Made by a program: the position numbers and the translations under genes. The notes under the pieces were generated by a model that was not told where the DNA came from, ran no database searches, and worked only from the letters and a program-made list of their open reading frames with translations. A stretch of DNA of 64,000 nucleotides from an uncultured Acinetobacter sp. GTDB taxonomy: Bacteria; Pseudomonadota; Gammaproteobacteria; Pseudomonadales; Moraxellaceae. Location of the stretch: NCBI GenBank assembly GCA_913777945.1, contig CAJYTY010000022.1, positions 1 through 64,000 of the forward strand, in the 5' to 3' direction. Positions 1-64,000 of this stretch are shown here, piece after piece; positions within the stretch are counted from its first letter, which is position 1; each line of letters starts with the position of its first letter.

Positions 1-815
1 CGCTTGAAGTACTGGACAACCTCAAACAGTTCTTGGAACAAATCGAACAACAAGACCAGAACAAGGCAGCGGCGTTTAAACAAGCGCTGATGATCTTAAG
101 TGCACCTAGCAGCATCGCCATGAGCAGTAACCAAGACATCCATCTGAGTGCAGATGGACAACTGAGCCAGCATGCAGGAGACAGCCTGAACTTCAGCACG
201 CAAAAAAGTCTGATTGCACACGCCAGTGATAAGATCAGTTTATTTGCAGCACAGCAAGGCGCCCGCCTGTATGCCGGCAAGGGCAAGATCGAGTTACAGG
301 CACAGGGAGATGGGGCGGATTTAATTGCACGTAAGGATATTCAGATTATTTCTACGGAGGATGTAATTAATGTATCTGCTCCAAAACGGATTTTGATTAC
401 CGCAGAAACGTCTCAGGTTGAAATTAATGAGCAAGGCATCATTCTTAGAACAGGTGGTAAAGCAGAATTTAAAGCGGGGCAGCATGTGTTTGTGGGTGGA
501 CAGAAAGTTTCACTAGATTTACCTCAATTGAATAAATTAGAAATTGCTCAATCGCCATATTCTGCGCAGTATCAGTTATTCAAAACTGATGGTAGAAACT
601 TTCAAGGCTATAAGTATTTTATTGAAGATTCAAACGATAATTTAATAAAGCAAGGAGTTACAGATAATCAGGGTTTTACAGAGCAAGTAGTCACAGAGTA
701 CAGTGAGAAAATTATTGGTTATAAATCTGTAATGCGAGAAAGTGAGCGAATAACCGAAAATTGGGAGGCAAAGCTGGAGCAAGCAGTTAATAAAGTTACC
801 AAGGGAGAAAAATAA
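1..815 (+). CDS. vgrG: VgrG C-terminal part (type VI secretion spike), 5'-truncated by window edge
   Basis: The reading frame is open from base 3 and ends at 815, so this is only the C-terminal part of a longer protein. The visible part starts with a helical, Gln/Lys-rich stretch and continues as repetitive beta-strand segments (SAPSSIAMSSNQDIHLSADG, KISLFAAQQGARLYAGKGKI, KDIQIISTEDVINVSAPKRI), the pattern of the DUF2345 extension of Acinetobacter VgrG proteins. VgrG trimers cap the Hcp tube and carry effectors into target cells. The last ~100 residues leave the repeat pattern and probably form the effector-docking tail. The nuclease-effector gene begins 2 bases after the stop, the usual vgrG-effector-immunity order. 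The apparent TTG start at 33 is internal. Confidence 0.88.
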   Translation, partial: LEVLDNLKQFLEQIEQQDQNKAAAFKQALMILSAPSSIAMSSNQDIHLSADGQLSQHAGDSLNFSTQKSLIAHASDKISLFAAQQGARLYAGKGKIELQAQGDGADLIARKDIQIISTEDVINVSAPKRILITAETSQVEINEQGIILRTGGKAEFKAGQHVFVGGQKVSLDLPQLNKLEIAQSPYSAQYQLFKTDGRNFQGYKYFIEDSNDNLIKQGVTDNQGFTEQVVTEYSEKIIGYKSVMRESERITENWEAKLEQAVNKVTKGEK

Positions 816-817
816 CG

Positions 818-1816
818 ATGCTTCCTGTCATTATTGGAATAATTGAGTTAGCAGGATATGCCGCAACAGCTTATGAGTTATATCGTACAGCGACAAATGC
901 TTATGGTGAGGTTAAAAACTATCAAGACAATATAAAAAAAGCAAAAGATGAAATTAAAAAAATCATGCAAAATCTTGATAAAGAAATTACTGATAAGATT
1001 GATCGACAGCGAGAGAAAGTGCTATTAACTACTTTGACTTCAGGGGATAAACAGACGAATACGACAAAGTCTGCATCTGGAAGACCACAGGTCAAAAGTA
1101 ATTTAATTACTGCAGCGATAAAGCAAAAAATCCCTTTTAGGCCAATTATTAGTCAAATTTGCGAAAAAGCAGATCATTTGCCAATGATTCAGCTGAGAAA
1201 ACAAAAGGGTAAAAAATTAAAAGATGTTATTCCTAAAAGTAAAGTTGATATTGTAGCGAAGCTATTGAAGATGACGGCTCAAGAGTTAGCAGGAGCAAAT
1301 GTCGATGAATACATTATTATCAGACTGAAGCAGCTTGCGGTAAACTTTATGTTTGAATTTATGGATGAGCTTTTAAAATGGCGTAGCCCTTTAAAAGCAG
1401 AAGTATGTTTTGGTTACGATATAAAAACTAAAAAATATTTAGCTCCCCAGTTAGCTAGTCAGACACGTATTAAAAGAGTTGGGTCTGAACTGAATCCATT
1501 TTGGCCAATGCCTTATAAAGATAAAGGGACAATTGGTGCAGATATCATAATTCCAGAATATCGTGGTGAACCATTAACGTTGACTAATATTTTTGCATTG
1601 GTTGAGATCAAGTTTCAGAATGATGTAATTAAAGATAGTCAGTTTCAATCATATAATGCATTGAAACTACAATGTGCTAAAGCCAAGTATGCTAGTAAAG
1701 TAACTTCTAATGAAGGATTTAAGCTATCATTGTTACGTTATCCTGAAGATGCCATAAGTTCAGAAGATAAAAAAATATCCCAAAGTAAAGTTAAAGGAGG
1801 TAAAATATTAAAATGA
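818..1816 (+). CDS. Probable T6SS nuclease effector, VRR-NUC / PD-(D/E)XK type
   Basis: 332 residues. The first ~25 residues are hydrophobic (IIGIIELAGYAATAYELY), followed by a Lys-rich helix (about 35-70). The C-terminal third carries a PD-(D/E)XK-like core: GAD at 240-242, then EIK at 263-265 inside a hydrophobic strand (FALVEIKF), then two glutamines at 275 and 277. This D...ExK...Q order matches VRR-NUC domains, the family of the known T6SS DNase effectors of the TseV type. The gene lies directly behind vgrG and overlaps the next gene by 4 bases (ATGA at 1813), which looks like an immunity gene. Inference: an antibacterial DNase delivered by the VgrG. The fold assignment is by motif only. 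Confidence 0.66.
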   Translation: MLPVIIGIIELAGYAATAYELYRTATNAYGEVKNYQDNIKKAKDEIKKIMQNLDKEITDKIDRQREKVLLTTLTSGDKQTNTTKSASGRPQVKSNLITAAIKQKIPFRPIISQICEKADHLPMIQLRKQKGKKLKDVIPKSKVDIVAKLLKMTAQELAGANVDEYIIIRLKQLAVNFMFEFMDELLKWRSPLKAEVCFGYDIKTKKYLAPQLASQTRIKRVGSELNPFWPMPYKDKGTIGADIIIPEYRGEPLTLTNIFALVEIKFQNDVIKDSQFQSYNALKLQCAKAKYASKVTSNEGFKLSLLRYPEDAISSEDKKISQSKVKGGKILK

Positions 1817-3099
1817 GTATATCAGAATTGTTTTTATCAAAAATTGAAATAAAAAGTTTTTTAAATGAGTTTGCTCGTAATAGAGATTATATGTATGGCT
1901 ATGATGGAGAAGAGTTTGGTATTTGTCCATATATAACATTTTATATTTTTAATAGTGAAGAAGATGTGATTTTGATTGCAAATAGAATATTATCCATTTG
2001 TGAGGATTTAGAAAATAAAATTATTGATAAAGAATTAAACTTATATTATGAAAACAAAAATAGTCACTGGAGAAAAGTAGAGAAAAATGAAGTTGATATT
2101 AAAGGCTTAATTCATGATGCAAAAAAATCTTTAAAATTAGATTTATTTTATTTTTTAGGAGCTACCAGTGCTGAATCAAATTATCAAAGTGCTCGATGGG
2201 CATATTCGGCTATGTTATCGCAAGCCAGTGCCTATTCATATCTAAAAATTACATTTAGTAATAAATGGTATGAAAAAAATAAAGTTGAGTGGCAAAACTT
2301 TATTAAAATTTGCTTAAAAGAGCTTAATCCGATTCAAGCTTATAGTGGCTATGAAATTGGTAATAGTAGCCAGCTCTCATCAATATCCCCTGAATTTGAA
2401 ACAGCCGAAAAAATATTCGCTGATTACTTTTATGGATTAGATATTGACCATCCAGCTTCAATGGCATTTCATTCTCATTATGATGAAGATGACTTTGAAT
2501 ATCTACCCGTTCTTGGAGCTGGCATACGAACACCGACGTGGTGTTTTTTACTTTCACCTTACTGGATAGATAAATTAGGGTTAAGCGAAGAGCAAATCCG
2601 TTTAAAGCTGAATGATCCTCGAATTGAGATTACTAAATTATCAGACCCAACAGACTCTGAAAAATTTAGTTTATGGATACGCCTTGGAGAGTTATCACTT
2701 TATCCAGTCGAAGAAGGAGTACCAGATTTATTGGTGATGGCGAATGAGCTGATTAAGCCAATCCGATGTAACGAATTAAAATTAACGACTTTAGATGCTT
2801 GGGAAGATGATCCAAACCCAAGATTTGATATAGAGAACTCTCCAAAATGGATTGCTCGCTTTGATGCAGATAGTAATTGGCCAGAAGGAAAACGAGTTAA
2901 AAAAACTCAAACAGGAGTATTAGATAACAATACAATAAAAGTTTTAGGTGGTGAAACTTGCCCACAAACAGGTGAGTGGTATAGTCCTGCAAATAATATG
3001 GAAAAACGTTATTTCGAGCAGGGTGAAATAATGCCTGAAATTGAGAATAATAGTTGGGGAGAAACCATTTGGTATTTAGACGTAACGAATAAGAAATAA
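1813..3099 (+). CDS. T6SS immunity protein, DUF3396/type VI immunity family with extra C-terminal module
   Basis: 428 residues, no signal peptide or membrane segment. The central region (about 90-340; motifs SAESNYQSARWAYSA, PIQAYSGYEIG, GIRTPTWCFLLSPYW, LWIRLGELSLYPVEEG) resembles DUF3396-type immunity proteins. A separate C-terminal module (about 375-428) has GGETCPQTGEWYSPANNMEK followed by RYFEQGE and a WGETIWYL end. Start ATG 1813 overlaps the effector stop; the stop shares one base with the next start (TAATG at 3097-3101). Position and coupling suggest it neutralises the upstream nuclease. Codons are strongly AT-rich. A near-identical copy lies at 4413-5687, with the 3' ~570 bases almost unchanged. 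Confidence 0.72.
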   Translation: MSISELFLSKIEIKSFLNEFARNRDYMYGYDGEEFGICPYITFYIFNSEEDVILIANRILSICEDLENKIIDKELNLYYENKNSHWRKVEKNEVDIKGLIHDAKKSLKLDLFYFLGATSAESNYQSARWAYSAMLSQASAYSYLKITFSNKWYEKNKVEWQNFIKICLKELNPIQAYSGYEIGNSSQLSSISPEFETAEKIFADYFYGLDIDHPASMAFHSHYDEDDFEYLPVLGAGIRTPTWCFLLSPYWIDKLGLSEEQIRLKLNDPRIEITKLSDPTDSEKFSLWIRLGELSLYPVEEGVPDLLVMANELIKPIRCNELKLTTLDAWEDDPNPRFDIENSPKWIARFDADSNWPEGKRVKKTQTGVLDNNTIKVLGGETCPQTGEWYSPANNMEKRYFEQGEIMPEIENNSWGETIWYLDVTNKK

Positions 3100-4022
3100 T
3101 GCCGCAATTTGAAATTCGTCCGCAGGAAATTTACTTACTTGAACGCTATAGTTCGGCTGAATACTTTAACGAATTGGTAGATGCTTTTAAAAATATGCTG
3201 GATGTGGCAGAAAATGCACTTGAGCTATTTATGAGGGATTTACCTTATGATTATCGAAACTTACATATTTCACAACAGCCCGATGTAGTTTGGGGTGAGC
3301 ATGTACTACCTAATTTCAGGTCAACTTTAGAGAGCTTGAATTATGGGTACAAACGTTTATTAGAGGGTGATTTATCTGCATTGCAATATGCAGGGAATGT
3401 GGTGACTGACTTCAGAAATCAAAGAGTAGACTATTTCTCTGATTGGATGGATGAGGATAATTTGGCTTTATTTGATCAATGGCAAAGCAAAGCTAGTAAT
3501 TTCTCATCTAATATTAAAGTGACAGTTTTTGGTAACTGGCCTATGACTTTTTTAACAGAAGACTATGATGCAGATTATTTAGGAGAGTTAAATTTACCAT
3601 CATCTTTACCAATATATAAGTTAAACCAAAACGTTACAGTAAAAACAGGCGAAACTGTGCCACATGATGGTATTTATATTCCTAAAATACAGGAAGCAAG
3701 TGCGCAACTGCTGCTAAAAGGGCATGATGCGATAGAAGCATTAGTCGGACTTGATCCAGATTGTCCACAATATGATCATGAAGAAGATACTGAATGGGTA
3801 TTGGTTGAACGAATTGCAGACGAAGGTGGATCATCTGAGACAATTCAAATTGAAAATTTAAAAGGTTTTGCTAGTCAGACTTGTCAACGGACAGGCAATT
3901 GGTGGAGTCCTGCAAATCAAATGCAATCCCGTTATTTTGAACAGGGGGAAGTATTCCCTGAAATTGAAAATAATAGTTGGGGAGAAACGATTTGGTATTT
4001 AGAAGTGACGAATAAGCAATGA
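3099..4022 (+). CDS. Putative immunity protein, Imm71/Imm72-like, sharing the C-terminal module
   Basis: 307 residues. The N-terminal ~180 residues are acidic and mostly helical (YFNELVDAFKNMLDVAENAL), with several Trp-containing motifs. The middle has a GETVPHDGIY motif, and the last ~45 residues repeat the module of the flanking immunity genes (TCQRTGNWWSPANQMQSRYF, then FEQGE and WGETIWYLEV). I recall this layout from the Imm71/Imm72 immunity families, but that match is not verified. It is translationally coupled to the previous gene by a one-base overlap. It could protect against the same nuclease or be an orphan immunity gene kept against a different effector. The 3' end and the following ~60 bases are repeated after the third immunity gene. 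Confidence 0.55.
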   Translation: MPQFEIRPQEIYLLERYSSAEYFNELVDAFKNMLDVAENALELFMRDLPYDYRNLHISQQPDVVWGEHVLPNFRSTLESLNYGYKRLLEGDLSALQYAGNVVTDFRNQRVDYFSDWMDEDNLALFDQWQSKASNFSSNIKVTVFGNWPMTFLTEDYDADYLGELNLPSSLPIYKLNQNVTVKTGETVPHDGIYIPKIQEASAQLLLKGHDAIEALVGLDPDCPQYDHEEDTEWVLVERIADEGGSSETIQIENLKGFASQTCQRTGNWWSPANQMQSRYFEQGEVFPEIENNSWGETIWYLEVTNKQ

Positions 4023-4066
4023 TTAGGTAATTTAAAGTTAAAATAAGGCCTTAGATTGCTTTAAGG
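3961..4066 (+). repeat. Direct repeat, copy 1 (immunity gene 3' end plus downstream hairpin)
   Basis: A 106-base stretch covering the last codons of the 307-residue immunity gene and its downstream sequence is identical to 5626-5731 by direct reading. It contains the start of a GGCCTTA/TAAGGCC hairpin (4047-4068). The copies diverge just inside the second hairpin arm. A repeat of this kind suits recombination or gene conversion between immunity cassettes. Confidence 0.85.
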
Positions 4067-4068
4067 CC
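4047..4068 (+). terminator. Hairpin downstream of immunity gene (possible terminator)
   Basis: GGCCTTA at 4047-4053 pairs with TAAGGCC at 4062-4068 around an 8-base loop, 25 bases after the stop. There is no strong T-run, so it may be a weak terminator or an RNA 3' end. The second copy (5713-5733) has one changed base in the distal arm. Confidence 0.4.
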
Positions 4069-4113
4069 ATCTTAGTAATGTTCAAAAAATTTTAACGATA
4101 CTTTGAAAAATGC

Positions 4114-4407
4114 CTTGGTTCTATTTCAATTAATATTATTATTCCAGAATATCGTGGTGAAGTTTTAACGTTGACTAATATTTTTGTATTGGTTGAGATA
4201 AAGTTTCAGAATGATCTGATTGATGAAAAGCAATTTAATAATTATAACGACCTGAAAAAACAGTGAGCTAATCTTAAGCATGCGAGTAAGATTACAGCAA
4301 GTGAAGGCTTTAAATTATCATTGTTTCGTTATCCTGAAGATGTTGCTTTTAAAGATGATCAAAATCATCAAAAACAGCATAAACCAAAAAGTGGAGGTAA
4401 AAAATAG
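4114..4407 (+). pseudogene. Relic of a second VRR-NUC effector (C-terminal end only)
   Basis: Reading in the frame of base 4141 gives IPEYRGEVLTLTNIFVLVEI, nearly the same as residues 245-264 of the intact effector, including the ExK strand. It continues to a serine/lysine-rich tail ending at TAG 4405-4407. An in-frame TGA at 4264-4266 stands where the intact gene has TGT (Cys). Everything upstream of about residue 235, including the start and N-terminal targeting region, is missing. This is what remains when a former effector is displaced while its immunity gene (4413-5687) is kept, a common pattern at vgrG loci. It fills most of the 390-base gap between the second and third immunity genes. 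Confidence 0.82.
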
Positions 4408-4412
4408 TTAGT

Positions 4413-5687
4413 ATGGATGAGTTATTTTTAAGTCAAGATGAAGTTTTAGCATATATTACAGATTTTAATCATGACAGTGATCATATTTATGGTTACGAAA
4501 AAGAAGAATTTGGTATTTCTCCTTACATTGCTTTTTATATTTATCATGAGGAAGATGAAGTAGAAGTAGTTGCTAATCAAATTATCGATATATATGAAAA
4601 GTTTGAAAATATAATCATTGATAAACCATTTAAGCTGCGTTATCGAGATACAGGGGTTTGGAAAAATGCGATGAAATGGAAGCCATCACGTCAAAAAATG
4701 ATAGAAGAAATGCTACAGAGCTATAAAAAATATTTTGTTTATTATATTGGAGCAACGACAGGAGAATCCCCTAATCAAAGTTCACGTTGGGCTTTTTGTG
4801 CTCAAATATTTGAGGGTGATTCGAGTTACACTACACTTAAGTTATCTTTTGGAGATAAGTGGTTTCGAGAAAATAAAGAGAAATGGTATACGTTTGTTAA
4901 AGAATGCTTGATAAAACTTAACCCGATTCAGGCGTATAGTGGTTATGAAATTGGTACCACAACGAATTTTAATTATATCTCACCAGAATTTGAAACAGCA
5001 GAGCGGATATTTAGTGATTATTTTTATGGATTAGATATTGATCATCCTAATATGAATCATTCTCATGATGATCCTGATGGATTTATTTATACACCTTCTC
5101 TAGCTGCTGGCATACGTACGCCAACGTGGTGTTTTTTACTTTCACCTTACTGGATAGATCAATTGAGGTTAAGCGAAGAGCAAATCCGTTTAAAACTGAA
5201 TGATCCTCGAATTGAGATTACTAAATTATCAGACCCAACAGACTCTGAAAAATTTAGTTTATGGATACGTCTTGGAGAGTTGTCACTTTACCCAGTCGAA
5301 GAAGGAGTACCGGATTTACTGGTGATAGCGAATGAGCTGATCAAGCCAATCCGGTGTAACGAATTAAAATTAACGACTTTAGATGCTTGGGAAGATGATC
5401 CAAACCCAAGATTTGATATAGAGAATTCTCCAAAATGGATTGCTCGCTTTGATGCAGATAGCGATTGGCCAGAAGGAAAACGAGTTAAAAAAACTCAAAC
5501 AGGAGTATTAGATAACAATACAATAAAAGTTTTAGGTGGTGAAACTTGCCCACAAACAGGTGAGTGGTATAGTCCTGCAAACAATATGGAAAAACGTTAT
5601 TTCGAACAGGGTGAGATAATGCCTCAAATTGAAAATAATAGTTGGGGAGAAACGATTTGGTATTTAGAAGTGACGAATAAGCAATGA
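4413..5687 (+). CDS. Duplicate T6SS immunity protein (DUF3396-type, same family as 1813-3099)
   Basis: 424 residues. The N-terminal ~230 residues are clearly homologous to but diverged from the first immunity protein (DHIYGYEKEEFGISPYIAFY against DYMYGYDGEEFGICPYITFY). From about GIRTPTWCFLLSPYW onward the two are nearly identical in protein and DNA. The ATG at 4413 is preceded by GGAGG at 4393-4397, which lies inside the end of the effector relic, so the ancestral effector-immunity coupling is still visible. Together with the relic it forms an older effector-immunity unit whose immunity half is still intact. The sharp change from diverged 5' half to identical 3' half suggests gene conversion between copies. 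Confidence 0.72.
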   Translation: MDELFLSQDEVLAYITDFNHDSDHIYGYEKEEFGISPYIAFYIYHEEDEVEVVANQIIDIYEKFENIIIDKPFKLRYRDTGVWKNAMKWKPSRQKMIEEMLQSYKKYFVYYIGATTGESPNQSSRWAFCAQIFEGDSSYTTLKLSFGDKWFRENKEKWYTFVKECLIKLNPIQAYSGYEIGTTTNFNYISPEFETAERIFSDYFYGLDIDHPNMNHSHDDPDGFIYTPSLAAGIRTPTWCFLLSPYWIDQLRLSEEQIRLKLNDPRIEITKLSDPTDSEKFSLWIRLGELSLYPVEEGVPDLLVIANELIKPIRCNELKLTTLDAWEDDPNPRFDIENSPKWIARFDADSDWPEGKRVKKTQTGVLDNNTIKVLGGETCPQTGEWYSPANNMEKRYFEQGEIMPQIENNSWGETIWYLEVTNKQ

Positions 5688-5731
5688 TTAGGTAATTTAA
5701 AGTTAAAATAAGGCCTTAGATTGCTTTAAGG
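5626..5731 (+). repeat. Direct repeat, copy 2
   Basis: Identical to 3961-4066. It covers the final codons of the third immunity gene and the first part of its downstream hairpin (TAAGGTC replaces TAAGGCC in the distal arm). After this point the sequence runs into the convergent HMG-CoA lyase gene. Confidence 0.85.
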
Positions 5732-5829
5732 TCATCTTAATAATGTTTAAAATATTACTAGGCAATAAGCTCAATGCAACATTGCCATTTTGTTTAGGAT
5801 GAACGAACGCTTTTAAAAATTATCAATTT

Positions 5830-6723
5830 TCACTGCTGAAGATAAGTATTTGCATAATTTGATAAATTTTTTCGCTTTAATGTCTGACTGATATTTTGGC
5901 TCGCTAACATCAGCTTTTCTAGATTGATCCCTGTTTCGTATCCAATTTGAGACAGTAAATAATACAAATCCTCAGTTGCAACATTCCCTGATGCACCTTT
6001 GGCATATGGACAACCACCCAGTCCAGCAAGCGAAGAATCAAAGACTCGAATCCCTTGCTGTAAAGATTGATAGATATTGGCAATTGCCATGCCATAAGTA
6101 TTATGAAAATGTCCAGCCAAAATGTTGCTGTCCAGTTCTGCTAAGCATGCCTGCCAAACTTTCTGAACTCGATCTGGTGTTGCAGTCCCAATGGTTTCAC
6201 CCAATGAAATTTCATAACACCCCATCTCATATAAACGTTTGACGACATTTACGACCTGTTTGGGATCAATTGCACCTTCATAAGGACAATCCACCATACA
6301 AGACACATAACCGCGTACGCGCACATGATTTGCTTGCGCGGCTTGGAAAATTTCAGAGAATCGCTCCAGACTTTCATCAATCGAGCAGTTGATATTCTTT
6401 CGAGTAAAGCTCTCAGAAGCTGCAGTAAAAACCGCAACCTCTTTACATCCTACTGCTAGGGCAGCATCGAAACCTTTAAGGTTTGGCGTCAGCAAGCTCA
6501 AGTTTAAATCATCGCGTTGTGGCAACAATTTAAATAACTCATCGCTCTGCGACATTTGTGGTACCCACTTGGCTGATACACATGAACCCACTTCAATAAA
6601 CTTTAAACCTGCGTCAATTAAATCATTGATAAAGCTCAATCGTTGTTCAATGCTTAAAGCTTGTTTCTCGTTTTGCAAACCATCACGTGGGCCAACTTCT
6701 ACTATTTTTACATAGTCATTCAT
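5830..6723 (-). CDS. liuE: Hydroxymethylglutaryl-CoA lyase
   Basis: 297 residues. It cleaves 3-hydroxy-3-methylglutaryl-CoA to acetyl-CoA and acetoacetate, the last step of leucine degradation. The N-terminal VEVGPRDGLQNE is the HMGL-like TIM-barrel signature; the metal site histidines lie in AGHFHNTYGMA, and the catalytic Cys loop reads GLGGCPYAKGASGNVATED. Length is normal for bacterial enzymes. The start ATG overlaps the stop of the carboxylase alpha subunit gene by 4 bases, so it is the last gene of the liuABCDE operon. The downstream boundary is the convergent immunity locus. Confidence 0.95.
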   Translation of the reverse strand: MNDYVKIVEVGPRDGLQNEKQALSIEQRLSFINDLIDAGLKFIEVGSCVSAKWVPQMSQSDELFKLLPQRDDLNLSLLTPNLKGFDAALAVGCKEVAVFTAASESFTRKNINCSIDESLERFSEIFQAAQANHVRVRGYVSCMVDCPYEGAIDPKQVVNVVKRLYEMGCYEISLGETIGTATPDRVQKVWQACLAELDSNILAGHFHNTYGMAIANIYQSLQQGIRVFDSSLAGLGGCPYAKGASGNVATEDLYYLLSQIGYETGINLEKLMLASQNISQTLKRKNLSNYANTYLQQ

Positions 6724-8711
6724 GCAACTTCCCCCTCAGTAGCTTGGAAGTCCACAAGCTCATCACCAGCTTTGACTTGATCACCTACTTGGAAATAAGC
6801 ATCTAAAATTACACCATCTTTAGGCGCGCGGATGGTGTATTCCATTTTCATCGCTTCAAGCGTTAAAAGCACATCATCTTTCTTCACGGTGTGATTTGCG
6901 CTTACAAGTAGTTGTGTTACTACGCCAGGCATTGGGGCTTTGAGATGTCCTTGCTCAGATTGACTATCAGTTTGATTATAATCCTGACGCAAGTAGCTGA
7001 ATTTATAACTTTGTCCAGCGTTAAATAGAGTAATGCCTTGCAAACCTCGGTTAAAAGCGAGTTTTTGTTGAATTCCATCAATTTGAATATTTGCAGTATG
7101 ATGATCAGTTAATTGACCTGTGATGTGATACTGCTGACCATTAAATTCTGCGTTAAATCCGTGTTCAGCAGCAGAAAGCTTAATTTGAATATTTTGATTT
7201 ATAAAGTTCAATTTAATACTGTGTTGATATGTGACATTACTACGCCATAAGGGCTGTGCCAACCACAGTTGCTTTTGAGTCGATTGGTTATTTTGCATTT
7301 TGCTGAGAAATTCAATGAATGCCGTCGCAACAACAAGCTCAGGTTTGATATTCGCTGAGCTAAACAAAAATTGTTCTTCACGCTGGATGAGGTTGGTGTC
7401 CAAATTTGCTTGTTTAAATGAATCACAACGCACAATCTTTTCCAAAAAGGCAATATTATTGCCTAAACCATCGACATGGAACTGACTAAGCGCATGTTGC
7501 ATCTGAATTAAAGCAGCTTCACGGTTTTTACCCCATACAATCAATTTGGCAATCATTGGGTCGTAGAAAGTGGTAATTTCATCACCTTCAACAATGCCAC
7601 TATCTACACGGACATATTGATTTTGCGTTGGATAGCGAAGATAGTCAATTTTACCGATTGCAGGTAAAAAGCCTTTGTCTGGTTCTTCGGCATAAATACG
7701 TGCTTCGAGTGCATGCCCATGAATTTGTAGCTCATGTTGTAATTTGGGTAATGGCTCACCATAGGCAACTCGTAATTGCCATTCGACTAAGTCCTCTCCA
7801 GTAATCATTTCAGTCACAGGATGTTCGACTTGTAAGCGTGTGTTCATTTCCATGAAATATGCTGTGCCGTCTTGTTCAACGATAAACTCAACCGTACCAG
7901 CGCCAACATAATCCACAGCACGCGCAGCATCAATTGCAGCTTGACGCATTGCATCGAGCTTTTCACTTGGCATTTGTGGAGCAGGCGCTTCTTCTAGTAC
8001 TTTTTGATGACGACGTTGAACAGAACAATCCCGTTCAAATAAATGCACATAGTTGCCATGTGTATCACCAAACACCTGTACTTCAATGTGACGTGGTTGA
8101 GTCACATAACGTTCAATCAGTACGTCATCATTACCAAAACTCGATTTGGCTTCACGTTTGCACAGCGCGAGATAGTAGAGAAAGTTTTCACTACGTTCTA
8201 CCAGACTCATGCCTTTACCACCACCGCCAGCACTGGCTTTGATGAGTACAGGATAGCCAATTTCATCTGCTTGTTGTTTTAAAAACTCAGCATCTTGATT
8301 TGTTCCGTGATAACCCGGTGTTAGAGGTACACCTGCTTTTTCCATCAAGGCTTTTGAGGTGGCTTTCAAGCCCATCGCTAAAATGGCATCGACCGGAGGA
8401 CCAATAAAGCAAATATTATGCTGCTGGCAGGCCAAAGCAAATTGATCATTTTCCGAAAGAAAACCATAACCAGGATGAATCGCTTGGCTTCCTGTATCGA
8501 TCGCCGCTTGAATAATGCGATCAGCTTGTAAATAACTTTGTGTTGCAGGAGATTGACCAATATAAACCGCGTCATCTGCAAGTTTAACGTGTTGTGCATG
8601 TGCATCTGCATCTGAGTAAACCGCAACCGTCGCAATACCTAATTTTTTTGCTGTTCGAATTACACGGCAAGCAATCTCACCACGGTTCGCAATTAAAATC
8701 TTTTCAAACAT
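6720..8711 (-). CDS. liuD: Methylcrotonyl-CoA carboxylase, biotin-carrying alpha subunit
   Basis: 663 residues. It carboxylates 3-methylcrotonyl-CoA with the beta subunit, using ATP and bicarbonate. Domains in order: biotin carboxylase N-terminal domain (FEKILIANRGEIACRVIRTA), ATP-grasp with the Gly-rich loop KASAGGGGKGM, biotin carboxylase C-terminal domain, a linker, and a C-terminal biotinyl domain with EAMKMEY, the biotinylated Lys being about residue 622. Length fits MccA. It lies between the hydratase and lyase genes of the same pathway and overlaps the lyase gene. Acetyl- and propionyl-CoA carboxylases share this layout; the neighbours decide the substrate. Confidence 0.94.
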   Translation of the reverse strand: MFEKILIANRGEIACRVIRTAKKLGIATVAVYSDADAHAQHVKLADDAVYIGQSPATQSYLQADRIIQAAIDTGSQAIHPGYGFLSENDQFALACQQHNICFIGPPVDAILAMGLKATSKALMEKAGVPLTPGYHGTNQDAEFLKQQADEIGYPVLIKASAGGGGKGMSLVERSENFLYYLALCKREAKSSFGNDDVLIERYVTQPRHIEVQVFGDTHGNYVHLFERDCSVQRRHQKVLEEAPAPQMPSEKLDAMRQAAIDAARAVDYVGAGTVEFIVEQDGTAYFMEMNTRLQVEHPVTEMITGEDLVEWQLRVAYGEPLPKLQHELQIHGHALEARIYAEEPDKGFLPAIGKIDYLRYPTQNQYVRVDSGIVEGDEITTFYDPMIAKLIVWGKNREAALIQMQHALSQFHVDGLGNNIAFLEKIVRCDSFKQANLDTNLIQREEQFLFSSANIKPELVVATAFIEFLSKMQNNQSTQKQLWLAQPLWRSNVTYQHSIKLNFINQNIQIKLSAAEHGFNAEFNGQQYHITGQLTDHHTANIQIDGIQQKLAFNRGLQGITLFNAGQSYKFSYLRQDYNQTDSQSEQGHLKAPMPGVVTQLLVSANHTVKKDDVLLTLEAMKMEYTIRAPKDGVILDAYFQVGDQVKAGDELVDFQATEGEVA

Positions 8712-8724
8712 TTTTTGGTCATCC

Positions 8725-9528
8725 TTAATTGTTGTTATTAGAATTTGAAGTCCATGCTGGAGCTTGCTTACTTAAGAAAGCGGTTAAGCCTTCTTTTGCC
8801 TCACTGCCTTGACGCACTTGCGCAATGTGGTGAGCAGTTTGTCGAAGTAATTGATTATCCATACTTTGATTGCTGACCATCTGAATCAGTTGCTTAGAAG
8901 CAGCTTGAGCATGTGGTCCGCCTAGCAATAAAGCATCAATAATCTCTTGAACTTTTTTATCTAAATCTTCCGCATCTGCAATTTCATGTGCCAAGCCAAT
9001 TTGTTTTGCTGCATGCGCAGTAATACGTTCAGCAGTTAAAAAATAACGTGAAGCTTGTCGAGCGCCAATCGCACGAATCACATATGGGCTAATCGTAGAG
9101 GGGGCAAGACCCAGTCGAACTTCGGAGGTTGCAAACTTTGCATCGGTACTGGCGATGCAAATATCACATGCAGATGCCAAACCCATCCCACCACCAAAAG
9201 CAATGCCATGAACACGTGCAATCGTTGGTTGTTTTAAAGTTGCAAGTGCTTCAAGCATCTGTGCAAGTTTTAAAGCATCGGCTTCATTTTCTTCGGCACA
9301 AGCTTGACCCGCTTGTTTCATCCAGTTCAGATCTGCACCCGCTGAAAAGCTTTTACCACGACCCGCTAAAACCACAATCCGAATATCGTCACGAATAGCA
9401 AGTTGCTTAAAACACGTATGCAATTCTTCAATCACCGTTGTATTGAAGGCATTGTGCAGTTCAGGGCGATTTAGCCACACATACGCCACTAAACCATGCT
9501 GTTCCAGTTGTAGAAATTGATAGCTCAT
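8725..9528 (-). CDS. liuC: Methylglutaconyl-CoA hydratase (crotonase family)
   Basis: About 267 residues from the ATG at 9528, which has AGAGG just upstream; a GTG two codons earlier is less likely. Crotonase-fold signatures are present: the oxyanion-hole strand AGRGKSFSAGADLNWM and the second loop HGIAFGGGMGLASACDICIA. It would hydrate 3-methylglutaconyl-CoA to HMG-CoA between the carboxylase and lyase steps. The gene sits between liuB and liuD with gaps of about 10 bases. General enoyl-CoA hydratases look alike, so the specific substrate comes from operon context. Confidence 0.9.
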   Translation of the reverse strand: MSYQFLQLEQHGLVAYVWLNRPELHNAFNTTVIEELHTCFKQLAIRDDIRIVVLAGRGKSFSAGADLNWMKQAGQACAEENEADALKLAQMLEALATLKQPTIARVHGIAFGGGMGLASACDICIASTDAKFATSEVRLGLAPSTISPYVIRAIGARQASRYFLTAERITAHAAKQIGLAHEIADAEDLDKKVQEIIDALLLGGPHAQAASKQLIQMVSNQSMDNQLLRQTAHHIAQVRQGSEAKEGLTAFLSKQAPAWTSNSNNNN

Positions 9529-9537
9529 AAACACCTC

Positions 9538-11139
9538 TTACATGCGGAACACGCCAAATTTAGTCGGTTGAATCGGTGCATTTAAAGCTGCTGCAAGGCT
9601 TAATCCCAGTACTTGACGTGTTTGAGCTGGATCAATTACGCCATCATCCCACAAACGAGCAGAAGCATAGTAAGGATGCCCTTGACGTTCATACTGATCA
9701 CGAATTGGTTGTTTAAATTCATCTTCTTCTTGTGCTGACCATTCTGCGCCTTTTTGCTCGATCTGATCACGTTTCAAAGTTGAAAGTACGCTGGCTGCTT
9801 GCTCACCGCCCATGACGGATATACGTGAGTTTGGCCAAGTCCATAAGAAACGTGGAGAATAAGCACGTCCACACATACCATAGTTACCCGCACCAAACGA
9901 GCCACCAATGATGAGTGTGATTTTTGGCACATTTGCTGTTGCAACCGCCATCACCAGTTTTGCACCGTGTTTGGCAATACCTTCATTTTCGTATTGGCGA
10001 CCCACCATAAAGCCCGTGATATTTTGAATAAATAACAACGGAATATTGCGTTGGGTACATAACTCAATAAAGTGCGCACCTTTTTGAGCCGACTCTGAAA
10101 ATAGAATGCCATTATTGGCAATAATTCCAACAGGCATTCCATAAAGTGATGCAAACCCTGTGATCAAGGTTGAACCAAAACGAGCTTTAAACTCATCAAA
10201 ACGAGAACCATCGACAATACGTGCAATCACTTCGCGTACATCAAATGGCTTGCGCGCATCGCTAGGAACTACTCCATACAACTCTTTGGCATTGAACAAC
10301 GGTTCATCAATCTGCTTATTGAGTTCGTTTGGTTTTTTATTCAAATTGGCAACGATATTACGTGCAATCGCGATCGCATGTTCATCGTTTTCTGCCAAAT
10401 GATCTGCAACACCTGAGAGACGCGTATGTACATCACCACCACCCAAATCTTCGCTACTTACGACTTCACCGGTTGCAGCCTTAACTAGAGGAGGACCACC
10501 CAAGAAAATAGTCCCTTGATTACGCACGATGATGGTTTCATCCGACATCGCAGGAACATAAGCCCCACCAGCGGTACAGCTACCCATCACAACCGCAATT
10601 TGAGCAATTCCTTGGCTCGACATACGTGCTTGATTGTAGAAGATACGCCCGAAGTGATCACGATCAGGAAATACCTGATCCTGCATTGGTAAGTACGCAC
10701 CACCTGAATCTACAAGATAAATACAAGGTAGGTGATTTTGTTCAGCAATTTCTTGAGCACGTAAATGCTTTTTAACTGTAAGCGGGTAATACGTGCCACC
10801 TTTAACCGTTGCATCATTGGCAACGATCATGCAAGTCACACCATTGACCTGTCCAATACCCGCAATTACACCCGCAGCAGGAATATCATCTTCATAAACT
10901 TTATACGCAGCAAGTTGTCCGATTTCTAAAAAAGCTGTACCAACATCAATCAGTTGATCTATACGTTCACGTGGAAGCAATTTTCCACGTGCTAAATGCT
11001 TTTGACGTGCATTTTCTCCGCCACCTAATGCAATATTTTGGGCAACTTGTGTTAAATCATTAACCAAAGTCTGCATAGTTTGTTGATTTGTTTTAAAGTC
11101 TTCACTTCGCACATTCACTTTGCTTTGTAATTGATTCAT
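9538..11139 (-). CDS. liuB: Methylcrotonyl-CoA carboxylase beta subunit (carboxyltransferase)
   Basis: About 533 residues. Carboxyltransferase domains are clear: [16 protein letters not shown] near the N-terminus, [18 protein letters not shown], and the C-terminal [20 protein letters not shown]. It transfers carboxyl from biotin on LiuD to 3-methylcrotonyl-CoA. Two ATGs are possible, 11148 and 11139; an AGGA lies 8 bases before the second and abuts the first, so 11139 is preferred. It lies between liuA and liuC on the minus strand. Confidence 0.94.
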
Positions 11140-11163
11140 ATGATGCATCCTGATTTATCGTTA

Positions 11164-12336
11164 TTATTTGGTTTCATTAAACAATTCACGTCCGATCAAC
11201 ATACGACGAATTTCAGATGTGCCTGCACCAATTTCATAAAGTTTTGCATCACGCCATAAACGACCTGTAGGGAATTCATTGATATAGCCATTGCCACCTA
11301 AAGTTTGGATTGCTTCACCTGCCATCCATGTCGCTTTTTCGGCTGCATATAAAATGGCACTTGCGGCATCTTTACGTAAGCTACGGTCATGATCTGCTTT
11401 GTCGCAGGCTGTACCAACTGCATATACAAGCGCTTTGCAAGCCAGCCAAGTTGAATACATATCAGCAAGTTTTCCTTGCATCAGCTGAAACTCACCTAAA
11501 GCTTGTCCAAATTGTTCACGTTGATGTAAATAAGGAATCACAACATCCATGCAGGCGTCCATAATGCCAAGAGGGCCTGCGCTTAAAACTGCCCGCTCAT
11601 AGTCCAAGCCACTCATCAGGACTTTTGCCCCATTACCGACACCACCCAACACGTTCTCAACCGGGACTTCTACATTATCAAAAAATAATGGATAGGTATT
11701 TGAGCCGCGCATACCAAGTTTGTCTAGATGATGACCATGACTAAAACCGTTCATGTCTTTTTCAACTAAAAAAGCAGTCATGCCTTTAGCGCCTGCATGT
11801 GAGTCAGTTTTTGCGTATACCACTAAAACATCAGCATCACCGCCATTGGTTATCCACATTTTGGAACCATTTAAAACGAAATGATCACCTTTATGTTCAG
11901 CACGTAATTTCATACTGACCACATCTGAACCCGCATTGGGTTCAGACATCGCCAAGGCACCGACATATTCACCTGAAATTAATTTCGAAAGATATTTCTG
12001 CTTTTGCTGCTCACTGCCGTTGCGATTGATTTGATTGATACACAGGTTTGAGTGTGCGCCGTATGAAAGTCCAATTGCAGCTGAAGCACGAGAAATTTCC
12101 TGCATAACAATAATATGAGCAAGATAACCGAGGTTTGTGCCGCCGTATTCTTCAGAAACCGTTAGACCTAATAAGCCCATATCACCGAACTTTTTCCATA
12201 AATGGCTCGGAAATTTATTGTCTTGATCTACTTGCTTAGCAATTGGTGCTATTTCTTTTGCACAAAATGCGGCAACTGAATCTTGAAGGGCAATCAATGT
12301 TTCATCCAGACCAAAATTCAAGCTACGTAGGTTCAT
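11164..12336 (-). CDS. liuA: Isovaleryl-CoA dehydrogenase
   Basis: About 390 residues. An FAD flavoprotein oxidising isovaleryl-CoA to 3-methylcrotonyl-CoA, the entry step of the leucine branch. Acyl-CoA dehydrogenase signatures: [18 protein letters not shown] (FAD/substrate loop) and the C-terminal [33 protein letters not shown] matches isovaleryl-CoA dehydrogenases, whose catalytic Glu lies in this region. ATG 12336 has AGGA 8 bases upstream, whereas the ATG at 12345 abuts it. First gene of the operon, divergent from a TetR regulator across ~145 bases containing a palindrome. Confidence 0.93.
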
Positions 12337-12436
12337 TGTGTTCATCCTATTGATTATATTTGTTGTTCCATAAGCATTCTTGTTTGTGCTTAGGATGTAC
12401 CATACAATGAATTTTTAAAAAAGTGAATACAGATTC

Positions 12437-12462
12437 ATAAAATGATTTACAATTCATTTTAT
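12437..12462. promoter_or_regulatory. Inverted repeat, candidate operator between liuA and TetR gene
   Basis: ATAAAATGA (12437-12445) and TCATTTTAT (12454-12462) are perfect inverted arms around an 8-base spacer, 19 bases before the regulator ATG. Its place in the divergent control region and size suit binding by a TetR dimer, here most likely the adjacent regulator acting on liuABCDE and on itself. The site is AT-rich, so chance cannot be excluded. Confidence 0.5.
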
Positions 12463-12481
12463 TTGTTAGAGAATAAATCTT

Positions 12482-13099
12482 ATGAACTATAAACGATCAT
12501 CTTTAATGCAAGAACGGATGGAACAAAATCGTAAGTCGATTTTGAATTCAGCTAGAAAGTTAATTTCAGAAAGAGGGGTTAAAGACGCACAGATACAAAC
12601 AATTGCTGAGCAAGCAGGTGTTTCGAGTGGGTTGGTTTATCGCTATTTTGATAATAAAAGTCAGGTGCTGATCGAAGTTTTGTCAGAAGCGATCAATACC
12701 GAATTATTGGTGATTGATGCGATTACAGAAAGTGATCTAACGGCGGAGCAGAAGTTACATAAAGCGGTAACCACCTTTGTAAAAAGGGCACTAAACAGCC
12801 CTCAGCTTGCATATTCACTCATGTTCGAGCCTGTCGATTCATTGGTAGAGCATGAGCGTTTTCGTGTTAAGCAGTTGATTAAACAAAGTATTATTAAAAT
12901 ACTCGCAGATGGAAATGCGAGTGGAGAGTTTGCGTTGGAGGATTTAAACACCACAGCACTTTGTGTGGTTGGCGCGATGACTTATGTCGCCGTAGAACCT
13001 CTGGACCCAGCTCAAAATACAAAGTTCGATCAGCAACATAAAGACTATTTTTCAAAACAGATTGCTGATTTTTGTGTGAATGCCGTGAGGAAAAAATAG
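12482..13099 (+). CDS. TetR/AcrR-family transcriptional regulator of the liu locus
   Basis: 205 residues. The N-terminal helix-turn-helix (about 15-60) reads ILNSARKLISERGVKDAQIQ and then IAEQAGVSSGLVYRYFDNKS, the standard TetR pattern. The C-terminal half is an effector-binding helical domain with no assignable ligand. It is divergent from liuA and upstream of an acyl-CoA ligase, so an acyl-CoA intermediate of leucine breakdown is a plausible inducer. In some proteobacteria liu genes are controlled by a MerR-type LiuR; this is a different family, so the symbol is not transferred. Confidence 0.85.
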   Translation: MNYKRSSLMQERMEQNRKSILNSARKLISERGVKDAQIQTIAEQAGVSSGLVYRYFDNKSQVLIEVLSEAINTELLVIDAITESDLTAEQKLHKAVTTFVKRALNSPQLAYSLMFEPVDSLVEHERFRVKQLIKQSIIKILADGNASGEFALEDLNTTALCVVGAMTYVAVEPLDPAQNTKFDQQHKDYFSKQIADFCVNAVRKK

Positions 13100-13207
13100 G
13101 ACATAAACAGTAGTAAAAATCAAAACAAGGCAGTTTGAAAAGTAGTTGCAGTAATAACAAGAGATGAAATCGGAACAGAATTAGAAAGAATCAAGGAGAA
13201 TGATTCA

Positions 13208-14902
13208 ATGCAACAACAACGGTTAAGCTATGCCTCTGGACCAAGTGCACAGCCCTTATTGGGGATGACGATTGGAGAAAAATTTGATCAAGCTTGTCAG
13301 CAATATGCCGATCAAGAAGCGATTGTAAGTACACATCAGAACAGACGGTTGAGCTATAAAGAGCTACAGGATGAAGTGAATGCTTTTGCCTGTAGCTTGC
13401 TCCAGCTCGGTTTAAGGAAAGGCGATCGACTTGGTATCTGGTCACCAAACTGTGTGGAATGGACGATCACTCAGTTTGCAGCTTTTAAAGCAGGAATTAT
13501 CCTAGTGAACTTAAATCCTGCCTACAAAAGCCATGAGTTAGAGTATGTATTGAATAAAGTTTCCTGCAAAGGATTGGTCATCGCTTCACAATTCAAAACA
13601 ACTGATTATCAAGAATTTTTGACGCGAATTGCACCAGAAATTGTTGTCTGTACTGACAAAATTATTCATTCAGAGCGTCTGCCTTTCTTAAAATTTGTGA
13701 TCAAAATTGATGAAAAACAGCATACAGGTATTCATCGTTTTAATGATCTAGTTGTTGCACCAAGTCAACAACAACTCGATCAATTACAATTAGTGACGCA
13801 GCAATTGCAATTTGATGAAACCATTAATATTCAATTTACATCAGGTACAACGGGTAATCCGAAAGGCACAATGCTTACCCATCATAACATTTTGAATAAT
13901 GGTTATTTTGTAGGAGAGGGTATTGGTTTAACGCCACAAGATAAAGTGTGTATCTCAGTACCTTTATTTCACTGTTTCGGTATGGTTATGGGAAATCTGG
14001 CCTGTATCACACATGGTTCTACTATGGTGTATCCATCAGCTGTTTTTAATCCATTAGAAACACTAAAGACCATTCACAACGAGCGTTGTACGGCAGCATA
14101 CGGCGTACCCACCATGTTTATCGCCACTTTAGAGCATGAACAATTTAATGAATTTGACTTATCTAGCTTGCGCACAGGAATTATGGCGGGAAGCCCATGC
14201 CCACGTGAAATTATGCAGCGGGTGATTGATCGCATGCATATGTCAGAAATCACGATTTGCTATGGCATGACCGAGACTTCACCCGTAAGTGTACAAAGCT
14301 CCGTGAATGACACGATTGATAAACGTGTCAGTACGGTTGGACAAGTTCATCCTCATGTCGAAATCAAAATCGTAGATCCTGAAGGACAACTCGTACCACA
14401 TGGAACTTTAGGCGAACTGTGCGTTAGAGGTTACTCGGTAATGGCTGGCTATTGGGGCGAAGAAGAAAAAACCCGTGAAGTCATTGATGCCGCAGGTTGG
14501 ATGCATACAGGTGACATTGCAGAGATGGACGCTGAAGGGTTTATCAAAATCAAAGGCCGGATTAAAGATGTGGTCATTCGTGGTGGAGAGAATCTATTTC
14601 CTAAAGAAATTGAGGACTTTTTATATACCCACCCTGCAATCTGTGATGTGCAAGTGATTGGCCTGCCTGATACGCGTTATGGTGAAGAACTATGCGCTTG
14701 TATTATTTTGCATGAACATCATCAGATTAATGAAGAAAGTATTCGTAGTTTCTGCAAGGAACACATTTCACATAATAAAGTGCCACGCTACGTAAAATTC
14801 TTAAATGAATTTCCTATGACCGCATCAGGCAAAGCGCAGAAGTTCAAGTTACAGGAAATCATGCGTGCTGAACTAAATTTAACTGGAAATGTATTCGACT
14901 AA
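13208..14902 (+). CDS. AMP-forming acyl-CoA synthetase
   Basis: 564 residues. ANL-superfamily adenylating enzyme: P-loop IQFTSGTTGNPKGTMLTHHN (about 210-229), YGMTETSPVS, and a C-terminal GRIKDVVIRGGENLFPKEIE hinge with a TASGKAQKFKLQE lysine motif. It activates a carboxylic acid to its CoA thioester. The ATG at 13208 has AAGGAG 10 bases upstream. Sitting directly after the liu regulator, it may activate isovalerate, acetoacetate or another acid feeding the liu pathway; the sequence alone does not give the substrate. It resembles the medium-chain ligases found in acyclic terpene and leucine clusters. Confidence 0.88.
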   Translation: MQQQRLSYASGPSAQPLLGMTIGEKFDQACQQYADQEAIVSTHQNRRLSYKELQDEVNAFACSLLQLGLRKGDRLGIWSPNCVEWTITQFAAFKAGIILVNLNPAYKSHELEYVLNKVSCKGLVIASQFKTTDYQEFLTRIAPEIVVCTDKIIHSERLPFLKFVIKIDEKQHTGIHRFNDLVVAPSQQQLDQLQLVTQQLQFDETINIQFTSGTTGNPKGTMLTHHNILNNGYFVGEGIGLTPQDKVCISVPLFHCFGMVMGNLACITHGSTMVYPSAVFNPLETLKTIHNERCTAAYGVPTMFIATLEHEQFNEFDLSSLRTGIMAGSPCPREIMQRVIDRMHMSEITICYGMTETSPVSVQSSVNDTIDKRVSTVGQVHPHVEIKIVDPEGQLVPHGTLGELCVRGYSVMAGYWGEEEKTREVIDAAGWMHTGDIAEMDAEGFIKIKGRIKDVVIRGGENLFPKEIEDFLYTHPAICDVQVIGLPDTRYGEELCACIILHEHHQINEESIRSFCKEHISHNKVPRYVKFLNEFPMTASGKAQKFKLQEIMRAELNLTGNVFD

Positions 14903-14964
14903 ATGTGTTTTACATTATAAAGAAAAACAGCATTTTAAAGTTATAAGGCAAAGGATCTTCGTCA

Positions 14965-15657
14965 ATGGCAAAAGATTTTAATAGTCCAAAGATCGTTGAA
15001 GCATATGATCAACATATCCGTAAATTAATTCCCGGATATGAAATCATTCATCAACAAGTGGATGCCATTTTGCAGTCTGTACTTCAACCAACCGCACACA
15101 TACTTATTGTTGGATGTGGAACAGGTTATGAGTTGGAATATTTACTCAATAAACATCCTGATTGGACATTTACTGCACTTGATCCTTCTTTAGCCATGCT
15201 TGAAATGGCAGAAACACGTGTTAAACACATGGGAAAGTCAGCTCAGGTACAGTTTGTACATGGCGATCATTCTACTTTAACTGAAGCTGCTGTTTTTGAT
15301 GCTGCACTTTCTATTTTAGTCGCGCACTTTATTGCTGATGAACAAAAAAATGAATTTTATAGCAGTATCCATCGTTGCTTAAAAAAGAGTGGACTGTTAT
15401 TGACCTATGATTTAATGCCTTGCAACAACCCTCAGCATTTACAAGCTTTACGTTATTTATGTATGACTCAAGGCCTAACTGAATTGCAATGCCAGAAAAT
15501 GTTAGATCGCATGGAAAATGACTTTTTCACTATTTCATTTAGTGAATATCAGCAACGGCTCCAAGACATTGGTTTTGAAGACGTACATTCATACAGTCAA
15601 ATCTTAATGTATCAGGGTTTGATTGCCAAAAAGGCAGAAATTGCCGGATCTGCTTAA
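14965..15657 (+). CDS. Class I SAM-dependent methyltransferase
   Basis: 230 residues. The SAM-binding motif I is ILIVGCGTGYELEYLL (about 46-61), followed by FTALDPSLAMLEMA (motif II acidic residue) and ALSILVAHFIAD (motif IV region). It most resembles small-molecule methyltransferases of the Methyltransf_12/25 type. The gene follows the acyl-CoA synthetase by 62 bases on the same strand, so it could be part of that transcript. Substrate unknown. Confidence 0.8.
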   Translation: MAKDFNSPKIVEAYDQHIRKLIPGYEIIHQQVDAILQSVLQPTAHILIVGCGTGYELEYLLNKHPDWTFTALDPSLAMLEMAETRVKHMGKSAQVQFVHGDHSTLTEAAVFDAALSILVAHFIADEQKNEFYSSIHRCLKKSGLLLTYDLMPCNNPQHLQALRYLCMTQGLTELQCQKMLDRMENDFFTISFSEYQQRLQDIGFEDVHSYSQILMYQGLIAKKAEIAGSA

Positions 15658-15902
15658 GCCCCATAACCCAAGAGACGCATTCATAATGAAAAAATGATGA
15701 GAAGAATAATTTAGATTTTATTTTTACCAAACGTTCAATTCACAGTGACTTTCATAGTGATTGTGAGGTTCTTTTTGTCTAAATAAATCGTTATAGAAAA
15801 TAATCAAAGGAGACTAAATAAATAAAAATCAAGTGATTAGGTTTTAAAACAAGAAATGCGTTGCAGTCATCAAGTACTGCAAAGGATACAACGCAAACAC
15901 AA

Positions 15903-15928
15903 AATGAACTTAAAAGCTAAAGTTCATT
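15903..15928 (+). promoter_or_regulatory. Hairpin in the 5' region of the porin gene
   Basis: AATGAACTT (15903-15911) and AAGTTCATT (15920-15928) are perfect 9-base inverted arms with an 8-base loop, 5 bases before the AAGGAA ribosome site and 21 before the ATG. It could be an operator or an mRNA 5' stem-loop controlling porin expression. No further support. Confidence 0.4.
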
Positions 15929-15948
15929 AAATAAGGAAATTGATTTTA

Positions 15949-17292
15949 ATGAAAAGATTCATCTTCACAATTCGGCAAAGTGTTTTAGCGCTGTCTGTAC
16001 TTGCTGCCATGTCTGGAAGTTATGCAGGCTCAGAAAGCGCAGAAATAGAAAAACTTCGCCAAGAAGTAAAAGAGTTGCGCGCAATGCAGCAAAATTCAGA
16101 AATAGATAAACTTCGTCAAGAAGTAAAAGAATTGCGTGCAATGCAGCAAAATTATGTTCAGCAAACTCCGCCTGTTCAGCCCGTTACTCAGGTCATGGTT
16201 GCACCTAAAACTGAACCCGTTCAATCCGCAACGCCGAAATTATCACTCACCAAATCTGGTGCAGAGGTGAATTTATATGGATATTTGCGTGCAGACGCAT
16301 CGTATCAAGCCAAAGGCGCATCAACGATGTACAACAATATCAGCGGCGTACCACTAGAAGGAACTGCTGAAGAAGCGCAACAAAAAGATCGCTTGCATAC
16401 CACTGCAAATGTTTCTCGGATCGGTGTTAATTTTAAAACACCGACTGCTATGGGTGATGTCGGTGGAAAATTAGAAATGGACTTCTTTGGTAGTGCATCA
16501 CGCGATCAATTCCGTATCCGCCATGCCTACTTAACTTTTGATAAATGGTTATTAGGTCAGACATGGTCAACGTTTATCGCACCTGAATATTACCCGGAAA
16601 CGGTCGATGCGGCGACCTATGTAGGCGGAGCATTACAGCGCTCACCCTTGGTTCGTTATAGTGACAATATTACGGCAAATACCAGCTTTGCTTTAGCAGT
16701 AGAAGATCCTAAATATACAACAAGCTCTGACCCCGATAATGAAATGCGTTTACCTGCCTTTGTTGGACGTATAAATCATAAGTTTGCCAATGGTTCTATG
16801 CTGTCTGGACGTAGCTTTGTCGCTGAAAAGAAAACCAGTCAAGATGAACAATGGGCTTGGGGTGTCGGGATTGGTGGAAAGTATCAGTTAACACCAAAAA
16901 CTTTCCTCAAAGCAGACTATAACCATATTAAAGGTGACGGACGCTTCCTGTTATGGAGCAATAGCAGCTATGTAATTGATGATCAAAAACATATTCAAAG
17001 CAATGAGTTTGATTCAATTTCAGCAGGGATTACCCATCAATTTAATACTCAATTTCGTTCAACATTAGGTTATGGCTACATGAAAGCCAAGGACAACAAT
17101 GCTTTTGCACGAATCAATCAAGACAACACAGCTCAAAATAAAGAACTATGGCAAAGCTGGATCAATGGCATGTACAAACCTTACAACCCAGTTACTTTGG
17201 GGATGGAATATGTCTACGGTGAACGTGAAACCTTTGATGGTCGCACAGGGACGGATAATCGCATCAATATAATGGCGATTTATGATTTTTAA
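15949..17292 (+). CDS. DcaP-like outer-membrane porin
   Basis: About 447 residues from the ATG at 15949 (AAGGAA 10 bases upstream; an in-frame TTG at 15940 is less likely). The N-terminus is a signal peptide (MKRFIFTIRQSVLALSVLAA, then AMSGSYAG). The mature protein starts with a coiled coil holding a tandem 19-residue repeat (EIEKLRQEVKELRAMQQNS and a near copy), then a Pro/Gln linker, then a beta-barrel of porin type ending in Phe (NIMAIYDF). DcaP-family porins of Acinetobacter form trimers with an N-terminal coiled coil and take up negatively charged compounds such as dicarboxylates. The adjacent aromatic-acid transporter suggests an uptake pair. Confidence 0.88.
   Translation: MKRFIFTIRQSVLALSVLAAMSGSYAGSESAEIEKLRQEVKELRAMQQNSEIDKLRQEVKELRAMQQNYVQQTPPVQPVTQVMVAPKTEPVQSATPKLSLTKSGAEVNLYGYLRADASYQAKGASTMYNNISGVPLEGTAEEAQQKDRLHTTANVSRIGVNFKTPTAMGDVGGKLEMDFFGSASRDQFRIRHAYLTFDKWLLGQTWSTFIAPEYYPETVDAATYVGGALQRSPLVRYSDNITANTSFALAVEDPKYTTSSDPDNEMRLPAFVGRINHKFANGSMLSGRSFVAEKKTSQDEQWAWGVGIGGKYQLTPKTFLKADYNHIKGDGRFLLWSNSSYVIDDQKHIQSNEFDSISAGITHQFNTQFRSTLGYGYMKAKDNNAFARINQDNTAQNKELWQSWINGMYKPYNPVTLGMEYVYGERETFDGRTGTDNRINIMAIYDF
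16042..16155 (+). repeat. 57-base tandem duplication encoding a coiled-coil heptad block
   Basis: Units 16042-16098 and 16099-16155 differ at only a few positions, mostly silent, and encode the same 19-residue helical block. The phase-preserving length means the duplication lengthens the porin coiled coil without a frameshift. Confidence 0.85.
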
Positions 17293-17387
17293 TACCAATA
17301 AAGCCTTGAATAACAGTGTTTTTCTTTAAGTTGCATTATGTCGTTTTAAATATTAATTAGGAATTTTTCTCATTGAGGAGATGCAGA

Positions 17388-18752
17388 ATGACAACATCTA
17401 CAGTTAATGTAAATGCAGTAATTGATCAAGCAAAATTTACACCTTTTCACTGGAGTATTTTACTTTGGTGCTTAATGATTATTATTTTTGATGGTTACGA
17501 TCTCGTCATTTATGGCGTAGTTTTACCCTTACTCATGCAGGAATGGTCTCTCACTTCTGTACAAGCAGGCATGCTCGCCAGTACGGCGTTATGCGGGATG
17601 ATGTTTGGGGCAATGTCGTTTGGTGCTTTGGCAGATAAAATCGGACGCAAAAATGTCATTTTAATTTGTGTGACGTTTTTTAGTGGGTTTACTTTTTTAG
17701 GTGCATTTGCATCTAATCCTTATGAATTTGGTATTTTACGGTTTTTAGCAGGTTTAGGAATAGGCGGGGTGATGCCAAATCTCGTCGCACTCACATCAGA
17801 GTACGCACCCAAACGTATTCGCAGTACTTTAGTTGGCACAATGTTTAGTGGTTATGCCATCGGTGGCATTTTATCAGCACTGATCGGAAGTTATTTAGTT
17901 GAAAGTCAGGGTTGGCAAATCATGTTCTTGATTGCCGGTGTTCCTTTGATTTTATTACCTGTGATTTGGAAATTCTTGCCTGAATCTTTAACCTTTTTGG
18001 TTAAAACTGGCAAAACGGATCAAGCACATAGGATCATTCAAAAAATTTCACCTGAACAAAGCATCGGTATCAATACACGTTTAGTGCTGAATGAAGATCA
18101 TGTTCCCACAGGTAGTTCTGTAAAAGGCTTATTTCAACAAGGACGTGCATTCAATACGCTTATGTTTTGGGTATTGTTCTTTATGTGCTTATTAATGGTG
18201 TATGCACTAAGCAGTTGGTTGCCAAAACTTATGCTTGCAGCAGGCTATTCACTCGGCAAGAGTATTTTATTCTTGTTTGCCCTAAATGTGGGTGCCATGA
18301 TGGGTTCAATTGGTGGCGGCATTCTCTCAGACAAATTCCATCTAAAACCTGTAATTATGGGAATGCTGATGGCAGGTGTAGTGGCACTGATCGGCTTAGG
18401 ATTTAACTCTCCAGCTTATGTTTTATATGGTTTAGTCACTGTGGCTGGTGCAGCGACGATTGGAACTTCAATCCTTCTTTATAGCTATGTTGCTCAATAC
18501 TATCCATTAAGTGTTCGCTCAACTGGAATTGGCTGTGCTTCGGGTGTAGGTCGAATTGGTGCGATTGTCGGTCCAATTTTGACAGGTTTGTTATTAACCT
18601 TGAACTTACCGCATACCATGAATTTTGTGATGATTTCTATCCCTGCAATGTTAGCAATCTGCGCGATATTAACTTTAAAACGTCATAAATTTGATGATGA
18701 GCAACAAGTACAAGAAGTAAAAACAAGTTTGAACGAATCAAGTAGTGCATAA
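17388..18752 (+). CDS. MFS transporter, aromatic acid:H+ symporter (AAHS) type
   Basis: About 454 residues from the ATG at 17388, which has GAGGAG 7 bases upstream. Twelve hydrophobic segments. AAHS signatures include FDGYDLVIYGVVLPLLM in TM1, the loop GALADKIGRKNV between TM2 and TM3, and LPESLTFLVKTGK before the central loop. PcaK, BenK, VanK and MucK share this form and carry aromatic or related acids with protons. No aromatic degradation gene is adjacent, so the substrate is open. It follows a DcaP-like porin in the same direction. Confidence 0.88.
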   Translation: MTTSTVNVNAVIDQAKFTPFHWSILLWCLMIIIFDGYDLVIYGVVLPLLMQEWSLTSVQAGMLASTALCGMMFGAMSFGALADKIGRKNVILICVTFFSGFTFLGAFASNPYEFGILRFLAGLGIGGVMPNLVALTSEYAPKRIRSTLVGTMFSGYAIGGILSALIGSYLVESQGWQIMFLIAGVPLILLPVIWKFLPESLTFLVKTGKTDQAHRIIQKISPEQSIGINTRLVLNEDHVPTGSSVKGLFQQGRAFNTLMFWVLFFMCLLMVYALSSWLPKLMLAAGYSLGKSILFLFALNVGAMMGSIGGGILSDKFHLKPVIMGMLMAGVVALIGLGFNSPAYVLYGLVTVAGAATIGTSILLYSYVAQYYPLSVRSTGIGCASGVGRIGAIVGPILTGLLLTLNLPHTMNFVMISIPAMLAICAILTLKRHKFDDEQQVQEVKTSLNESSSA

Positions 18753-18784
18753 CCTACCATTACTTGATTGCTCCCCAAAACACG

Positions 18785-18818
18785 AAAAGCACATTAGATA
18801 TGCTGATGTGCTTTTTTT
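18785..18818 (+). terminator. Intrinsic terminator after MFS gene
   Basis: AAAAGCACAT (18785-18794) pairs with ATGTGCTTTT (18806-18815) around an 11-base loop, and the T-run continues to 18818, 33 bases after the transporter stop. This is a standard rho-independent terminator. Confidence 0.85.
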
Positions 18819-18983
18819 GATGCAAATACTCATTGGCCAGAAGAAAAACGACTTAAAATACTTAAACTGGATTATGAGCTGACAATACACCAGAGGTTTT
18901 AAGTGGTGAAACCTACCCATAAACAGCTGAGTGGTAATCGTGCTGCAAAGATGGGAAAAAGCATAGCCAAAATTATTTCGATT
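18819..18983 (+). pseudogene. Decayed relic of a T6SS immunity gene 3' end
   Basis: This stretch aligns almost base for base with the 3' part of the immunity genes near 2863 and 5451. Landmarks: ATTGGCCAGAAG, AAACGACTTAAAA, GTTTTAAGTGGTGAAACC, AACAGCTGAGTGG, GCTGCAAA and TTATTTCGA. It encodes a recognisable WPEEKR segment, then loses the frame by an indel and a stop. A ~11-base insertion (CATAGCCAAAA) precedes the TTATTTCG block. There is no start and no intact module. It shows that the immunity family once extended, or was inserted, about 13 kb from the vgrG locus. It begins directly at the terminator T-run. Confidence 0.75.
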
Positions 18984-19021
18984 CAATACTATATAGCGCA
19001 CATTTTCCTGTATCTCCCGCT

Positions 19022-20818
19022 ATGCAATTTAGACATGATATCCAGATTTTAAGGGGCATCGCTGTGAGCCTCGTGGTGCTGTTTCATCTTGAGTTTTCTC
19101 AATTGGCCAGTGGTTTTCTTGGTGTCGATATCTTTTTTGTGATTAGCGGTTTCTTAATGGCTGTGTTGTATAAAACCGGCAATGTACACGACTTTTTTGA
19201 GCGCCGTGCAAAACGCTTACTACCAAGCTATTTTGCTGTGGTGATCGGTACGCTGTTGGCATCTATGCTGCTGTTGCTTCCATCAGAAATGATACAAGTT
19301 GAAAAGCAGGCTTTTTTTAGTCTCTTTTTTGCCAATAATTTAAGCTTTTGGACGCTCAATACCTATTTCGACAAAAGTAATTTTAAACCCTTACTGCATC
19401 TTTGGTCGCTGGGTGTCGAAATACAGTTTTATTTATTTGTGCCATTATTGGTTTGGTTTTTCAATAAAAATCGGGCTTTGCTTCTCTTAACCACGCTGAT
19501 CTCATTGGGCTTATGTATATACGAAGTTGGCATATCACCTAAAACCTCATTCTTTATGATGCCACTTCGGCTTTGGGAGTTCTTAATTGGTTTTATGGTT
19601 GCCAAGTACTTCACAGAGCAAGGTAACTTAAAATTCAACCAATCCTGGATCGGATTAATTGGTTTATGTTTGCTGGTTGCAATTCCCTTTATGCATGTCA
19701 ACGGTAACAGTTTTAACCGTATTGAAGCACATCCTAGTTTGTTTGCTTTACTCGTTTGTCTCGCAACCGCTGTTATTTTAGTGTTTGGCTTACCTAAGTT
19801 TTTAATCAATTCACCCATAGCTAAACTTTTTGTCCATCTTGGCAAATATTCTTATTCTATTTATTTGGTGCATTTTCCTGTGATTGTTTTGTACTTGTAC
19901 AAGCCTTTTTCAGGGACCATCATGCACCCTGCAAATATTCAGGAGCAAGTTACGCTCTTGATATTGATCATGCTTTTATCTGTGCTGCTTTACAAATTGA
20001 TCGAAACGCGGAAATATCATCACATCTTTAAAGTTTATATGATTGGATGTATTACAGTACTTGGGTTGATCGGTTGCTCGAAAGTCATTTACCAAACTCA
20101 GTATACACAAGTCGAAAAAAACATATTTTCTGGTCTAACCGATCGCTCTGTATATCGATGCGGTCTGTTCTTCCCGATTATTCACCCCAACACACTCACT
20201 TGCCGTATTAATACCCACGAACAAAAGCAATCTGTGGTGTTGTTAGGCAATAGCCATTCAGATTCAATCAAGAACGTCTTTGCCGATATTGCAGTACAGC
20301 ATGGATTCAATACCTACTTATTCGCGGTCAATGATCCGATGACACGAGAGATTTTGCCTCCAGAGGCTATTATTCAAGAAACTTTAAGACGCCATGCAAA
20401 ATGGATTTTTATTCACTATAAGGTCGATACCTTAAACCCAAACAAACTAGATCGTCTTGCTGAACTAGCAGCTAAGCATCAGATTCGTTTGAGCCTGATT
20501 ATGCCTGTTCCGGTGTATGAGCATGGCAATTACTATTATAAATCAATCCCGGCCACACTTTACTATGGGCGCAGTTCTCATATCACTGAGCAAGATTATC
20601 TTAAACGTAATCAGGCGCTGATACAGCAGGCGAAGCAACTCGAAGCTCGATATCCTAATTTTCAAACCTTACCAGTCGTTCAGACGTTTTGTACACCTGT
20701 ATGTCAGATCAGCACAGCAGACAAACGTCCGTATTATTTTGATGATGACCATCTCACGCTTACAGGAAGCCAGTTGATGGTTCCTGTCATTCGTCAAGCA
20801 TTTGAATTTTCAAAGTAA
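19022..20818 (+). CDS. Membrane acyltransferase 3 (OafA/YrhL) with C-terminal SGNH domain
   Basis: 598 residues. The N-terminal ~350 residues hold about ten membrane segments and acyltransferase 3 motifs: RHDIQILRGIAVSLVVLFHL, FFVISGFLMA, and FFERRAKRLLPSYF. After the last membrane segment comes a periplasmic SGNH-hydrolase-like domain with VVLLGNSHSDSIKN (catalytic Ser block) and a C-terminal FDDDHLTLTG (Asp-His block). Such fusions O-acetylate surface polysaccharides or LPS. It stands alone with no polysaccharide genes beside it, so the target glycan is unknown. The ATG is taken at 19022. Confidence 0.9.
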   Translation: MQFRHDIQILRGIAVSLVVLFHLEFSQLASGFLGVDIFFVISGFLMAVLYKTGNVHDFFERRAKRLLPSYFAVVIGTLLASMLLLLPSEMIQVEKQAFFSLFFANNLSFWTLNTYFDKSNFKPLLHLWSLGVEIQFYLFVPLLVWFFNKNRALLLLTTLISLGLCIYEVGISPKTSFFMMPLRLWEFLIGFMVAKYFTEQGNLKFNQSWIGLIGLCLLVAIPFMHVNGNSFNRIEAHPSLFALLVCLATAVILVFGLPKFLINSPIAKLFVHLGKYSYSIYLVHFPVIVLYLYKPFSGTIMHPANIQEQVTLLILIMLLSVLLYKLIETRKYHHIFKVYMIGCITVLGLIGCSKVIYQTQYTQVEKNIFSGLTDRSVYRCGLFFPIIHPNTLTCRINTHEQKQSVVLLGNSHSDSIKNVFADIAVQHGFNTYLFAVNDPMTREILPPEAIIQETLRRHAKWIFIHYKVDTLNPNKLDRLAELAAKHQIRLSLIMPVPVYEHGNYYYKSIPATLYYGRSSHITEQDYLKRNQALIQQAKQLEARYPNFQTLPVVQTFCTPVCQISTADKRPYYFDDDHLTLTGSQLMVPVIRQAFEFSK

Positions 20819-20953
20819 TAGTCGAGATAGAAGTACAAGTTAAGATGGGTACTAGATGACTAGATAGTTACTGGCATATGCGATAGATCACAACAGGATT
20901 TTTAACGCAATATATTCTATAGTAGGATCAACGATACTACAGATATTGCTGCT

Positions 20954-21430
20954 ATGAAATGGGAAGAAATCGGTAAACAGCCGTGTTCAATAGCCAGAAC
21001 ACTGTCCGTGATTGGAGATCGATGGACGCTGTTAATCTTGCGCAATGCCTTTTTGGGAATTCGTCGTTTTGAAGATTTTCAAAAAAGCTTGGGTGTCACT
21101 CGCCATTTACTTACGGAACGTTTGATAAATCTAGTAAATGCAGAGATTTTGGTTAAAGTACCGTACACCGCGTCGAATAAACGTTTTGAATATAAACTTA
21201 CCGAGAAAGGACTCGATTTATACCCAATCTTGATGAGCATGGCACAATGGGGAAATACTTGGATGGATCAAGGTCACGGCGCACCTATAGATTATATTCA
21301 TAAAGAATGTGGTCATGTGTTTAAACCCGTTTTGGTTTGTTCGCATTGTAAAATTCCACTTCGTGCGAAGGACGTCCAACCGGTGCCTGGAAAAGGATTT
21401 GTACCGGTAATCAGTCAAACTGGCACATGA
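20954..21430 (+). CDS. HxlR-family winged-helix regulator
   Basis: 158 residues. CSIARTLSVIGDRWTLLILR is the classic HxlR start, followed by the DNA-recognition region GIRRFEDFQKSLGVTRHLLT and a wing (YTASNKRFEYKLTEKG). The C-terminal ~50 residues hold a HKECGH...CSHC pair that could bind a metal, seen in some members. HxlR proteins often respond to electrophiles or redox stress. No obvious divergent target gene; it precedes the MTHFR-like gene. Confidence 0.87.
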   Translation: MKWEEIGKQPCSIARTLSVIGDRWTLLILRNAFLGIRRFEDFQKSLGVTRHLLTERLINLVNAEILVKVPYTASNKRFEYKLTEKGLDLYPILMSMAQWGNTWMDQGHGAPIDYIHKECGHVFKPVLVCSHCKIPLRAKDVQPVPGKGFVPVISQTGT

Positions 21431-21566
21431 TCAACTTAACCAACGCTTTAAAGCTTATTTTGGATGATGTCTTTCATGCATCAATTGATCTGATGCTTTG
21501 GATTGCATAGCCAGATCGCGTATACTATGCAGCCTGTTTACGTTATGTTTTGCTACACGCGATTTC

Positions 21567-22961
21567 ATGTCATCACTTGCTTCTTATTTTCAGCAACGTC
21601 AGTTTTGTGTTTTGGTCGAATACTTAACGTCATTGACACCATATCATCCGCTTCAAACTGAAATTGCCGGTTATCCCACCGTAATGGCACTTGCAGATCG
21701 TGTTCATTCGGACCATGATCTTGCACCCTTAGACGCGAGTCGTACATATGATTCTGCTGTGGAAAAATTGCTGCATTTTTCTGGCAAAGATCGTGATATA
21801 CAAGATTTCGAAGCTTTTCTTGCACAAGCAAAAGCTGCCAATATTCAAAATCTGCTGTTATTAAGTGGAGATAAGCTCAAATCGCACAGCGACGGCACCG
21901 ATGGTCGACCCCGTACACGCTACTTAGAGTCTGTAAATGCCGTGGCTGCCGCTCAACATATTGGTGGTTTTCATATCGGTGTTGCGCTTAATCCATTTAA
22001 ATATGTTGAGGCAGAGCGCGATGCGCAGTATTTAAAACTTCATAAAAAACTCAAAGCGGGTGCAGATTTCATCATTACCCAACTCGGCTACGACATTAAA
22101 GCACTTCAACAGGCCAAAGCATTTTTAACCAGCCATGATTACGCTCAAAAGATTGTGGCCTGTGTGATGCCTCTAACATTGGCGCGAGCCAATTACATGA
22201 TCAAGCATAAAGTGGCGGGTATTGTAATTACACCGCATATGCTGAATGTACTTAAACATGAAAAACAAACAGGACAGACAGCCCATGTGTATGCACGCTG
22301 TGCATTACAGATATTAATTTGTGAGCAACTGGGTTTTGCAGGTGTTCATTTGTCTGCCTGCCATAAGCCAGATGAACAGGCACGCCTAGCTGAATATATC
22401 GAAGAGTATCGTCATTTGGATCTGGTTGCGCTAGAGCAGCATTATAAACGCTTATGGCATATTCAAACGGGGCTTGAGTTACAGCCCGAGCGCTTACCAA
22501 GTGCACGAAAGCCGAGTCGCCTTGAGATGGTGAAGTATCGTCATTTGCAATTTATGCACGATGCCTTGTTTATGTCTAAGCCGGCTAAAAACGCTGGACG
22601 TTTTATTTTTAAGGCAGCCTTTTGGAATACGCATCTAATGACCAAGATGTTACTGAAAACTGAATCATTCAGTAAACATCGATTAGTTGGCTGTGAAAGC
22701 TGCGGTCAATGTCGTCTGGCCGATACACTGTATATCTGCCCTGAAACCTGCCCTAAAGGACTGGCCAACGGCCCATGTGGGGGCACCAGTCTGGATCGCT
22801 GTGAATTTGGCGATCGGGAGTGCATACATTCAGTCAAGGCGCGCTTAGCCAAGGCAGTAGAACAAACGCAAATTTTAAAAGATAAGCTGATTCCGACTGT
22901 TCCCATTGCAACACGTGGCAGTAGTTCTTGGAAAAACTGGTACTTGGCCGTAGAGGCTTAA
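21567..22961 (+). CDS. Methylenetetrahydrofolate reductase-like protein with C-terminal zinc domain
   Basis: 464 residues from the ATG at 21567; an upstream TTG-started extension is atypical and is excluded. The N-terminal region (LVEYLTSLTPYHP, then NLLLLSGDKL and AAQHIGGFHIGVALNPF) resembles the MTHFR TIM barrel. The C-terminal region holds a Cys-rich block (CESCGQCRLADTLYICPETC and PCGGTSLDRCEFGDRECIH) of the MTHFR_C / zinc-binding type. This architecture occurs in proteins that act in folate or one-carbon metabolism separately from housekeeping MetF. The exact reaction is unproven. It is probably monocistronic. Confidence 0.75.
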   Translation: MSSLASYFQQRQFCVLVEYLTSLTPYHPLQTEIAGYPTVMALADRVHSDHDLAPLDASRTYDSAVEKLLHFSGKDRDIQDFEAFLAQAKAANIQNLLLLSGDKLKSHSDGTDGRPRTRYLESVNAVAAAQHIGGFHIGVALNPFKYVEAERDAQYLKLHKKLKAGADFIITQLGYDIKALQQAKAFLTSHDYAQKIVACVMPLTLARANYMIKHKVAGIVITPHMLNVLKHEKQTGQTAHVYARCALQILICEQLGFAGVHLSACHKPDEQARLAEYIEEYRHLDLVALEQHYKRLWHIQTGLELQPERLPSARKPSRLEMVKYRHLQFMHDALFMSKPAKNAGRFIFKAAFWNTHLMTKMLLKTESFSKHRLVGCESCGQCRLADTLYICPETCPKGLANGPCGGTSLDRCEFGDRECIHSVKARLAKAVEQTQILKDKLIPTVPIATRGSSSWKNWYLAVEA

Positions 22962-23126
22962 CCTTAAGACTGAATCCAAGGATGTGTAAAATACCTTATG
23001 ATATTGTATAAATAGAATTGTGAAAAAATTTGCTCAAAAATGCTTAAAAGTTTTAATTATGCGCAAATATATTCACATTAAATTGTTATTGTGATATTTT
23101 TGAGAAAATAATTGCTCATTTATAAA

Positions 23127-24458
23127 ATGAAAATACTCACATTACAGGCCTTGCTAAATACTCAATGGTTAGATATTGCGACGCTTACATTGCTTCAGCC
23201 ACAGCTTGGTGTAGCGGGAGCCTGTGAGCTGGAATATGAACTCGACTATGCACTTCAGCATTTAGAGCAGCGCGATGAACATGCCTGTAGTCTCTCACTT
23301 CCTGTACAGTTGTTAATTAAACATGAATCTAAAAGCTGGTTTGGATTTCTAGACGATATTGTTCCATCGGGTGCAGCGCGCCGTTACTGGGTTAATTATC
23401 TCGATTTGCAACGTTTGCCCCAAGCCGAGCAAGATAGCATCTTGCTTGAAAAAGGGGGAATTGCACCTGTTGGGAATTTACGCATTAAAGATGCGCTTGA
23501 GCCTCTCAATCCAGATTCAACCTTACATCTTAGATACTTTACTGTGGCTGATGTTGCCGACCGCAATATCGACTTTTTAGAATATGCGCAGCAGATGGGT
23601 GCCATTAGTGGTGGAGCTACCGGTGCAGGTGGTGAAGCGCCCAAGCTTTTAATTCGCGTATCGCCTGAACAACAGGTCTGGATTGATACCTATCAACAAA
23701 ACTTTGAGCAGCCAGATCAATACTATCTGGTTAAATTCCCGAGGAATAATCGCAGTGAAATTGATTGTAATATCTTAAGGGCAGAATATTATTACTATCG
23801 CGAATTACACGATTTGGGCTTCGATACCATTAACGTTAATCGCATGAAATTGATCGAAGGTCGTCAGTATCCGTCCTTATGGTTACCACGCTTTGACACT
23901 GAATGGCAAAATGAGTGCTGGCAACGGTATGGTCTTGAGTCGGTTTATTCAATACTTAATAAATCAGCTGGTAGCCATCTCAATCACTTTGAAGTCATTG
24001 AGCAGTTGTGTTCGATCTTAACTTCGATTGATCCAAATTTTGATGGCTCCGCTTTTGTATGTGAGTGGTTACAGCGTGATTTACTCAATATTATCTTTGG
24101 TAATTCCGACAACCACGGACGAAATACCTCATTTTTAAAGAAATTTGGCAGCATCACATTGGCACCTGTTTATGATTTTGCGCCGATGAAAGCCGATCCA
24201 GAACAAGTTGTTCGCTCGACGACGTGGGGAAGCCCATACGAAGAAGGCGGAGAATATCGCTGGGCACTGATTACGCAAAAACTGGCGCCGTGGTGCCCAC
24301 CTGAACTTGCCTTTGAAACATTGCAGCGTTTGGCACACAAGCTGGTACACCTTAAACAACGCTTGATCGATAAGGGCGTACCGCAGCAAATCGTGGATAT
24401 GCCTGTTCTGTCATTTGACTATATTGAAGCGAAACTAAAACGTTGGGAGCTGCTATGA
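23127..24458 (+). CDS. hipA: HipA-family serine/threonine kinase toxin
   Basis: 443 residues from the ATG at 23127; an in-frame TTG at 23112 is less likely. Kinase landmarks: a Gly-rich loop GAISGGATGAGGEAPKLLI (about 157-175), the Lys strand YYLVKFPRN, the catalytic loop NIIFGNSDNHGRNTS with Asp and Asn, and a metal motif VYDFAPMK. HipA kinases phosphorylate targets such as glutamyl-tRNA synthetase and induce dormancy; this longer form resembles the YjjJ/HipH branch. The gene ends in ATGA overlap with a small HTH gene, its probable antitoxin. The toxin-first order is the reverse of classical hipBA. Confidence 0.85.
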   Translation: MKILTLQALLNTQWLDIATLTLLQPQLGVAGACELEYELDYALQHLEQRDEHACSLSLPVQLLIKHESKSWFGFLDDIVPSGAARRYWVNYLDLQRLPQAEQDSILLEKGGIAPVGNLRIKDALEPLNPDSTLHLRYFTVADVADRNIDFLEYAQQMGAISGGATGAGGEAPKLLIRVSPEQQVWIDTYQQNFEQPDQYYLVKFPRNNRSEIDCNILRAEYYYYRELHDLGFDTINVNRMKLIEGRQYPSLWLPRFDTEWQNECWQRYGLESVYSILNKSAGSHLNHFEVIEQLCSILTSIDPNFDGSAFVCEWLQRDLLNIIFGNSDNHGRNTSFLKKFGSITLAPVYDFAPMKADPEQVVRSTTWGSPYEEGGEYRWALITQKLAPWCPPELAFETLQRLAHKLVHLKQRLIDKGVPQQIVDMPVLSFDYIEAKLKRWELL

Positions 24459-24766
24459 AGCCGAATACTCCAGCACAAGATCGTCAGCAGATCCTGATCG
24501 ACCTATATACCCAGTATCTGTTGGGTAAAATTACCTTGGGGCAACTGTTAATGCATTTAAGAAAAAATGTATTGGGAGTCACCCAAGAACAATATGCCAA
24601 ACTGGTGGGTATCAGCCGACGCACGCTCACCGATATCGAGCAGGATAAAGGTAAACTCACGCAGTCGGTGTTAGATAAGGTTTTTAAGCCTTTAGGATTA
24701 AAAGCAGGTTTGGTGCCTACCCATGATCATGTGGTGAAAAAGATTGTTTCATCAGCAAATGAGTAA
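24455..24766 (+). CDS. hipB: HipB-like HTH antitoxin
   Basis: 103 residues from the ATG at 24455 (an upstream TTG is ignored). It overlaps the hipA stop by 4 bases (ATGA), so it should be translationally coupled. An XRE-type helix-turn-helix is clear: LGVTQEQYAKLVGISRRTLT then DIEQDKGKLTQSVLDKVFKP. In HipBA modules the antitoxin binds the toxin and represses the operon. The 3' end overlaps the convergent DUF1826 gene by 15 bases. Confidence 0.82.
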   Translation: MKPNTPAQDRQQILIDLYTQYLLGKITLGQLLMHLRKNVLGVTQEQYAKLVGISRRTLTDIEQDKGKLTQSVLDKVFKPLGLKAGLVPTHDHVVKKIVSSANE

Positions 24767-25477
24767 AAGACGATACTGATCTGGATACTCCATAGGAGCA
24801 CGGTGAACACAAGGCAAAGCCTGCTGCGTTGGATGATCTACTGCCAAGCGCCAAAGATGACCTAAACCCAGATGAATCGGTTGAGCATTTGGCAGTTCGG
24901 CATAGTGCAAGTCAAAAAAATATTCTTCTAAAAATTGCTCAAACTCCGACGCTGGGCCATCATGAAGCTGCTTCAGTTTTTCACGTATTTCCGGAATGCT
25001 GACTTTCTGCTGTACTTGATGATTAGATATAATATCGCTGGCCGGACCATAGTACGTGCATAAGATGGTATCGGTTTCAATAGGTGAACGATCGACATGA
25101 TATGAATATACATCGGTCGCAATAAAATCTAGCTCTTCGTCGCGTTCGTAACATTTAAGCAAGTTCAAGGTAGGTGATGCGCCCGCATCAGTTAATTGTT
25201 GTAAGTCGTTTAAAATAAGCGTTCTTGCCAATTTCCCCTGAGTAGACAAATTCAATGCCCAAAGATCTTTAGGTGTCACTTCGGTGATATTGTCTTTCAG
25301 TTCAAGATTTTCAACAATTTCCTGAAAGTTACCTACCAATGCTCTGTGCCAGCAAACTGCATTCATTTCGCCGTGGAATCGAGTTTTCAATAGGTCTGCA
25401 AAATTGCTGACGACTTTAATTTGATCTATACCAGAAAATTCTGTGTTGATTTGAGGGTTTGGCAAGTCTTGGGCCAT
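24752..25477 (-). CDS. DUF1826 family protein
   Basis: 241 residues, no signal peptide. Motifs include FHGEMNAVCWHRALVGNF near the N-terminus, YHVDRSPIETDTILCTYYGP in the middle, and HLGLGHLWRLAVDHPTQQAL near the C-terminus, which I recall from DUF1826. His/Asp/Cys residues spread along these motifs could bind a metal. In Pseudomonas, members are found near zinc-starvation genes, but no such gene is adjacent here, so a zinc role is only a possibility. It converges on hipB. Confidence 0.6.
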   Translation of the reverse strand: MAQDLPNPQINTEFSGIDQIKVVSNFADLLKTRFHGEMNAVCWHRALVGNFQEIVENLELKDNITEVTPKDLWALNLSTQGKLARTLILNDLQQLTDAGASPTLNLLKCYERDEELDFIATDVYSYHVDRSPIETDTILCTYYGPASDIISNHQVQQKVSIPEIREKLKQLHDGPASEFEQFLEEYFFDLHYAELPNAQPIHLGLGHLWRLAVDHPTQQALPCVHRAPMEYPDQYRLLLIC

Positions 25478-25678
25478 CTTGGATCACGTACATTTAAACT
25501 GGGATATAGTTTAAAGCATAAGTGGTAATCACGCTAAAGCTTTAACTTTTGGTCTCTATGGGTAAGCGAATGATAAATATTTTTTCTATTGTGTATCGTT
25601 AACTGAAAAGCACTAGGCAAAAGCCGATCCTTTCAGTTAAAACAATATAACTTCAATTGTTAAAATAAGGACTTTTCA

Positions 25679-25978
25679 ATGTCTGCCTATGTTGTATTTA
25701 CCCGTGAAATCACCTCAGACGCTGAGCAAATGGCACAGTATGCAGAAAAGGCACCACTTGCACGTGAAGGTCGTGATCTCACGCCGCTTGCGTTTTATGG
25801 CAAATTCGAAGTACTTGAAGGTAGTGATATTGAAGGTGCTGTGATTTTACGTTTTCCAGATATGGCAGCAGCACGTGAATGGTATAACAGTCCAGAGTAT
25901 CAAGATGCGTTACAACATCGTCTAAAAGGGGCGAATTACCGCGTGTTTATTATTGAAGGTCTCAAAGAGCCAGTCTAA
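25679..25978 (+). CDS. DUF1330 family protein
   Basis: 99 residues, a dimeric alpha-beta (ferredoxin-like) barrel family. Features: SAYVVFTREITSDAEQMAQY at the start, EGSDIEGAVILRFPDMAAAR in the middle, and EWYNSPEYQDALQHRLKGAN. The ATG at 25679 follows AAGGAC by about 8 bases. Function in the cell is unknown. It ends in a clear terminator, so it is a single-gene transcript. Confidence 0.88.
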   Translation: MSAYVVFTREITSDAEQMAQYAEKAPLAREGRDLTPLAFYGKFEVLEGSDIEGAVILRFPDMAAAREWYNSPEYQDALQHRLKGANYRVFIIEGLKEPV

Positions 25979-25996
25979 TTCACTCTAATGAACAAG

Positions 25997-26021
25997 AAGC
26001 GCCCAATTAAGGCGCTTTTTT
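25997..26021 (+). terminator. Intrinsic terminator after DUF1330 gene
   Basis: AAGCGCC (25997-26003) and GGCGCTT (26011-26017) form a 7-base stem with a 7-base loop, then T residues to 26021. It separates this gene from the convergent LysR gene ending at 26041. Confidence 0.88.
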
Positions 26022-26040
26022 ATGAATAGGGTACGTCTGA

Positions 26041-26925
26041 TTAGCCGCCCATTAAAAGTTCTTGCTGTACATCGGCTTGCTTACGTAAAAAATCCCATAC
26101 CAGCTTAATTCTGGGTTCGTGCTGTAAATCGACCAGCGTAAGCATCCAAAACGTATGAGAAAAACTTAACTGATCGCCCAGCACCTCCACCAATTCAGTT
26201 TTATCACGAACCAGAAACCTTGGCAAAATGGCCAGTCCAGCACCAGCACGAACTGCAATTTCCTGTGCCAAAATACTGTTACTGCGAAAACAAGCGCTCA
26301 CTTGCAGAGGTAAACGTTCTAACGAATACAGCGCCGTGCTATACACCAGGTCATCAATATAATCGACAAAACGATGCTGTCGTAAATCATCTAGCTTTTC
26401 AATAGGCGGATGTTGCTCTAAATAGTGCCGACTACCATAGAGCTTTAAACAGTAATTGGTGAGCCGAGTAATAATATATGGACCAGATTTAGGGCGATCG
26501 ATAGAAATGACAATATCCGCTTCACGATGTGAAAGTTTAATTGTTTTTGGTACCGGTATGAGATCGATGGTCAGTAACGGATAATGTTTTGAAAACTCAG
26601 CCAGTAAACCCGCCAGAAATGCCGTACCGAAACCTTCTGGTGCTCCAATACGCACCCGGCCCTGTAGCGGGTCATGGCGTTTTTCTATCTGAATGAAAGA
26701 TTGTTCCATCTGCTCCACACGTGGTACCAACGCCAAACCTTCAGAGGTAAGCTCATAACCAGTGGCTTCACGTTTAAACAGCTGTGTTCCTAAAGTGCTT
26801 TCTAGCGCCTGAATACGCCGTGCCACTGTACTGTGTTCAACCCCGATTAAACGAGCCGCATTGGTCAGTGTTTTCGCGCGTGCCAAAACTAAAAAAAAGC
26901 GTAAATGATCCCAATCTACTTTCAT
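26041..26925 (-). CDS. LysR-family regulator, likely controls the mms operon
   Basis: 294 residues. The N-terminal winged helix reads LRFFLVLARAKTLTNAARLI then GVEHSTVARRIQALESTLGT, the LysR pattern. The C-terminal substrate-binding domain (about 90-290) begins GRVRIGAPEGFGTAFLAGLL, as in the GbpR/CrgA-type group. It is divergent from mmsA across 174 bases that contain two inverted repeats, so it probably regulates the valine operon. MmsR of Pseudomonas is an AraC-type protein; this is a different kind of regulator for the same pathway. Confidence 0.86.
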   Translation of the reverse strand: MKVDWDHLRFFLVLARAKTLTNAARLIGVEHSTVARRIQALESTLGTQLFKREATGYELTSEGLALVPRVEQMEQSFIQIEKRHDPLQGRVRIGAPEGFGTAFLAGLLAEFSKHYPLLTIDLIPVPKTIKLSHREADIVISIDRPKSGPYIITRLTNYCLKLYGSRHYLEQHPPIEKLDDLRQHRFVDYIDDLVYSTALYSLERLPLQVSACFRSNSILAQEIAVRAGAGLAILPRFLVRDKTELVEVLGDQLSFSHTFWMLTLVDLQHEPRIKLVWDFLRKQADVQQELLMGG

Positions 26926-26930
26926 TTTTT

Positions 26931-26968
26931 ATTTAACATCCTGTTAAATTCCTGTGCATATTTGCACA
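26931..26968. promoter_or_regulatory. Two inverted repeats in the LysR-mmsA intergenic region
   Basis: ATTTAAC (26931-26937) / GTTAAAT (26943-26949), and TGTGCA (26953-26958) / TGCACA (26963-26968) around TATT. The second has the T-N11-A shape that LysR proteins often bind. Both lie within 45 bases of the LysR start, where a regulator would control its own and mmsA promoters. Confidence 0.5.
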
Positions 26969-27099
26969 ATCATCGTGCATCAATTTCTATTGGTGGTCAA
27001 AGTGTTCTTTGTTAGTCTGCTGAAACAGCGTAAAAAAATGCGTTAAAGAAGCCAGTAAAGGCGATTACAACGACAATAACAAACAAGCACGGAGCGATC

Positions 27100-28629
27100 A
27101 TGAACGCGATTCATCATCCACAGCAAAGTACTGGATTCACCACAGCAAAACTACTGATCAATGGTGAATTTGTCGAGTCAACAACAAGCCATTGGCAAGA
27201 TATTGTCAATCCAGCGACACAAGAAGTTTTAGGACGAGTGCCTTTTGCGACAGCCGAAGAAGTCAATGCTGCGATTGCTGCTGCACAAAATGCTTTGGCC
27301 AGTTGGCGTCAAACGCCTATTCAGGCACGTATGCGTATTATGCTCAAGCTGCAAGATCTGATTCGCAATAACTTAAAAAGTATTGCCCAAGTGTTGACAG
27401 CAGAACAAGGAAAAACTTTGGCCGATGCCGAAGGAGATATTCAGCGTGGTCTTGAAGTTGTCGAGCATGCTTGTTCGATTGGTACTTTGCAAATGGGAGA
27501 GTATATAGAAGGTGTTGCACGTGGTGTCGATACCTATACCGTACAGCAGCCGCTTGGTGTGTGTGCGGGAATTACACCATTTAATTTCCCCGCCATGATT
27601 CCACTATGGATGTTTCCAATGGCGATTGTGTGTGGAAATACCTTTGTTTTAAAGCCTTCAGAACAAGATCCATTATCGACCATGATGCTTGTAGAGCTGG
27701 CAATTGAAGCGGGTATCCCTGCTGGTGTACTAAATGTGGTACATGGTGGTAAAGAAGTCGTCGATCTGCTGTGTACTCATCACGATATCAAAGCCATCTC
27801 TTTTGTGGGTTCGACTGCTGTAGGTACACATGTCTATCAACTGGCTGGTCAGCATGGCAAACGTGTACAGTCGATGATGGGTGCAAAGAACCATGTTGTG
27901 GTCATGCCAGATGCCAATAAAGAACAAACATTAAATGCTTTAGTAGGTGCAGCGTTTGGTGCAGCAGGACAACGCTGTATGGCGCTTTCTGTGGCCATCA
28001 TGGTAGGAGAAGCCCAGCATTGGGTTGACGAACTTGTCAATAAAGCTAAAACATTGAAAGTTAATGCCGGACATGAGCCGAATACCGATGTGGGGCCAGT
28101 CATTTCTACCCGTGCTAAAGCGCGTGTGATTGATCTGATCAATAGTGGCGTTGAACAAGGCGCAAAACTGTTACTGGACGGGCGTGATGTGCAGGTGTCT
28201 GGATATGAGCAGGGTAACTTTGTTGGCCCAACGATTTTTAATCAGGTCACTACCGATATGCGAATTTATCAGGAAGAAGTATTTGGTCCTGTACTTGCCA
28301 TTATGCATGTTGAAACGTTGGAACAGGCGATCGCACTGATCAATGCCAACCCTTTTGGTAATGGTGTTGGTCTCTTTACTCAAAATGGCCATACAGCGCG
28401 TATATTCCAGCATCAGATTGATATCGGTCAGGTGGGCATTAATATTCCAATTCCTGTGCCAGTCCCTTTTTTTAGCTTTACCGGTTCACGTGGTTCAAAG
28501 CTTGGAGATTTAGGGCCTTACGGTAAACAGGCAGTACAGTTTTATACCCAAACCAAAACCATTACGAGCCGATGGTTTGAAGATGATCAAGAAACCAGTG
28601 GTGTAAATACAACGATTAGTTTGCGCTAA
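27100..28629 (+). CDS. mmsA: Methylmalonate-semialdehyde dehydrogenase (CoA-acylating)
   Basis: 509 residues. Aldehyde dehydrogenase fold with GAAFGAAGQRCMALS carrying the catalytic Cys (about 293), a nucleotide loop SFVGSTAVGTHVYQ, and GVCAGITPFNFPAMIPLWMF, which is typical of MmsA. It converts (S)-methylmalonate semialdehyde plus CoA and NAD to propionyl-CoA, the end step of valine catabolism. First gene of the operon, 12 bases before mmsB. The N-terminal ~10 residues are variable. Start ATG 27100 follows a GGAGCG. Confidence 0.94.
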   Translation: MNAIHHPQQSTGFTTAKLLINGEFVESTTSHWQDIVNPATQEVLGRVPFATAEEVNAAIAAAQNALASWRQTPIQARMRIMLKLQDLIRNNLKSIAQVLTAEQGKTLADAEGDIQRGLEVVEHACSIGTLQMGEYIEGVARGVDTYTVQQPLGVCAGITPFNFPAMIPLWMFPMAIVCGNTFVLKPSEQDPLSTMMLVELAIEAGIPAGVLNVVHGGKEVVDLLCTHHDIKAISFVGSTAVGTHVYQLAGQHGKRVQSMMGAKNHVVVMPDANKEQTLNALVGAAFGAAGQRCMALSVAIMVGEAQHWVDELVNKAKTLKVNAGHEPNTDVGPVISTRAKARVIDLINSGVEQGAKLLLDGRDVQVSGYEQGNFVGPTIFNQVTTDMRIYQEEVFGPVLAIMHVETLEQAIALINANPFGNGVGLFTQNGHTARIFQHQIDIGQVGINIPIPVPVPFFSFTGSRGSKLGDLGPYGKQAVQFYTQTKTITSRWFEDDQETSGVNTTISLR

Positions 28630-28640
28630 GGGGAAATAGT

Positions 28641-29531
28641 ATGAAGATCGCATTTATTGGTTTGGGGAACATGGGCGGTGCCATGGCACAAAATCTGCTC
28701 AAATCAGGTCATCAAGTGTTTGGTTATGATTTAAGTCAAACAGCGCTAGATCATTTTGCAGCAGCGGGTGGCGTAGTCTGTGATCATCCGCAGAACGCTG
28801 CTCAGCATGCAGAAGTTGTAGTTACCATGTTGCCCGCAGCCAAGCATGTTCGTGATGTTTATCTTGGTGAAAACGGCATTTTGCAAGTACTTCAAGCCGG
28901 TAGTTTGTGTATCGACAGCAGTACGATTGATCCGCAAACAATTCAAGAGATTGCCGCCGCTGCTCAAGCTAAACAAATCCGAGTGTGTGATGCACCCGTA
29001 TCAGGTGGTACCTTGGGCGCAAAAGATGGCACTTTGACTTTCATGATAGGTGCCGATGAAGCCACCTTTGAAGCGGTCAAGTTGCCTCTGAGCTATATGG
29101 GTAAAAATCTCGTGCATTGTGGTGCTGTAGGAACGGGACAGGTCGCCAAAATCTGTAATAATCTGATTTTAGGCATTTCTATGACCGCCGTGGCAGAAGG
29201 GATGGCGCTCGGAGCAAAACTGGGTATGGATCCACAGGCGCTGGCAAGTGTGATCAATAGTTCAACTGGGCGTTGCTGGAGCTCTGAAATCTATAATCCA
29301 TGGCCAGATGTCTGCGCCAATGCGCCATCTTCACGTGGTTATACGGATGGTTTTGCCGCGCAACTGATGCTCAAAGATCTGGGCTTGGCAGTCGATGCCG
29401 CTCAACAGGCTGCGCAACCTGTGGTGCTGGGTAGCATGGTAAAACAACTTTATCAAAAGTTATGCCAAGACGGTCATGCTCATCTGGACTTTTCCAGCAT
29501 TATGCATCAATACACCACGACACCCACTTAA
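28641..29531 (+). CDS. mmsB: 3-hydroxyisobutyrate dehydrogenase
   Basis: 296 residues. N-terminal Rossmann fold IAFIGLGNMGGAMAQNLL (about 3-20), the substrate motif DAPVSGGTLGAKDGTLTF, and the catalytic lysine region GAVGTGQVAKICNNL. It oxidises 3-hydroxyisobutyrate to methylmalonate semialdehyde with NAD, feeding MmsA. Gap of 11 bases to mmsA. Length and motifs are standard for the HIBADH family. Confidence 0.94.
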   Translation: MKIAFIGLGNMGGAMAQNLLKSGHQVFGYDLSQTALDHFAAAGGVVCDHPQNAAQHAEVVVTMLPAAKHVRDVYLGENGILQVLQAGSLCIDSSTIDPQTIQEIAAAAQAKQIRVCDAPVSGGTLGAKDGTLTFMIGADEATFEAVKLPLSYMGKNLVHCGAVGTGQVAKICNNLILGISMTAVAEGMALGAKLGMDPQALASVINSSTGRCWSSEIYNPWPDVCANAPSSRGYTDGFAAQLMLKDLGLAVDAAQQAAQPVVLGSMVKQLYQKLCQDGHAHLDFSSIMHQYTTTPT

Positions 29532-29616
29532 AGCACACAATGATTCAATGAAGCAAGGATTCGCTTCATCAAAATAACTTGTCAGTAATAACGATAAACT
29601 CAGGCTGAGGTTGAAT

Positions 29617-31266
29617 ATGTTCGATTATCGAAAAACAATTGAAAATTTTAATTTAGAGACGGTAGCAAAGCAGTATCTATCTGGTTCTATGCAGGTTGTA
29701 AATGCGTGCTATGAATGCTGTGACCGGCATGCCGATTCTGATGCGATTGCTTTGTACTGGTATGCGAAAGATGGCCGTAAAGAACAATATAGCTTTCGTG
29801 AACTCAAAAAATACTCGACCCAATTTGCCAGCTTTTTAAAGTCACAGGGCGTGCGTAAAGGCGATCGCGTATCTGGTTTACTGCCAAGAACACCAGAGCT
29901 GATCATTACTATTTTAGCCACTTGGCGGATTGGCGCCGTATATCAGCCCTTATTTACCGCATTTGGACCCAAAGCAATTGAGCATCGCATCCAGCTGGCG
30001 CAAAGCAAGTTGGTGGTAACAGATCGTGCTAATCGTGAAAAATTATCTGAGATCAGTAATTGTCCTTCGATTGTGACCGTGCAGGCAGAGTTACACACGC
30101 AAAATTATCCGCAAGATTTCGACTTCTGGCGTGAGTTAAATCGACAAACAGAAACCGTCGAACTTGAAATGTTGAGTATCAATGATCCATTTTTGCTCAT
30201 GTTTACCTCGGGCACCACAGGGCCAGCTAAACCATTAAAAGTGCCGCTTAAAGCGCTGATCGCTTTTGGTGATTATATGAAAAATGCAATTGGCCTGAGC
30301 CAAGATGATATTTTTTGGAACATTGCAGATCCTGGTTGGGCCTATGGGTTGTATTACGCGATTACAGGGCCTTTATTGCTCGGGTACTCAACACTGTTTT
30401 ATGAAGGTGGTTTCAATGCCGAAAGTGTATGCGATGTTATTAATGAGTATGGCATCACCAATTTGGCGGGTGCCCCAACTGCCTATCGAATGATGATGGC
30501 AGCGGACCCATCACAAATGGCCCAGCTTCGCGGTAAGCTGCGTGTGGTGAGTAGTGCGGGAGAGCCTTTAAATCCTGAAGTCATTCGCTGGTTTAAAGAG
30601 GTACTAGATGTGCCGATTTATGATCATTATGGTCAAACTGAAGTCGGAATGGTGGTATGTAACCATCATGCGCTAGCGCATCCCGTTCGTTCGGGTTCGG
30701 CAGGGTTTGCTAGCCCGGGTTATCGAATTGCGATTATAGATGAGCAGGGGAATGAACTAGCTACTGATGTTCCGGGTATTTTGGCAATTGATATCGCCCA
30801 ATCTCCAATGATGTGGTTTTCAGGCTATGAAGAAAGCCGAAAATCACCTTTTGTTGAACAATATTATTTAACAGGCGATACGGCTGAAATCCATGCCGAT
30901 GGCAGTATGAGTTTTGTTGGCCGTAGCGATGATGTTATTACGACCTCAGGGTATCGGGTGGGGCCATTCGATGTCGAAAGTGCATTGCTCGAACACGACG
31001 CCGTGATTGAAGCAGCGGTGATTGGCGTACCTGATTTAGAGCGAACTGAAATTATTAAAGCATTTGTGATTTTGGCTCATCACCATACTGCATCAGCCGA
31101 ATTACAACAGGAATTAAGCTTATTCGTCAAAAAACGGTTGTCTGCACATGCATATCCACGCTTGATTGAATTTGTGACTGAACTTCCAAAAACGCCAAGT
31201 GGAAAAATTCAGCGTTTCTTGTTACGCAATCAAGAAATGAATAAGTCACATTCACAAACTGCCTAA
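29617..31266 (+). CDS. AMP-forming acyl-CoA synthetase in the valine operon
   Basis: 549 residues from the ATG at 29617; a TTG two codons earlier is less likely. ANL enzyme with the phosphate loop LMFTSGTTGPAKPLKVP, YDHYGQTEVGMVVCNHH, a C-terminal hinge FVGRSDDVITTSGYRVGPFD, and TPSGKIQRF with the catalytic Lys. The form is acetyl/propionyl/medium-chain ligase-like (PrpE/ACSM branch). In this operon it could activate isobutyrate, 2-methyl-branched acids or propionate. It follows mmsB by ~85 bases that hold a small hairpin (ATGAAGC 29548 / GCTTCAT 29563). Confidence 0.86.
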   Translation: MFDYRKTIENFNLETVAKQYLSGSMQVVNACYECCDRHADSDAIALYWYAKDGRKEQYSFRELKKYSTQFASFLKSQGVRKGDRVSGLLPRTPELIITILATWRIGAVYQPLFTAFGPKAIEHRIQLAQSKLVVTDRANREKLSEISNCPSIVTVQAELHTQNYPQDFDFWRELNRQTETVELEMLSINDPFLLMFTSGTTGPAKPLKVPLKALIAFGDYMKNAIGLSQDDIFWNIADPGWAYGLYYAITGPLLLGYSTLFYEGGFNAESVCDVINEYGITNLAGAPTAYRMMMAADPSQMAQLRGKLRVVSSAGEPLNPEVIRWFKEVLDVPIYDHYGQTEVGMVVCNHHALAHPVRSGSAGFASPGYRIAIIDEQGNELATDVPGILAIDIAQSPMMWFSGYEESRKSPFVEQYYLTGDTAEIHADGSMSFVGRSDDVITTSGYRVGPFDVESALLEHDAVIEAAVIGVPDLERTEIIKAFVILAHHHTASAELQQELSLFVKKRLSAHAYPRLIEFVTELPKTPSGKIQRFLLRNQEMNKSHSQTA

Positions 31267-31312
31267 ATAGCCTAAGCAATATTAAAAAATTTAAATTACA
31301 GGATACTCTTCT

Positions 31313-32440
31313 ATGCAATTTACGGAAGAACAGCAACTGATTCAAAACATGGCAAAAGATTTTGCTCAAGAACAGATCAAGCCATACGCAAGCGATTGGG
31401 ACCAAAAAAGTATATTTCCTAAAAGTACACTAGCCCAAATGGGTGAATTGGGATTTTTAGGAATGCTTATTCCAGAACAATGGGGCGGCTCTGATACAGG
31501 CACGCTAGCGTATGTACTGGCTTTAGAAGAAATTGCAGCAGCGGACGGCGCAACGTCTACCATTATGAGTGTGCATAATTCGGTTGGTTGTGTACCGATT
31601 TATAAATTTGGAACAGAACAACAAAAGCAACAATATTTAAAGCCGCTAGCCCAAGGTGAAATGATCGGTGCGTTTGCCTTGACCGAACCACACACTGGTT
31701 CAGATGCTGCTGCAATTAAGACCCGTGCAATAAAAGACGGCGATCACTATGTGATTAATGGTGCCAAACAATTTATTACCTCAGGAAATAACGCCGGCGT
31801 AATTATTGTTTTTGCAGTAACTGATCCGGCAGCAGGCAAAAAGGGAATGAGTGCATTTTTGATACCTCGTGATACACCTGGTTATGAAGTGATACGAGTC
31901 GAAGAAAAGTTAGGCTTACATGCGTCAGATACCTGTCAGATTGCTTTAACCGATGTGCGAATTCATGAAAGCTTAAGATTAGGGGCAGAAGGCGAAGGAC
32001 TAAAAATTGCACTTGCCAATCTGGAAGGCGGTCGGATTGGTATTGCTGCACAAGCAGTCGGTTTGGCTAGAGCTGCCTTGGAAGAAGCCACACGCTATGC
32101 ACATGAACGCGAAGCGTTTGGTAAAGCCATTATTGAGCAACAAGCCATTTCTTTCAGGCTGGCCAGTATGGCCACCGAGATCGAGGCGGCGCGCCAACTG
32201 GTTCATTTTGCTGCACGAAAAAAAGAAGCCGGTGAAAGCTGTTTAACTGAGGCCTCTATGGCCAAATTATTTGCATCGGAAATGGCTGAACGAGTTTGTT
32301 CTAAAGCCTTACAAATTTTTGGTGGCTATGGATATTTAAAGGATTTTCCAATAGAACGCATTTATCGTGATGCCCGAATTTGTCAGATTTACGAAGGGAC
32401 AAGCGATATTCAGCGCTTGGTAATTGCACGCAGCTTATAA
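31313..32440 (+). CDS. Acyl-CoA dehydrogenase, probable isobutyryl-CoA dehydrogenase
   Basis: 375 residues. Short-chain acyl-CoA dehydrogenase pattern: [20 protein letters not shown] (FAD loop), [19 protein letters not shown], and [18 protein letters not shown] at the C-terminus with the usual catalytic Glu. It would oxidise isobutyryl-CoA to methacrylyl-CoA in valine breakdown. Neighbours on both sides are valine-pathway enzymes, which decides the likely substrate. A 2-methylbutyryl-CoA role is possible as well. Confidence 0.88.
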
Positions 32441-32462
32441 CAAATAAAAAGGGATTTTTATC

Positions 32463-33236
32463 ATGCAATGGCAAACGATTTTATTCGAAAAAAGAAATGG
32501 TGTCGGACTGATTACATTAAATCGGCCCAAGGCACTTAATGCACTCAATAACCAATTGATTATTGAAGTCAATCAAGCGCTGGATCAGCTTGAAAAAGAC
32601 CCAACGATCGGATGTATCGTGATTACAGGTTCGGAAAAAGCCTTTGCTGCCGGTGCCGATATTAAAGAAATGGCCGATTTAACTTTTCCCGATATTTATC
32701 TCGATGATTTTTTTAGTCTGGCCGATCGAATTGCTCAGCGTCGTAAGCCTCTTATTGCCGCAGTCAGTGGTTATGCCTTAGGTGGTGGTTGTGAGTTGGC
32801 ACTGATGTGTGACTTTATTTACTGTGCCGATAATGCAAAATTTGGTCTGCCAGAAGTCACTTTAGGCGTATTGCCCGGTATTGGTGGTACTCAGCGCTTA
32901 ACTCTGGCCATTGGCAAGGCCAAAGCCATGGAGATGTGTTTGACTGCACGGCAAATGGGCGCACAAGAGGCAGAGCAAAGCGGCTTGGTGGCGCGAGTAT
33001 TTACCAGAGAAGAACTTTTACCACAAACCTTACAAGCGGCAGAAAAAATAGCTGAAAAATCTTTGCCAGCTCTGCTCATGATTAAAGAATCGATCAATCG
33101 AGCCTTTGAAGTCAGCTTGGCTGAAGGCTTACGTTTTGAACGGCGTGTTTTTCATTCCATTTTTGCCAGTAATGATCAAAAAGAAGGCATGCAGGCCTTT
33201 GTGGAAAAACGTCCTGCCAAATTTACCCATCAATAA
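32463..33236 (+). CDS. Enoyl-CoA hydratase (probable methacrylyl-CoA hydratase)
   Basis: 257 residues. Crotonase signatures: the first oxyanion strand [17 protein letters not shown], and [20 protein letters not shown]. It also has the conserved [18 protein letters not shown] with a catalytic Glu. It adds water to methacrylyl-CoA to give 3-hydroxyisobutyryl-CoA, between the dehydrogenase and hydrolase encoded either side. Gaps to both neighbours are ~25 bases. Confidence 0.9.
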
Positions 33237-33260
33237 TAAATATTCGAATAGGAAAAAATA

Positions 33261-34322
33261 ATGAATGATTATGACGATTTGGAAATTCGAAGCGAAGGTG
33301 CTTTAGGCATTATAAGTTTAAACCGTAGTAGCCATTTAAATGCTTTAACTCTAGACATGATTCGGGGTATTCAGGCGCAGCTCGATCAATGGCGAGAGGA
33401 TTCGCAAGTACAAGCTGTGCTCATCAAATCCAATGCTGCGAAAGCATTTTGCGCAGGAGGTGATATACGCTATCTGTATGACAGTTATCAGTCGGGAAAC
33501 ACGAAATATCAGGATTTTTTTGCTACTGAATATACCATGCTCAGTACAATACGTAATTATTCAAAACCTGTCATCGTCATGATGGATGGCTATGTGCTAG
33601 GTGGCGGCTTTGGACTTGCTCAGGCCTGTCATATCAAAATTACCAGTGAAAAATCGCGTTTCGCTATGCCGGAAACGGCGATTGGCTTTTTCCCAGATGT
33701 TGGGGCGACTTATTTTCTATCCAGACTCGATGAAGTTGGTGTCTATATGGCGCTCACTGGAGCACAGATCAGTAGCAGTGATGCGCTATATCTGGATCTG
33801 GTGGATTATCATGTGCCAAGTGAGCATTTTGTCGCGCTAGAACACGCATTAAGTGTTGCACCCATTCTCAATCCGGTAGAAATCCGAACCATCATTAGCT
33901 CATTTATCACTCATCCGCAAGAAAGCGAATTACAACAACATATCGACCTGATTAATGAGTATTTTTCTTATCCTGACATTAATGAAATTGAGCAGGGCTT
34001 AGCCGATGCCAACGATACTCTTCATCAGGACTGGATCAAGAAAATGCAAGCGATTTTAGAGCAACGTCCTGAAATGGCAAAACAAATCAGTTTGAAGTTA
34101 CAGCAGGTTGGTCAAAATCTTTCGCTTGAAAAATGTATGCAGTTAGAACGCGGCTTGCAGGATATCTGGTTACAACAAGGAGATTTTATTGAAGGCGTAA
34201 GAGCATTGATTGTCGATAAAGACAAAAATCCGAAGTGGCAAACTGATAATACCGAATTTAAAAAAACACTGGAAAAATTCTGGCCAGTATGGAGTAAGCA
34301 ACATAAAGATTCGCTTTGTTAA
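33261..34322 (+). CDS. 3-hydroxyisobutyryl-CoA hydrolase
   Basis: 353 residues, longer than a plain enoyl-CoA hydratase. Crotonase core with CAGGDIRYLYDSYQSG, VMMDGYVLGGGFGLAQACHI and MPETAIGFFPDVGATYFLSR. The GGDIR and FPDVGA motifs mark HIBCH. It frees 3-hydroxyisobutyrate for MmsB. The C-terminal ~100 residues (SLEKCMQLERGLQDIW and a PKW motif) are usual for this family. Last enzyme gene before the transporter. Confidence 0.9.
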   Translation: MNDYDDLEIRSEGALGIISLNRSSHLNALTLDMIRGIQAQLDQWREDSQVQAVLIKSNAAKAFCAGGDIRYLYDSYQSGNTKYQDFFATEYTMLSTIRNYSKPVIVMMDGYVLGGGFGLAQACHIKITSEKSRFAMPETAIGFFPDVGATYFLSRLDEVGVYMALTGAQISSSDALYLDLVDYHVPSEHFVALEHALSVAPILNPVEIRTIISSFITHPQESELQQHIDLINEYFSYPDINEIEQGLADANDTLHQDWIKKMQAILEQRPEMAKQISLKLQQVGQNLSLEKCMQLERGLQDIWLQQGDFIEGVRALIVDKDKNPKWQTDNTEFKKTLEKFWPVWSKQHKDSLC

Positions 34323-34399
34323 AAATAGATGGAATTTATTTTAAATAACAAAGCGAGTCACGGATGACACAGCTCAAAGAATAAGAGGGATAAATAACA

Positions 34400-35752
34400 A
34401 TGAAACACGTACAAGAATCATCTACTCAAAGTAAAAAGCCTTCACATCGTCTGGCGGGTATATCGAGTATGGTGGGAACAACCATCGAATGGTATGACTT
34501 TTTCATTTACGGTGCTGCGGCTGCGTTAATTTTTAACAAACTGTTTTTTCCAAATCTAGATCCATTAATGGGAGTGATGGCTGCATTTGCCACTTATGCC
34601 GTCGGTTTTATTGGTCGACCTTTGGGAGGAATTGTATTTGGTCATTTCGGAGACAAAATTGGCCGTAAAGCCATGTTGTTAACTACCTTAATAATGATGG
34701 GTATTCCCACTGTGCTAATTGGTCTATTGCCTACCTATGAAAGTATCGGTTACTGGGCAACAGTGTGTCTGGTGATATTGCGTTTTATTCAAGGTATGGC
34801 TATGGGAGGAGAGTGGGGTGGCGCAGTTTTAATGGCAGTTGAACACGCACCCGAAGGCGGAAAAGGATTTTGGGGAAGCTTACCTCAAGCCAGTGCAGGT
34901 GGTGGACTCATGCTTGCATCAATTGCTTTAGGACTGGTATCTATGCTACCAGAGGCTGCATTATTTAGTTGGGGCTGGAGAATCCCATTTCTGATAAGTA
35001 TCGTTCTACTCGGTGTAGGTTGGTATATAAGAGTAAAAGTACCAGAATCCCCTGATTTTGAAAAAGTGAAGGATCAGGCAAAAGAAATTAAAGTGCCGGC
35101 TTTGCAGGTTTTTAAAAATCATCCTAAAGAGCTTCTTACCATTATTTTTGCCCGCGCTGCTGAAAATGCATGGTTCTATATAGCTTCTACCTTCGCACTT
35201 GCCTATACCACCACTAAACTTGGCATTGCGCGTCAAGATATTCTATTTGCCACAATTTGTGGAGGTGGCTTGATTATGATAATGACTCCTTTATTTGGAC
35301 ATCTGTCTGATAAAGTAGGCCAAAGAAATATGTTTATGTCTGGCTTATTGGTACTCGCACTTTACTGTTATCCATTCTTTAGTATGTTGGATACCAAAGA
35401 TCCTTTTCTGGTTTGGCTTGCAATTGTATTGGCCATTGGTGTGGTTTTCCCACTCATGTACGCACCGCAATCTCAGTTGTTTGCTCGACAATTTCCAACT
35501 GAAATCCGATACAGTGGTATTTCAATTTCTGTGCAGTTTGCTGGCGTCATTGGTGGAGGCTTAGCACCTTTAATTGCGACCAAGCTTTTGAGTATAGGCG
35601 AGGGAAGTCCTCATTTAATTATTAACTATATTATAGGTATGGCGATATTTGCGATTTTCTGTACTTGCTTTATGAAGCGTGACAAGTTATCTATTCGTTC
35701 TACTAAAGCAACTATAAACAATACAACAAAAACTGACTTATCTCGACCTTAA
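34400..35752 (+). CDS. MFS transporter, metabolite:H+ symporter (MHS) type
   Basis: 450 residues, twelve membrane segments. MHS pattern: GTTIEWYDFFIYGAAAALIF in TM1, GRPLGGIVFGHFGDKIGRKA in the TM2-3 loop, and GMAMGGEWGGAVLMAVEHAP. Relatives include ShiA, ProP and KgtP, which carry organic acids and osmolytes. At the end of the valine operon it may import branched-chain acids or keto acids, but the substrate cannot be read from sequence. The stop is followed by a strong hairpin. Confidence 0.86.
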   Translation: MKHVQESSTQSKKPSHRLAGISSMVGTTIEWYDFFIYGAAAALIFNKLFFPNLDPLMGVMAAFATYAVGFIGRPLGGIVFGHFGDKIGRKAMLLTTLIMMGIPTVLIGLLPTYESIGYWATVCLVILRFIQGMAMGGEWGGAVLMAVEHAPEGGKGFWGSLPQASAGGGLMLASIALGLVSMLPEAALFSWGWRIPFLISIVLLGVGWYIRVKVPESPDFEKVKDQAKEIKVPALQVFKNHPKELLTIIFARAAENAWFYIASTFALAYTTTKLGIARQDILFATICGGGLIMIMTPLFGHLSDKVGQRNMFMSGLLVLALYCYPFFSMLDTKDPFLVWLAIVLAIGVVFPLMYAPQSQLFARQFPTEIRYSGISISVQFAGVIGGGLAPLIATKLLSIGEGSPHLIINYIIGMAIFAIFCTCFMKRDKLSIRSTKATINNTTKTDLSRP

Positions 35753-35787
35753 TACAAAACACGCACTATGTCGTTTTGGACGCTTGG

Positions 35788-35820
35788 CAACGTGAATGAT
35801 GATTGTGGAGATTCACGTTG
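35788..35820. terminator. Perfect 10-base inverted repeat after the mms operon
   Basis: CAACGTGAAT (35788-35797) and ATTCACGTTG (35811-35820) pair around a 13-base loop, between the plus-strand transporter and the minus-strand VF530 gene. The stem is strong but there is no clear T-run, so it may act as a bidirectional, partly rho-independent terminator. Confidence 0.5.
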
Positions 35821-35869
35821 CTGAGACATTGTTACAAATAGATCAGTGAAGGCATTAGAATTCTGATAA

Positions 35870-36106
35870 TTACGATTTCTGTTTGGCTTTTTGGCGTAAG
35901 ACATACAAATATAAGCTTTCAACTTTTTCACGCGCCCATGGAGTAGTACGTAAAAATCGTAATGATGACTTAACACTTGGATCTATACAAAAACATCTAA
36001 TTTCTATTTTACGACTCAAACCTTCAAAGCCACCATAGTAGTCCAATAATTCATCCAGAATGTCAGCAAGTTTTTTGCCGTGTAGAGGGTCATTGGAGGC
36101 GTTCAT
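35870..36106 (-). CDS. VF530-family small protein
   Basis: 78 residues. NDPLHGKKLADILDELLDYY then GGFEGLSRKIEIRCFCIDPS and SSLRFLRTTPWAREKVESLY match the VF530 (DUF2132) family, a helical putative DNA-binding protein first seen in Vibrio. Function unknown. It stands alone. The alternative minus-strand frame at 35749-35976 is rejected. Confidence 0.88.
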   Translation of the reverse strand: MNASNDPLHGKKLADILDELLDYYGGFEGLSRKIEIRCFCIDPSVKSSLRFLRTTPWAREKVESLYLYVLRQKAKQKS

Positions 36107-36335
36107 AATAGATCAATCACGTTTGGGAAGGCTATTATTATAACCTGAGCGAATAGAAAAATGAGAGGTTTGAAATTTAAACGTAATTAACATAGAAAAT
36201 TAGAGCTTCTCAAAAATGAGTTCATAAACTTATAGAGTTTTTGAGTACATTTACATAAAAATTAAGTTCTCCCAGAAAAGAAACAGATGCTATTTAGATA
36301 AAATTTCAATCAAATAATTTTATTGTTGATATTTC

Positions 36336-36350
36336 TAGTCACATAGTCTA
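36336..36350. promoter_or_regulatory. Operator-like site upstream of acuR
   Basis: TAGTCACATAGTCTA lies 10 bases before the acuR ATG. It matches TAGACAAGCAGTCTA before acuI at 11 of 15 positions. Shared near-palindromes in front of both genes suggest the AcuR binding site. Confidence 0.55.
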
Positions 36351-36360
36351 TTTTTATTTT

Positions 36361-37005
36361 ATGAATTATTCTTCTTTACCCAAAAGACCACGTGGTCGAC
36401 CAACCAAACACGGTTGTAACTATGCAGACACTAAAGAAGTGTTAATCCGCCGAGGTATCGAGTTACTAACCGAACGTGGAATGAATGCTATGAGCTTGGA
36501 CGATCTCATGAAATCAGTCCAAGTTCCTAAAGGATCTTTCTATCATTATTTTGCAAATAAAGAAGCTTTTATTTTAGAAGTTCTAGATACTTATGAGCTT
36601 TATTTTGTGAAGCGGTTGAATAAGTTTTTAAGTCAAATTGATCTTTCCCCATTAGAAAGACTGCAAAATTTTGTAAAAGATGCCGGTGAAAAACTGGAAA
36701 AATATGATTTTAAACGAGGTTGTATTTTAGGTAACTTAGGACAAGAAGTTTCGTATTTGCCACCAGAGATCATCGCTCGAATTGAAAGTATCTTTAAGGT
36801 ATGGGAGAAACTGGTTTCAGATTCTTTATATCGGCCAAATTCACAATATAGCGTAACTGATTGTGATGAAGCTGCTTATCAGTTTTGGATTGGGTGGGAA
36901 GGTGCAGTTCTAAGAGCACGTTTGGTCAAATCAACAAGTCCCTTAGATGCATTTTATCGCTTGTTTACTTTAGCTGTAAAACAACAAAATCACGTAAAAA
37001 TTTAA
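36361..37005 (+). CDS. acuR: TetR-family regulator, AcuR-like
   Basis: 214 residues. The N-terminal basic arm KRPRGRPTKHG precedes a TetR helix-turn-helix (LLTERGMNAMSLDDLMKSVQ, VPKGSFYHYFANKEAF). The arm plus HTH is typical of AcuR-type proteins, which repress acuI and respond to acryloyl-CoA or related compounds. The acuI gene follows 81 bases downstream on the same strand. Operator-like repeats precede both genes. The symbol is by context and similarity; it could be a general aldehyde or acrylate sensor. Confidence 0.78.
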   Translation: MNYSSLPKRPRGRPTKHGCNYADTKEVLIRRGIELLTERGMNAMSLDDLMKSVQVPKGSFYHYFANKEAFILEVLDTYELYFVKRLNKFLSQIDLSPLERLQNFVKDAGEKLEKYDFKRGCILGNLGQEVSYLPPEIIARIESIFKVWEKLVSDSLYRPNSQYSVTDCDEAAYQFWIGWEGAVLRARLVKSTSPLDAFYRLFTLAVKQQNHVKI

Positions 37006-37045
37006 TTAAAAAATAAATGCAGACGTCTGTATTTATTTTTTAATT
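37004..37045. promoter_or_regulatory. 42-base near-perfect palindrome between acuR and acuI
   Basis: The sequence starting AATTAAAAAATAAATGCAGA (37004) is its own reverse complement except for one mismatched pair, with centre GACGTC at 37024/37025. It overlaps the acuR stop. With no central loop it is unusual as a terminator, though the T-rich right arm could end acuR transcription. It might also be a regulator site or a cruciform. Confidence 0.65.
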
Positions 37046-37050
37046 AATTC

Positions 37051-37065
37051 TAGACAAGCAGTCTA
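37051..37065. promoter_or_regulatory. Operator-like site upstream of acuI
   Basis: TAGACAAGCAGTCTA has inverted arms TAGAC/GTCTA and lies 21 bases before the acuI ATG, just ahead of the AGAGAGGA ribosome site. A related copy precedes acuR (36336-36350). Likely AcuR operator. Confidence 0.6.
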
Positions 37066-37086
37066 ATTAAATAGAGAGGAAATTCT

Positions 37087-38064
37087 ATGTACCAAGGTAT
37101 AGTAATTAATAAAGATGATGCAGGTTACACATCAAAAATTACAGAGATTGCATCAAAGACTTTAGAAGAAGGAGAGGTTAGAGTTGAAGTTAAATATTCA
37201 ACACTAAATTATAAAGATGCTTTAGCCATTACTGGGCGCTCTCCAGTAGTGCGTAGTTTTCCACTAACACCAGGGATAGATTTTTCAGGTGTTGTAATTG
37301 AATCAAAACATCCGGAATGGAAAAAAGGCGATGAAGCTCTATTAAATGGCTGGGGTGTTGGTGAAAAATATTCAGGCGGATTAGCTGAACAAGTGACTGT
37401 TTCAGGCGATTGGCTTATACAGAAACCTTCTGCTTTTTCTTTTAAAGATACCATGATTATTGGTACAGCAGGTTATACCGCAATGTTGTGTGTTATGGCT
37501 TTGCAAAAGCATGGCCTTAAACCAAGTGATGGGAAAATTTTAGTAACAGGTGCAAATGGTGGTGTCGGTAGTATTGCGATTATTATTTTGAACCATCTTG
37601 GTTATGAGATTACAGCTTCAACTGGTCGACCTCAAGAGTCAGAGTATTTAACCTATTTAGGTGCAAGTGAAATTATTGATCGCGCTGAATTATCTTCACA
37701 AGGAAAGCCATTAAACAAAGAAATTTGGGCTGGTGTGATTGATACTGTTGGAAGCCAAACTTTAGTCAATGCATGTGCTAGTACAAAATATCGTGGTGCG
37801 GTCGCTGCGTGTGGCTTGGCAGGTGGAATGGACTTTCCAGCGACAGTTGCTCCATTTATCCTGAGAGGGATTACCTTATATGGAATTGATAGTGTGATGG
37901 CACCAATTGAATTAAGAAAAGAAGCATGGGAACGTTTAGCTATAGAATTAGATCAAACGAAATTGGAAACAGTAACGACTGAAATTCAGTTAACAGATGC
38001 TTTAAATATTTCAAATGATATTTTAGATGGAAAAATTCGAGGGAGAGTTGTTGTAAAACTATAA
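37087..38064 (+). CDS. acuI: Acrylyl-CoA reductase (NADPH), MDR family
   Basis: 325 residues. YhdH/YhfP-type medium-chain reductase: NYKDALAITGRSPVVRSFPL near the start, PGIDFSGVV, GGLAEQVTVSGDWLI, and the Rossmann loop VTGANGGVGSIAIIIL (about 153-168). No zinc ligands, as expected for this group. AcuI reduces acrylyl-CoA to propionyl-CoA and removes a toxic electrophile. It is paired with an AcuR-like repressor. The start ATG has AGAGAGGA 8 bases upstream. Confidence 0.86.
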   Translation: MYQGIVINKDDAGYTSKITEIASKTLEEGEVRVEVKYSTLNYKDALAITGRSPVVRSFPLTPGIDFSGVVIESKHPEWKKGDEALLNGWGVGEKYSGGLAEQVTVSGDWLIQKPSAFSFKDTMIIGTAGYTAMLCVMALQKHGLKPSDGKILVTGANGGVGSIAIIILNHLGYEITASTGRPQESEYLTYLGASEIIDRAELSSQGKPLNKEIWAGVIDTVGSQTLVNACASTKYRGAVAACGLAGGMDFPATVAPFILRGITLYGIDSVMAPIELRKEAWERLAIELDQTKLETVTTEIQLTDALNISNDILDGKIRGRVVVKL

Positions 38065-38556
38065 TTCGAATTTATTTGTAGTTATAGATATATTGGTCAA
38101 AGGACTTCTGCATATCTGTGGCAACAAACAGTATTGTGTAGGCCACAGTCTTAGATATCCTACATAACTTATGTTCACCTAAAATCTAGTTCACAAGGTA
38201 ATTTTAAAAATAGATGAATAATAATAATAAGTTATGATTTTGATTTTTAATTTTAGATATTGATGGTTCATGAAGTAGAGATTTTTGTTCAAATAAAATT
38301 CTAAAACAAGTAATTTCAATATTTTTGGGGTTAGATCAATTTTTCTAAATTTTTATCAAATTTACGTAAAGTTATATTTATAAAAAGCTATTTGTTATAG
38401 CTCTCTTACGTTCAATCATCAGACAATAATAAATGATGGCATCAAAATAAGTTTAATTTAATTCAATATGCTCAACTAATTTGAGCATATTGAATTAATT
38501 TTAATAACTTAATTAAAAAAGCCTACAGCTATCATTTATAATGACAACAATCACTA
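38065..38556. other. AT-rich gap between acuI and the biosynthetic operon
   Basis: About 490 bases with no convincing gene on either strand. The sequence is AT-rich with several T-runs, and its only clear element is the long hairpin at 38458-38498. It marks the boundary between the acu genes and the AT-rich operon that converges on it. Confidence 0.7.
38458..38498. terminator. Perfect 18-base stem, bidirectional terminator
   Basis: TTAATTCAATATGCTCAA (38458-38475) and its exact complement at 38481-38498 form an 18-base stem with a 5-base loop (CTAAT), followed by TTTTAAT on the plus side and AT-rich sequence on the minus side. It lies about 60 bases past the stop of the last minus-strand gene, so it most likely ends the biosynthetic operon. 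Confidence 0.8.
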
Positions 38557-39042
38557 CTACTTTACAGAAGTATATTTTCTGTTGTAATAAATTAGTGGAT
38601 TGTAGCTAACGTATTCATTTATATCACTATTAATTACTTCGCAAATATAAATATTATGAGAACCTATAGGACTAATTGATCTAATTTGTGCAAAAATATC
38701 AACAATTGAATCTTTTAAAAATAATCTTTCATTATTAGACTCATCCAGAGTAAACAGATCTTTATAAGCATCTACATCACGCTTGTTCGAGAATATTTCC
38801 GCGATATATTGCTGCTTACTATTAAGAAAATGTATATTAATCAAACTTTTTACATCAAGATGATTGTTCACCTTAAGGTTCTGGTTTAGGCAGAATAAAA
38901 AACAATTAGGTTCAGTCGAGACACTCATAAAAGAAGTAATAGTTGTACCTAATATATGGTTGTCTCGAGGTTTAATGCTAAATAAAGAAACCCCATGAGA
39001 GGAAAAACTCATGATGTCCTTAAATTTTTGAAAATTACTCAT
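38557..39042 (-). CDS. Flavin reductase-like protein (VlmR-like)
   Basis: 161 residues, the size of flavin reductases in two-component monooxygenase systems. Features: GVSLFSIKPRDNHILGTTIT then SFMSVSTEPNCFLFCLNQNL, the flavin-binding region of the HpaC/ActVB fold, and a C-terminal NPLIYYNRKYTSVK, where YYxRxY is usual. In valanimycin biosynthesis the reductase VlmR supplies reduced flavin to the amine N-hydroxylase VlmH. A candidate partner here is the acyl-CoA-dehydrogenase-fold protein at 42600-43619. Its start overlaps the upstream gene stop by 4 bases (ATGA). It is the last gene of the operon. Confidence 0.8.
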   Translation of the reverse strand: MSNFQKFKDIMSFSSHGVSLFSIKPRDNHILGTTITSFMSVSTEPNCFLFCLNQNLKVNNHLDVKSLINIHFLNSKQQYIAEIFSNKRDVDAYKDLFTLDESNNERLFLKDSIVDIFAQIRSISPIGSHNIYICEVINSDINEYVSYNPLIYYNRKYTSVK

Positions 39043-40034
39043 ATACTGTTTGTTGAACGTAATAGGGTCAAAAGAGATTTGATAGCTTTTCCTTGTGGAA
39101 ATGCAATATATTCATAATCAATTATCTGTGGTCGCCAGCTCATTTTATATTGCCGTTGTGAACGAGCAGGATAGACAACACCACCTTTACTTTCCATAAA
39201 TTTCATTATCTTATGAAAAGTAGGGGAGGAATTAAAGTTCAAATTTGGCTGTAGTTCTACCAAAGGTGTAAAACCAAAATTCAGATAATCTAAATCCTCT
39301 AATTCATTGAGTGCTTTCTGATTGATTAACTGCATTACTCCATCTTGAGTATCTGGGGCTTTACGAGTTATGTTGTGAAACCACCCCTTAAACTTACCAA
39401 AGTTTTTACTATATATAATATATGCGATGACCTCATTTTCCTTATTAGCTGTATAGAGCTTATGAAGTCCGGAATCTAAATTTAAGGTTTCAAAATCAGT
39501 AACCAAATTCGTTAAGTGTTTAGCCTTTTTGCCTTTTAACCAAGATTTATTGATTTCTTTAAGTCTAGGTTTAAGGATTTCAAAATTAGCCTGCTCATCA
39601 ATTCTTTCTACTGAAACACCACTTTTTTTTGCTTTATTAATTTTATTACGCAGCTGCTGGAACTTTTTTCCTTCAAGTGAGTAGTTTTTAATATCAATTG
39701 TATAAGATGCTCCTAATTGATTAATCAATAATGAGTTGTTTTCGAAAACTGGAATATCCTCTTTAGGAAAATGTAGAAAAAGATATTGGTATTTCTTGTC
39801 TTTACAGTACTTCAAAAAGTCTTTGAGTGTTTGTTCTTTATCATTTTGACTTGCTAGGATTCCACCCACGCTAATCAAAGTATTTTTATACTGAAAAAAA
39901 GCTATAGCGGATTTATCAGATATAAACCAAGTGAGATTCTTTTCAAAAAGTAGAGGAGATACAGAACTTCCGCAAAGGTCTAGAAGTTCTGTACCAATTA
40001 ATTCATTAGTATGTAAGGATCTAATAGAAAACAT
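39039..40034 (-). CDS. MprF/GNAT-fold aminoacyl-tRNA-dependent transferase candidate (VlmA-like)
   Basis: 331 residues, no membrane segments. The fold matches the soluble C-terminal domain of lysyl-phosphatidylglycerol synthase (DUF2156): a basic block LRNKINKAKKSGVSVERID, KEINKSWLKGKKAKHLTNL, then the acceptor region FKGWFHNITRKAPDTQDGVM and YLNFGFTPL. A related protein, VlmA, transfers serine from seryl-tRNA to isobutylhydroxylamine in the valanimycin pathway. In this operon it could acylate a fatty hydroxylamine. No dedicated seryl-tRNA synthetase is present. FemX-type amide ligases are an alternative. It overlaps the reductase gene by 4 bases. Confidence 0.68.
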   Translation of the reverse strand: MFSIRSLHTNELIGTELLDLCGSSVSPLLFEKNLTWFISDKSAIAFFQYKNTLISVGGILASQNDKEQTLKDFLKYCKDKKYQYLFLHFPKEDIPVFENNSLLINQLGASYTIDIKNYSLEGKKFQQLRNKINKAKKSGVSVERIDEQANFEILKPRLKEINKSWLKGKKAKHLTNLVTDFETLNLDSGLHKLYTANKENEVIAYIIYSKNFGKFKGWFHNITRKAPDTQDGVMQLINQKALNELEDLDYLNFGFTPLVELQPNLNFNSSPTFHKIMKFMESKGGVVYPARSQRQYKMSWRPQIIDYEYIAFPQGKAIKSLLTLLRSTNSI

Positions 40035-40043
40035 AGTTAACTC

Positions 40044-42587
40044 TTATTCTACGTTGTAGTTTACAGACTTAAAGCCTTGCTTTTTAGCAATATTTAAAAT
40101 GTTGCTTGCTTTTTTGAAATCTATACTTTTCCCAATACTTTGATGTTCTTCTGTATTATCCAAAGCCAATGCAATAGTTTCTGATAAACAAGCTAAATTA
40201 ATCCCAGCTGGGGCTTTTACCATATTGCAGTCACTATAAAATACTTCATTAGGCTGTCTCACTAGACCACCTTCATAGATTTTGAAATCATCATCATTTA
40301 CAAAGTCAAAAGGTCTGGCAGCGTCAAATACTAAAGCCGATTTTTTTAGATATTTAGTATTGAGGAAGCCTTTTCCTTCACTTGTCGCTGAAATGACTGC
40401 ATCTGCTTTCGAGAAAGCAATTTGATAATCGACCTCCAGAGAGAGTCCTAACTCAAGAAAATCATCAACTAATTTATCAAAATTGATCTTCTTATAATCA
40501 GTAGTACTTAGGTAAGAACTCAATTTGTCAAAAAAGGAATTTTTTGAAATTTGATAATCTGTAGTTAGACAGCTTTGTATTAAATAAGGAATAATTTCTT
40601 GCTGAATTTTTAATTCACTTCCTGGCCGGCCTACTAATATTAAATTGCCATATTTGTGAGCCACTCCTGAAACAGCTATTTTCCCTACGGATCCTCTTGC
40701 TCCTACAATGACCGCGCATGCATCTTCTACATTTTTATCTTCAATTAGTGAAAATAAGCTCTCTACTGTGGAAAGAGCAGTTAGTGAATTCCCATTAGTA
40801 ACTGTAAGGTTATTGGCATGAGGTAAAATGCTAGTCCCACCATTAGCGATTACAGATGTATATGCGCCTAGTCCTACCAGCTCAGCACCATTTTCTTCAG
40901 CGACTTGTAGGTATTCAAGCATTAAGTCTAGTTTCTCTTTTTCATTCAGCCGCATCATATCTTTTGGGCTAAGTGGGGAAAAGATAAACATTCCATTTGC
41001 ATATGTCTTATCGTTGTATACACTAAAAAAAGCGCCTACATCTGGGCTATAATCGATTCGAGCAATATCCAGAATTTCATCTGCAAGCTGCCGCAGTTGA
41101 TTATCATTAAAATTTTGTTTAATCGAATAAGGGAATGTATTTACTAGATCTTCAGCGGAAGTAGCATGAATGAAGAAAGCAAATGTTTTACCTGCATTTA
41201 AATTTTTATCTACAGTTTTATAGTTAATTTCGGCTATTTTAGTGTCATCTACATAAGAAACTGGGAATGAAATACTCAAATCTGGTAAAGAATCTTTATC
41301 TATATCTATCAAATTTCCAAACAGTACATCATAACGTCCATTCTTAATTATTTTGCAAATTTCTTCCAAGGCATTAATAAAACGATCAATATCATGAGAA
41401 TTAATGTTTAAAGGAGGTTCAAATCGAATTGAGCATGGTTGGGATAATAGAGGCATTACAAATATATTATGGTTCTTCAAAAGAAAACCACAAATGATAT
41501 AAGCTAGGCTGCCATTATTTTGACAGAAATTAATCAATATATTTTGTTGAGCCTCTTTATTATAAAACTCAAAAGCACGCATTAATCCCTGACCAGTAAA
41601 ATTAATGATATCTGAATGTTGATCTGTAAGGTTTCTTATGCGCTCATCTAGATATTTACTTAAATTGTTCACATTTTCATATATTTTGTTCTCAGTATTA
41701 TTCAAATGATTAATAACATTTAGAGCAACTGTTGCAGAAAGGGAGTTGTTAGCAAATGTAGAGCTATGTTTCTTATCAAAATTAAAATCATAGAATTGTT
41801 CTTTATAAATTACAGCACCAATAGGTACAATTCCTCCTCCTAATGCCTTTGAAAATAAAATACAATCTGGGAATATTTTATATTTCTTTGCTGCACAAAT
41901 ATCACCTAACCGTCCCAAGCCAGTTTGAATTTCATCAAAAATGGACATAGTCCCATGTTTCTCGCAGAGTTCAACAGCCAGTTTTAAAAACTCACATGTA
42001 GCTGGAAGCATTCCTCCTTCACCTAATACTGGTTCAACAATAAAAGCAGCAAATTCATTCGTGCTTAATTTGTTGATCAAGGCATCTGTATCATTTAAAT
42101 TCACATATTCATAACTATCACTGTCATGAATATAAGGCATTTTGAAGCGATTTGATCCACTCGCAGATAAGGCTGCAAATGTTTTACCATGGAAGCCCTT
42201 AAAAATACCAAGGACCTTACGTCTACCAGTTTTAATACGAGCCAGTTTCAGTGCAGCCTCAACTGTTTCAGCTCCGCTGTTCGTGGTTATACATCTGGAA
42301 TATAGATTGGAATTAACTGACTCAATTAAAGTTGTTGCAAACTCCTCAACTTTAGGATGAATATTAGGTTGTATGAAATTAGCCTGGTTAGAAGAAAAGT
42401 AATTTTGAATGGCTTCTTTTAAAAATTCTGGATTATGACCAAAAGGTACAGCCCCGTATTGCGCTAAATAATCATAAGCAATCTGACCATTAGACAAGTA
42501 AAAAATATTGTCTTTAGCTGATTGAGGGTTAAGGCTAATTTTAAATTTATTTAGAAGATTTTGGCGATATTCATTAATTTTATACAT
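40044..42587 (-). CDS. Aminotransferase class III / acyl-thioester reductase fusion (fatty-amine synthase candidate)
   Basis: 847 residues. Residues 1-~425 are a class III PLP aminotransferase: TTNSGAETVEAALKLARI (about 101-118), DEIQTGLGR (218-226), FSKALGGGIVPIGAV with the PLP Lys near 247, and SSTFANNSLS. Residues ~455-847 resemble acyl-ACP/acyl-CoA reductases: VGLGAYTSVIANGGTSIL and a Rossmann loop VGARGSVGKIAV (628-639). Together they would reduce an acyl thioester to the aldehyde and aminate it to a primary amine, as proposed for TamH in tambjamine biosynthesis (PigE of prodigiosin is a related fusion). This supplies a long-chain amine, replacing the valine decarboxylase of valanimycin. 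The intact motifs argue for an active enzyme. Confidence 0.82.
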   Translation of the reverse strand: MYKINEYRQNLLNKFKISLNPQSAKDNIFYLSNGQIAYDYLAQYGAVPFGHNPEFLKEAIQNYFSSNQANFIQPNIHPKVEEFATTLIESVNSNLYSRCITTNSGAETVEAALKLARIKTGRRKVLGIFKGFHGKTFAALSASGSNRFKMPYIHDSDSYEYVNLNDTDALINKLSTNEFAAFIVEPVLGEGGMLPATCEFLKLAVELCEKHGTMSIFDEIQTGLGRLGDICAAKKYKIFPDCILFSKALGGGIVPIGAVIYKEQFYDFNFDKKHSSTFANNSLSATVALNVINHLNNTENKIYENVNNLSKYLDERIRNLTDQHSDIINFTGQGLMRAFEFYNKEAQQNILINFCQNNGSLAYIICGFLLKNHNIFVMPLLSQPCSIRFEPPLNINSHDIDRFINALEEICKIIKNGRYDVLFGNLIDIDKDSLPDLSISFPVSYVDDTKIAEINYKTVDKNLNAGKTFAFFIHATSAEDLVNTFPYSIKQNFNDNQLRQLADEILDIARIDYSPDVGAFFSVYNDKTYANGMFIFSPLSPKDMMRLNEKEKLDLMLEYLQVAEENGAELVGLGAYTSVIANGGTSILPHANNLTVTNGNSLTALSTVESLFSLIEDKNVEDACAVIVGARGSVGKIAVSGVAHKYGNLILVGRPGSELKIQQEIIPYLIQSCLTTDYQISKNSFFDKLSSYLSTTDYKKINFDKLVDDFLELGLSLEVDYQIAFSKADAVISATSEGKGFLNTKYLKKSALVFDAARPFDFVNDDDFKIYEGGLVRQPNEVFYSDCNMVKAPAGINLACLSETIALALDNTEEHQSIGKSIDFKKASNILNIAKKQGFKSVNYNVE

Positions 42588-42599
42588 TTTTTATCTCTT

Positions 42600-43619
42600 T
42601 TAAAGGAATTGCTTATAAAATTGAAATTTACCTGTTGGATGATATTTAAGCATTTCAATATGATTAACTAATTTTAAAATTGATGGGTTTTTCATTACAT
42701 TTATTCCACCAATATTTTGAAGAACAAAGGATTTAATATTATCTAAATTTTGTTCTACCAAATATCTCAAATTTAGAACTTCACTTAAGCTCTGCTCGGT
42801 AAGAATACTTTCAGAGCAGATATTGTTTATTTGAGATAAGAGGGTAGTATTCAAATTACTGAATTCAACTAATCTTATTTTTATATTTGGAATATTCGAT
42901 AAATTTTCTGGAATATTATTCATTAATTCTTCAGCTATGCCAATATATGCACTTACTGCAAAATAATTAAATAAAGATAACCCATAAATTAAACATAGTG
43001 ATAATTCATCATCTTGTAGAGTGGAAAGCTCTTCTTCTTGTAAACTTACATTTTCAAATATTACTGCTTGGTTATCACAATATTTGAAAACTTCTAAGTT
43101 CCAAAAAGATTGTACTGAAATTCCCTCTCTTTTAGAGGGTAAGTTAATTAATTTAAGTTTATTGTCTAATGCTGTTGATAAGACATAAAAGTCAGAGATA
43201 CTTGATAAAGTACAAGGTTTCTTTTGACCATTTAAGATGAAAGAGTCATTGGTGATAGTGATTTCAGAAGAAGGATTAAAGACATCTACGCCAGCATTTC
43301 CTTCTGCAAAAGCAGAGGCGACCAATGCTTCATTTTGAATCACTTCTTTCAATATCTGAGATGCGTTTCTGAAAATCTCTGGATATTTAGCTAAAACTAA
43401 AACAATATGGTGATGCATAGTTAAAGCTATTCCCAAACTTGGCTCTAATGCCGCATTTTTACGAATAAGATCAGAAAGGGACTTTAGAGACTCGTTTGAC
43501 TCATTTGCCTTAGTATTTAAAGAAACAGATAAAAGTTTATTTTTTTGCAGATATTCTTTTAAACTTACTTTATCTTTAACTACTATGTGGTCAGAATTAT
43601 TTTCTTGCATTATATTCAT
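42600..43619 (-). CDS. Acyl-CoA dehydrogenase-fold flavoprotein, candidate amine N-hydroxylase (VlmH-like)
   Basis: 339 residues, shorter than the usual ~380. The fold signature is visible: a helical N-terminal half (LIRKNAALEPSLGIALTMHH), then the beta domain ALVASAFAEGNAGVDVFNPS, ITNDSFILNGQKKPCTLSSI, SDFYVLSTAL, with no clear catalytic Glu loop at the C-terminus. VlmH, which hydroxylates isobutylamine, belongs to this superfamily and needs a flavin reductase, which the operon encodes at its other end. A true desaturase (as TamP is thought to be in tambjamine) is the main alternative. The nearby 847-residue fusion would make the amine. Confidence 0.68.
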   Translation of the reverse strand: MNIMQENNSDHIVVKDKVSLKEYLQKNKLLSVSLNTKANESNESLKSLSDLIRKNAALEPSLGIALTMHHHIVLVLAKYPEIFRNASQILKEVIQNEALVASAFAEGNAGVDVFNPSSEITITNDSFILNGQKKPCTLSSISDFYVLSTALDNKLKLINLPSKREGISVQSFWNLEVFKYCDNQAVIFENVSLQEEELSTLQDDELSLCLIYGLSLFNYFAVSAYIGIAEELMNNIPENLSNIPNIKIRLVEFSNLNTTLLSQINNICSESILTEQSLSEVLNLRYLVEQNLDNIKSFVLQNIGGINVMKNPSILKLVNHIEMLKYHPTGKFQFYKQFL

Positions 43620-43624
43620 TTATA

Positions 43625-44794
43625 TCACCATGCTTTTTCTAAGATTTCAATAACTTCATGCCTTGTAGGCTTTACTGGGTTATAAATTATGGAGCCATCA
43701 ACCAAGGCTTTTTTTGCAATAAAATTAAAATCATCTAATTGCACTTTATTGGTTGATCTAAGCTTAGAAGGAAGTTTAGACATTTCTTCTAACTCTTGTT
43801 TTAATTGACTGATTTTCTTGATTAAGAGTTCTACACGGTTTTGTTTGCTGCTGGATTTATACTCATTTTCTGTTAGAAAAAGTAAAGAGAGTTCACTTAA
43901 CTCATCTAAAATATAATTTTTATTGAACTCTAAGACATGTGGTAAAAAAATACTGCAACACAAACCATGAGGGACTTTAAAATTAACACCTAATGCATGT
44001 GCTAAAGAATGTGTTAAACCAACCATTGAATTAGAAAATGCCATTCCTGCCATAGTAGATGCTTCTGCTAGAGCCAATCTTGATTCAAGATTTTGAGAGT
44101 CCTTCATTACTATAGGTAGGTTAAGTAATATTTTTTTAATGGCTGAGAAGGCAAGTTCAGATGAAATCGGATTTCTGCCGTTGCAAGTATATGCCTCAAT
44201 GCAATGTGTTAAAGCATCCATTGCTGTCATAGCTGTAATATACAACGGTAAATTTAGCGTCATTAGCGGATCAAGTAGGGCATAATCAGCCATTAAATAT
44301 GGTGAGTTGAAAATCAGCTTCTTATGTTTATCTGCAACAACTGCAACAGCAGTAACTTCTGAACCAGTACCAGCAGTTGTGGGAATGATGATAGAAGGTT
44401 TTAATCTATGTGGAAGATTATTTACTCCTAGATATTTCTCGAGATCACCCGGTAAAGTGACTGCAATATTTAATGCCTTAGAAGTGTCAATTACAGATCC
44501 ACCTCCAATGGCAATGATCAAATTACATCTATGCTTTTCATACAGTTCACGTGCACTGTAGACTGCATTAACACTACCATCTGGTGGAATATCATCGAAT
44601 ATCACAAATGGAATAGTATTTTCATTCAAGACACTTATTACAGGCTCATGCGCATTCGCTGCTGAAATTCCTTTATCTGTCATGATGAAAACACTAGATC
44701 CATCAAGCTTATGAATGATTTCTGGTAAGCATTTAAGTGTTGCTATTCCCGATAGTATTCGTACAGGGCTAAAAAACTCATAGTTATTAAACAT
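43625..44794 (-). CDS. Iron-containing alcohol dehydrogenase
   Basis: 389 residues, standard length. Signatures: the nucleotide loop AIGGGSVIDTSKALNIAVTL, TTAGTGSEVTAVAVV, TAMDALTHCIEAYTCNGRNP, and HSLAHALGVNFKVPHGLCCS, which contain the metal-binding Asp/His positions of the Fe-ADH family. It interconverts aldehydes and alcohols with NAD(P). Position inside the operon suggests work on a fatty aldehyde or on the serine-derived hydroxymethyl group; neither is shown. A protective role against leaked aldehyde is also possible. Confidence 0.88.
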   Translation of the reverse strand: MFNNYEFFSPVRILSGIATLKCLPEIIHKLDGSSVFIMTDKGISAANAHEPVISVLNENTIPFVIFDDIPPDGSVNAVYSARELYEKHRCNLIIAIGGGSVIDTSKALNIAVTLPGDLEKYLGVNNLPHRLKPSIIIPTTAGTGSEVTAVAVVADKHKKLIFNSPYLMADYALLDPLMTLNLPLYITAMTAMDALTHCIEAYTCNGRNPISSELAFSAIKKILLNLPIVMKDSQNLESRLALAEASTMAGMAFSNSMVGLTHSLAHALGVNFKVPHGLCCSIFLPHVLEFNKNYILDELSELSLLFLTENEYKSSSKQNRVELLIKKISQLKQELEEMSKLPSKLRSTNKVQLDDFNFIAKKALVDGSIIYNPVKPTRHEVIEILEKAW

Positions 44795-44804
44795 TGTTTA
44801 TATC

Positions 44805-45320
44805 TCAGATAATTAAATTTTTTATAAAATTAATTTTTCCACTTATTGGAATATGCTCATGCTTAGCAACAATATTTTTAGCAATAAATGAAGGTAAGAG
44901 ATTGGCTTCAACAATTTCTAGACAATTGATAAAACGTATAGCCAACGAAGCATCACCGCTTGTTAAGAATCTATTATTTGCTACAGCTACTGTATTGCTC
45001 TCTTGGAGAGTTAATATTTTAAACGCCAGAAGGGGGTGCTTAACTACGATTGCCAAGTCATAATCAGTAATAGATTTCTCATCTTCATTAATAAGATGAA
45101 AAGATTTATTCCAAACCTGTAAAACAATATATCCATTTTTTAAATAATTAATTTTAAATAAAATTCTAGCCCCATCTCTGAAATCTTGAATTTGCTCTTT
45201 AAGCGCATAGTTTTCTTTACTGGCTTTATCTAAAATATTACCAATAATTCTCAAACTACTATTTAAATATAAATGGACAATATGAGTAGAAGCTTTATTA
45301 ACTAATTTATTTTTAATCAT
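44805..45320 (-). CDS. SCP2-like small lipid-binding protein
   Basis: 171 residues, no signal peptide. The central and C-terminal parts resemble sterol carrier protein 2 domains: ARILFKINYLKNGYIVLQVW, DYDLAIVVKHPLLAFKIL and FLTSGDASLAIRFINCLEIV. SCP2 folds bind long acyl chains and often act as carriers. In an operon that handles fatty amines it may hold or solubilise hydrophobic intermediates between enzymes. The family assignment is from pattern only; it could also be an enzyme of unknown type. Confidence 0.55.
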   Translation of the reverse strand: MIKNKLVNKASTHIVHLYLNSSLRIIGNILDKASKENYALKEQIQDFRDGARILFKINYLKNGYIVLQVWNKSFHLINEDEKSITDYDLAIVVKHPLLAFKILTLQESNTVAVANNRFLTSGDASLAIRFINCLEIVEANLLPSFIAKNIVAKHEHIPISGKINFIKNLII

Positions 45321-45324
45321 TAAG

Positions 45325-46215
45325 TTAAATCCCTATATACTCGAGTCGTGATTTTTGCATTTGATGAACCATTGAGTTTGAAATTTCAAGACGCATCTCA
45401 GGGGTTGTATCTTTAAGTAATATTCCATCAACTAAATAATAATCTTCGATTAAGTGTTGATTTTCTTCTATCCCTTGCTGATAAAGAGATTCTCTTTGTA
45501 AAATAATTTTTTGAATATTAGAGGTATTCCAGATATTTAGCCCTTCATGGATGCATTCTTGAAGACCATTTTTAATTTCTGGATTAGTATTTACTTTTGA
45601 TTTAAGAATTTCGGCACATATGGTTAAATGCCTAACCTCATCAATATTGGCATATCTCTGAATTTCTGATGCTTTTTTATAAAACGGAAGCCATTTAACC
45701 TCACTTAATTCTGCTGTTGGTGCAAGGATACCCTCCAAAATAATTGTAATAATACTAATACCAGCATAAAAATCGTTTTTATCAACTATCCATTTTTTAA
45801 TAAAATCCTGGAAAGGAATCACAACTTGTTGATGAGAATAGTTTAGTACTTCAGCCATCTCTTCTAAAGGATTTATAAGGGCTAATAAACCATTATCTTT
45901 AAGATAAGTTCTAAAAAGATAACTATGGTGAGTTTCATCAATTAATAGGGTGTTTAAAAAATCATATTCTTTTAATGAGGGTGCTATTTTCACAATATCT
46001 AGAATTGCTTTAGAAGCATAAAATTCTGTTAATGATTTAAAGCTAAGTTCTTGTTTTAGAGAATTTTCTAAATATTTGTTATTTAATTGGATATCTTCCT
46101 TAAAAGTACCTATCTTATTTTCAGTACTTTTAGTAGTAAACCAATCATTCAAAATATTACTTTCAACTTTTGCTTTCATATTAGTAGCTTCTGTTAAAAA
46201 ACCAGGTAAATTCAT
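45325..46215 (-). CDS. Ferritin-like diiron oxygenase candidate (VlmB-like)
   Basis: 296 residues, mostly helical. Probable iron ligands form the ferritin-like set: Glu near 64 (SLTEFYASKA), E94xxH97 (LLIDETHHSYL), Glu161 (ITIILEGILAPTAEL), and E193xxH196 (NIDEVRHLTICAEIL). This pattern fits diiron N-oxygenases such as AurF/CmlI relatives and the VlmB branch. VlmB is reported to oxidise an alkyl hydrazine to the azoxy group by four electrons. The flanking VlmO-like, VlmA-like, VlmH-like and VlmR-like genes favour this over an unrelated fatty-acid oxidase. Confidence 0.72.
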   Translation of the reverse strand: MNLPGFLTEATNMKAKVESNILNDWFTTKSTENKIGTFKEDIQLNNKYLENSLKQELSFKSLTEFYASKAILDIVKIAPSLKEYDFLNTLLIDETHHSYLFRTYLKDNGLLALINPLEEMAEVLNYSHQQVVIPFQDFIKKWIVDKNDFYAGISIITIILEGILAPTAELSEVKWLPFYKKASEIQRYANIDEVRHLTICAEILKSKVNTNPEIKNGLQECIHEGLNIWNTSNIQKIILQRESLYQQGIEENQHLIEDYYLVDGILLKDTTPEMRLEISNSMVHQMQKSRLEYIGI

Positions 46216-46221
46216 AGTAAC

Positions 46222-46614
46222 TCAATCCACTAGATTAATTGTTGGGGTTTTAAATGTATCTTTTTCTTCCTTCGGGAAATTACCAAGTAAACCTCTATCA
46301 AGAAATAAATGCGTATACAGAGCAATAAAACTATAATCATTCTTGACGAAATAAAGCCAAATGAGGCTGATAATTGTTATGGTGGCAAAGTTGTGACATA
46401 TATTATAAAGTTTATAGAATATTTTTGCGGTATCATTGTCACCCTTTAATAAATTCCATATTCTACCTGGTATATATCCGATTAAATCAATCAATAAAAA
46501 AAAGACTAGATAATAAATAATATTTATTTGGTTAAATAAAATTATTGTTAAAATGATTGAAATAAAAAAAAGATAAAAACTCTCTTTTTTAAGGAAATGA
46601 ATTTTGTTTAGCAT
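46222..46614 (-). CDS. Small integral membrane protein, candidate hydrazine-forming enzyme (VlmO-like)
   Basis: 130 residues. About three to four membrane segments: YLFFISIILTIILF (about 14-27), IIYYLVFFLLIDLIGYIPG (32-50), and FATITIISLIWLYFV (76-90), with polar conserved-looking loops (PGRIWNLLKGD, HLFLDRGLLGNFPKEE). VlmO is an integral membrane protein reported to form the N-N bond in valanimycin by rearranging an O-seryl hydroxylamine. Context, not strong sequence evidence, drives the assignment. The DUF4260-type membrane family has a similar HxxxDR motif and is an alternative. It overlaps the hydrolase gene by 7 bases. Confidence 0.55.
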   Translation of the reverse strand: MLNKIHFLKKESFYLFFISIILTIILFNQINIIYYLVFFLLIDLIGYIPGRIWNLLKGDNDTAKIFYKLYNICHNFATITIISLIWLYFVKNDYSFIALYTHLFLDRGLLGNFPKEEKDTFKTPTINLVD

Positions 46615-47411
46615 AACTCACCTATATTTGTTTTAATTCCCTTCACTATTTGTTGGGGATCTTTAAGCCAGCTACTATGTTTATTTCCTTTAATATTTTC
46701 TCCTAAATCAATACTTTCAAGTTTATAATTATTAAACATTTCGGCTAGTTTTTTTGTTGACTGCAGGGGGGCAAAATCATCACCTTTAATATTAATAAAA
46801 TAAGCCTTGGCTTCGGATAAACTATCATTATTTAAATAGTAGCTATAATTACCTGTAAGGGCAGTGTGGCACCAATCTTTAATTAAAGTCTTAGCTTCTT
46901 TAACTCCAAATCCAATCTTATAGCCTGGTAGGTAACCATATAAATTTGTTAAAATTTTAAATAAGCCGACAGCTTTCAGAATAGTGAGTTTCCCCAGGCC
47001 ATCCCAATTTTTATAATGAATATTACCGGTTGCAATTCCTATGACAGGTATTGTTTTATCGATTGCATATAAAGTTGCTAAATGCCCTCCAAGACTGTGT
47101 CCAAGTAAAATAATATTTTTTGTATCAGCAGAACTGATTAAATGAGGCACAAAATCCTTTACTAAATCCGCATATCCGTAGTCTTTGCCTTTTTCAATGT
47201 GAGGTTGATTTTCTCCACAACAAGGATAGTCTGCAGTAACTACGTTAAATCCATAGCTATTTAGTTCAGCTATAAAATTTTGATATTTTTTAATTGGTAC
47301 ACCAATTGCAGGCAATAATATAAAAGTTATATTTTCAGATGTAGATTTACCTGCTTCGAATTTTTTTACTGTAACAGAGAACTTATTATTAAAAAGAAAA
47401 TTTTCATTCAT
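46608..47411 (-). CDS. Alpha/beta hydrolase (serine aminopeptidase S33-like)
   Basis: 267 residues from the ATG at 47411, which has GGGGAA 8 bases upstream (the in-frame TTG at 47426 is rejected). The nucleophile elbow is GHSLGG with Ser106. The oxyanion strand reads FILLPAIGVPIKKYQNFI, and a C-terminal KHSS block could supply the His. Such hydrolases cleave esters, thioesters or amides. In this operon it may release or trim an acyl chain or act as a type II thioesterase supplying precursor. The ribosome site lies in the end of the HD gene, so both are one transcript. Confidence 0.83.
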   Translation of the reverse strand: MNENFLFNNKFSVTVKKFEAGKSTSENITFILLPAIGVPIKKYQNFIAELNSYGFNVVTADYPCCGENQPHIEKGKDYGYADLVKDFVPHLISSADTKNIILLGHSLGGHLATLYAIDKTIPVIGIATGNIHYKNWDGLGKLTILKAVGLFKILTNLYGYLPGYKIGFGVKEAKTLIKDWCHTALTGNYSYYLNNDSLSEAKAYFINIKGDDFAPLQSTKKLAEMFNNYKLESIDLGENIKGNKHSSWLKDPQQIVKGIKTNIGELC

Positions 47412-47415
47412 GGCT

Positions 47416-48174
47416 TTATTCCCCAAATGGATTCATGGAAATCATCACTGGTAGACCTAATTGTGATAAGAATTTTGTTCGTGAGCTTTTAACAGTTTTT
47501 CGTTCTTCTGCTAATAATTTTTTGAATTCTGAGTTAAATCTCAGACGTGGATATTTCTCTAGAACTTCCGTTCTATAATCCTTTGATAAGGTAAATAATT
47601 TATCCCCGACTACATCACAGGATGCACCTTGTTGAAGAAGAATTACTTCAGATTCATTGTCTTCAGCAATATGACCATTCATATGCATGCATATAGCATC
47701 TTTGACAGTTTTGATTTTGTTTTCGTCATAATTTAAGTGCTTTGCTTTTTTTTCAAATTGCATTGAGCTTTCATATGTAAAACATCTACAACCTTTTGAT
47801 TCTTTATGATTATCTGTAAGACCGATGTCATGATACAAAGAAGCTACCAATAAAACTTCAGGATCATATTTTCTTTGATCCTGAAGGCCTATCGCAGCAC
47901 CCCAAAAATAAGTTCTCCATGAATGATTGATAAGAGTACCTGGAGCTTTTTCATTCAGCTCATTTATCGCTTCTACAATAATCTTAGTATCAGGAACTTT
48001 TATATCTTTTAAATTTATATTGCTTTTTGAACTCCCAATATGAAGTTGAGACTTCATAACACCCAGCATACTAGGCAAAAGAATTTCATTTAGAAGTTTA
48101 AGTTTTTCTTTAGTGGTGAGATGACCATCTGTTGATTGCATCCATTCAAAGCTACCAATTTTTTTTATAGACAT
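47416..48174 (-). CDS. HD-domain protein, cyanamide hydratase-like
   Basis: 252 residues from the ATG at 48174 (GGAA 8 bases upstream; a TTG at 48186 is rejected). HD motifs in order: NHSWRTYFWGAAIGL with His84, SLYHDIGLTDNHKES with His115-Asp116, and AICMHMNGHIAEDNES with His164/168. Spacing resembles the Ddi2/cyanamide hydratase group rather than cyclic-nucleotide phosphodiesterases. It is the first gene of the operon. A role in metal-dependent hydrolysis or oxidation of a nitrogen-rich intermediate is possible; HD-fold diiron oxygenases are known, but this is inference. Confidence 0.75.
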   Translation of the reverse strand: MSIKKIGSFEWMQSTDGHLTTKEKLKLLNEILLPSMLGVMKSQLHIGSSKSNINLKDIKVPDTKIIVEAINELNEKAPGTLINHSWRTYFWGAAIGLQDQRKYDPEVLLVASLYHDIGLTDNHKESKGCRCFTYESSMQFEKKAKHLNYDENKIKTVKDAICMHMNGHIAEDNESEVILLQQGASCDVVGDKLFTLSKDYRTEVLEKYPRLRFNSEFKKLLAEERKTVKSSRTKFLSQLGLPVMISMNPFGE

Positions 48175-48184
48175 TCTTTTTTCC

Positions 48185-48208
48185 AATTTAGAGCATTTAC
48201 TCTAAATT
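48185..48208. promoter_or_regulatory. 9-base inverted repeat at the start of the biosynthetic operon
   Basis: AATTTAGAG (48185-48193) and CTCTAAATT (48200-48208) around a 6-base spacer, just upstream of the HD gene ATG. It may be an operator overlapping the -10 region, or a 5' mRNA stem-loop next to the ribosome site. Confidence 0.5.
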
Positions 48209-48232
48209 AATTCATACAGATCTGTCTGTCAA
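48204..48232 (-). promoter_or_regulatory. Promoter candidate of the biosynthetic operon with internal palindrome
   Basis: On the minus strand a perfect -35 TTGACA (48232-48227) is followed after 17 bases by TAATTT (48209-48204). The spacer contains a 10-base perfect palindrome ACAGATCTGT (48216-48225), a good place for a repressor. The -10 is a weak match, so strength is uncertain. Confidence 0.5.
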
Positions 48233-49006
48233 TATTGTCTATTAGATATACTTAAATTTGATAACTGTTCTCATCATTCTTTATCTTAAATAACTAATAT
48301 TGCTAAAAATTTTAAAATTAATTTCTTATATATAAGTAAAATGACATGAGTACCGTATAAGGTAATTTATTTAGTTTGGCTACATTATAGTTGTTGATTC
48401 TAAATATTTTTTACACATTTAAAGAACGTATATTTTTTATTATTTAGATAATAATTAGTATTTTGGCTTTTAGCAGGGAATGCATTAAGGCTACTATTAA
48501 TAACGGATCTAATCATTTCTTGTACAACCAAAGTAGCTTTGTTTTTAGAGATGTTTTTCTACATGAAAGAGCCATTGGATAGGTCGGTATCGAAATTGGA
48601 CATTTTGTATAAATTAGTGAGGCTACAATTTTAGAATTTTTTCTTAGCAACACTTTTACGTGAAATACCTGTGTCTTGGAAGTTTTCGTTAGGCTCTGTT
48701 GTTCCATAATCAATTTCATCTATTACCATAGATTCTGTTATCAATATAATCAAATAACTTCACCACCTTGACTAAGAGCAGGTCGAGGTTTAATCTATAT
48801 CAATAATAATGAACTTAATGATAGCTGTTATTTATTTAACATAATATACATTATGCGAAATTATATGTATTTTATTATCCTAGAGTTTTCTGTGATCTAT
48901 ACGTTCTAATTTCCTCACGTAATTCCTTCTTTTTTGGTTTACTCTATAAATTGAAACGCTTCAAAAATTGCGCTGACCAACTATAAGTAAATGACTAAAT
49001 ACAAGG
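48233..49006. other. AT-rich gap with gene remnants between operon and FNT gene
   Basis: About 770 bases without an intact gene. On the minus strand, 48741-48631 reads as an open 36-residue tail (DEIDYGTTEPNENFQDTGIS and a Lys-rich end) that stops with TAA. About 30 bases on, ATG 48603 opens MSNFDTDLSNGSFM before a TAG, with readable sequence beyond it. This looks like the end of one decayed gene and the start of another. I cannot name the families. Confidence 0.4.
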
Positions 49007-49015
49007 ATGAAAAAA

Positions 49016-49870
49016 ATGAGTGATGCTGAACGAAAACAAGTTAAAGCTGAAATGGAAATTGATCCTAAGCTAAGTTGGCAAGAAAAATTAGCCGTTGAGG
49101 AACAAGAAAAATTATCACCACGGCTGGTCTATGAAATTATCCGTCGTGATGGTGTTGAAGAATTGAGTCGTCCGTTAAATGCACTCATTTTCGCTGGTAT
49201 CACAGCTGGATTAGTCATGAGTTTTTCCTTCGTGTTTAAAGCTGTAATTGGTTCTTATTTACCAGTAGATGCAGTTTGGAAAGATTTAGTCACGAATATT
49301 GGATATACCATCGGATTTATTATTGCAATTTTAGGACACATGCAGCTTTTCACAGAGAATACCATCACAACCGTCATTCCGTTATTTAAACCCTTTAGCT
49401 TCGCAAAACTTAAAGCCGTGGGTCGGCTTTGGAGTATTGTTATTACTGCCAATGTGGTCGGAACTTTTTTATCGAGTCTATTTTTTCTCACAACAGCACT
49501 ATTTACGCCTGAAGTGGATCATGCACTAAATGAGATTGCGCATCATGTTGCTTCATTTTCTGCTTGGGAAAACTTTCTTAAAGGTACAATGTCTGGTTTA
49601 CTCATTGCTGCACTCGTTTGGATGTTACCTTCTGTTAACAATAAGATTTTATTGATTTTTTTATTAACCTATCTGATTGGTTTAGGTGATTTTACCCATG
49701 TGGTTGTTGGCTCTGTTGAAGTTGCGTATTTGGTTTGGCAAGGTCAGGTTTCTCTGAGTGAGTTTTGTTTTCAGTTCTTACTTCCAACCACGCTTGGTAA
49801 TATTTTAGGTGGTACAGGTGTTTTCACCCTGTTAATTTATGGTCAAGTAAATGAAGAATTAGAGGAATAA
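49016..49870 (+). CDS. Formate/nitrite transporter family protein (YfdC-like)
   Basis: 284 residues. ATG 49016 is preferred because AAGG lies 9 bases upstream; the ATG at 49007 abuts it. The N-terminal ~70 residues are charged and cytoplasmic. Six membrane segments follow, with the FNT motifs RPLNALIFAGITAGLVMSFS, GHMQLFTENTITTVIPLF and GDFTHVVVGSVEVAYLVW. FNT pentamers carry small monovalent anions. The long N-terminal tail is a feature of the YfdC branch, whose substrate is uncertain. Confidence 0.87.
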   Translation: MSDAERKQVKAEMEIDPKLSWQEKLAVEEQEKLSPRLVYEIIRRDGVEELSRPLNALIFAGITAGLVMSFSFVFKAVIGSYLPVDAVWKDLVTNIGYTIGFIIAILGHMQLFTENTITTVIPLFKPFSFAKLKAVGRLWSIVITANVVGTFLSSLFFLTTALFTPEVDHALNEIAHHVASFSAWENFLKGTMSGLLIAALVWMLPSVNNKILLIFLLTYLIGLGDFTHVVVGSVEVAYLVWQGQVSLSEFCFQFLLPTTLGNILGGTGVFTLLIYGQVNEELEE

Positions 49871-50022
49871 TAATTACTTACAATCTTAAATATCAATAAG
49901 TCAGCTTAAAATCATTAAATACTGTAATTTTAAAGTATGTATAACAATTTTAGCTGCTTATATCTAAAATAATCGATATTCCTTATAATAAGCTCATGTA
50001 ACGCTAATATTTAGGAACATAT

Positions 50023-51870
50023 ATGTTGCAATGGTTTGAAAAACTCGTAGACCCCTATCCTACTCGTGGTTTAAACGAACCATTGCCTAGCAGTTTTTTT
50101 GCATTTATCTGGAAATCGACACAAGGCGTACGTCCTTTTCTATTTATTTTAATTTTGTGTACTGCCGGTGCCGCAACTTTTGAAGCAATTTTATTTTCAA
50201 AAATTGGTCATCTGGTCGATTGGCTCAGTACCAGTACGCCGAGTAATTTTTTAGACCGGCACACTGAGAACCTGACTATTTTGGCCAGTGTTTTATTCGC
50301 CAATATCTTTTTTGTGTGTTTACAGTCGATTGTTAAACACCAAATTCTATACAGCAGCTTTCCTATGCGTTTGCGCTGGCAGTTTCATAATCTCTTACTT
50401 CAGCAAAGTATCGATTTTTTCCATAACGACTTTGCTGGTCGTTTGTCTGCCAAAGTGATGCAAACTGCATTGGCTATTCGTGAATTCTGGATGATTTTGG
50501 GTGATATGCTGGTTTATGTCACCATTTACTTTATTACTATCAGTGTGGTACTTGGGTCTATTTCACCAATTTTACTGATTCCTTTAGCGTTATGGTTAGG
50601 GCTTTTTATTTTAAGTGCATGGTACTTTATTCCGCGTTTATCTAAAGTATCTCAACAACAGGCGGATGCACGCGCAGTGATGACTGGCCGTGTAACGGAT
50701 GCCTATACCAATATTCAAACGGTTAAACTATTTGCACATGCGGGCCGTGAAAGCAAATACGCAAAACAGTCCATGGTCGAGTTTATGGAGACTGTATTTC
50801 GTCAGATGCGTTTGGGTACACAGTTTGAAATCAGTACCACGTTTTTAAGTGCAGTCTTGTTTATTGGTGTGATTGGAACAGCTGTCTGGCTATGGCTCAA
50901 TGGTCAAGCTGCACTGGGTGTGATTGCTGCCACTACAGCCATGATTTTAAAACTCAACAGCATGTCTGAGTTTATGATGTGGCAAATGTCTATGCTATTT
51001 GAAAATGTAGGCACCATTCAAGATGGTATGCGTACTTTGGGTCGACCGGTAAGTATTCAAGACAAAGAAGATGCCAAACCATTACAGGTAAAATCGGGTG
51101 AAATCCGTTTTGAAAATGTCAGTTTTGCCTATTCAGATAAAAACGTGATCAGCCAATTTGATTTAACCATTCGTCCGGGTGAAAAAATTGGTGTGGTGGG
51201 TCGTTCTGGTGCAGGTAAATCGACTTTGATTCAATTATTACTGCATTTTTATGAGTTGAATCAAGGCCGAATCTTAATTGATGGCCAAGATATCAACGAC
51301 GTTACTCAAGACAGCCTACGCGCCAACATAGCCCTAGTCACGCAAGATACTTCGTTACTGCATCGTACTGTTGCTGAAAATATTAAATACGGCAAGCCAG
51401 ATGCTTCAGATGAAGAAATGTTCCATGCTGTTTCTAAAGCGCAAGCGGATGAATTTATTCCACAATTAAGTGACTTACGCGGCCGTCAGGGCTATGAGGC
51501 TTATGTCGGTGAACGTGGTGTTAAACTCTCTGGTGGACAGCGTCAGCGAATTGCAATTGCCCGTGTATTCTTAAAGGATGCACCGATTTTAATTCTAGAT
51601 GAAGCCACGAGTGCTCTAGACTCGGAAGTTGAGGCAGCCATTCAATCGAGTTTAGATGCGCTCATGGAAGATAAAACAGTGATTGCAATTGCACATCGAT
51701 TATCTACAATTGCCCAAATGGATCGTTTGATTGTTTTAGATCAAGGACATATTGTAGAGCAAGGAACCCACGACGAACTGATCGCCCAAAATGGTTTATA
51801 CGCACATTTGTGGAAACGACAAACAGGTGGCTTCTTGGTCGATGAATTAGAAACAGAGGGAAAAGAATAA
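50023..51870 (+). CDS. ABC transporter, fused permease and ATPase (exporter type)
   Basis: 615 residues. Six membrane segments in the first ~320 residues and a nucleotide-binding domain with Walker A GRSGAGKSTLI, signature LSGGQRQRIAIARVF, and Walker B ILILDEATSALDSE. This is a half-size exporter that works as a dimer, of the MsbA/MdlB kind. The stop overlaps the start of a MaoC gene by one base (TAATG), so the two are cotranscribed. Substrate unknown; lipid or drug efflux is typical. Confidence 0.9.
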   Translation: MLQWFEKLVDPYPTRGLNEPLPSSFFAFIWKSTQGVRPFLFILILCTAGAATFEAILFSKIGHLVDWLSTSTPSNFLDRHTENLTILASVLFANIFFVCLQSIVKHQILYSSFPMRLRWQFHNLLLQQSIDFFHNDFAGRLSAKVMQTALAIREFWMILGDMLVYVTIYFITISVVLGSISPILLIPLALWLGLFILSAWYFIPRLSKVSQQQADARAVMTGRVTDAYTNIQTVKLFAHAGRESKYAKQSMVEFMETVFRQMRLGTQFEISTTFLSAVLFIGVIGTAVWLWLNGQAALGVIAATTAMILKLNSMSEFMMWQMSMLFENVGTIQDGMRTLGRPVSIQDKEDAKPLQVKSGEIRFENVSFAYSDKNVISQFDLTIRPGEKIGVVGRSGAGKSTLIQLLLHFYELNQGRILIDGQDINDVTQDSLRANIALVTQDTSLLHRTVAENIKYGKPDASDEEMFHAVSKAQADEFIPQLSDLRGRQGYEAYVGERGVKLSGGQRQRIAIARVFLKDAPILILDEATSALDSEVEAAIQSSLDALMEDKTVIAIAHRLSTIAQMDRLIVLDQGHIVEQGTHDELIAQNGLYAHLWKRQTGGFLVDELETEGKE

Positions 51871-52322
51871 TGTTGTATCTGGAAGATCTTAAAGTGGGTG
51901 ATCGTTTTATTAGTCGTGATTATGAAATGACCCTTGAAGAAATCACACAATTTGCCCAGCTTTACGATCCTCAGCCCTTTCATCTCGATGAAAAAGCTGC
52001 ACAGAAGCATCCCGTCTTTCAGGGGTTGGCAGCCAGTGGTTGGCACACCTCTGCGGTGGTGATGCGTTTATGGACTGAGTGCTTTCAGGTTGCAGGTGGT
52101 CTCATTGGCTCTGAAACCAGTTTGCGCTGGCCACGTCCTACGCGTGTGGGTGATCTGGTGCATGTCGAAGTTGAAATCGCCAGTATTACCCCTTCAAAAT
52201 CCAAACCAGATCGTGGTATCGTGAGCTACATCACACAAGCACTTAATCAACATGGCGATGTATTACTCATTTCAACCACCAAAATTCTTGTCTTTAAACG
52301 AGATAATTCAGTCATTAGTTAA
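51870..52322 (+). CDS. MaoC-like (R)-specific enoyl-CoA hydratase
   Basis: 150 residues, hotdog fold. The hydratase 2 motif is visible: YDPQPFHLDEKAAQKHPVFQ (Asp and His of the catalytic pair) followed by GLAASGWHTSAVVMRLW. ETSLRWPRPTRVGDLVHVEV is typical of stand-alone MaoC dehydratases. It acts on an (R)-3-hydroxyacyl-CoA or similar. Translation is coupled to the ABC transporter upstream, an unusual partner. Confidence 0.87.
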   Translation: MLYLEDLKVGDRFISRDYEMTLEEITQFAQLYDPQPFHLDEKAAQKHPVFQGLAASGWHTSAVVMRLWTECFQVAGGLIGSETSLRWPRPTRVGDLVHVEVEIASITPSKSKPDRGIVSYITQALNQHGDVLLISTTKILVFKRDNSVIS

Positions 52323-52413
52323 AATTTTGTCTGACAATTTTTATTTTTTAAAATAATTTTCATGTAAATATAACAAACGGATGACTGTAGTCTATACGCA
52401 TAACGGATTAGGA

Positions 52414-53439
52414 ATGAAAATAAATTCAGCGCGTCAGGATCAAGGAATACCTGGTGTTTATGGCCTATTACTTTTAGATGTTGTGTCTCGATGGGGATAC
52501 AACGATCAGACATTGTTTGCTCCTTTTCATCTGACCAGTGAGCAGCTTGCAGATCCGGAGTATCGTATTCCCATTCATATCGCCAATGAACTGGTGAAAC
52601 ATGCATTACGTCTTACCGGTGAAAGTACACTGGGATACCACCTTGGCCATCAGATGCGTATCTCTATTCATGGGTTTATCGGTTATGCCATCATGACTGC
52701 AAATGACATTACCGATGCGCTGGCTTTGGCAACGCGATTTATTCAGCTTCGTATGCCATTTTTACAGCTTTACTTTTCTACCTTTGGTCCAAAAGCCACT
52801 CTTCAGTTGCAATGTGATTTTGATTTAGAGCCTTTACGCACAGAAATTATTTTAAGTTTGACCATAGGTATCATGACCATGGCCAGAGCGCTCACTGGGC
52901 GTGATGATTTAACCGGTGAAGTTGATCTGGATTTTGAACAGCCCTTTGGATTTGAAAAATATTTAAATAAAATGGCCATCAACATGCGATTTGATCAACC
53001 ACATCTGATTTCAAGCTTTGACAAACAGTATCTTGGTTTAAAAATGGTCAATGCAGATCCGATTGCGAGTCAAATTGCGATTAATCAATGCGAAAGTGAA
53101 TTGTCTGCTCTGGGTGAACGTCGTCGTTTAGCCATGCGTGTACGTGATATTTTGACCAACTCCGAACAACATTATTTGAGTATTGAGAGTGTGGCCGAAC
53201 TGTTGCACATGTCTGATCGTACCCTTAAAAGACAACTTGCAGCCGAAGGTACGTCATTTTCGACACTGGTTGATGAAGTTCGTTATCGACACGCGACCTC
53301 GCTACTGTCTCGAACCGATTACAGTCTTGAGCAAATCGCAGATGAACTTGGATATTCAGATGTTGCCAATTTTAGCCGTGCGTTTAAGCGCTGGAGTGGA
53401 CGAAGTCCAAGTAACTGGCGCAAAGACCCCTATCTATAA
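52414..53439 (+). CDS. AraC-family regulator with arabinose-binding-like N-domain
   Basis: About 341 residues from the ATG at 52414; an ATG at 52381 gives 11 extra residues and cannot be ruled out. The N-terminal ~200 residues match the OruR/ArgR-type Arabinose_bd domain (LTGESTLGYHLGHQMRISIH, GFIGYAIMTANDITDALALA). The C-terminal helix-turn-helix pair reads SIESVAELLHMSDRTLKRQL then YSLEQIADELGYSDVANFSR and FKRWSGRSPSNWRK. It probably regulates the nearby ABC-MaoC pair or a lipid pathway. Confidence 0.87.
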   Translation: MKINSARQDQGIPGVYGLLLLDVVSRWGYNDQTLFAPFHLTSEQLADPEYRIPIHIANELVKHALRLTGESTLGYHLGHQMRISIHGFIGYAIMTANDITDALALATRFIQLRMPFLQLYFSTFGPKATLQLQCDFDLEPLRTEIILSLTIGIMTMARALTGRDDLTGEVDLDFEQPFGFEKYLNKMAINMRFDQPHLISSFDKQYLGLKMVNADPIASQIAINQCESELSALGERRRLAMRVRDILTNSEQHYLSIESVAELLHMSDRTLKRQLAAEGTSFSTLVDEVRYRHATSLLSRTDYSLEQIADELGYSDVANFSRAFKRWSGRSPSNWRKDPYL

Positions 53440-53512
53440 GCTTTTCATTTGCTTAAAAAACCTGTATAACCGCTATCAAAAATATTGAACTTTAGGATTG
53501 TGAGGAGCTGTT

Positions 53513-53887
53513 ATGAACCATCCTTCTGAATTAAAGTATGCACGTACTCATGAATGGGCCAGAATCGAAGGCGATTTGGTTGTGACAGGAATTAGCGATC
53601 ACGCTCAAGATGCACTAGGTGATCTTGTATATGTTGAAGTTCCTGAAGTGGGTAGCCGTGTTACTGCTGGTGAACAGGCAGGTGTAGTTGAGTCGGTTAA
53701 AACGGCTTCTGACATTCATGCGCCGGTGTCTGGTGTTGTGGTTGAAGTCAACACCGCACTTGAAGATGATCCTGATTTTATTAATGATGAGCCCTATGCT
53801 AAAGGCTGGATTTATAAAATCAAACCAGACAACCTGTCAGATGTAGATAATCTTTTATCGAATACAGATTACGAAGCAGGTTTATAA
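53513..53887 (+). CDS. gcvH: Glycine cleavage system H protein
   Basis: 124 residues, full length. Lipoylated Lys63 in [20 protein letters not shown]-terminal [13 protein letters not shown] and C-terminal [13 protein letters not shown] are standard. It shuttles the aminomethyl group among P, T and L proteins of the glycine cleavage complex. It stands alone here; the other gcv genes are outside the window. GAGGAG ribosome site at 53500-53505. Confidence 0.95.
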
Positions 53888-53889
53888 CA

Positions 53890-53924
53890 TAAAAAAACAG
53901 GCACTTCTTCTAAAGTAGTGCCTG
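53890..53924 (-). terminator. Intrinsic terminator between gcvH and DAHP synthase
   Basis: CAGGCACT (53898-53905) and AGTGCCTG (53917-53924) form the stem; on the minus strand it is followed by seven T residues (53896-53890). It ends the DAHP synthase transcript and may also stop gcvH. Confidence 0.8.
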
Positions 53925-53940
53925 CCTTGCATTTTATTGC

Positions 53941-54996
53941 TTATGCCGATTCGAGTAACTGCTGTGCATTCAATTGCTGCGCTGCGCGCAAAAGTAGGCG
54001 TTCGGTTTTGTCCCACCCCAAGCAACCATCCGTTACTGATTGCCCATACGTCATGTCACAAGAGATTTTCTGCTGACCATCCACTAAATGACTCTCAAGC
54101 ATCACGCCACGTACATTGCTTTCTAAACGCTCTAAAATAATTTGTTCCAATACCTGTGGCTGATTCAATGGATTTTTTGAACTATTGCCATGGCTACAGT
54201 CAATCACCAACGCAGGCAATGTGCCATTGTGCTTTAATTTCATTTGATCAATTGCGTCAAGATCAAAGTTTGGTCCTTTGTTTGCACCACGTAAAATCAG
54301 GTGGGGTAAACGATTTCCATTGCTCATCAACACCGCAGGTAAACCTGATTGGCTCATCCCAAAAAATTGATGTTCATTTTTTGCCGATTGAATCGCATCT
54401 AATGCAATTTGAATTGAACCATCGGTGCCATTTTTAAAACCAATTGCAAATGGCATATGGCTCGAAATTTCTCGATGAATCTGTGATTCGCTGGTACGTG
54501 CGCCAATTGCTCCCCAAGCCAACAAATCGTCAAAATATGCTGTAGCCATTGGATTTAAAATTTCACTTGCAATTGGTAGACCTTTTTCAATGATATCAAG
54601 ATATAAAGCACGTGACTGCTCAATACCACGCTGCATATTAGCCGATCCATCGAGATCCGGATCGTACATAAAACCCTTCCAACCTACTGTGGTCCGCGGT
54701 TTTTCGATGTACGCACGCATCACCAGAAAAATCTGGTCTTTCACTTGTTGTTGTAATTCAATTAATCGTGATGCGTAGTCCAATGCAGAAACTGGATCAT
54801 GAATCGAACAGGGCCCGGTAATCACCAATAGTCTTGGATCTTGACCCGATAAAATATTTTCAATGGTTTGACGGTGCTCGGCAATTTGCTTCACAAGTGG
54901 CGATGAGAGCGGATATTGTGCTTTTATTTGTTGTGGTAAACGAAGTTCGATTTCTTTTGAAGTGGTTTTTTCAATCAGATTATTTAGCGCGTTCAT
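53941..54996 (-). CDS. 3-deoxy-7-phosphoheptulonate (DAHP) synthase, class I
   Basis: 351 residues. It joins phosphoenolpyruvate and erythrose-4-phosphate in the first step of the shikimate pathway. Signatures: RLLVITGPCSIHDPVSALDY, FLVMRAYIEKPRTTVGWKGF, GARTSESQIHREISS, and VIDCSHGNSSKNPLNQP. It belongs to the AroF/G/H group, but the feedback type cannot be told by eye. The 5' region holds an attenuator and aromatic-rich leader peptides, so expression responds to aromatic amino-acid supply. ATG 54996 has AAGGAAG 5 bases upstream. Confidence 0.94.
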   Translation of the reverse strand: MNALNNLIEKTTSKEIELRLPQQIKAQYPLSSPLVKQIAEHRQTIENILSGQDPRLLVITGPCSIHDPVSALDYASRLIELQQQVKDQIFLVMRAYIEKPRTTVGWKGFMYDPDLDGSANMQRGIEQSRALYLDIIEKGLPIASEILNPMATAYFDDLLAWGAIGARTSESQIHREISSHMPFAIGFKNGTDGSIQIALDAIQSAKNEHQFFGMSQSGLPAVLMSNGNRLPHLILRGANKGPNFDLDAIDQMKLKHNGTLPALVIDCSHGNSSKNPLNQPQVLEQIILERLESNVRGVMLESHLVDGQQKISCDMTYGQSVTDGCLGWDKTERLLLRAAQQLNAQQLLESA

Positions 54997-55009
54997 TGTA
55001 ACTTCCTTT

Positions 55010-55028
55010 GGACTGAGTCGTTCAGTCC
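55010..55028 (-). promoter_or_regulatory. Hairpin just upstream of the DAHP synthase ribosome site
   Basis: GGACTGA (55010-55016) and TCAGTCC (55022-55028) form a 7-base stem with a 5-base loop, placed between the second leader stop (55035) and the AAGGAAG ribosome site. It may modulate access to the ribosome site or translational coupling. Confidence 0.5.
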
Positions 55029-55034
55029 GATCTT

Positions 55035-55127
55035 TTATTTGAGCGATGTGGGACTATTGGATTGAGATTGCTGGCTAAAGTAAAACCAATAAACGTTGCT
55101 AAAATAAGTCGAGTTGAAATTAAACAT
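55035..55127 (-). CDS. Second leader peptide, aromatic-rich (30 aa)
   Basis: A 30-residue frame starting MFNFNSTYFSNVYWFYF with nine Phe/Tyr/Trp among the first 17 residues. GGAGAA lies 8 bases before the ATG, a good ribosome site. It sits between the attenuator terminator and the DAHP synthase gene. Its composition points to a sensor of charged aromatic tRNAs acting after transcription has passed the terminator, perhaps on translation of the next gene. Stop TAA at 55037-55035. Confidence 0.7.
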   Translation of the reverse strand: MFNFNSTYFSNVYWFYFSQQSQSNSPTSLK

Positions 55128-55163
55128 GATGAATTCTCCAAAAAAGTTAAATAAAACAGCCAT

Positions 55164-55193
55164 AAAAAAACCTGATCGGGGTTGCCGATCAGG
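55164..55193 (-). terminator. Attenuator terminator upstream of DAHP synthase
   Basis: On the minus strand CCTGATCGG (55193-55185) and CCGATCAGG (55179-55171) form a 9-base stem with loop CAACC, followed by seven T (55170-55164). Its loop reads GGCAACC with the flanking bases and is complementary to GGTTGCC at 55213-55207, which could form an antiterminator. Confidence 0.88.
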
Positions 55194-55205
55194 TATTAAC
55201 TTGAA

Positions 55206-55242
55206 GGGCAACCTTTTTGTTGCCCGAATGCAAACAGGCAAC
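55206..55242 (-). promoter_or_regulatory. Alternative pairing segments of the attenuator
   Basis: On the minus-strand RNA: segment 1 GTTGCCTG (55242-55235), which overlaps the first leader stop; segment 2 GGGCAAC (55225-55219); segment 3 GTTGCCC (55212-55206). Segments 1-2 and 2-3 can pair, and segment 3 can also pair with the terminator loop. This is the competing-hairpin layout of a ribosome-mediated attenuator. Confidence 0.75.
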
Positions 55243-55298
55243 TATCTATATTGCCAAAAATAAAAATAAGCAGTGTGATGTACAGGTTGTTTTAACAT
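55242..55298 (-). CDS. First leader peptide of the DAHP synthase attenuator (18 aa)
   Basis: MLKQPVHHTAYFYFWQYR followed by TAG (55244-55242). Six of its last eight residues are aromatic (Tyr-Phe-Tyr-Phe-Trp-x-Tyr), just before the first pairing segment. A ribosome slowed here by low aromatic tRNA charging would leave segment 1 free. Start ATG at 55298; the ribosome site is weak (GAAACAG). Position, size and composition match known trp/phe leader peptides. Confidence 0.85.
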   Translation of the reverse strand: MLKQPVHHTAYFYFWQYR

Positions 55299-55333
55299 GT
55301 CTGTTTCAATCAGGTAAAACGTATCTTGCCTCT

Positions 55334-55362
55334 AACATACGCGGACTCAAAACATTTGACAA
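55334..55362 (-). promoter_or_regulatory. Promoter of the DAHP synthase leader
   Basis: On the minus strand TTGTCA (55362-55357), a 17-base spacer, then TATGTT (55339-55334). It lies ~36 bases upstream of the first leader ATG, as needed for a short leader transcript. Confidence 0.65.
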
Positions 55363-55568
55363 GTGTTTTAGTAAAAAATAATTAATTGACGAGCATGTTC
55401 TTAATTGATTAATATCTAGCCACACCCTTCTTTATCTCGAGTCTCTGCCGATGAATTAAGTTCTTTTTTGTTTAACGTCATTTTTATTTGATGTACAAAA
55501 TAGAACGCTATATCTATTCATGGTTCACTTGGCTCTACTTTTGTACATCCTGTTTTTTTGGAGGTCTT

Positions 55569-57152
55569 ATGACCCAACAGGCATGTATTATTCATCAACT
55601 TCATTTTGAACTTGGTTCTACAGTTCTCTTTGATCAACTTGATTTCCAATTGAATAGACACAAGCTAACAGGCTTAATTGGACGTAATGGGCAGGGAAAA
55701 AGTCAACTTTTACAATGTCTTTTAACTCAAAAAAATATTACCGGACAAGTCGCTTGGAACTGTGCTTATGCTTTTTTACCTCAACAACATCAACTCACTA
55801 ATCAAACGATCGCGCAAGTATTACAGATTGAAGATACCCTCAAAGCCTTAAAACGTATCGAGTGCGGGCAAGCAACATTTGAAGATTATGATCTGGCTGA
55901 AGGTAACTGGAATTTGCCTCAATACTGGCAAGAGCAATTGAGTAAAGCGGGTTTAACCACAGCATTTGACTTTCCGGTCACAGCTTTGAGTGAAGGACAA
56001 AAAACTAAACTGGCCTTATGTCGACTTTTTAATTTAAAAGATCACTATTTGCTATTGGATGAACCGAGTAATCATCTCGATGCATCTGGTCGCGATTGGT
56101 TAATTTCCAGCTTACTGGCGCATCCTATGGGAGCACTTGTAGCGAGTCATGATCGACAACTACTCAATCAAATGCAACATATATTGGCATTGGATAATTT
56201 TGGCCTGCATGCACATAGTGGAAATTATGCCCATTACAAGCAAATTACAGATACACTAGAAGCTGCACTTGAGCTTTCGATTGATCAACACAAACGAGAG
56301 CTTAAGCAGCAAACGATCAAGCAGCATAAAACATTAATGAAGCAACAAAAAAAGCAAAGCACTGCAAAGAAAAAACGTAATAGCGGCTCCCAAGCAAAAG
56401 TAATTTTAGATTTTAAACAAAATAAGGCCGATCAACAGTTAGGACAGATCACTCGACAGCAGCATCGTCAGCTTGAATTTCAGAAAGAAGCGCTACGAGA
56501 CAAAACTTCTCGACTTGAAGTCGTCAAAGCGCAGCAATTCGAATTTTCATCTACCCAACCCCAATCAGGAGAATTGGTACGTCTTAATGGTGTGTTACAT
56601 CCATACCACTGCAATCTAACCTTTCATTTTGCATTACTAGCACATGAAAAATTGCATCTATGTGGTGAGAACGGTGCTGGCAAATCGACCTTATTACATT
56701 TGATTGCTCGTCTTCATACTTCTGATGACTCACTTTTTTTTAAACGGGCGCGCTGTTTGTACCTTGACCAAAGATTTAGTTTCCTCGATTCAAGATATTC
56801 TGCCGTAGAAAATTTACGTTTACTGAATTCTGAATATGATGAAGTATTCTGGCGAAACAAGTTAGGTCAGTTGCGTCTGCGGGGAGATAGTACACTCAGA
56901 CCTATTGCCCAATTAAGTGGCGGAGAGCAACTCAAAGTGGCACTGACGGCTCTTGCCTATCCTGCTGAGTCAATTGATCTTTTACTATTGGATGAACCCG
57001 AAAATTATCTCGATATTGTATCAAGGGAGCTACTTGCATGTGCAATACGCGATTTTAAAGGTGCTGTTATTTTAGTCTCACATGATGTGGATTTCGTTCG
57101 TCAATGTGGTATTCACCAAGAAATTCATATGTCAGAAGTTATAAAGGCTTAA
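55569..57152 (+). CDS. ABC-F family ATPase
   Basis: 527 residues from the ATG at 55569, which has GGAGG 5 bases upstream; a longer frame from 55488 would add an unlikely hydrophobic extension. Two ATP-binding domains with no membrane segments: Walker A IGRNGQGKSQLL and signature LSEGQKTKLAL with LLLDEPSNHLDA; then GENGAGKSTLLHL, LSGGEQLKVAL and LLLLDEPENYLD. A charged helical linker (about 255-345) joins them. ABC-F proteins act on ribosomes; some protect from antibiotics. The specific member cannot be told from sequence. Confidence 0.88.
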   Translation: MTQQACIIHQLHFELGSTVLFDQLDFQLNRHKLTGLIGRNGQGKSQLLQCLLTQKNITGQVAWNCAYAFLPQQHQLTNQTIAQVLQIEDTLKALKRIECGQATFEDYDLAEGNWNLPQYWQEQLSKAGLTTAFDFPVTALSEGQKTKLALCRLFNLKDHYLLLDEPSNHLDASGRDWLISSLLAHPMGALVASHDRQLLNQMQHILALDNFGLHAHSGNYAHYKQITDTLEAALELSIDQHKRELKQQTIKQHKTLMKQQKKQSTAKKKRNSGSQAKVILDFKQNKADQQLGQITRQQHRQLEFQKEALRDKTSRLEVVKAQQFEFSSTQPQSGELVRLNGVLHPYHCNLTFHFALLAHEKLHLCGENGAGKSTLLHLIARLHTSDDSLFFKRARCLYLDQRFSFLDSRYSAVENLRLLNSEYDEVFWRNKLGQLRLRGDSTLRPIAQLSGGEQLKVALTALAYPAESIDLLLLDEPENYLDIVSRELLACAIRDFKGAVILVSHDVDFVRQCGIHQEIHMSEVIKA

Positions 57153-57174
57153 GTACATTGTGTACCTAAGCCTT
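57144..57174 (+). terminator. Hairpin at the end of the ABC-F gene
   Basis: AAGGCTTA (57144-57151) pairs with TAAGCCTT (57167-57174), extended inside by GTACA/TGTAC with one mismatch. It overlaps the stop codon. There is no T-run, so termination is uncertain. Confidence 0.45.
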
Positions 57175-57200
57175 GAATTGGATTCAACAGACGAGAAGTC

Positions 57201-58599
<1,399 letters not shown>

Positions 58600-58625
58600 A
58601 AACAATCACTTTGCACTGATTTATA

Positions 58626-58645
58626 TACTATACCCAAGTATAGTA
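58626..58645. promoter_or_regulatory. FrmR operator
   Basis: TACTATAC (58626-58633), CCAA, GTATAGTA (58638-58645). The inverted TATAC/GTATA arms around a short C-rich spacer match the form of the E. coli frmR operator as I recall it. It lies 26 bases before the frmR start. Confidence 0.75.
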
Positions 58646-58792
58646 ATAAGTAAAACATAAAACTTGTAAGAAATTTATTTATGAAGAACGGAAATTTTTG
58701 ATCCTTGAAGTCTGACTTGATATGCTTAAGATGAAAATAGCGTTGAATTGACAATAAAAATACAAATTGATGTTCTAATTCTGGAAAATATC

Positions 58793-60346
58793 ATGTGGTG
58801 GATTCATCAAACTCAAAACTTTTTAAGATATTTTTTGATTTTAAGTTTTAGCTTGATCTCGATGGGATTACAAGCTTCACAAAGCGAGAAAAATTTGATT
58901 GAACAAAGTACGTGGCTTAACGATCCATCTGCCCAGCAAAAGATTCAGCAAGGCCTCACGGCCTATGTTGCACTCGATGATGCCTTTATTAGTATTGCTT
59001 CACGGATTTATCTGATTCGAAAAGCCAAACATACGATCGATTTGCAGTATTACATTTGGCACAATGATTTTGTGGGTCAGTTAATGCTTCACGAATTACT
59101 CAAGGCAGCAGATCGTGGCGTAAAAGTTCGGCTTTTGATTGATGATCAAAATGGTACACAGCTTGATTCAACAATTCAGGCGCTGGCACAACATCCAAAC
59201 ATTGAGTTTAAATTTTTTAATCCCTATCGATTTCGACATTTTAGAGCTTTAGATTTTGTCTTGCGACCATATGAAATTAATCACCGGATGCACAACAAAC
59301 TTATTGTTGCTGATGATCTGATTGCTGTAACAGGTGGACGCAATATCAGTAGTGAATATTTTGAAGCCAGCTACAAGTTTCAGTTTACAGATTTAGATAT
59401 TCTGTTTTACGGCACGGCAGCAGCACAAGCAAAGCAGACTTTTGAAAATTTTTGGACGTCTTCGCGCTCCGTCAATGCAACACATATATTAAAAACGTCT
59501 ACACCTCAAGATTTAATCAATTTACGTCAAACCTACCAAGAAAATGAACGTATTGATACACCCACTGAAGATAAAATCAATGACGCGCAAGCAGAGCTAA
59601 ATCAGCTCTTAAAACAGGGTTATACTGTAAATTGGGCTAAAGCACATTTTGTAGCCGACTCACCCAAGAAAATCTCACGGACGGCCAAAGGTCAAGAGCT
59701 AATTTATAATCAGATTTTTGCACTCATGGGCCATCCAAAACAGCATCTGGAGCTGGTATCGGCTTACTTTGTCCCTACTCAAGCCGGTGCAGACTATTTG
59801 GGTCAATTGAGTCAGAAGCGGGTCGATATACGCGTGCTGACCAATTCGTTTGCCGCCAACGACGTGGCGATTGTGCATGCATTTTATAGTCAGTATCGGC
59901 GGGGGTTGCTTCAAAACGGCATCAAACTTTATGAGTTTAAACCGATTATTGAGCGTACACGCCCAACATGGTACGAAAAAATGACCGGCCGCGTCATTCC
60001 GGCAAAAGGCAAAAAAAGCTCAAGCTTGCATGCCAAATTTTTTGATGTAGATGGGAAAGTCTTTATTGGATCATTTAATTTTGATCCTCGATCTGCCTAT
60101 ATCAATACAGAGGTCGGACTGGTGGTTGAGTCGGAAGCACTGCAAGCCCAAATTCAACAGGTTTTAGATGAATATCTACCCGTGATTGCCTATGAGCTTA
60201 AATTAGATGCTTCAGGTGAATTGATCTGGCTCGATCACCAAGCCAATGGTCAGACTATCGTTTATCGTCATGACCCGCAAACCACTCGCTTTCAGCGCTG
60301 GATAATGAAATGGGTGGCTTATTTACCAATTGAGTGGATGATGTAA
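58793..60346 (+). CDS. Phospholipase D family protein (cardiolipin synthase-like)
   Basis: 517 residues from the ATG at 58793 (GGAA 8 bases upstream; TTG at 58748 rejected). The N-terminus is a signal or anchor segment (FLRYFLILSFSLISMGLQAS). Two HKD motifs: HNKLIVADDLIAVTGGRN and HAKFFDVDGKVFIGSFNF, each with His, Lys and Asp. Domain order and length fit ClsC-type enzymes, which join phospholipids into cardiolipin; a plain phospholipase D is the alternative. It ends 3 bases from the convergent glycosylase gene. Confidence 0.85.
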   Translation: MWWIHQTQNFLRYFLILSFSLISMGLQASQSEKNLIEQSTWLNDPSAQQKIQQGLTAYVALDDAFISIASRIYLIRKAKHTIDLQYYIWHNDFVGQLMLHELLKAADRGVKVRLLIDDQNGTQLDSTIQALAQHPNIEFKFFNPYRFRHFRALDFVLRPYEINHRMHNKLIVADDLIAVTGGRNISSEYFEASYKFQFTDLDILFYGTAAAQAKQTFENFWTSSRSVNATHILKTSTPQDLINLRQTYQENERIDTPTEDKINDAQAELNQLLKQGYTVNWAKAHFVADSPKKISRTAKGQELIYNQIFALMGHPKQHLELVSAYFVPTQAGADYLGQLSQKRVDIRVLTNSFAANDVAIVHAFYSQYRRGLLQNGIKLYEFKPIIERTRPTWYEKMTGRVIPAKGKKSSSLHAKFFDVDGKVFIGSFNFDPRSAYINTEVGLVVESEALQAQIQQVLDEYLPVIAYELKLDASGELIWLDHQANGQTIVYRHDPQTTRFQRWIMKWVAYLPIEWMM

Positions 60347-60348
60347 CT

Positions 60349-60948
60349 CTAGAGCAAGCCTGTAGCTTCAAATAGTGCTGCATAAGCGTGTGCTTTTTTT
60401 TCTAATGTCAGTGGGTATGCTCTAGAAGATGATGGCATTCGATATAAATTGAATTTACGCTGTAAAAATATCGTTTCGCTGGGCGTTCCAATGACAGGTT
60501 TTGTGGTAGATGGCTCAAAAGACTGCATCAAGGTGTCGGTGGCCTTGTCTCCAGTGGTCACGATGGTGCTGCACACTGGAATCTGACACAGTAACTGCTC
60601 AAGATCAGTGGGTGTCACAATGTCTAAAAACTTATCCGAAGCATTGCCTTTCAATCGTTTTACTTGATAGGCCGTATCAAAAATGGCAATTCCTTTTTCT
60701 GTCAAAAAATGCCGGATTTTATCTTCATGAAAATTTTTATGTTCAAGATTTAAAAAGTAATCTTTATTATTAAAAAAGATGAGACCAAAAATACGCCACA
60801 TGTCGTTTTGATAATTAGGATAATAAAAGTCCATTTTCCAACGTTCTTTTGGAGGTGGGAAACTACCCAACATCAATAACTTTGCGTTGACGGGTAAAAA
60901 TGGCGCGAGCGGATGTGTTTCAATCTGTGAAATTTCGTCTATGCTCAT
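60349..60948 (-). CDS. Uracil-DNA glycosylase-fold protein (DNA-deoxyinosine glycosylase type)
   Basis: 199 residues. The motif LLMLGSFPPPKERWKMDFYY near the N-terminus and RMPSSSRAYPLTLE near the C-terminus are the two active-site loops of this branch of the UDG superfamily. AIFDTAYQVKRLKGNASDKF is the middle block. It probably removes deaminated bases from DNA. It converges with the phospholipase-like gene. Confidence 0.8.
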   Translation of the reverse strand: MSIDEISQIETHPLAPFLPVNAKLLMLGSFPPPKERWKMDFYYPNYQNDMWRIFGLIFFNNKDYFLNLEHKNFHEDKIRHFLTEKGIAIFDTAYQVKRLKGNASDKFLDIVTPTDLEQLLCQIPVCSTIVTTGDKATDTLMQSFEPSTTKPVIGTPSETIFLQRKFNLYRMPSSSRAYPLTLEKKAHAYAALFEATGLL

Positions 60949-61219
60949 AAAGCTTAAGATATTAGTAAGTTATTGGATATTTTAACTGATCATCGGCTTA
61001 TTTTTCTCAAGTTCAAATCGTAATTTTTAGTCTTAATTAACCAGTGATATCAGCGTGAATAGGTGAATATTTCTATACAGCAACTTAAACGAATTAGATT
61101 TTCTTAACACACTTCATGTATTCAGTTAAAATTTTATATAAATTAATCTTAATTCAAGAAAAATAAGATAAAGTTAAATAGCATCAATACGTTAATACAA
61201 GAAAGTGAGTAACTTTAAA

Positions 61220-61663
61220 ATGACAATTCGATTCGTTGAAGCCACTGATTTTGAGGCTTGGTTGACTCTTTGGAAAGGTTATCAAGAATTTTATCAATCA
61301 TCGATTGATGATCAAGTGACACGCAGTACTTTCTCACGTTTTCTTTCTGAACAAGAACCGGTGTACTGTTTAGTGATTGAAGACAAATCACAAAAGATCA
61401 TTGGATTTGTACATTATATTTTTCATCGTAGTACATGGTCAGAAGGCAATTACTGTTACTTACAAGATCTATTTGTCGATCCTGCACAACGAGCTTCAGG
61501 TATTGGTCGTAAACTCATCGAAGAAGTGTATAAGATTGCAGAAGAAAAGAAATGCTCACGCGTTTACTGGCTCACGCAAGAAACCAATTATCAAGCTCGA
61601 ATGCTCTATGATCGAATCGCAGACAATTCTGGCTTTATTCAATACAGAAAATTATTTCATTAA
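61220..61663 (+). CDS. GNAT-family N-acetyltransferase
   Basis: 147 residues from the ATG at 61220; a GTG at 61205 would add five residues. GNAT fold with the acetyl-CoA loop CYLQDLFVDPAQRASGIGRK followed by LIEEVYKIAEEKKCSRVYWL. It resembles spermidine/diamine acetyltransferase-like members. Substrate unknown. About 270 AT-rich bases precede it with no gene. Confidence 0.85.
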   Translation: MTIRFVEATDFEAWLTLWKGYQEFYQSSIDDQVTRSTFSRFLSEQEPVYCLVIEDKSQKIIGFVHYIFHRSTWSEGNYCYLQDLFVDPAQRASGIGRKLIEEVYKIAEEKKCSRVYWLTQETNYQARMLYDRIADNSGFIQYRKLFH

Positions 61664-61677
61664 ACTCATCAACTACC

Positions 61678-61713
61678 GATCGCGTTGCATTCAATGAGCA
61701 GCGCGATCTTTTT
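61678..61713 (+). terminator. Intrinsic terminator after GNAT gene
   Basis: GATCGCG (61678-61684) with TGC, and GCA with CGCGATC (61702-61708), form a stem with one bulge, followed by five T. It ends the GNAT transcript ahead of the convergent SDR gene. Confidence 0.85.
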
Positions 61714-61723
61714 GTATTTGCAT

Positions 61724-62470
61724 TTATCCACTCAGTTTATTTACCACTCTAAGCGGTAATACTTTCATAGCCAATGCAATTGGTCGCCATGGCCACTCCG
61801 GTACGTAGGCTTTAACCGGTTCTTTTTCGATGGCCTTTACTAAAAGGCGTGAGCCAGTTGCTTCATCAACCTCAAATGGTAAATGTTTTGCGCCTTCATT
61901 CAGCTCTGTTCGAATATATCCCGGGAATATGGTCGAAACCTTAATAGGCGTATCAATTAACTCGGCTCGAATACCTTCTGCTAAATGTGCAATACCTGCC
62001 TTACTGGCAGCATAAGCAGAAAGATGCTTCGGGAGCCCTCGAATGGCACTGACCGATGAAATCACCACCAAGTGTCCTGCATTTTGCTGTCTAAAAATTT
62101 CAACTGCAGCCTCGCATTGTGCCAAAGCTGAAATGAAATTAGTTTCCGCTGTGGCACGATTGACTTCAAAATGTCCTTTTCCTATACGACGTCCTTCTCC
62201 TACACCTGCATTTACAATAATTCGCTCCAAATGACCAAAGTCATGCTGGAAAGCTTTAAAGACTTCAAATACCTGCTGGTAGTCAGTTACATCGAGTGAT
62301 CGGGTTTTTACGATAATGCCGTATTGTGCCTCTAACTCTGCTTTTAATACATCGAGTCGCTCAAGCCGCCGTGCGCAAATCGCAAGGTTATACCCTTTTT
62401 TTGCAAACTCTCGCGCCATGCCTGCGCCTAAGCCTGAACTCGCACCTGTAATCAGTATTGTTTTTGCCAT
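61724..62470 (-). CDS. Short-chain dehydrogenase/reductase
   Basis: 248 residues. NAD(P) loop ILITGASSGLGAGMAREF, catalytic Ser in VVISSVSAIRG and YxxxK in AYAASKAGIAH. A classical SDR; the substrate is not readable. It is 14 bases downstream of the histidine phosphatase gene, and both follow a phosphotransferase gene on the same strand, so the three form one operon. Confidence 0.9.
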   Translation of the reverse strand: MAKTILITGASSGLGAGMAREFAKKGYNLAICARRLERLDVLKAELEAQYGIIVKTRSLDVTDYQQVFEVFKAFQHDFGHLERIIVNAGVGEGRRIGKGHFEVNRATAETNFISALAQCEAAVEIFRQQNAGHLVVISSVSAIRGLPKHLSAYAASKAGIAHLAEGIRAELIDTPIKVSTIFPGYIRTELNEGAKHLPFEVDEATGSRLLVKAIEKEPVKAYVPEWPWRPIALAMKVLPLRVVNKLSG

Positions 62471-62484
62471 TTAAAAAGTATCCT

Positions 62485-63183
62485 TTATATCCATGTGAGT
62501 AAGTCACGATTTTTTGCTTTTATAAAATGATGCTCATTGAGACTTAAAAGTTGTGGCTCATTCCCTACTAGTCTTAAGGTTGTTATGCTGGCATTGGTAA
62601 TGGCCCAATTCAGTGCAAAAGTCCGGTTGGGATTGAGTTCGAGAATTTTTCCAGCAGCAACTGATACCACACCCCCAGAGGTAAATACGACAGCATATCT
62701 GGGCTTTAAAACTGAAAGCTCATTACATAGTTGCGCTAAAGTTGTTTCAACTCGAGATTTGAAATCTGGCCACGATTCTTCGTACTCGTGATGAAACGCG
62801 CCATCTGTCCATCTGGAAACTGCATTTTCAAAAATTTGCCCTAGATAGTCTCTCGGATTAGATGCTTTGGCGACCTCTTGTTTAAGTAATTCAGGTTGTT
62901 TAAAGCGTGGGTCGTAATTTGCAAATACCTGTTGATGATTAAACTCATTCCAGCCCGAATGGGTATGAATATTCGCTTCGGGAAAACACTGCTTGAGCGC
63001 ACCTTGCGCCGTTTGCATATGACGTTTCATTGTACCTGCCACGACATAAGGCGCTTCACTTAAAATTTGTTTGAAATACTGACCCAGTAATTCTGCTTGA
63101 GACTGCCCTGTAGGAGATAAGTCATCATAATTTGCTTTACCAAAGGAAGCCTGACCATGACGAACCAGATAAATTGTGGTCAT
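62485..63183 (-). CDS. Histidine phosphatase family protein
   Basis: 232 residues. The phosphohistidine motif TTIYLVRHGQASFGKANYDD is at the N-terminus, with later active-site residues in GWNEFNHQQ and VVFTSGGVVSVAAG. Phosphoglycerate-mutase-like fold. Overlaps the phosphotransferase stop by 4 bases (ATGA). Role in this operon unknown. Confidence 0.88.
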   Translation of the reverse strand: MTTIYLVRHGQASFGKANYDDLSPTGQSQAELLGQYFKQILSEAPYVVAGTMKRHMQTAQGALKQCFPEANIHTHSGWNEFNHQQVFANYDPRFKQPELLKQEVAKASNPRDYLGQIFENAVSRWTDGAFHHEYEESWPDFKSRVETTLAQLCNELSVLKPRYAVVFTSGGVVSVAAGKILELNPNRTFALNWAITNASITTLRLVGNEPQLLSLNEHHFIKAKNRDLLTWI

Positions 63184-64000
63184 TTCTTTAAGATTCCTTG
63201 AACTTTGTGAAGATATTTGGTGTTGATCTTGCTGTGTTTGAACTTATCGGCAACAATTAATTTTAAAGCACGGATATGAAGTGCGTAAATCACAATCCAG
63301 AAATCCTTAAAAGCCTGATTTTTAGTCTGTTTATGAAAATATCGGTAATAAATTTGCTGTGCAATCACAGCCAGGCGAAAAACACCAAATACCTCATAAA
63401 ACGTCCAGTTTGTAGTATCTAAACCGGTCTGACGCATGTAGTAGTCCACCACTTGTTTGCGAGTGAACATTCCTTTTAAATGTGTGGGCTGACGACGAGT
63501 CGATTTGAAAATCATGTTGTCTGTTTCTTCTACCCAGTAAGCCAACGCATTTCCCAAATCCATGAGTGGATCGCCCAGCGTCGCCATTTCCCAATCGAGT
63601 ACGCCTATCACATTTGTTGGTGACTCAGGATCAAGGATCACATTATCAAATCGCCAGTCATTATGAATAATGCAAATTTTTGATTCTCTGGGTGTGTTGT
63701 CTTTTAGCCACTGTCGAACATATCCAAACGATGGCACATTGATGGTTCTTGCTTTTTCATAACGTTTGTCCCATCCCTCGACCTGCCGCTGGCAATAGCC
63801 TTCACCTTTGCCCAGATCTTTTAACTCAGTCGTTTCATAAGGTACTTGGTGGAGCTCAATTAATCGATCCAGTACATTTCGACAGAGTTGATTGATTTGT
63901 TCTTCATTTAATTGAAGTTCCGGCGGAAGTTTTGCACGAGGTATAATTCCTTCGATACGCCGCATCACATAAAAGTCACAACCGATCACATGCGGATCTT
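63180..64000 (-). CDS. APH-type phosphotransferase family protein (partial, 5' end outside window)
   Basis: The frame is open to the window edge (reading DPHVIGCDFYVMRR upstream of a GTG at 63989), so the N-terminal part is missing. Kinase-like residues: CIIHNDWRFDNVILDPE (catalytic loop) and VIGVLDWEMATLGDPLMDLG (metal loop). This subgroup is often linked to acyl-CoA dehydrogenases (ACAD10/11-like) and acts on small molecules or acyl-CoA derivatives; it is not an antibiotic-resistance gene by itself. First visible gene of the operon with the phosphatase and SDR. Confidence 0.88.
   Translation of the reverse strand, partial: DPHVIGCDFYVMRRIEGIIPRAKLPPELQLNEEQINQLCRNVLDRLIELHQVPYETTELKDLGKGEGYCQRQVEGWDKRYEKARTINVPSFGYVRQWLKDNTPRESKICIIHNDWRFDNVILDPESPTNVIGVLDWEMATLGDPLMDLGNALAYWVEETDNMIFKSTRRQPTHLKGMFTRKQVVDYYMRQTGLDTTNWTFYEVFGVFRLAVIAQQIYYRYFHKQTKNQAFKDFWIVIYALHIRALKLIVADKFKHSKINTKYLHKVQGILKK

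Follow-up and report, generated by a model that had tools for sequence, protein, structure and literature searches.

A ten-gene island of an uncultured Acinetobacter sp. that probably encodes a fatty azoxy pathway

A compact, AT-rich operon absent from a near relative

What might ten closely spaced minus-strand genes of an uncultured Acinetobacter sp. produce? The question is raised by positions 38557..48174 of the window (the whole 64,000-nucleotide stretch of DNA that was analysed, contig CAJYTY010000022.1), where a first-pass annotation had proposed a cluster for a long-chain azoxy or hydrazine compound, built on the model of valanimycin. The answer favoured here is that the island encodes homologues of VlmA, VlmO, VlmB and VlmH together with a TamH-like fusion, and that its likely product is a fatty azoxy compound, formed along the valanimycin/azodyrecin route. 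Its features are:

38160..48828, island of about 10.7 kb, missing from the empty site of relative G036 (edges approximate; flanks 98.6% and 99.3% identical)
47416..48174, minus strand, HD-domain protein, cyanamide hydratase family-like (PF01966, E 3.6e-8)
46608..47411, minus strand, alpha/beta hydrolase, a core gene common to Photorhabdus (Abhydrolase_1, E 1.1e-11)
46222..46614, minus strand, VlmO-like membrane hydrazine synthase of 130 amino acids, predicted to form the N-N bond (residue spacing, pSA3239 match)
45325..46215, minus strand, predicted VlmB-like ferritin-type diiron azoxy synthase (PDB match and ligand pattern)
44805..45320, minus strand, lipid carrier-like protein of predicted SCP2 fold (structure model)
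43625..44794, minus strand, iron-containing alcohol dehydrogenase (Fe-ADH, E 8.6e-41; ADH_Fe_C, E 6.8e-46)
42600..43619, minus strand, predicted VlmH-like flavin N-hydroxylase of acyl-CoA-dehydrogenase fold (Acyl-CoA_dh_M, pSA3239 counterpart)
40044..42587, minus strand, TamH-like fusion of 847 amino acids, predicted class III transaminase plus acyl-thioester reductase (Aminotran_3, E 5.8e-67)
39039..40034, minus strand, predicted VlmA-like aminoacyl-tRNA transferase, LPG_synthase_C without the MprF flippase domain (PF09924, E 2.2e-42)
38557..39042, minus strand, flavin reductase, VlmR candidate (Flavin_Reduct, E 8.2e-21)
38458..38498, 18-pair hairpin past the last gene, possible transcription terminator (T-run on the plus strand)

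An ORF check of the window found all ten genes where the first-pass annotation had placed them, tightly packed in a block of 31.3% GC (vs 40.4% in the remainder of the window), and that annotation's domain calls were correct, with matches to Flavin_Reduct, LPG_synthase_C, Aminotran_3, Acyl-CoA_dh_M, Fe-ADH, abhydrolase and HD. The first gene begins with an ATG at 48174, preceded by a ribosome site that is plausible by eye, and the nine gene junctions range from -7 to +12 bp; overlaps exist between the hydrolase and VlmO-like genes (7 bp) and between the VlmA-like and flavin reductase genes (4 bp), with gaps of 4-12 bp elsewhere, but at two junctions of nine the description "several overlapping" was slightly overstated. 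A promoter scan was uninformative, returning 33 promoter-like sites, fewer than in shuffles (mean 60.1).

The empty site in G036 marks the cluster as an insertion or loss of about 10.7 kb. Only a 9-base AAT-type match was found as a direct repeat at the island ends, and no target-site duplication is claimed. A plasmid origin was rejected, as there was no near match in 72,556 plasmid records; a protein search of plasmid records gave 11 matches, all from Streptomyces, with the matched feature annotated 'VlmB-like protein' in every case.

Homologues of the azoxy-forming enzymes

The diiron protein, which has no Pfam match, is homologous to VlmB, as had been proposed: it matches PDB entries 6d9f/8wvr ('Putative VlmB homolog') with E 4.2e-41. 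The metal-ligand pattern E56/E64, E94xxH97, E161 and E193xxH196 is kept in all 46 rows of the VlmB-like alignment. The VlmB tree contains a 15-row gammaproteobacterial group of weaker support (94/69), with several long branches.

Homology of the small membrane protein to VlmO, also part of the original proposal, is upheld by residues D43/H74/H102/D106, conserved in 39 of 39 alignment rows at a spacing (31/28/4) identical to that of the four residues given as essential in VlmO, D51/H82/H110/D114 (PMC11705231), and by a 34% match over 122 of its 130 amino acids to the protein adjoining VlmB on plasmid pSA3239. It matches DUF4260 weakly (E 0.072), as has been reported for Ady6 (PMC9379638). A PDB search with its structure model produced only two matches, both at chance level (E 3.9 and 4.4), and so offered no solved structure with which to compare the fold.

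The MprF-like protein is related to VlmA, in agreement with the first-pass annotation: together with 36 other azoxy-cluster proteins it is separated from six other family members by a branch supported at 100/95, in a tree for which the program issued a long-branch warning, and it matches the DUF2156 protein of pSA3239 at 31%. The suggestion that serine is the amino acid transferred is not supported, since no aminoacyl-tRNA synthetase family, seryl or other, occurs among the ten operon genes. The azodyrecin cluster of Streptomyces (ady/azd), with its homologues of VlmA, VlmO, VlmB, VlmH and VlmR, is likewise without a dedicated aminoacyl-tRNA synthetase, and alanyl-tRNA has been proposed as the donor there (PMC9379638).

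The VlmH-like protein matches Acyl-CoA_dh_M with E 1.2e-7 (32.2 bits, just below the cut-off of 33.3) and the acyl-CoA dehydrogenase-family protein of the pSA3239 cluster at 26% (E 1e-30); similar matches occur at 42 of 45 VlmB loci, in three of which they form a single frame with VlmB. By homology it is the predicted counterpart of the amine N-hydroxylase. The flavin reductase, a candidate VlmR, matches that of pSA3239 at 24% (E 8e-8), and its likeness to VlmR appears to be at the level of the broad family. It has no match in the fetched cluster stretches of A. rudis and Photorhabdus, so a fixed part in the pathway is not supported, and its best A. rudis match (27%) lies on a different contig. 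The claim that the operon offers a candidate for each Vlm role stands by homology for VlmA, VlmO, VlmB and VlmH, whereas the similarity to VlmR is generic.

Predicted fatty-amine entry by a transaminase/reductase fusion

The entry step proposed earlier, formation of a fatty amine, is backed by the TamH-like domain order and motifs of the fusion, which is predicted to convert an acyl thioester to a fatty amine. TamH (tambjamine, YP1) is described as having the same N-terminal class III transaminase and C-terminal reductase, with a GxxGxxG motif and a catalytic Cys (PMC9594044); the fusion has GxxGxxG from residue 629 and Cys800, and both recur in the rows displayed for A. rudis, Symploca and two Photorhabdus. 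According to the same account, TamH has TamA (ANL-ACP) as its partner on the way to a pyrrole product (PMC9594044); the ten genes here include neither such a partner nor a pyrrole gene.

Distribution of the core and accessory genes

VlmB loci in named genomes number 45, and at 33 of them every one of the other four core genes has a match (tblastn, E up to 0.01, within the stretch fetched around each VlmB locus), so the grouping of the core is not a matter of chance. The order hydrolase-VlmO-VlmB-VlmH-fusion-VlmA is the same at 12 of 12 loci from Photorhabdus, a genus of insect-killing bacteria, with the hydrolase matching at 42-45%, and at the one locus where the ORFs were enumerated nothing but the core lies between IclR-type and aspartokinase-like neighbours. 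The concern that related operons might consistently hold pyrrole/prodiginine or siderophore genes instead is addressed in part by these 12 loci, all of which have the six azoxy-core genes. P. asymbiotica carries the cluster (locus L006), and part of the core is present in a cyanobacterium; at the G354 locus the stretch read contains no VlmH-like match, and a transposase-like ORF splits the fusion gene.

The cluster is rare, being found in two of 149 Acinetobacter genomes, own genome included, and in three of 341 genomes of the order sample, again counting its own, of which one (G159) has a distant VlmB but lacks the other genes; in the class sample (369 genomes) and the phylum sample (398) it was found in its own genome only. 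The azoxy literature on Acinetobacter and Photorhabdus in open-licence PMC, surveyed by titles, abstract starts and term counts, gave no indication of such a cluster in these genera among the papers listed. In A. rudis nine of the ten lie at the ends of two contigs (L003 and L053) and in a different order; the extra genes have thus remained with the core through rearrangement.

Three of these genes were found next to the core in Acinetobacter alone (the window and A. rudis). The HD protein matches TIGR03401 with E 3.1e-16 (59.6 bits vs a cut-off of 109.85) and PDB entry 6dk9 with E 5e-5, its H...HD...H...D residues aligned, and matches A. rudis at 65%. The SCP2-like protein has no family match and no significant PDB sequence match; its model, of moderate confidence (pLDDT 67.9), matches SCP2 folds, the best Foldseek match being UbiJ-SCP2 (E 9.5e-5), and it has seven homologues at 55-97% and matches A. 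rudis at 57%. The Fe-alcohol dehydrogenase, matching A. rudis at 71%, may serve in tailoring or aldehyde reduction.

Proposed pathway and alternatives

Gene content, homology, residue conservation, co-occurrence and the empty site are what the analysis shows; each reaction below is inferred, and so are the amino acid used, the length of the chain and the final product. The reductase domain of the fusion would reduce an acyl thioester to an aldehyde, which the transaminase domain would convert to a fatty amine. The VlmH-like enzyme would then hydroxylate the fatty amine to an N-alkyl hydroxylamine, with reduced flavin from the adjacent or another reductase, and the VlmA-like transferase would pass an amino acid from aminoacyl-tRNA to the hydroxylamine oxygen. 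Rearrangement of the resulting ester by the VlmO-like membrane metalloenzyme would give an N-N bonded hydrazine, and the VlmB-like diiron enzyme would oxidise this to an azoxy acid. The SCP2-like protein might hold the greasy intermediates, while the Fe-alcohol dehydrogenase, the hydrolase and the HD protein might trim or alter the head group.

A broader reading, to which we give an even chance, is that of a separate Gram-negative and cyanobacterial azoxy branch in which a fused transaminase/reductase feeds fatty amines into VlmH-VlmA-VlmO-VlmB; Acinetobacter would add a lipid carrier, an Fe-alcohol dehydrogenase and an HD hydrolase, yielding an azoxy lipid whose head group is unknown from Streptomyces, and at least 12 Photorhabdus genomes would represent the bare six-gene core.

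Rather unlikely is an operon that stops at or diverts from the N-N intermediate, giving a lipid of hydrazine, azo or diazo type, or an azoxy acid that the hydrolase, HD protein and dehydrogenase cut to a smaller nitrogen compound. A role after azoxy formation is conceivable for the hydrolase and for the three proteins whose genes were seen next to the core in Acinetobacter alone, and a different diiron enzyme, Dob3, is described as forming a diazo group (PMC13061610), but the VlmB-like protein retains the metal-site residue pattern, and VlmB and the homologues named in a review lead to azoxy products (PMC11705231).

It is very improbable that the fusion supplies fatty amines for a phurealipid-type urea lipid or a tambjamine/prodiginine tail, with the azoxy genes as passengers. 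In NCBIfam the fusion and the VlmH-like protein score best against the prodiginine enzymes PigE and PigA, respectively, and the C-terminal part of the fusion matches PigE structure 4ppm (E 1.8e-12) better than acyl-ACP reductase 6jzq, to which its match is weak (E 0.045); yet the two NCBIfam matches are far under their cut-offs (356.5 of 850 bits and 32.7 of 500), and the ten genes encode no carbamoyltransferase, pyrrole-forming, AMP-ligase or carrier-protein domain. A prodiginine/tambjamine cluster was rejected on the sub-threshold PigE and PigA matches and the lack of a pyrrole-forming family among the ten genes. Photorhabdus phurealipids are built from fatty amines, whose source is unnamed in the portion of that study consulted (PMC4486325), but VlmA, VlmO and VlmB genes accompany the fusion at 12 of 12 Photorhabdus loci. 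The Photorhabdus operon was also discarded as a phurealipid cluster: the two genes disrupted in that study, plu2076 and plu2237, sit elsewhere, and that study detected no plu2076 homologue in P. asymbiotica (PMC4486325), which has the azoxy-type cluster. Aminoacylation of a membrane lipid by the MprF-like protein in a lipid-remodelling operon, suggested by PF09924 being the MprF synthase domain, is hardly credible given the missing flippase half, the separate 864-aa MprF encoded on another contig of the same genome, and the placement in the tree with azoxy-cluster proteins.

Relation to known azoxy systems

The fatty azoxy pathway preferred here resembles that of azodyrecin, for which a transaminase-made fatty amine from an aldehyde has likewise been proposed, but there by a separate dehydrogenase and transaminase, in place of one TamH-like fusion; azodyrecin is tailored by a methyltransferase and a putative desaturase (PMC9379638), whereas the Acinetobacter operon has the SCP2-like, Fe-alcohol dehydrogenase, HD and hydrolase genes instead. 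Valanimycin biosynthesis (vlm) has counterparts of its VlmA, VlmO, VlmB, VlmH and possibly VlmR in the operon; its amine arises by valine decarboxylation, and it is described with its own seryl-tRNA synthetase, the dedicated VlmL, and with tailoring by VlmJ/VlmK (PMC11705231, PMC9379638), none of which is present in the Acinetobacter operon, where no aminoacyl-tRNA synthetase or decarboxylase family was found among the ten genes. Judged by sequence comparison, the island is likely a variant of the known azoxy pathway outside the actinobacteria. Published accounts call azoxy natural products rare, and a survey of VlmA/VlmH pairs was confined to actinobacteria (PMC9379638).

If the assignment is right, Gram-negative hosts are opened for the study of VlmO, a membrane metalloenzyme forming N-N bonds, and the full set in Acinetobacter and the six-gene core in Photorhabdus predict metabolites not yet seen there, with the one-protein amine entry and three extra genes predicting novelty in the head group or in the late steps. 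An azoxy rule is included in recent antiSMASH versions, so automatic pipelines may already flag such clusters.

VlmO, VlmB, VlmH-like and VlmA-like genes stand together, as here, in S. atratus JCM 3386 (L042) and on S. lavendulae pSA3239 (L074). The S. atratus locus differs in its high GC content and in a transaminase match without a reductase domain, and it has no fusion; S. atratus is given as the source species of ElaO/ElaB (PMC11705231), and identity of this locus with the ElaO/ElaB cluster is putative. The pSA3239 cluster, annotated as DUF2156 / acyl-CoA dehydrogenase / hypothetical / flavin reductase / VlmB-like / permease / serS, differs in including serS.

Operon layout and genomic context

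All ten minus-strand ORFs that the first-pass annotation placed at 38557-48174 were found and fill that span, and domain profile searches returned the same domain assignments for the cluster genes. The tight packing described there holds (gaps of -7 to +12 bp), but "several" overlapping genes is a slight exaggeration, as two overlaps were counted. The cluster has a GC content of 31.3%, versus 40.4% for the remainder of the window, in an assembly of 2.49 Mb (68 contigs, 64% complete). It is flanked by zinc-type dehydrogenase and formate/nitrite transporter genes, the products of which are 99% and 100% identical in a near relative with an empty site (G036), where these two genes lie about 340 bp apart, compared with 10.9 kb in the window. 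The flanking DNA of the two genomes is 98.6% and 99.3% identical by BLAST. The near-identical flanks and the short gap in G036 imply that a single ~10.7-kb unit holding the operon was either gained or, in G036, lost.

Features of the region:
about 38160-48828: island, boundaries from BLAST against G036
after the last cluster gene: 18-pair hairpin, with a T-run on the plus strand

At the left island edge (38114-38171 compared with the empty site, L073), the relative has ~60 bp containing a hairpin that is missing from the window.

Proteins of the predicted azoxy pathway

The VlmB-like diiron protein (296 aa) matches PDB 6d9f/8wvr, "Putative VlmB homolog", over residues 53-296 (E 4.2e-41). E56, E64, E94, H97, E161, E193 and H196, including the putative metal ligands assigned from the ExxH pattern (with more than one candidate Glu in the first helix), are invariant in 46/46 alignment rows. 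The closest protein (97%) is named as Acinetobacter baumannii. The VlmO-like membrane protein has D43, H74, H102 and D106 at a spacing of 31/28/4, identical to that of VlmO residues D51, H82, H110 and D114, which the review PMC11705231 gives as essential, and the quartet is kept in 39/39 rows, the window included. Its weak match to DUF4260 (E 0.072) parallels the DUF4260 resemblance stated for Ady6 in PMC9379638. The VlmA-like protein (331 aa) consists of an LPG_synthase_C domain and lacks the flippase half; a separate 864-aa MprF is encoded elsewhere in the genome.

The VlmH-like protein, which resembles acyl-CoA dehydrogenases, is 26% identical (E 1e-30) to a counterpart on plasmid pSA3239, in a region annotated with DUF2156, acyl-CoA dehydrogenase family, hypothetical, flavin reductase, VlmB-like, permease and serS genes. 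The DUF2156 and hypothetical proteins of this plasmid are 31% and 34% identical to the VlmA-like and VlmO-like proteins, respectively. The flavin reductase matches that of pSA3239 at 24% (E 8e-8), a likeness to VlmR at the broad-family level only. No counterpart of it turned up in the cluster stretches fetched from A. rudis and Photorhabdus; its best A. rudis match (27%) is on another contig.

The azoxy route proposed in the first-pass annotation is supported at the level of sequence, where features of the VlmA/H/O/B pathway are present. With the reaction order borrowed from the cited papers, each step in this operon (amine N-hydroxylation, aminoacyl transfer from tRNA, N-N bond formation and azoxy formation) is predicted. 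Sequence-level features of the valanimycin cluster proper are lacking, there being no VlmL in the operon, as are those of a prodiginine or tambjamine cluster. No such cluster was found reported for Acinetobacter or Photorhabdus, nor any azoxy product from Photorhabdus, in the open-licence literature searched, where VlmO/VlmB work of 2023-2024 is incompletely covered; the novelty of the cluster is therefore stated with care.

Predicted amine supply by the fusion protein

In the fusion protein (847 aa), a class III transaminase is followed by a C-terminal part resembling 4ppm (E 1.8e-12), a PigE structure according to PMC9594044, and, weakly, acyl-ACP reductases (6jzq, E 0.045). Its domain order is swapped relative to PigE, with residues 5-344 aligning to PigE profile positions 388-730, whereas TamH, as described in PMC9594044, shares the domain order of the fusion, carries both a GxxGxxG motif and a catalytic Cys, and makes fatty amines with its partner TamA. 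The corresponding blocks of the fusion (GxxGxxG from residue 629, and Cys800) are conserved in all rows inspected (A. rudis, two Photorhabdus, Symploca), and the protein is a predicted amine synthase of the TamH type. Actinobacterial loci match the transaminase part only, and the reductase part as sole query (E up to 10) matches only A. rudis, 12 Photorhabdus and Symploca, so the fusion marks the non-actinobacterial branch in this sample.

Distribution and gene order

A VlmB-like gene occurs in 2/149 genomes of the genus and 3/341 sampled from the order (own included in both), and in the genome's own sequence only among 369 genomes sampled from the class and 398 from the phylum. A scan of one genome per species with a VlmB alignment identified 45 loci, of which 31 belong to Actinomycetota, 12 to Photorhabdus and one each to A. 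rudis and the cyanobacterium Symploca. Neighbouring genes were scored by tblastn (E up to 0.01), with some loci cut by contig ends, including A. rudis L004 and that of Symploca, whose contig begins 181 bp ahead of the VlmB match. Matches were found to VlmO in 38 loci, VlmA in 35, the VlmH-like protein in 42, the transaminase in 38, the hydrolase in 17 and the flavin reductase in 7; the HD, SCP2-like and Fe-ADH genes had matches in 0/45 at this threshold, the cut loci (A. rudis L004 among them) being counted.

In A. rudis, one contig end carries the SCP2-like, Fe-ADH, VlmH-like, fusion, HD and hydrolase genes, and another, which presumably joins it, the VlmO, VlmB and VlmA genes. The retention of 9/10 cluster genes in an order differing from that of the window argues that the HD, SCP2-like and Fe-ADH genes belong to the pathway. 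All 12 Photorhabdus loci have the fixed order hydrolase-VlmO-VlmB-VlmH-fusion-VlmA on one strand, flanked in P. thracensis by an IclR-family regulator and, by eye, an aspartokinase gene. The operon's GC content in Photorhabdus (0.41-0.42) is within the range of its surroundings (0.36-0.44), and it is therefore probably an old resident there. Within the order, the locus of G354 has VlmO, VlmB, hydrolase and VlmA genes plus a fusion gene interrupted by a transposase-like ORF, with no match to the VlmH-like gene seen, and reads as a decaying copy of the cluster. G159 (contig C215) has a distant VlmB adjoined by ferredoxin-like and RND-like ORFs (by eye), with no matches to other azoxy genes.

Phylogeny and plasmid relatives

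In the VlmB tree, a branch supported at 100/99 sets the Actinobacteria apart, the window and A. rudis group with Photorhabdus (98/94), and G354 and Symploca are on long branches, with all 15 gammaproteobacterial rows united by only 94/69. The VlmA tree (43 rows, midpoint rooting only, with a program warning on long branches) separates 37 cluster proteins by a 100/95 branch from six further proteins of the family, of which four have 809-864 aa and two 356-380 aa; in this tree, the window and A. rudis nest with Photorhabdus (93/84), next with G354 (100/99) and next with the cyanobacterium (100/97). The two trees agree in broad outline, with the deep order left unsettled.

The VlmH-like and VlmB-like parts share one open frame (716-802 aa) in three actinobacterial loci, a gene-fusion link between the two proteins. 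These loci belong to Micromonospora sp. C31 (L043), Rhizocola hellebori (L044) and Micromonosporaceae KJ-029 (L046). No VlmO, VlmA or transaminase match was found within the fetched stretches of the three, where the pair may possibly have been put to different use. VlmB-like genes are also present in eleven Streptomyces plasmid records (H1-H11), and the two examined are close to serS and acyl-CoA dehydrogenase genes, suggesting that azoxy-type clusters occur on Streptomyces plasmids.
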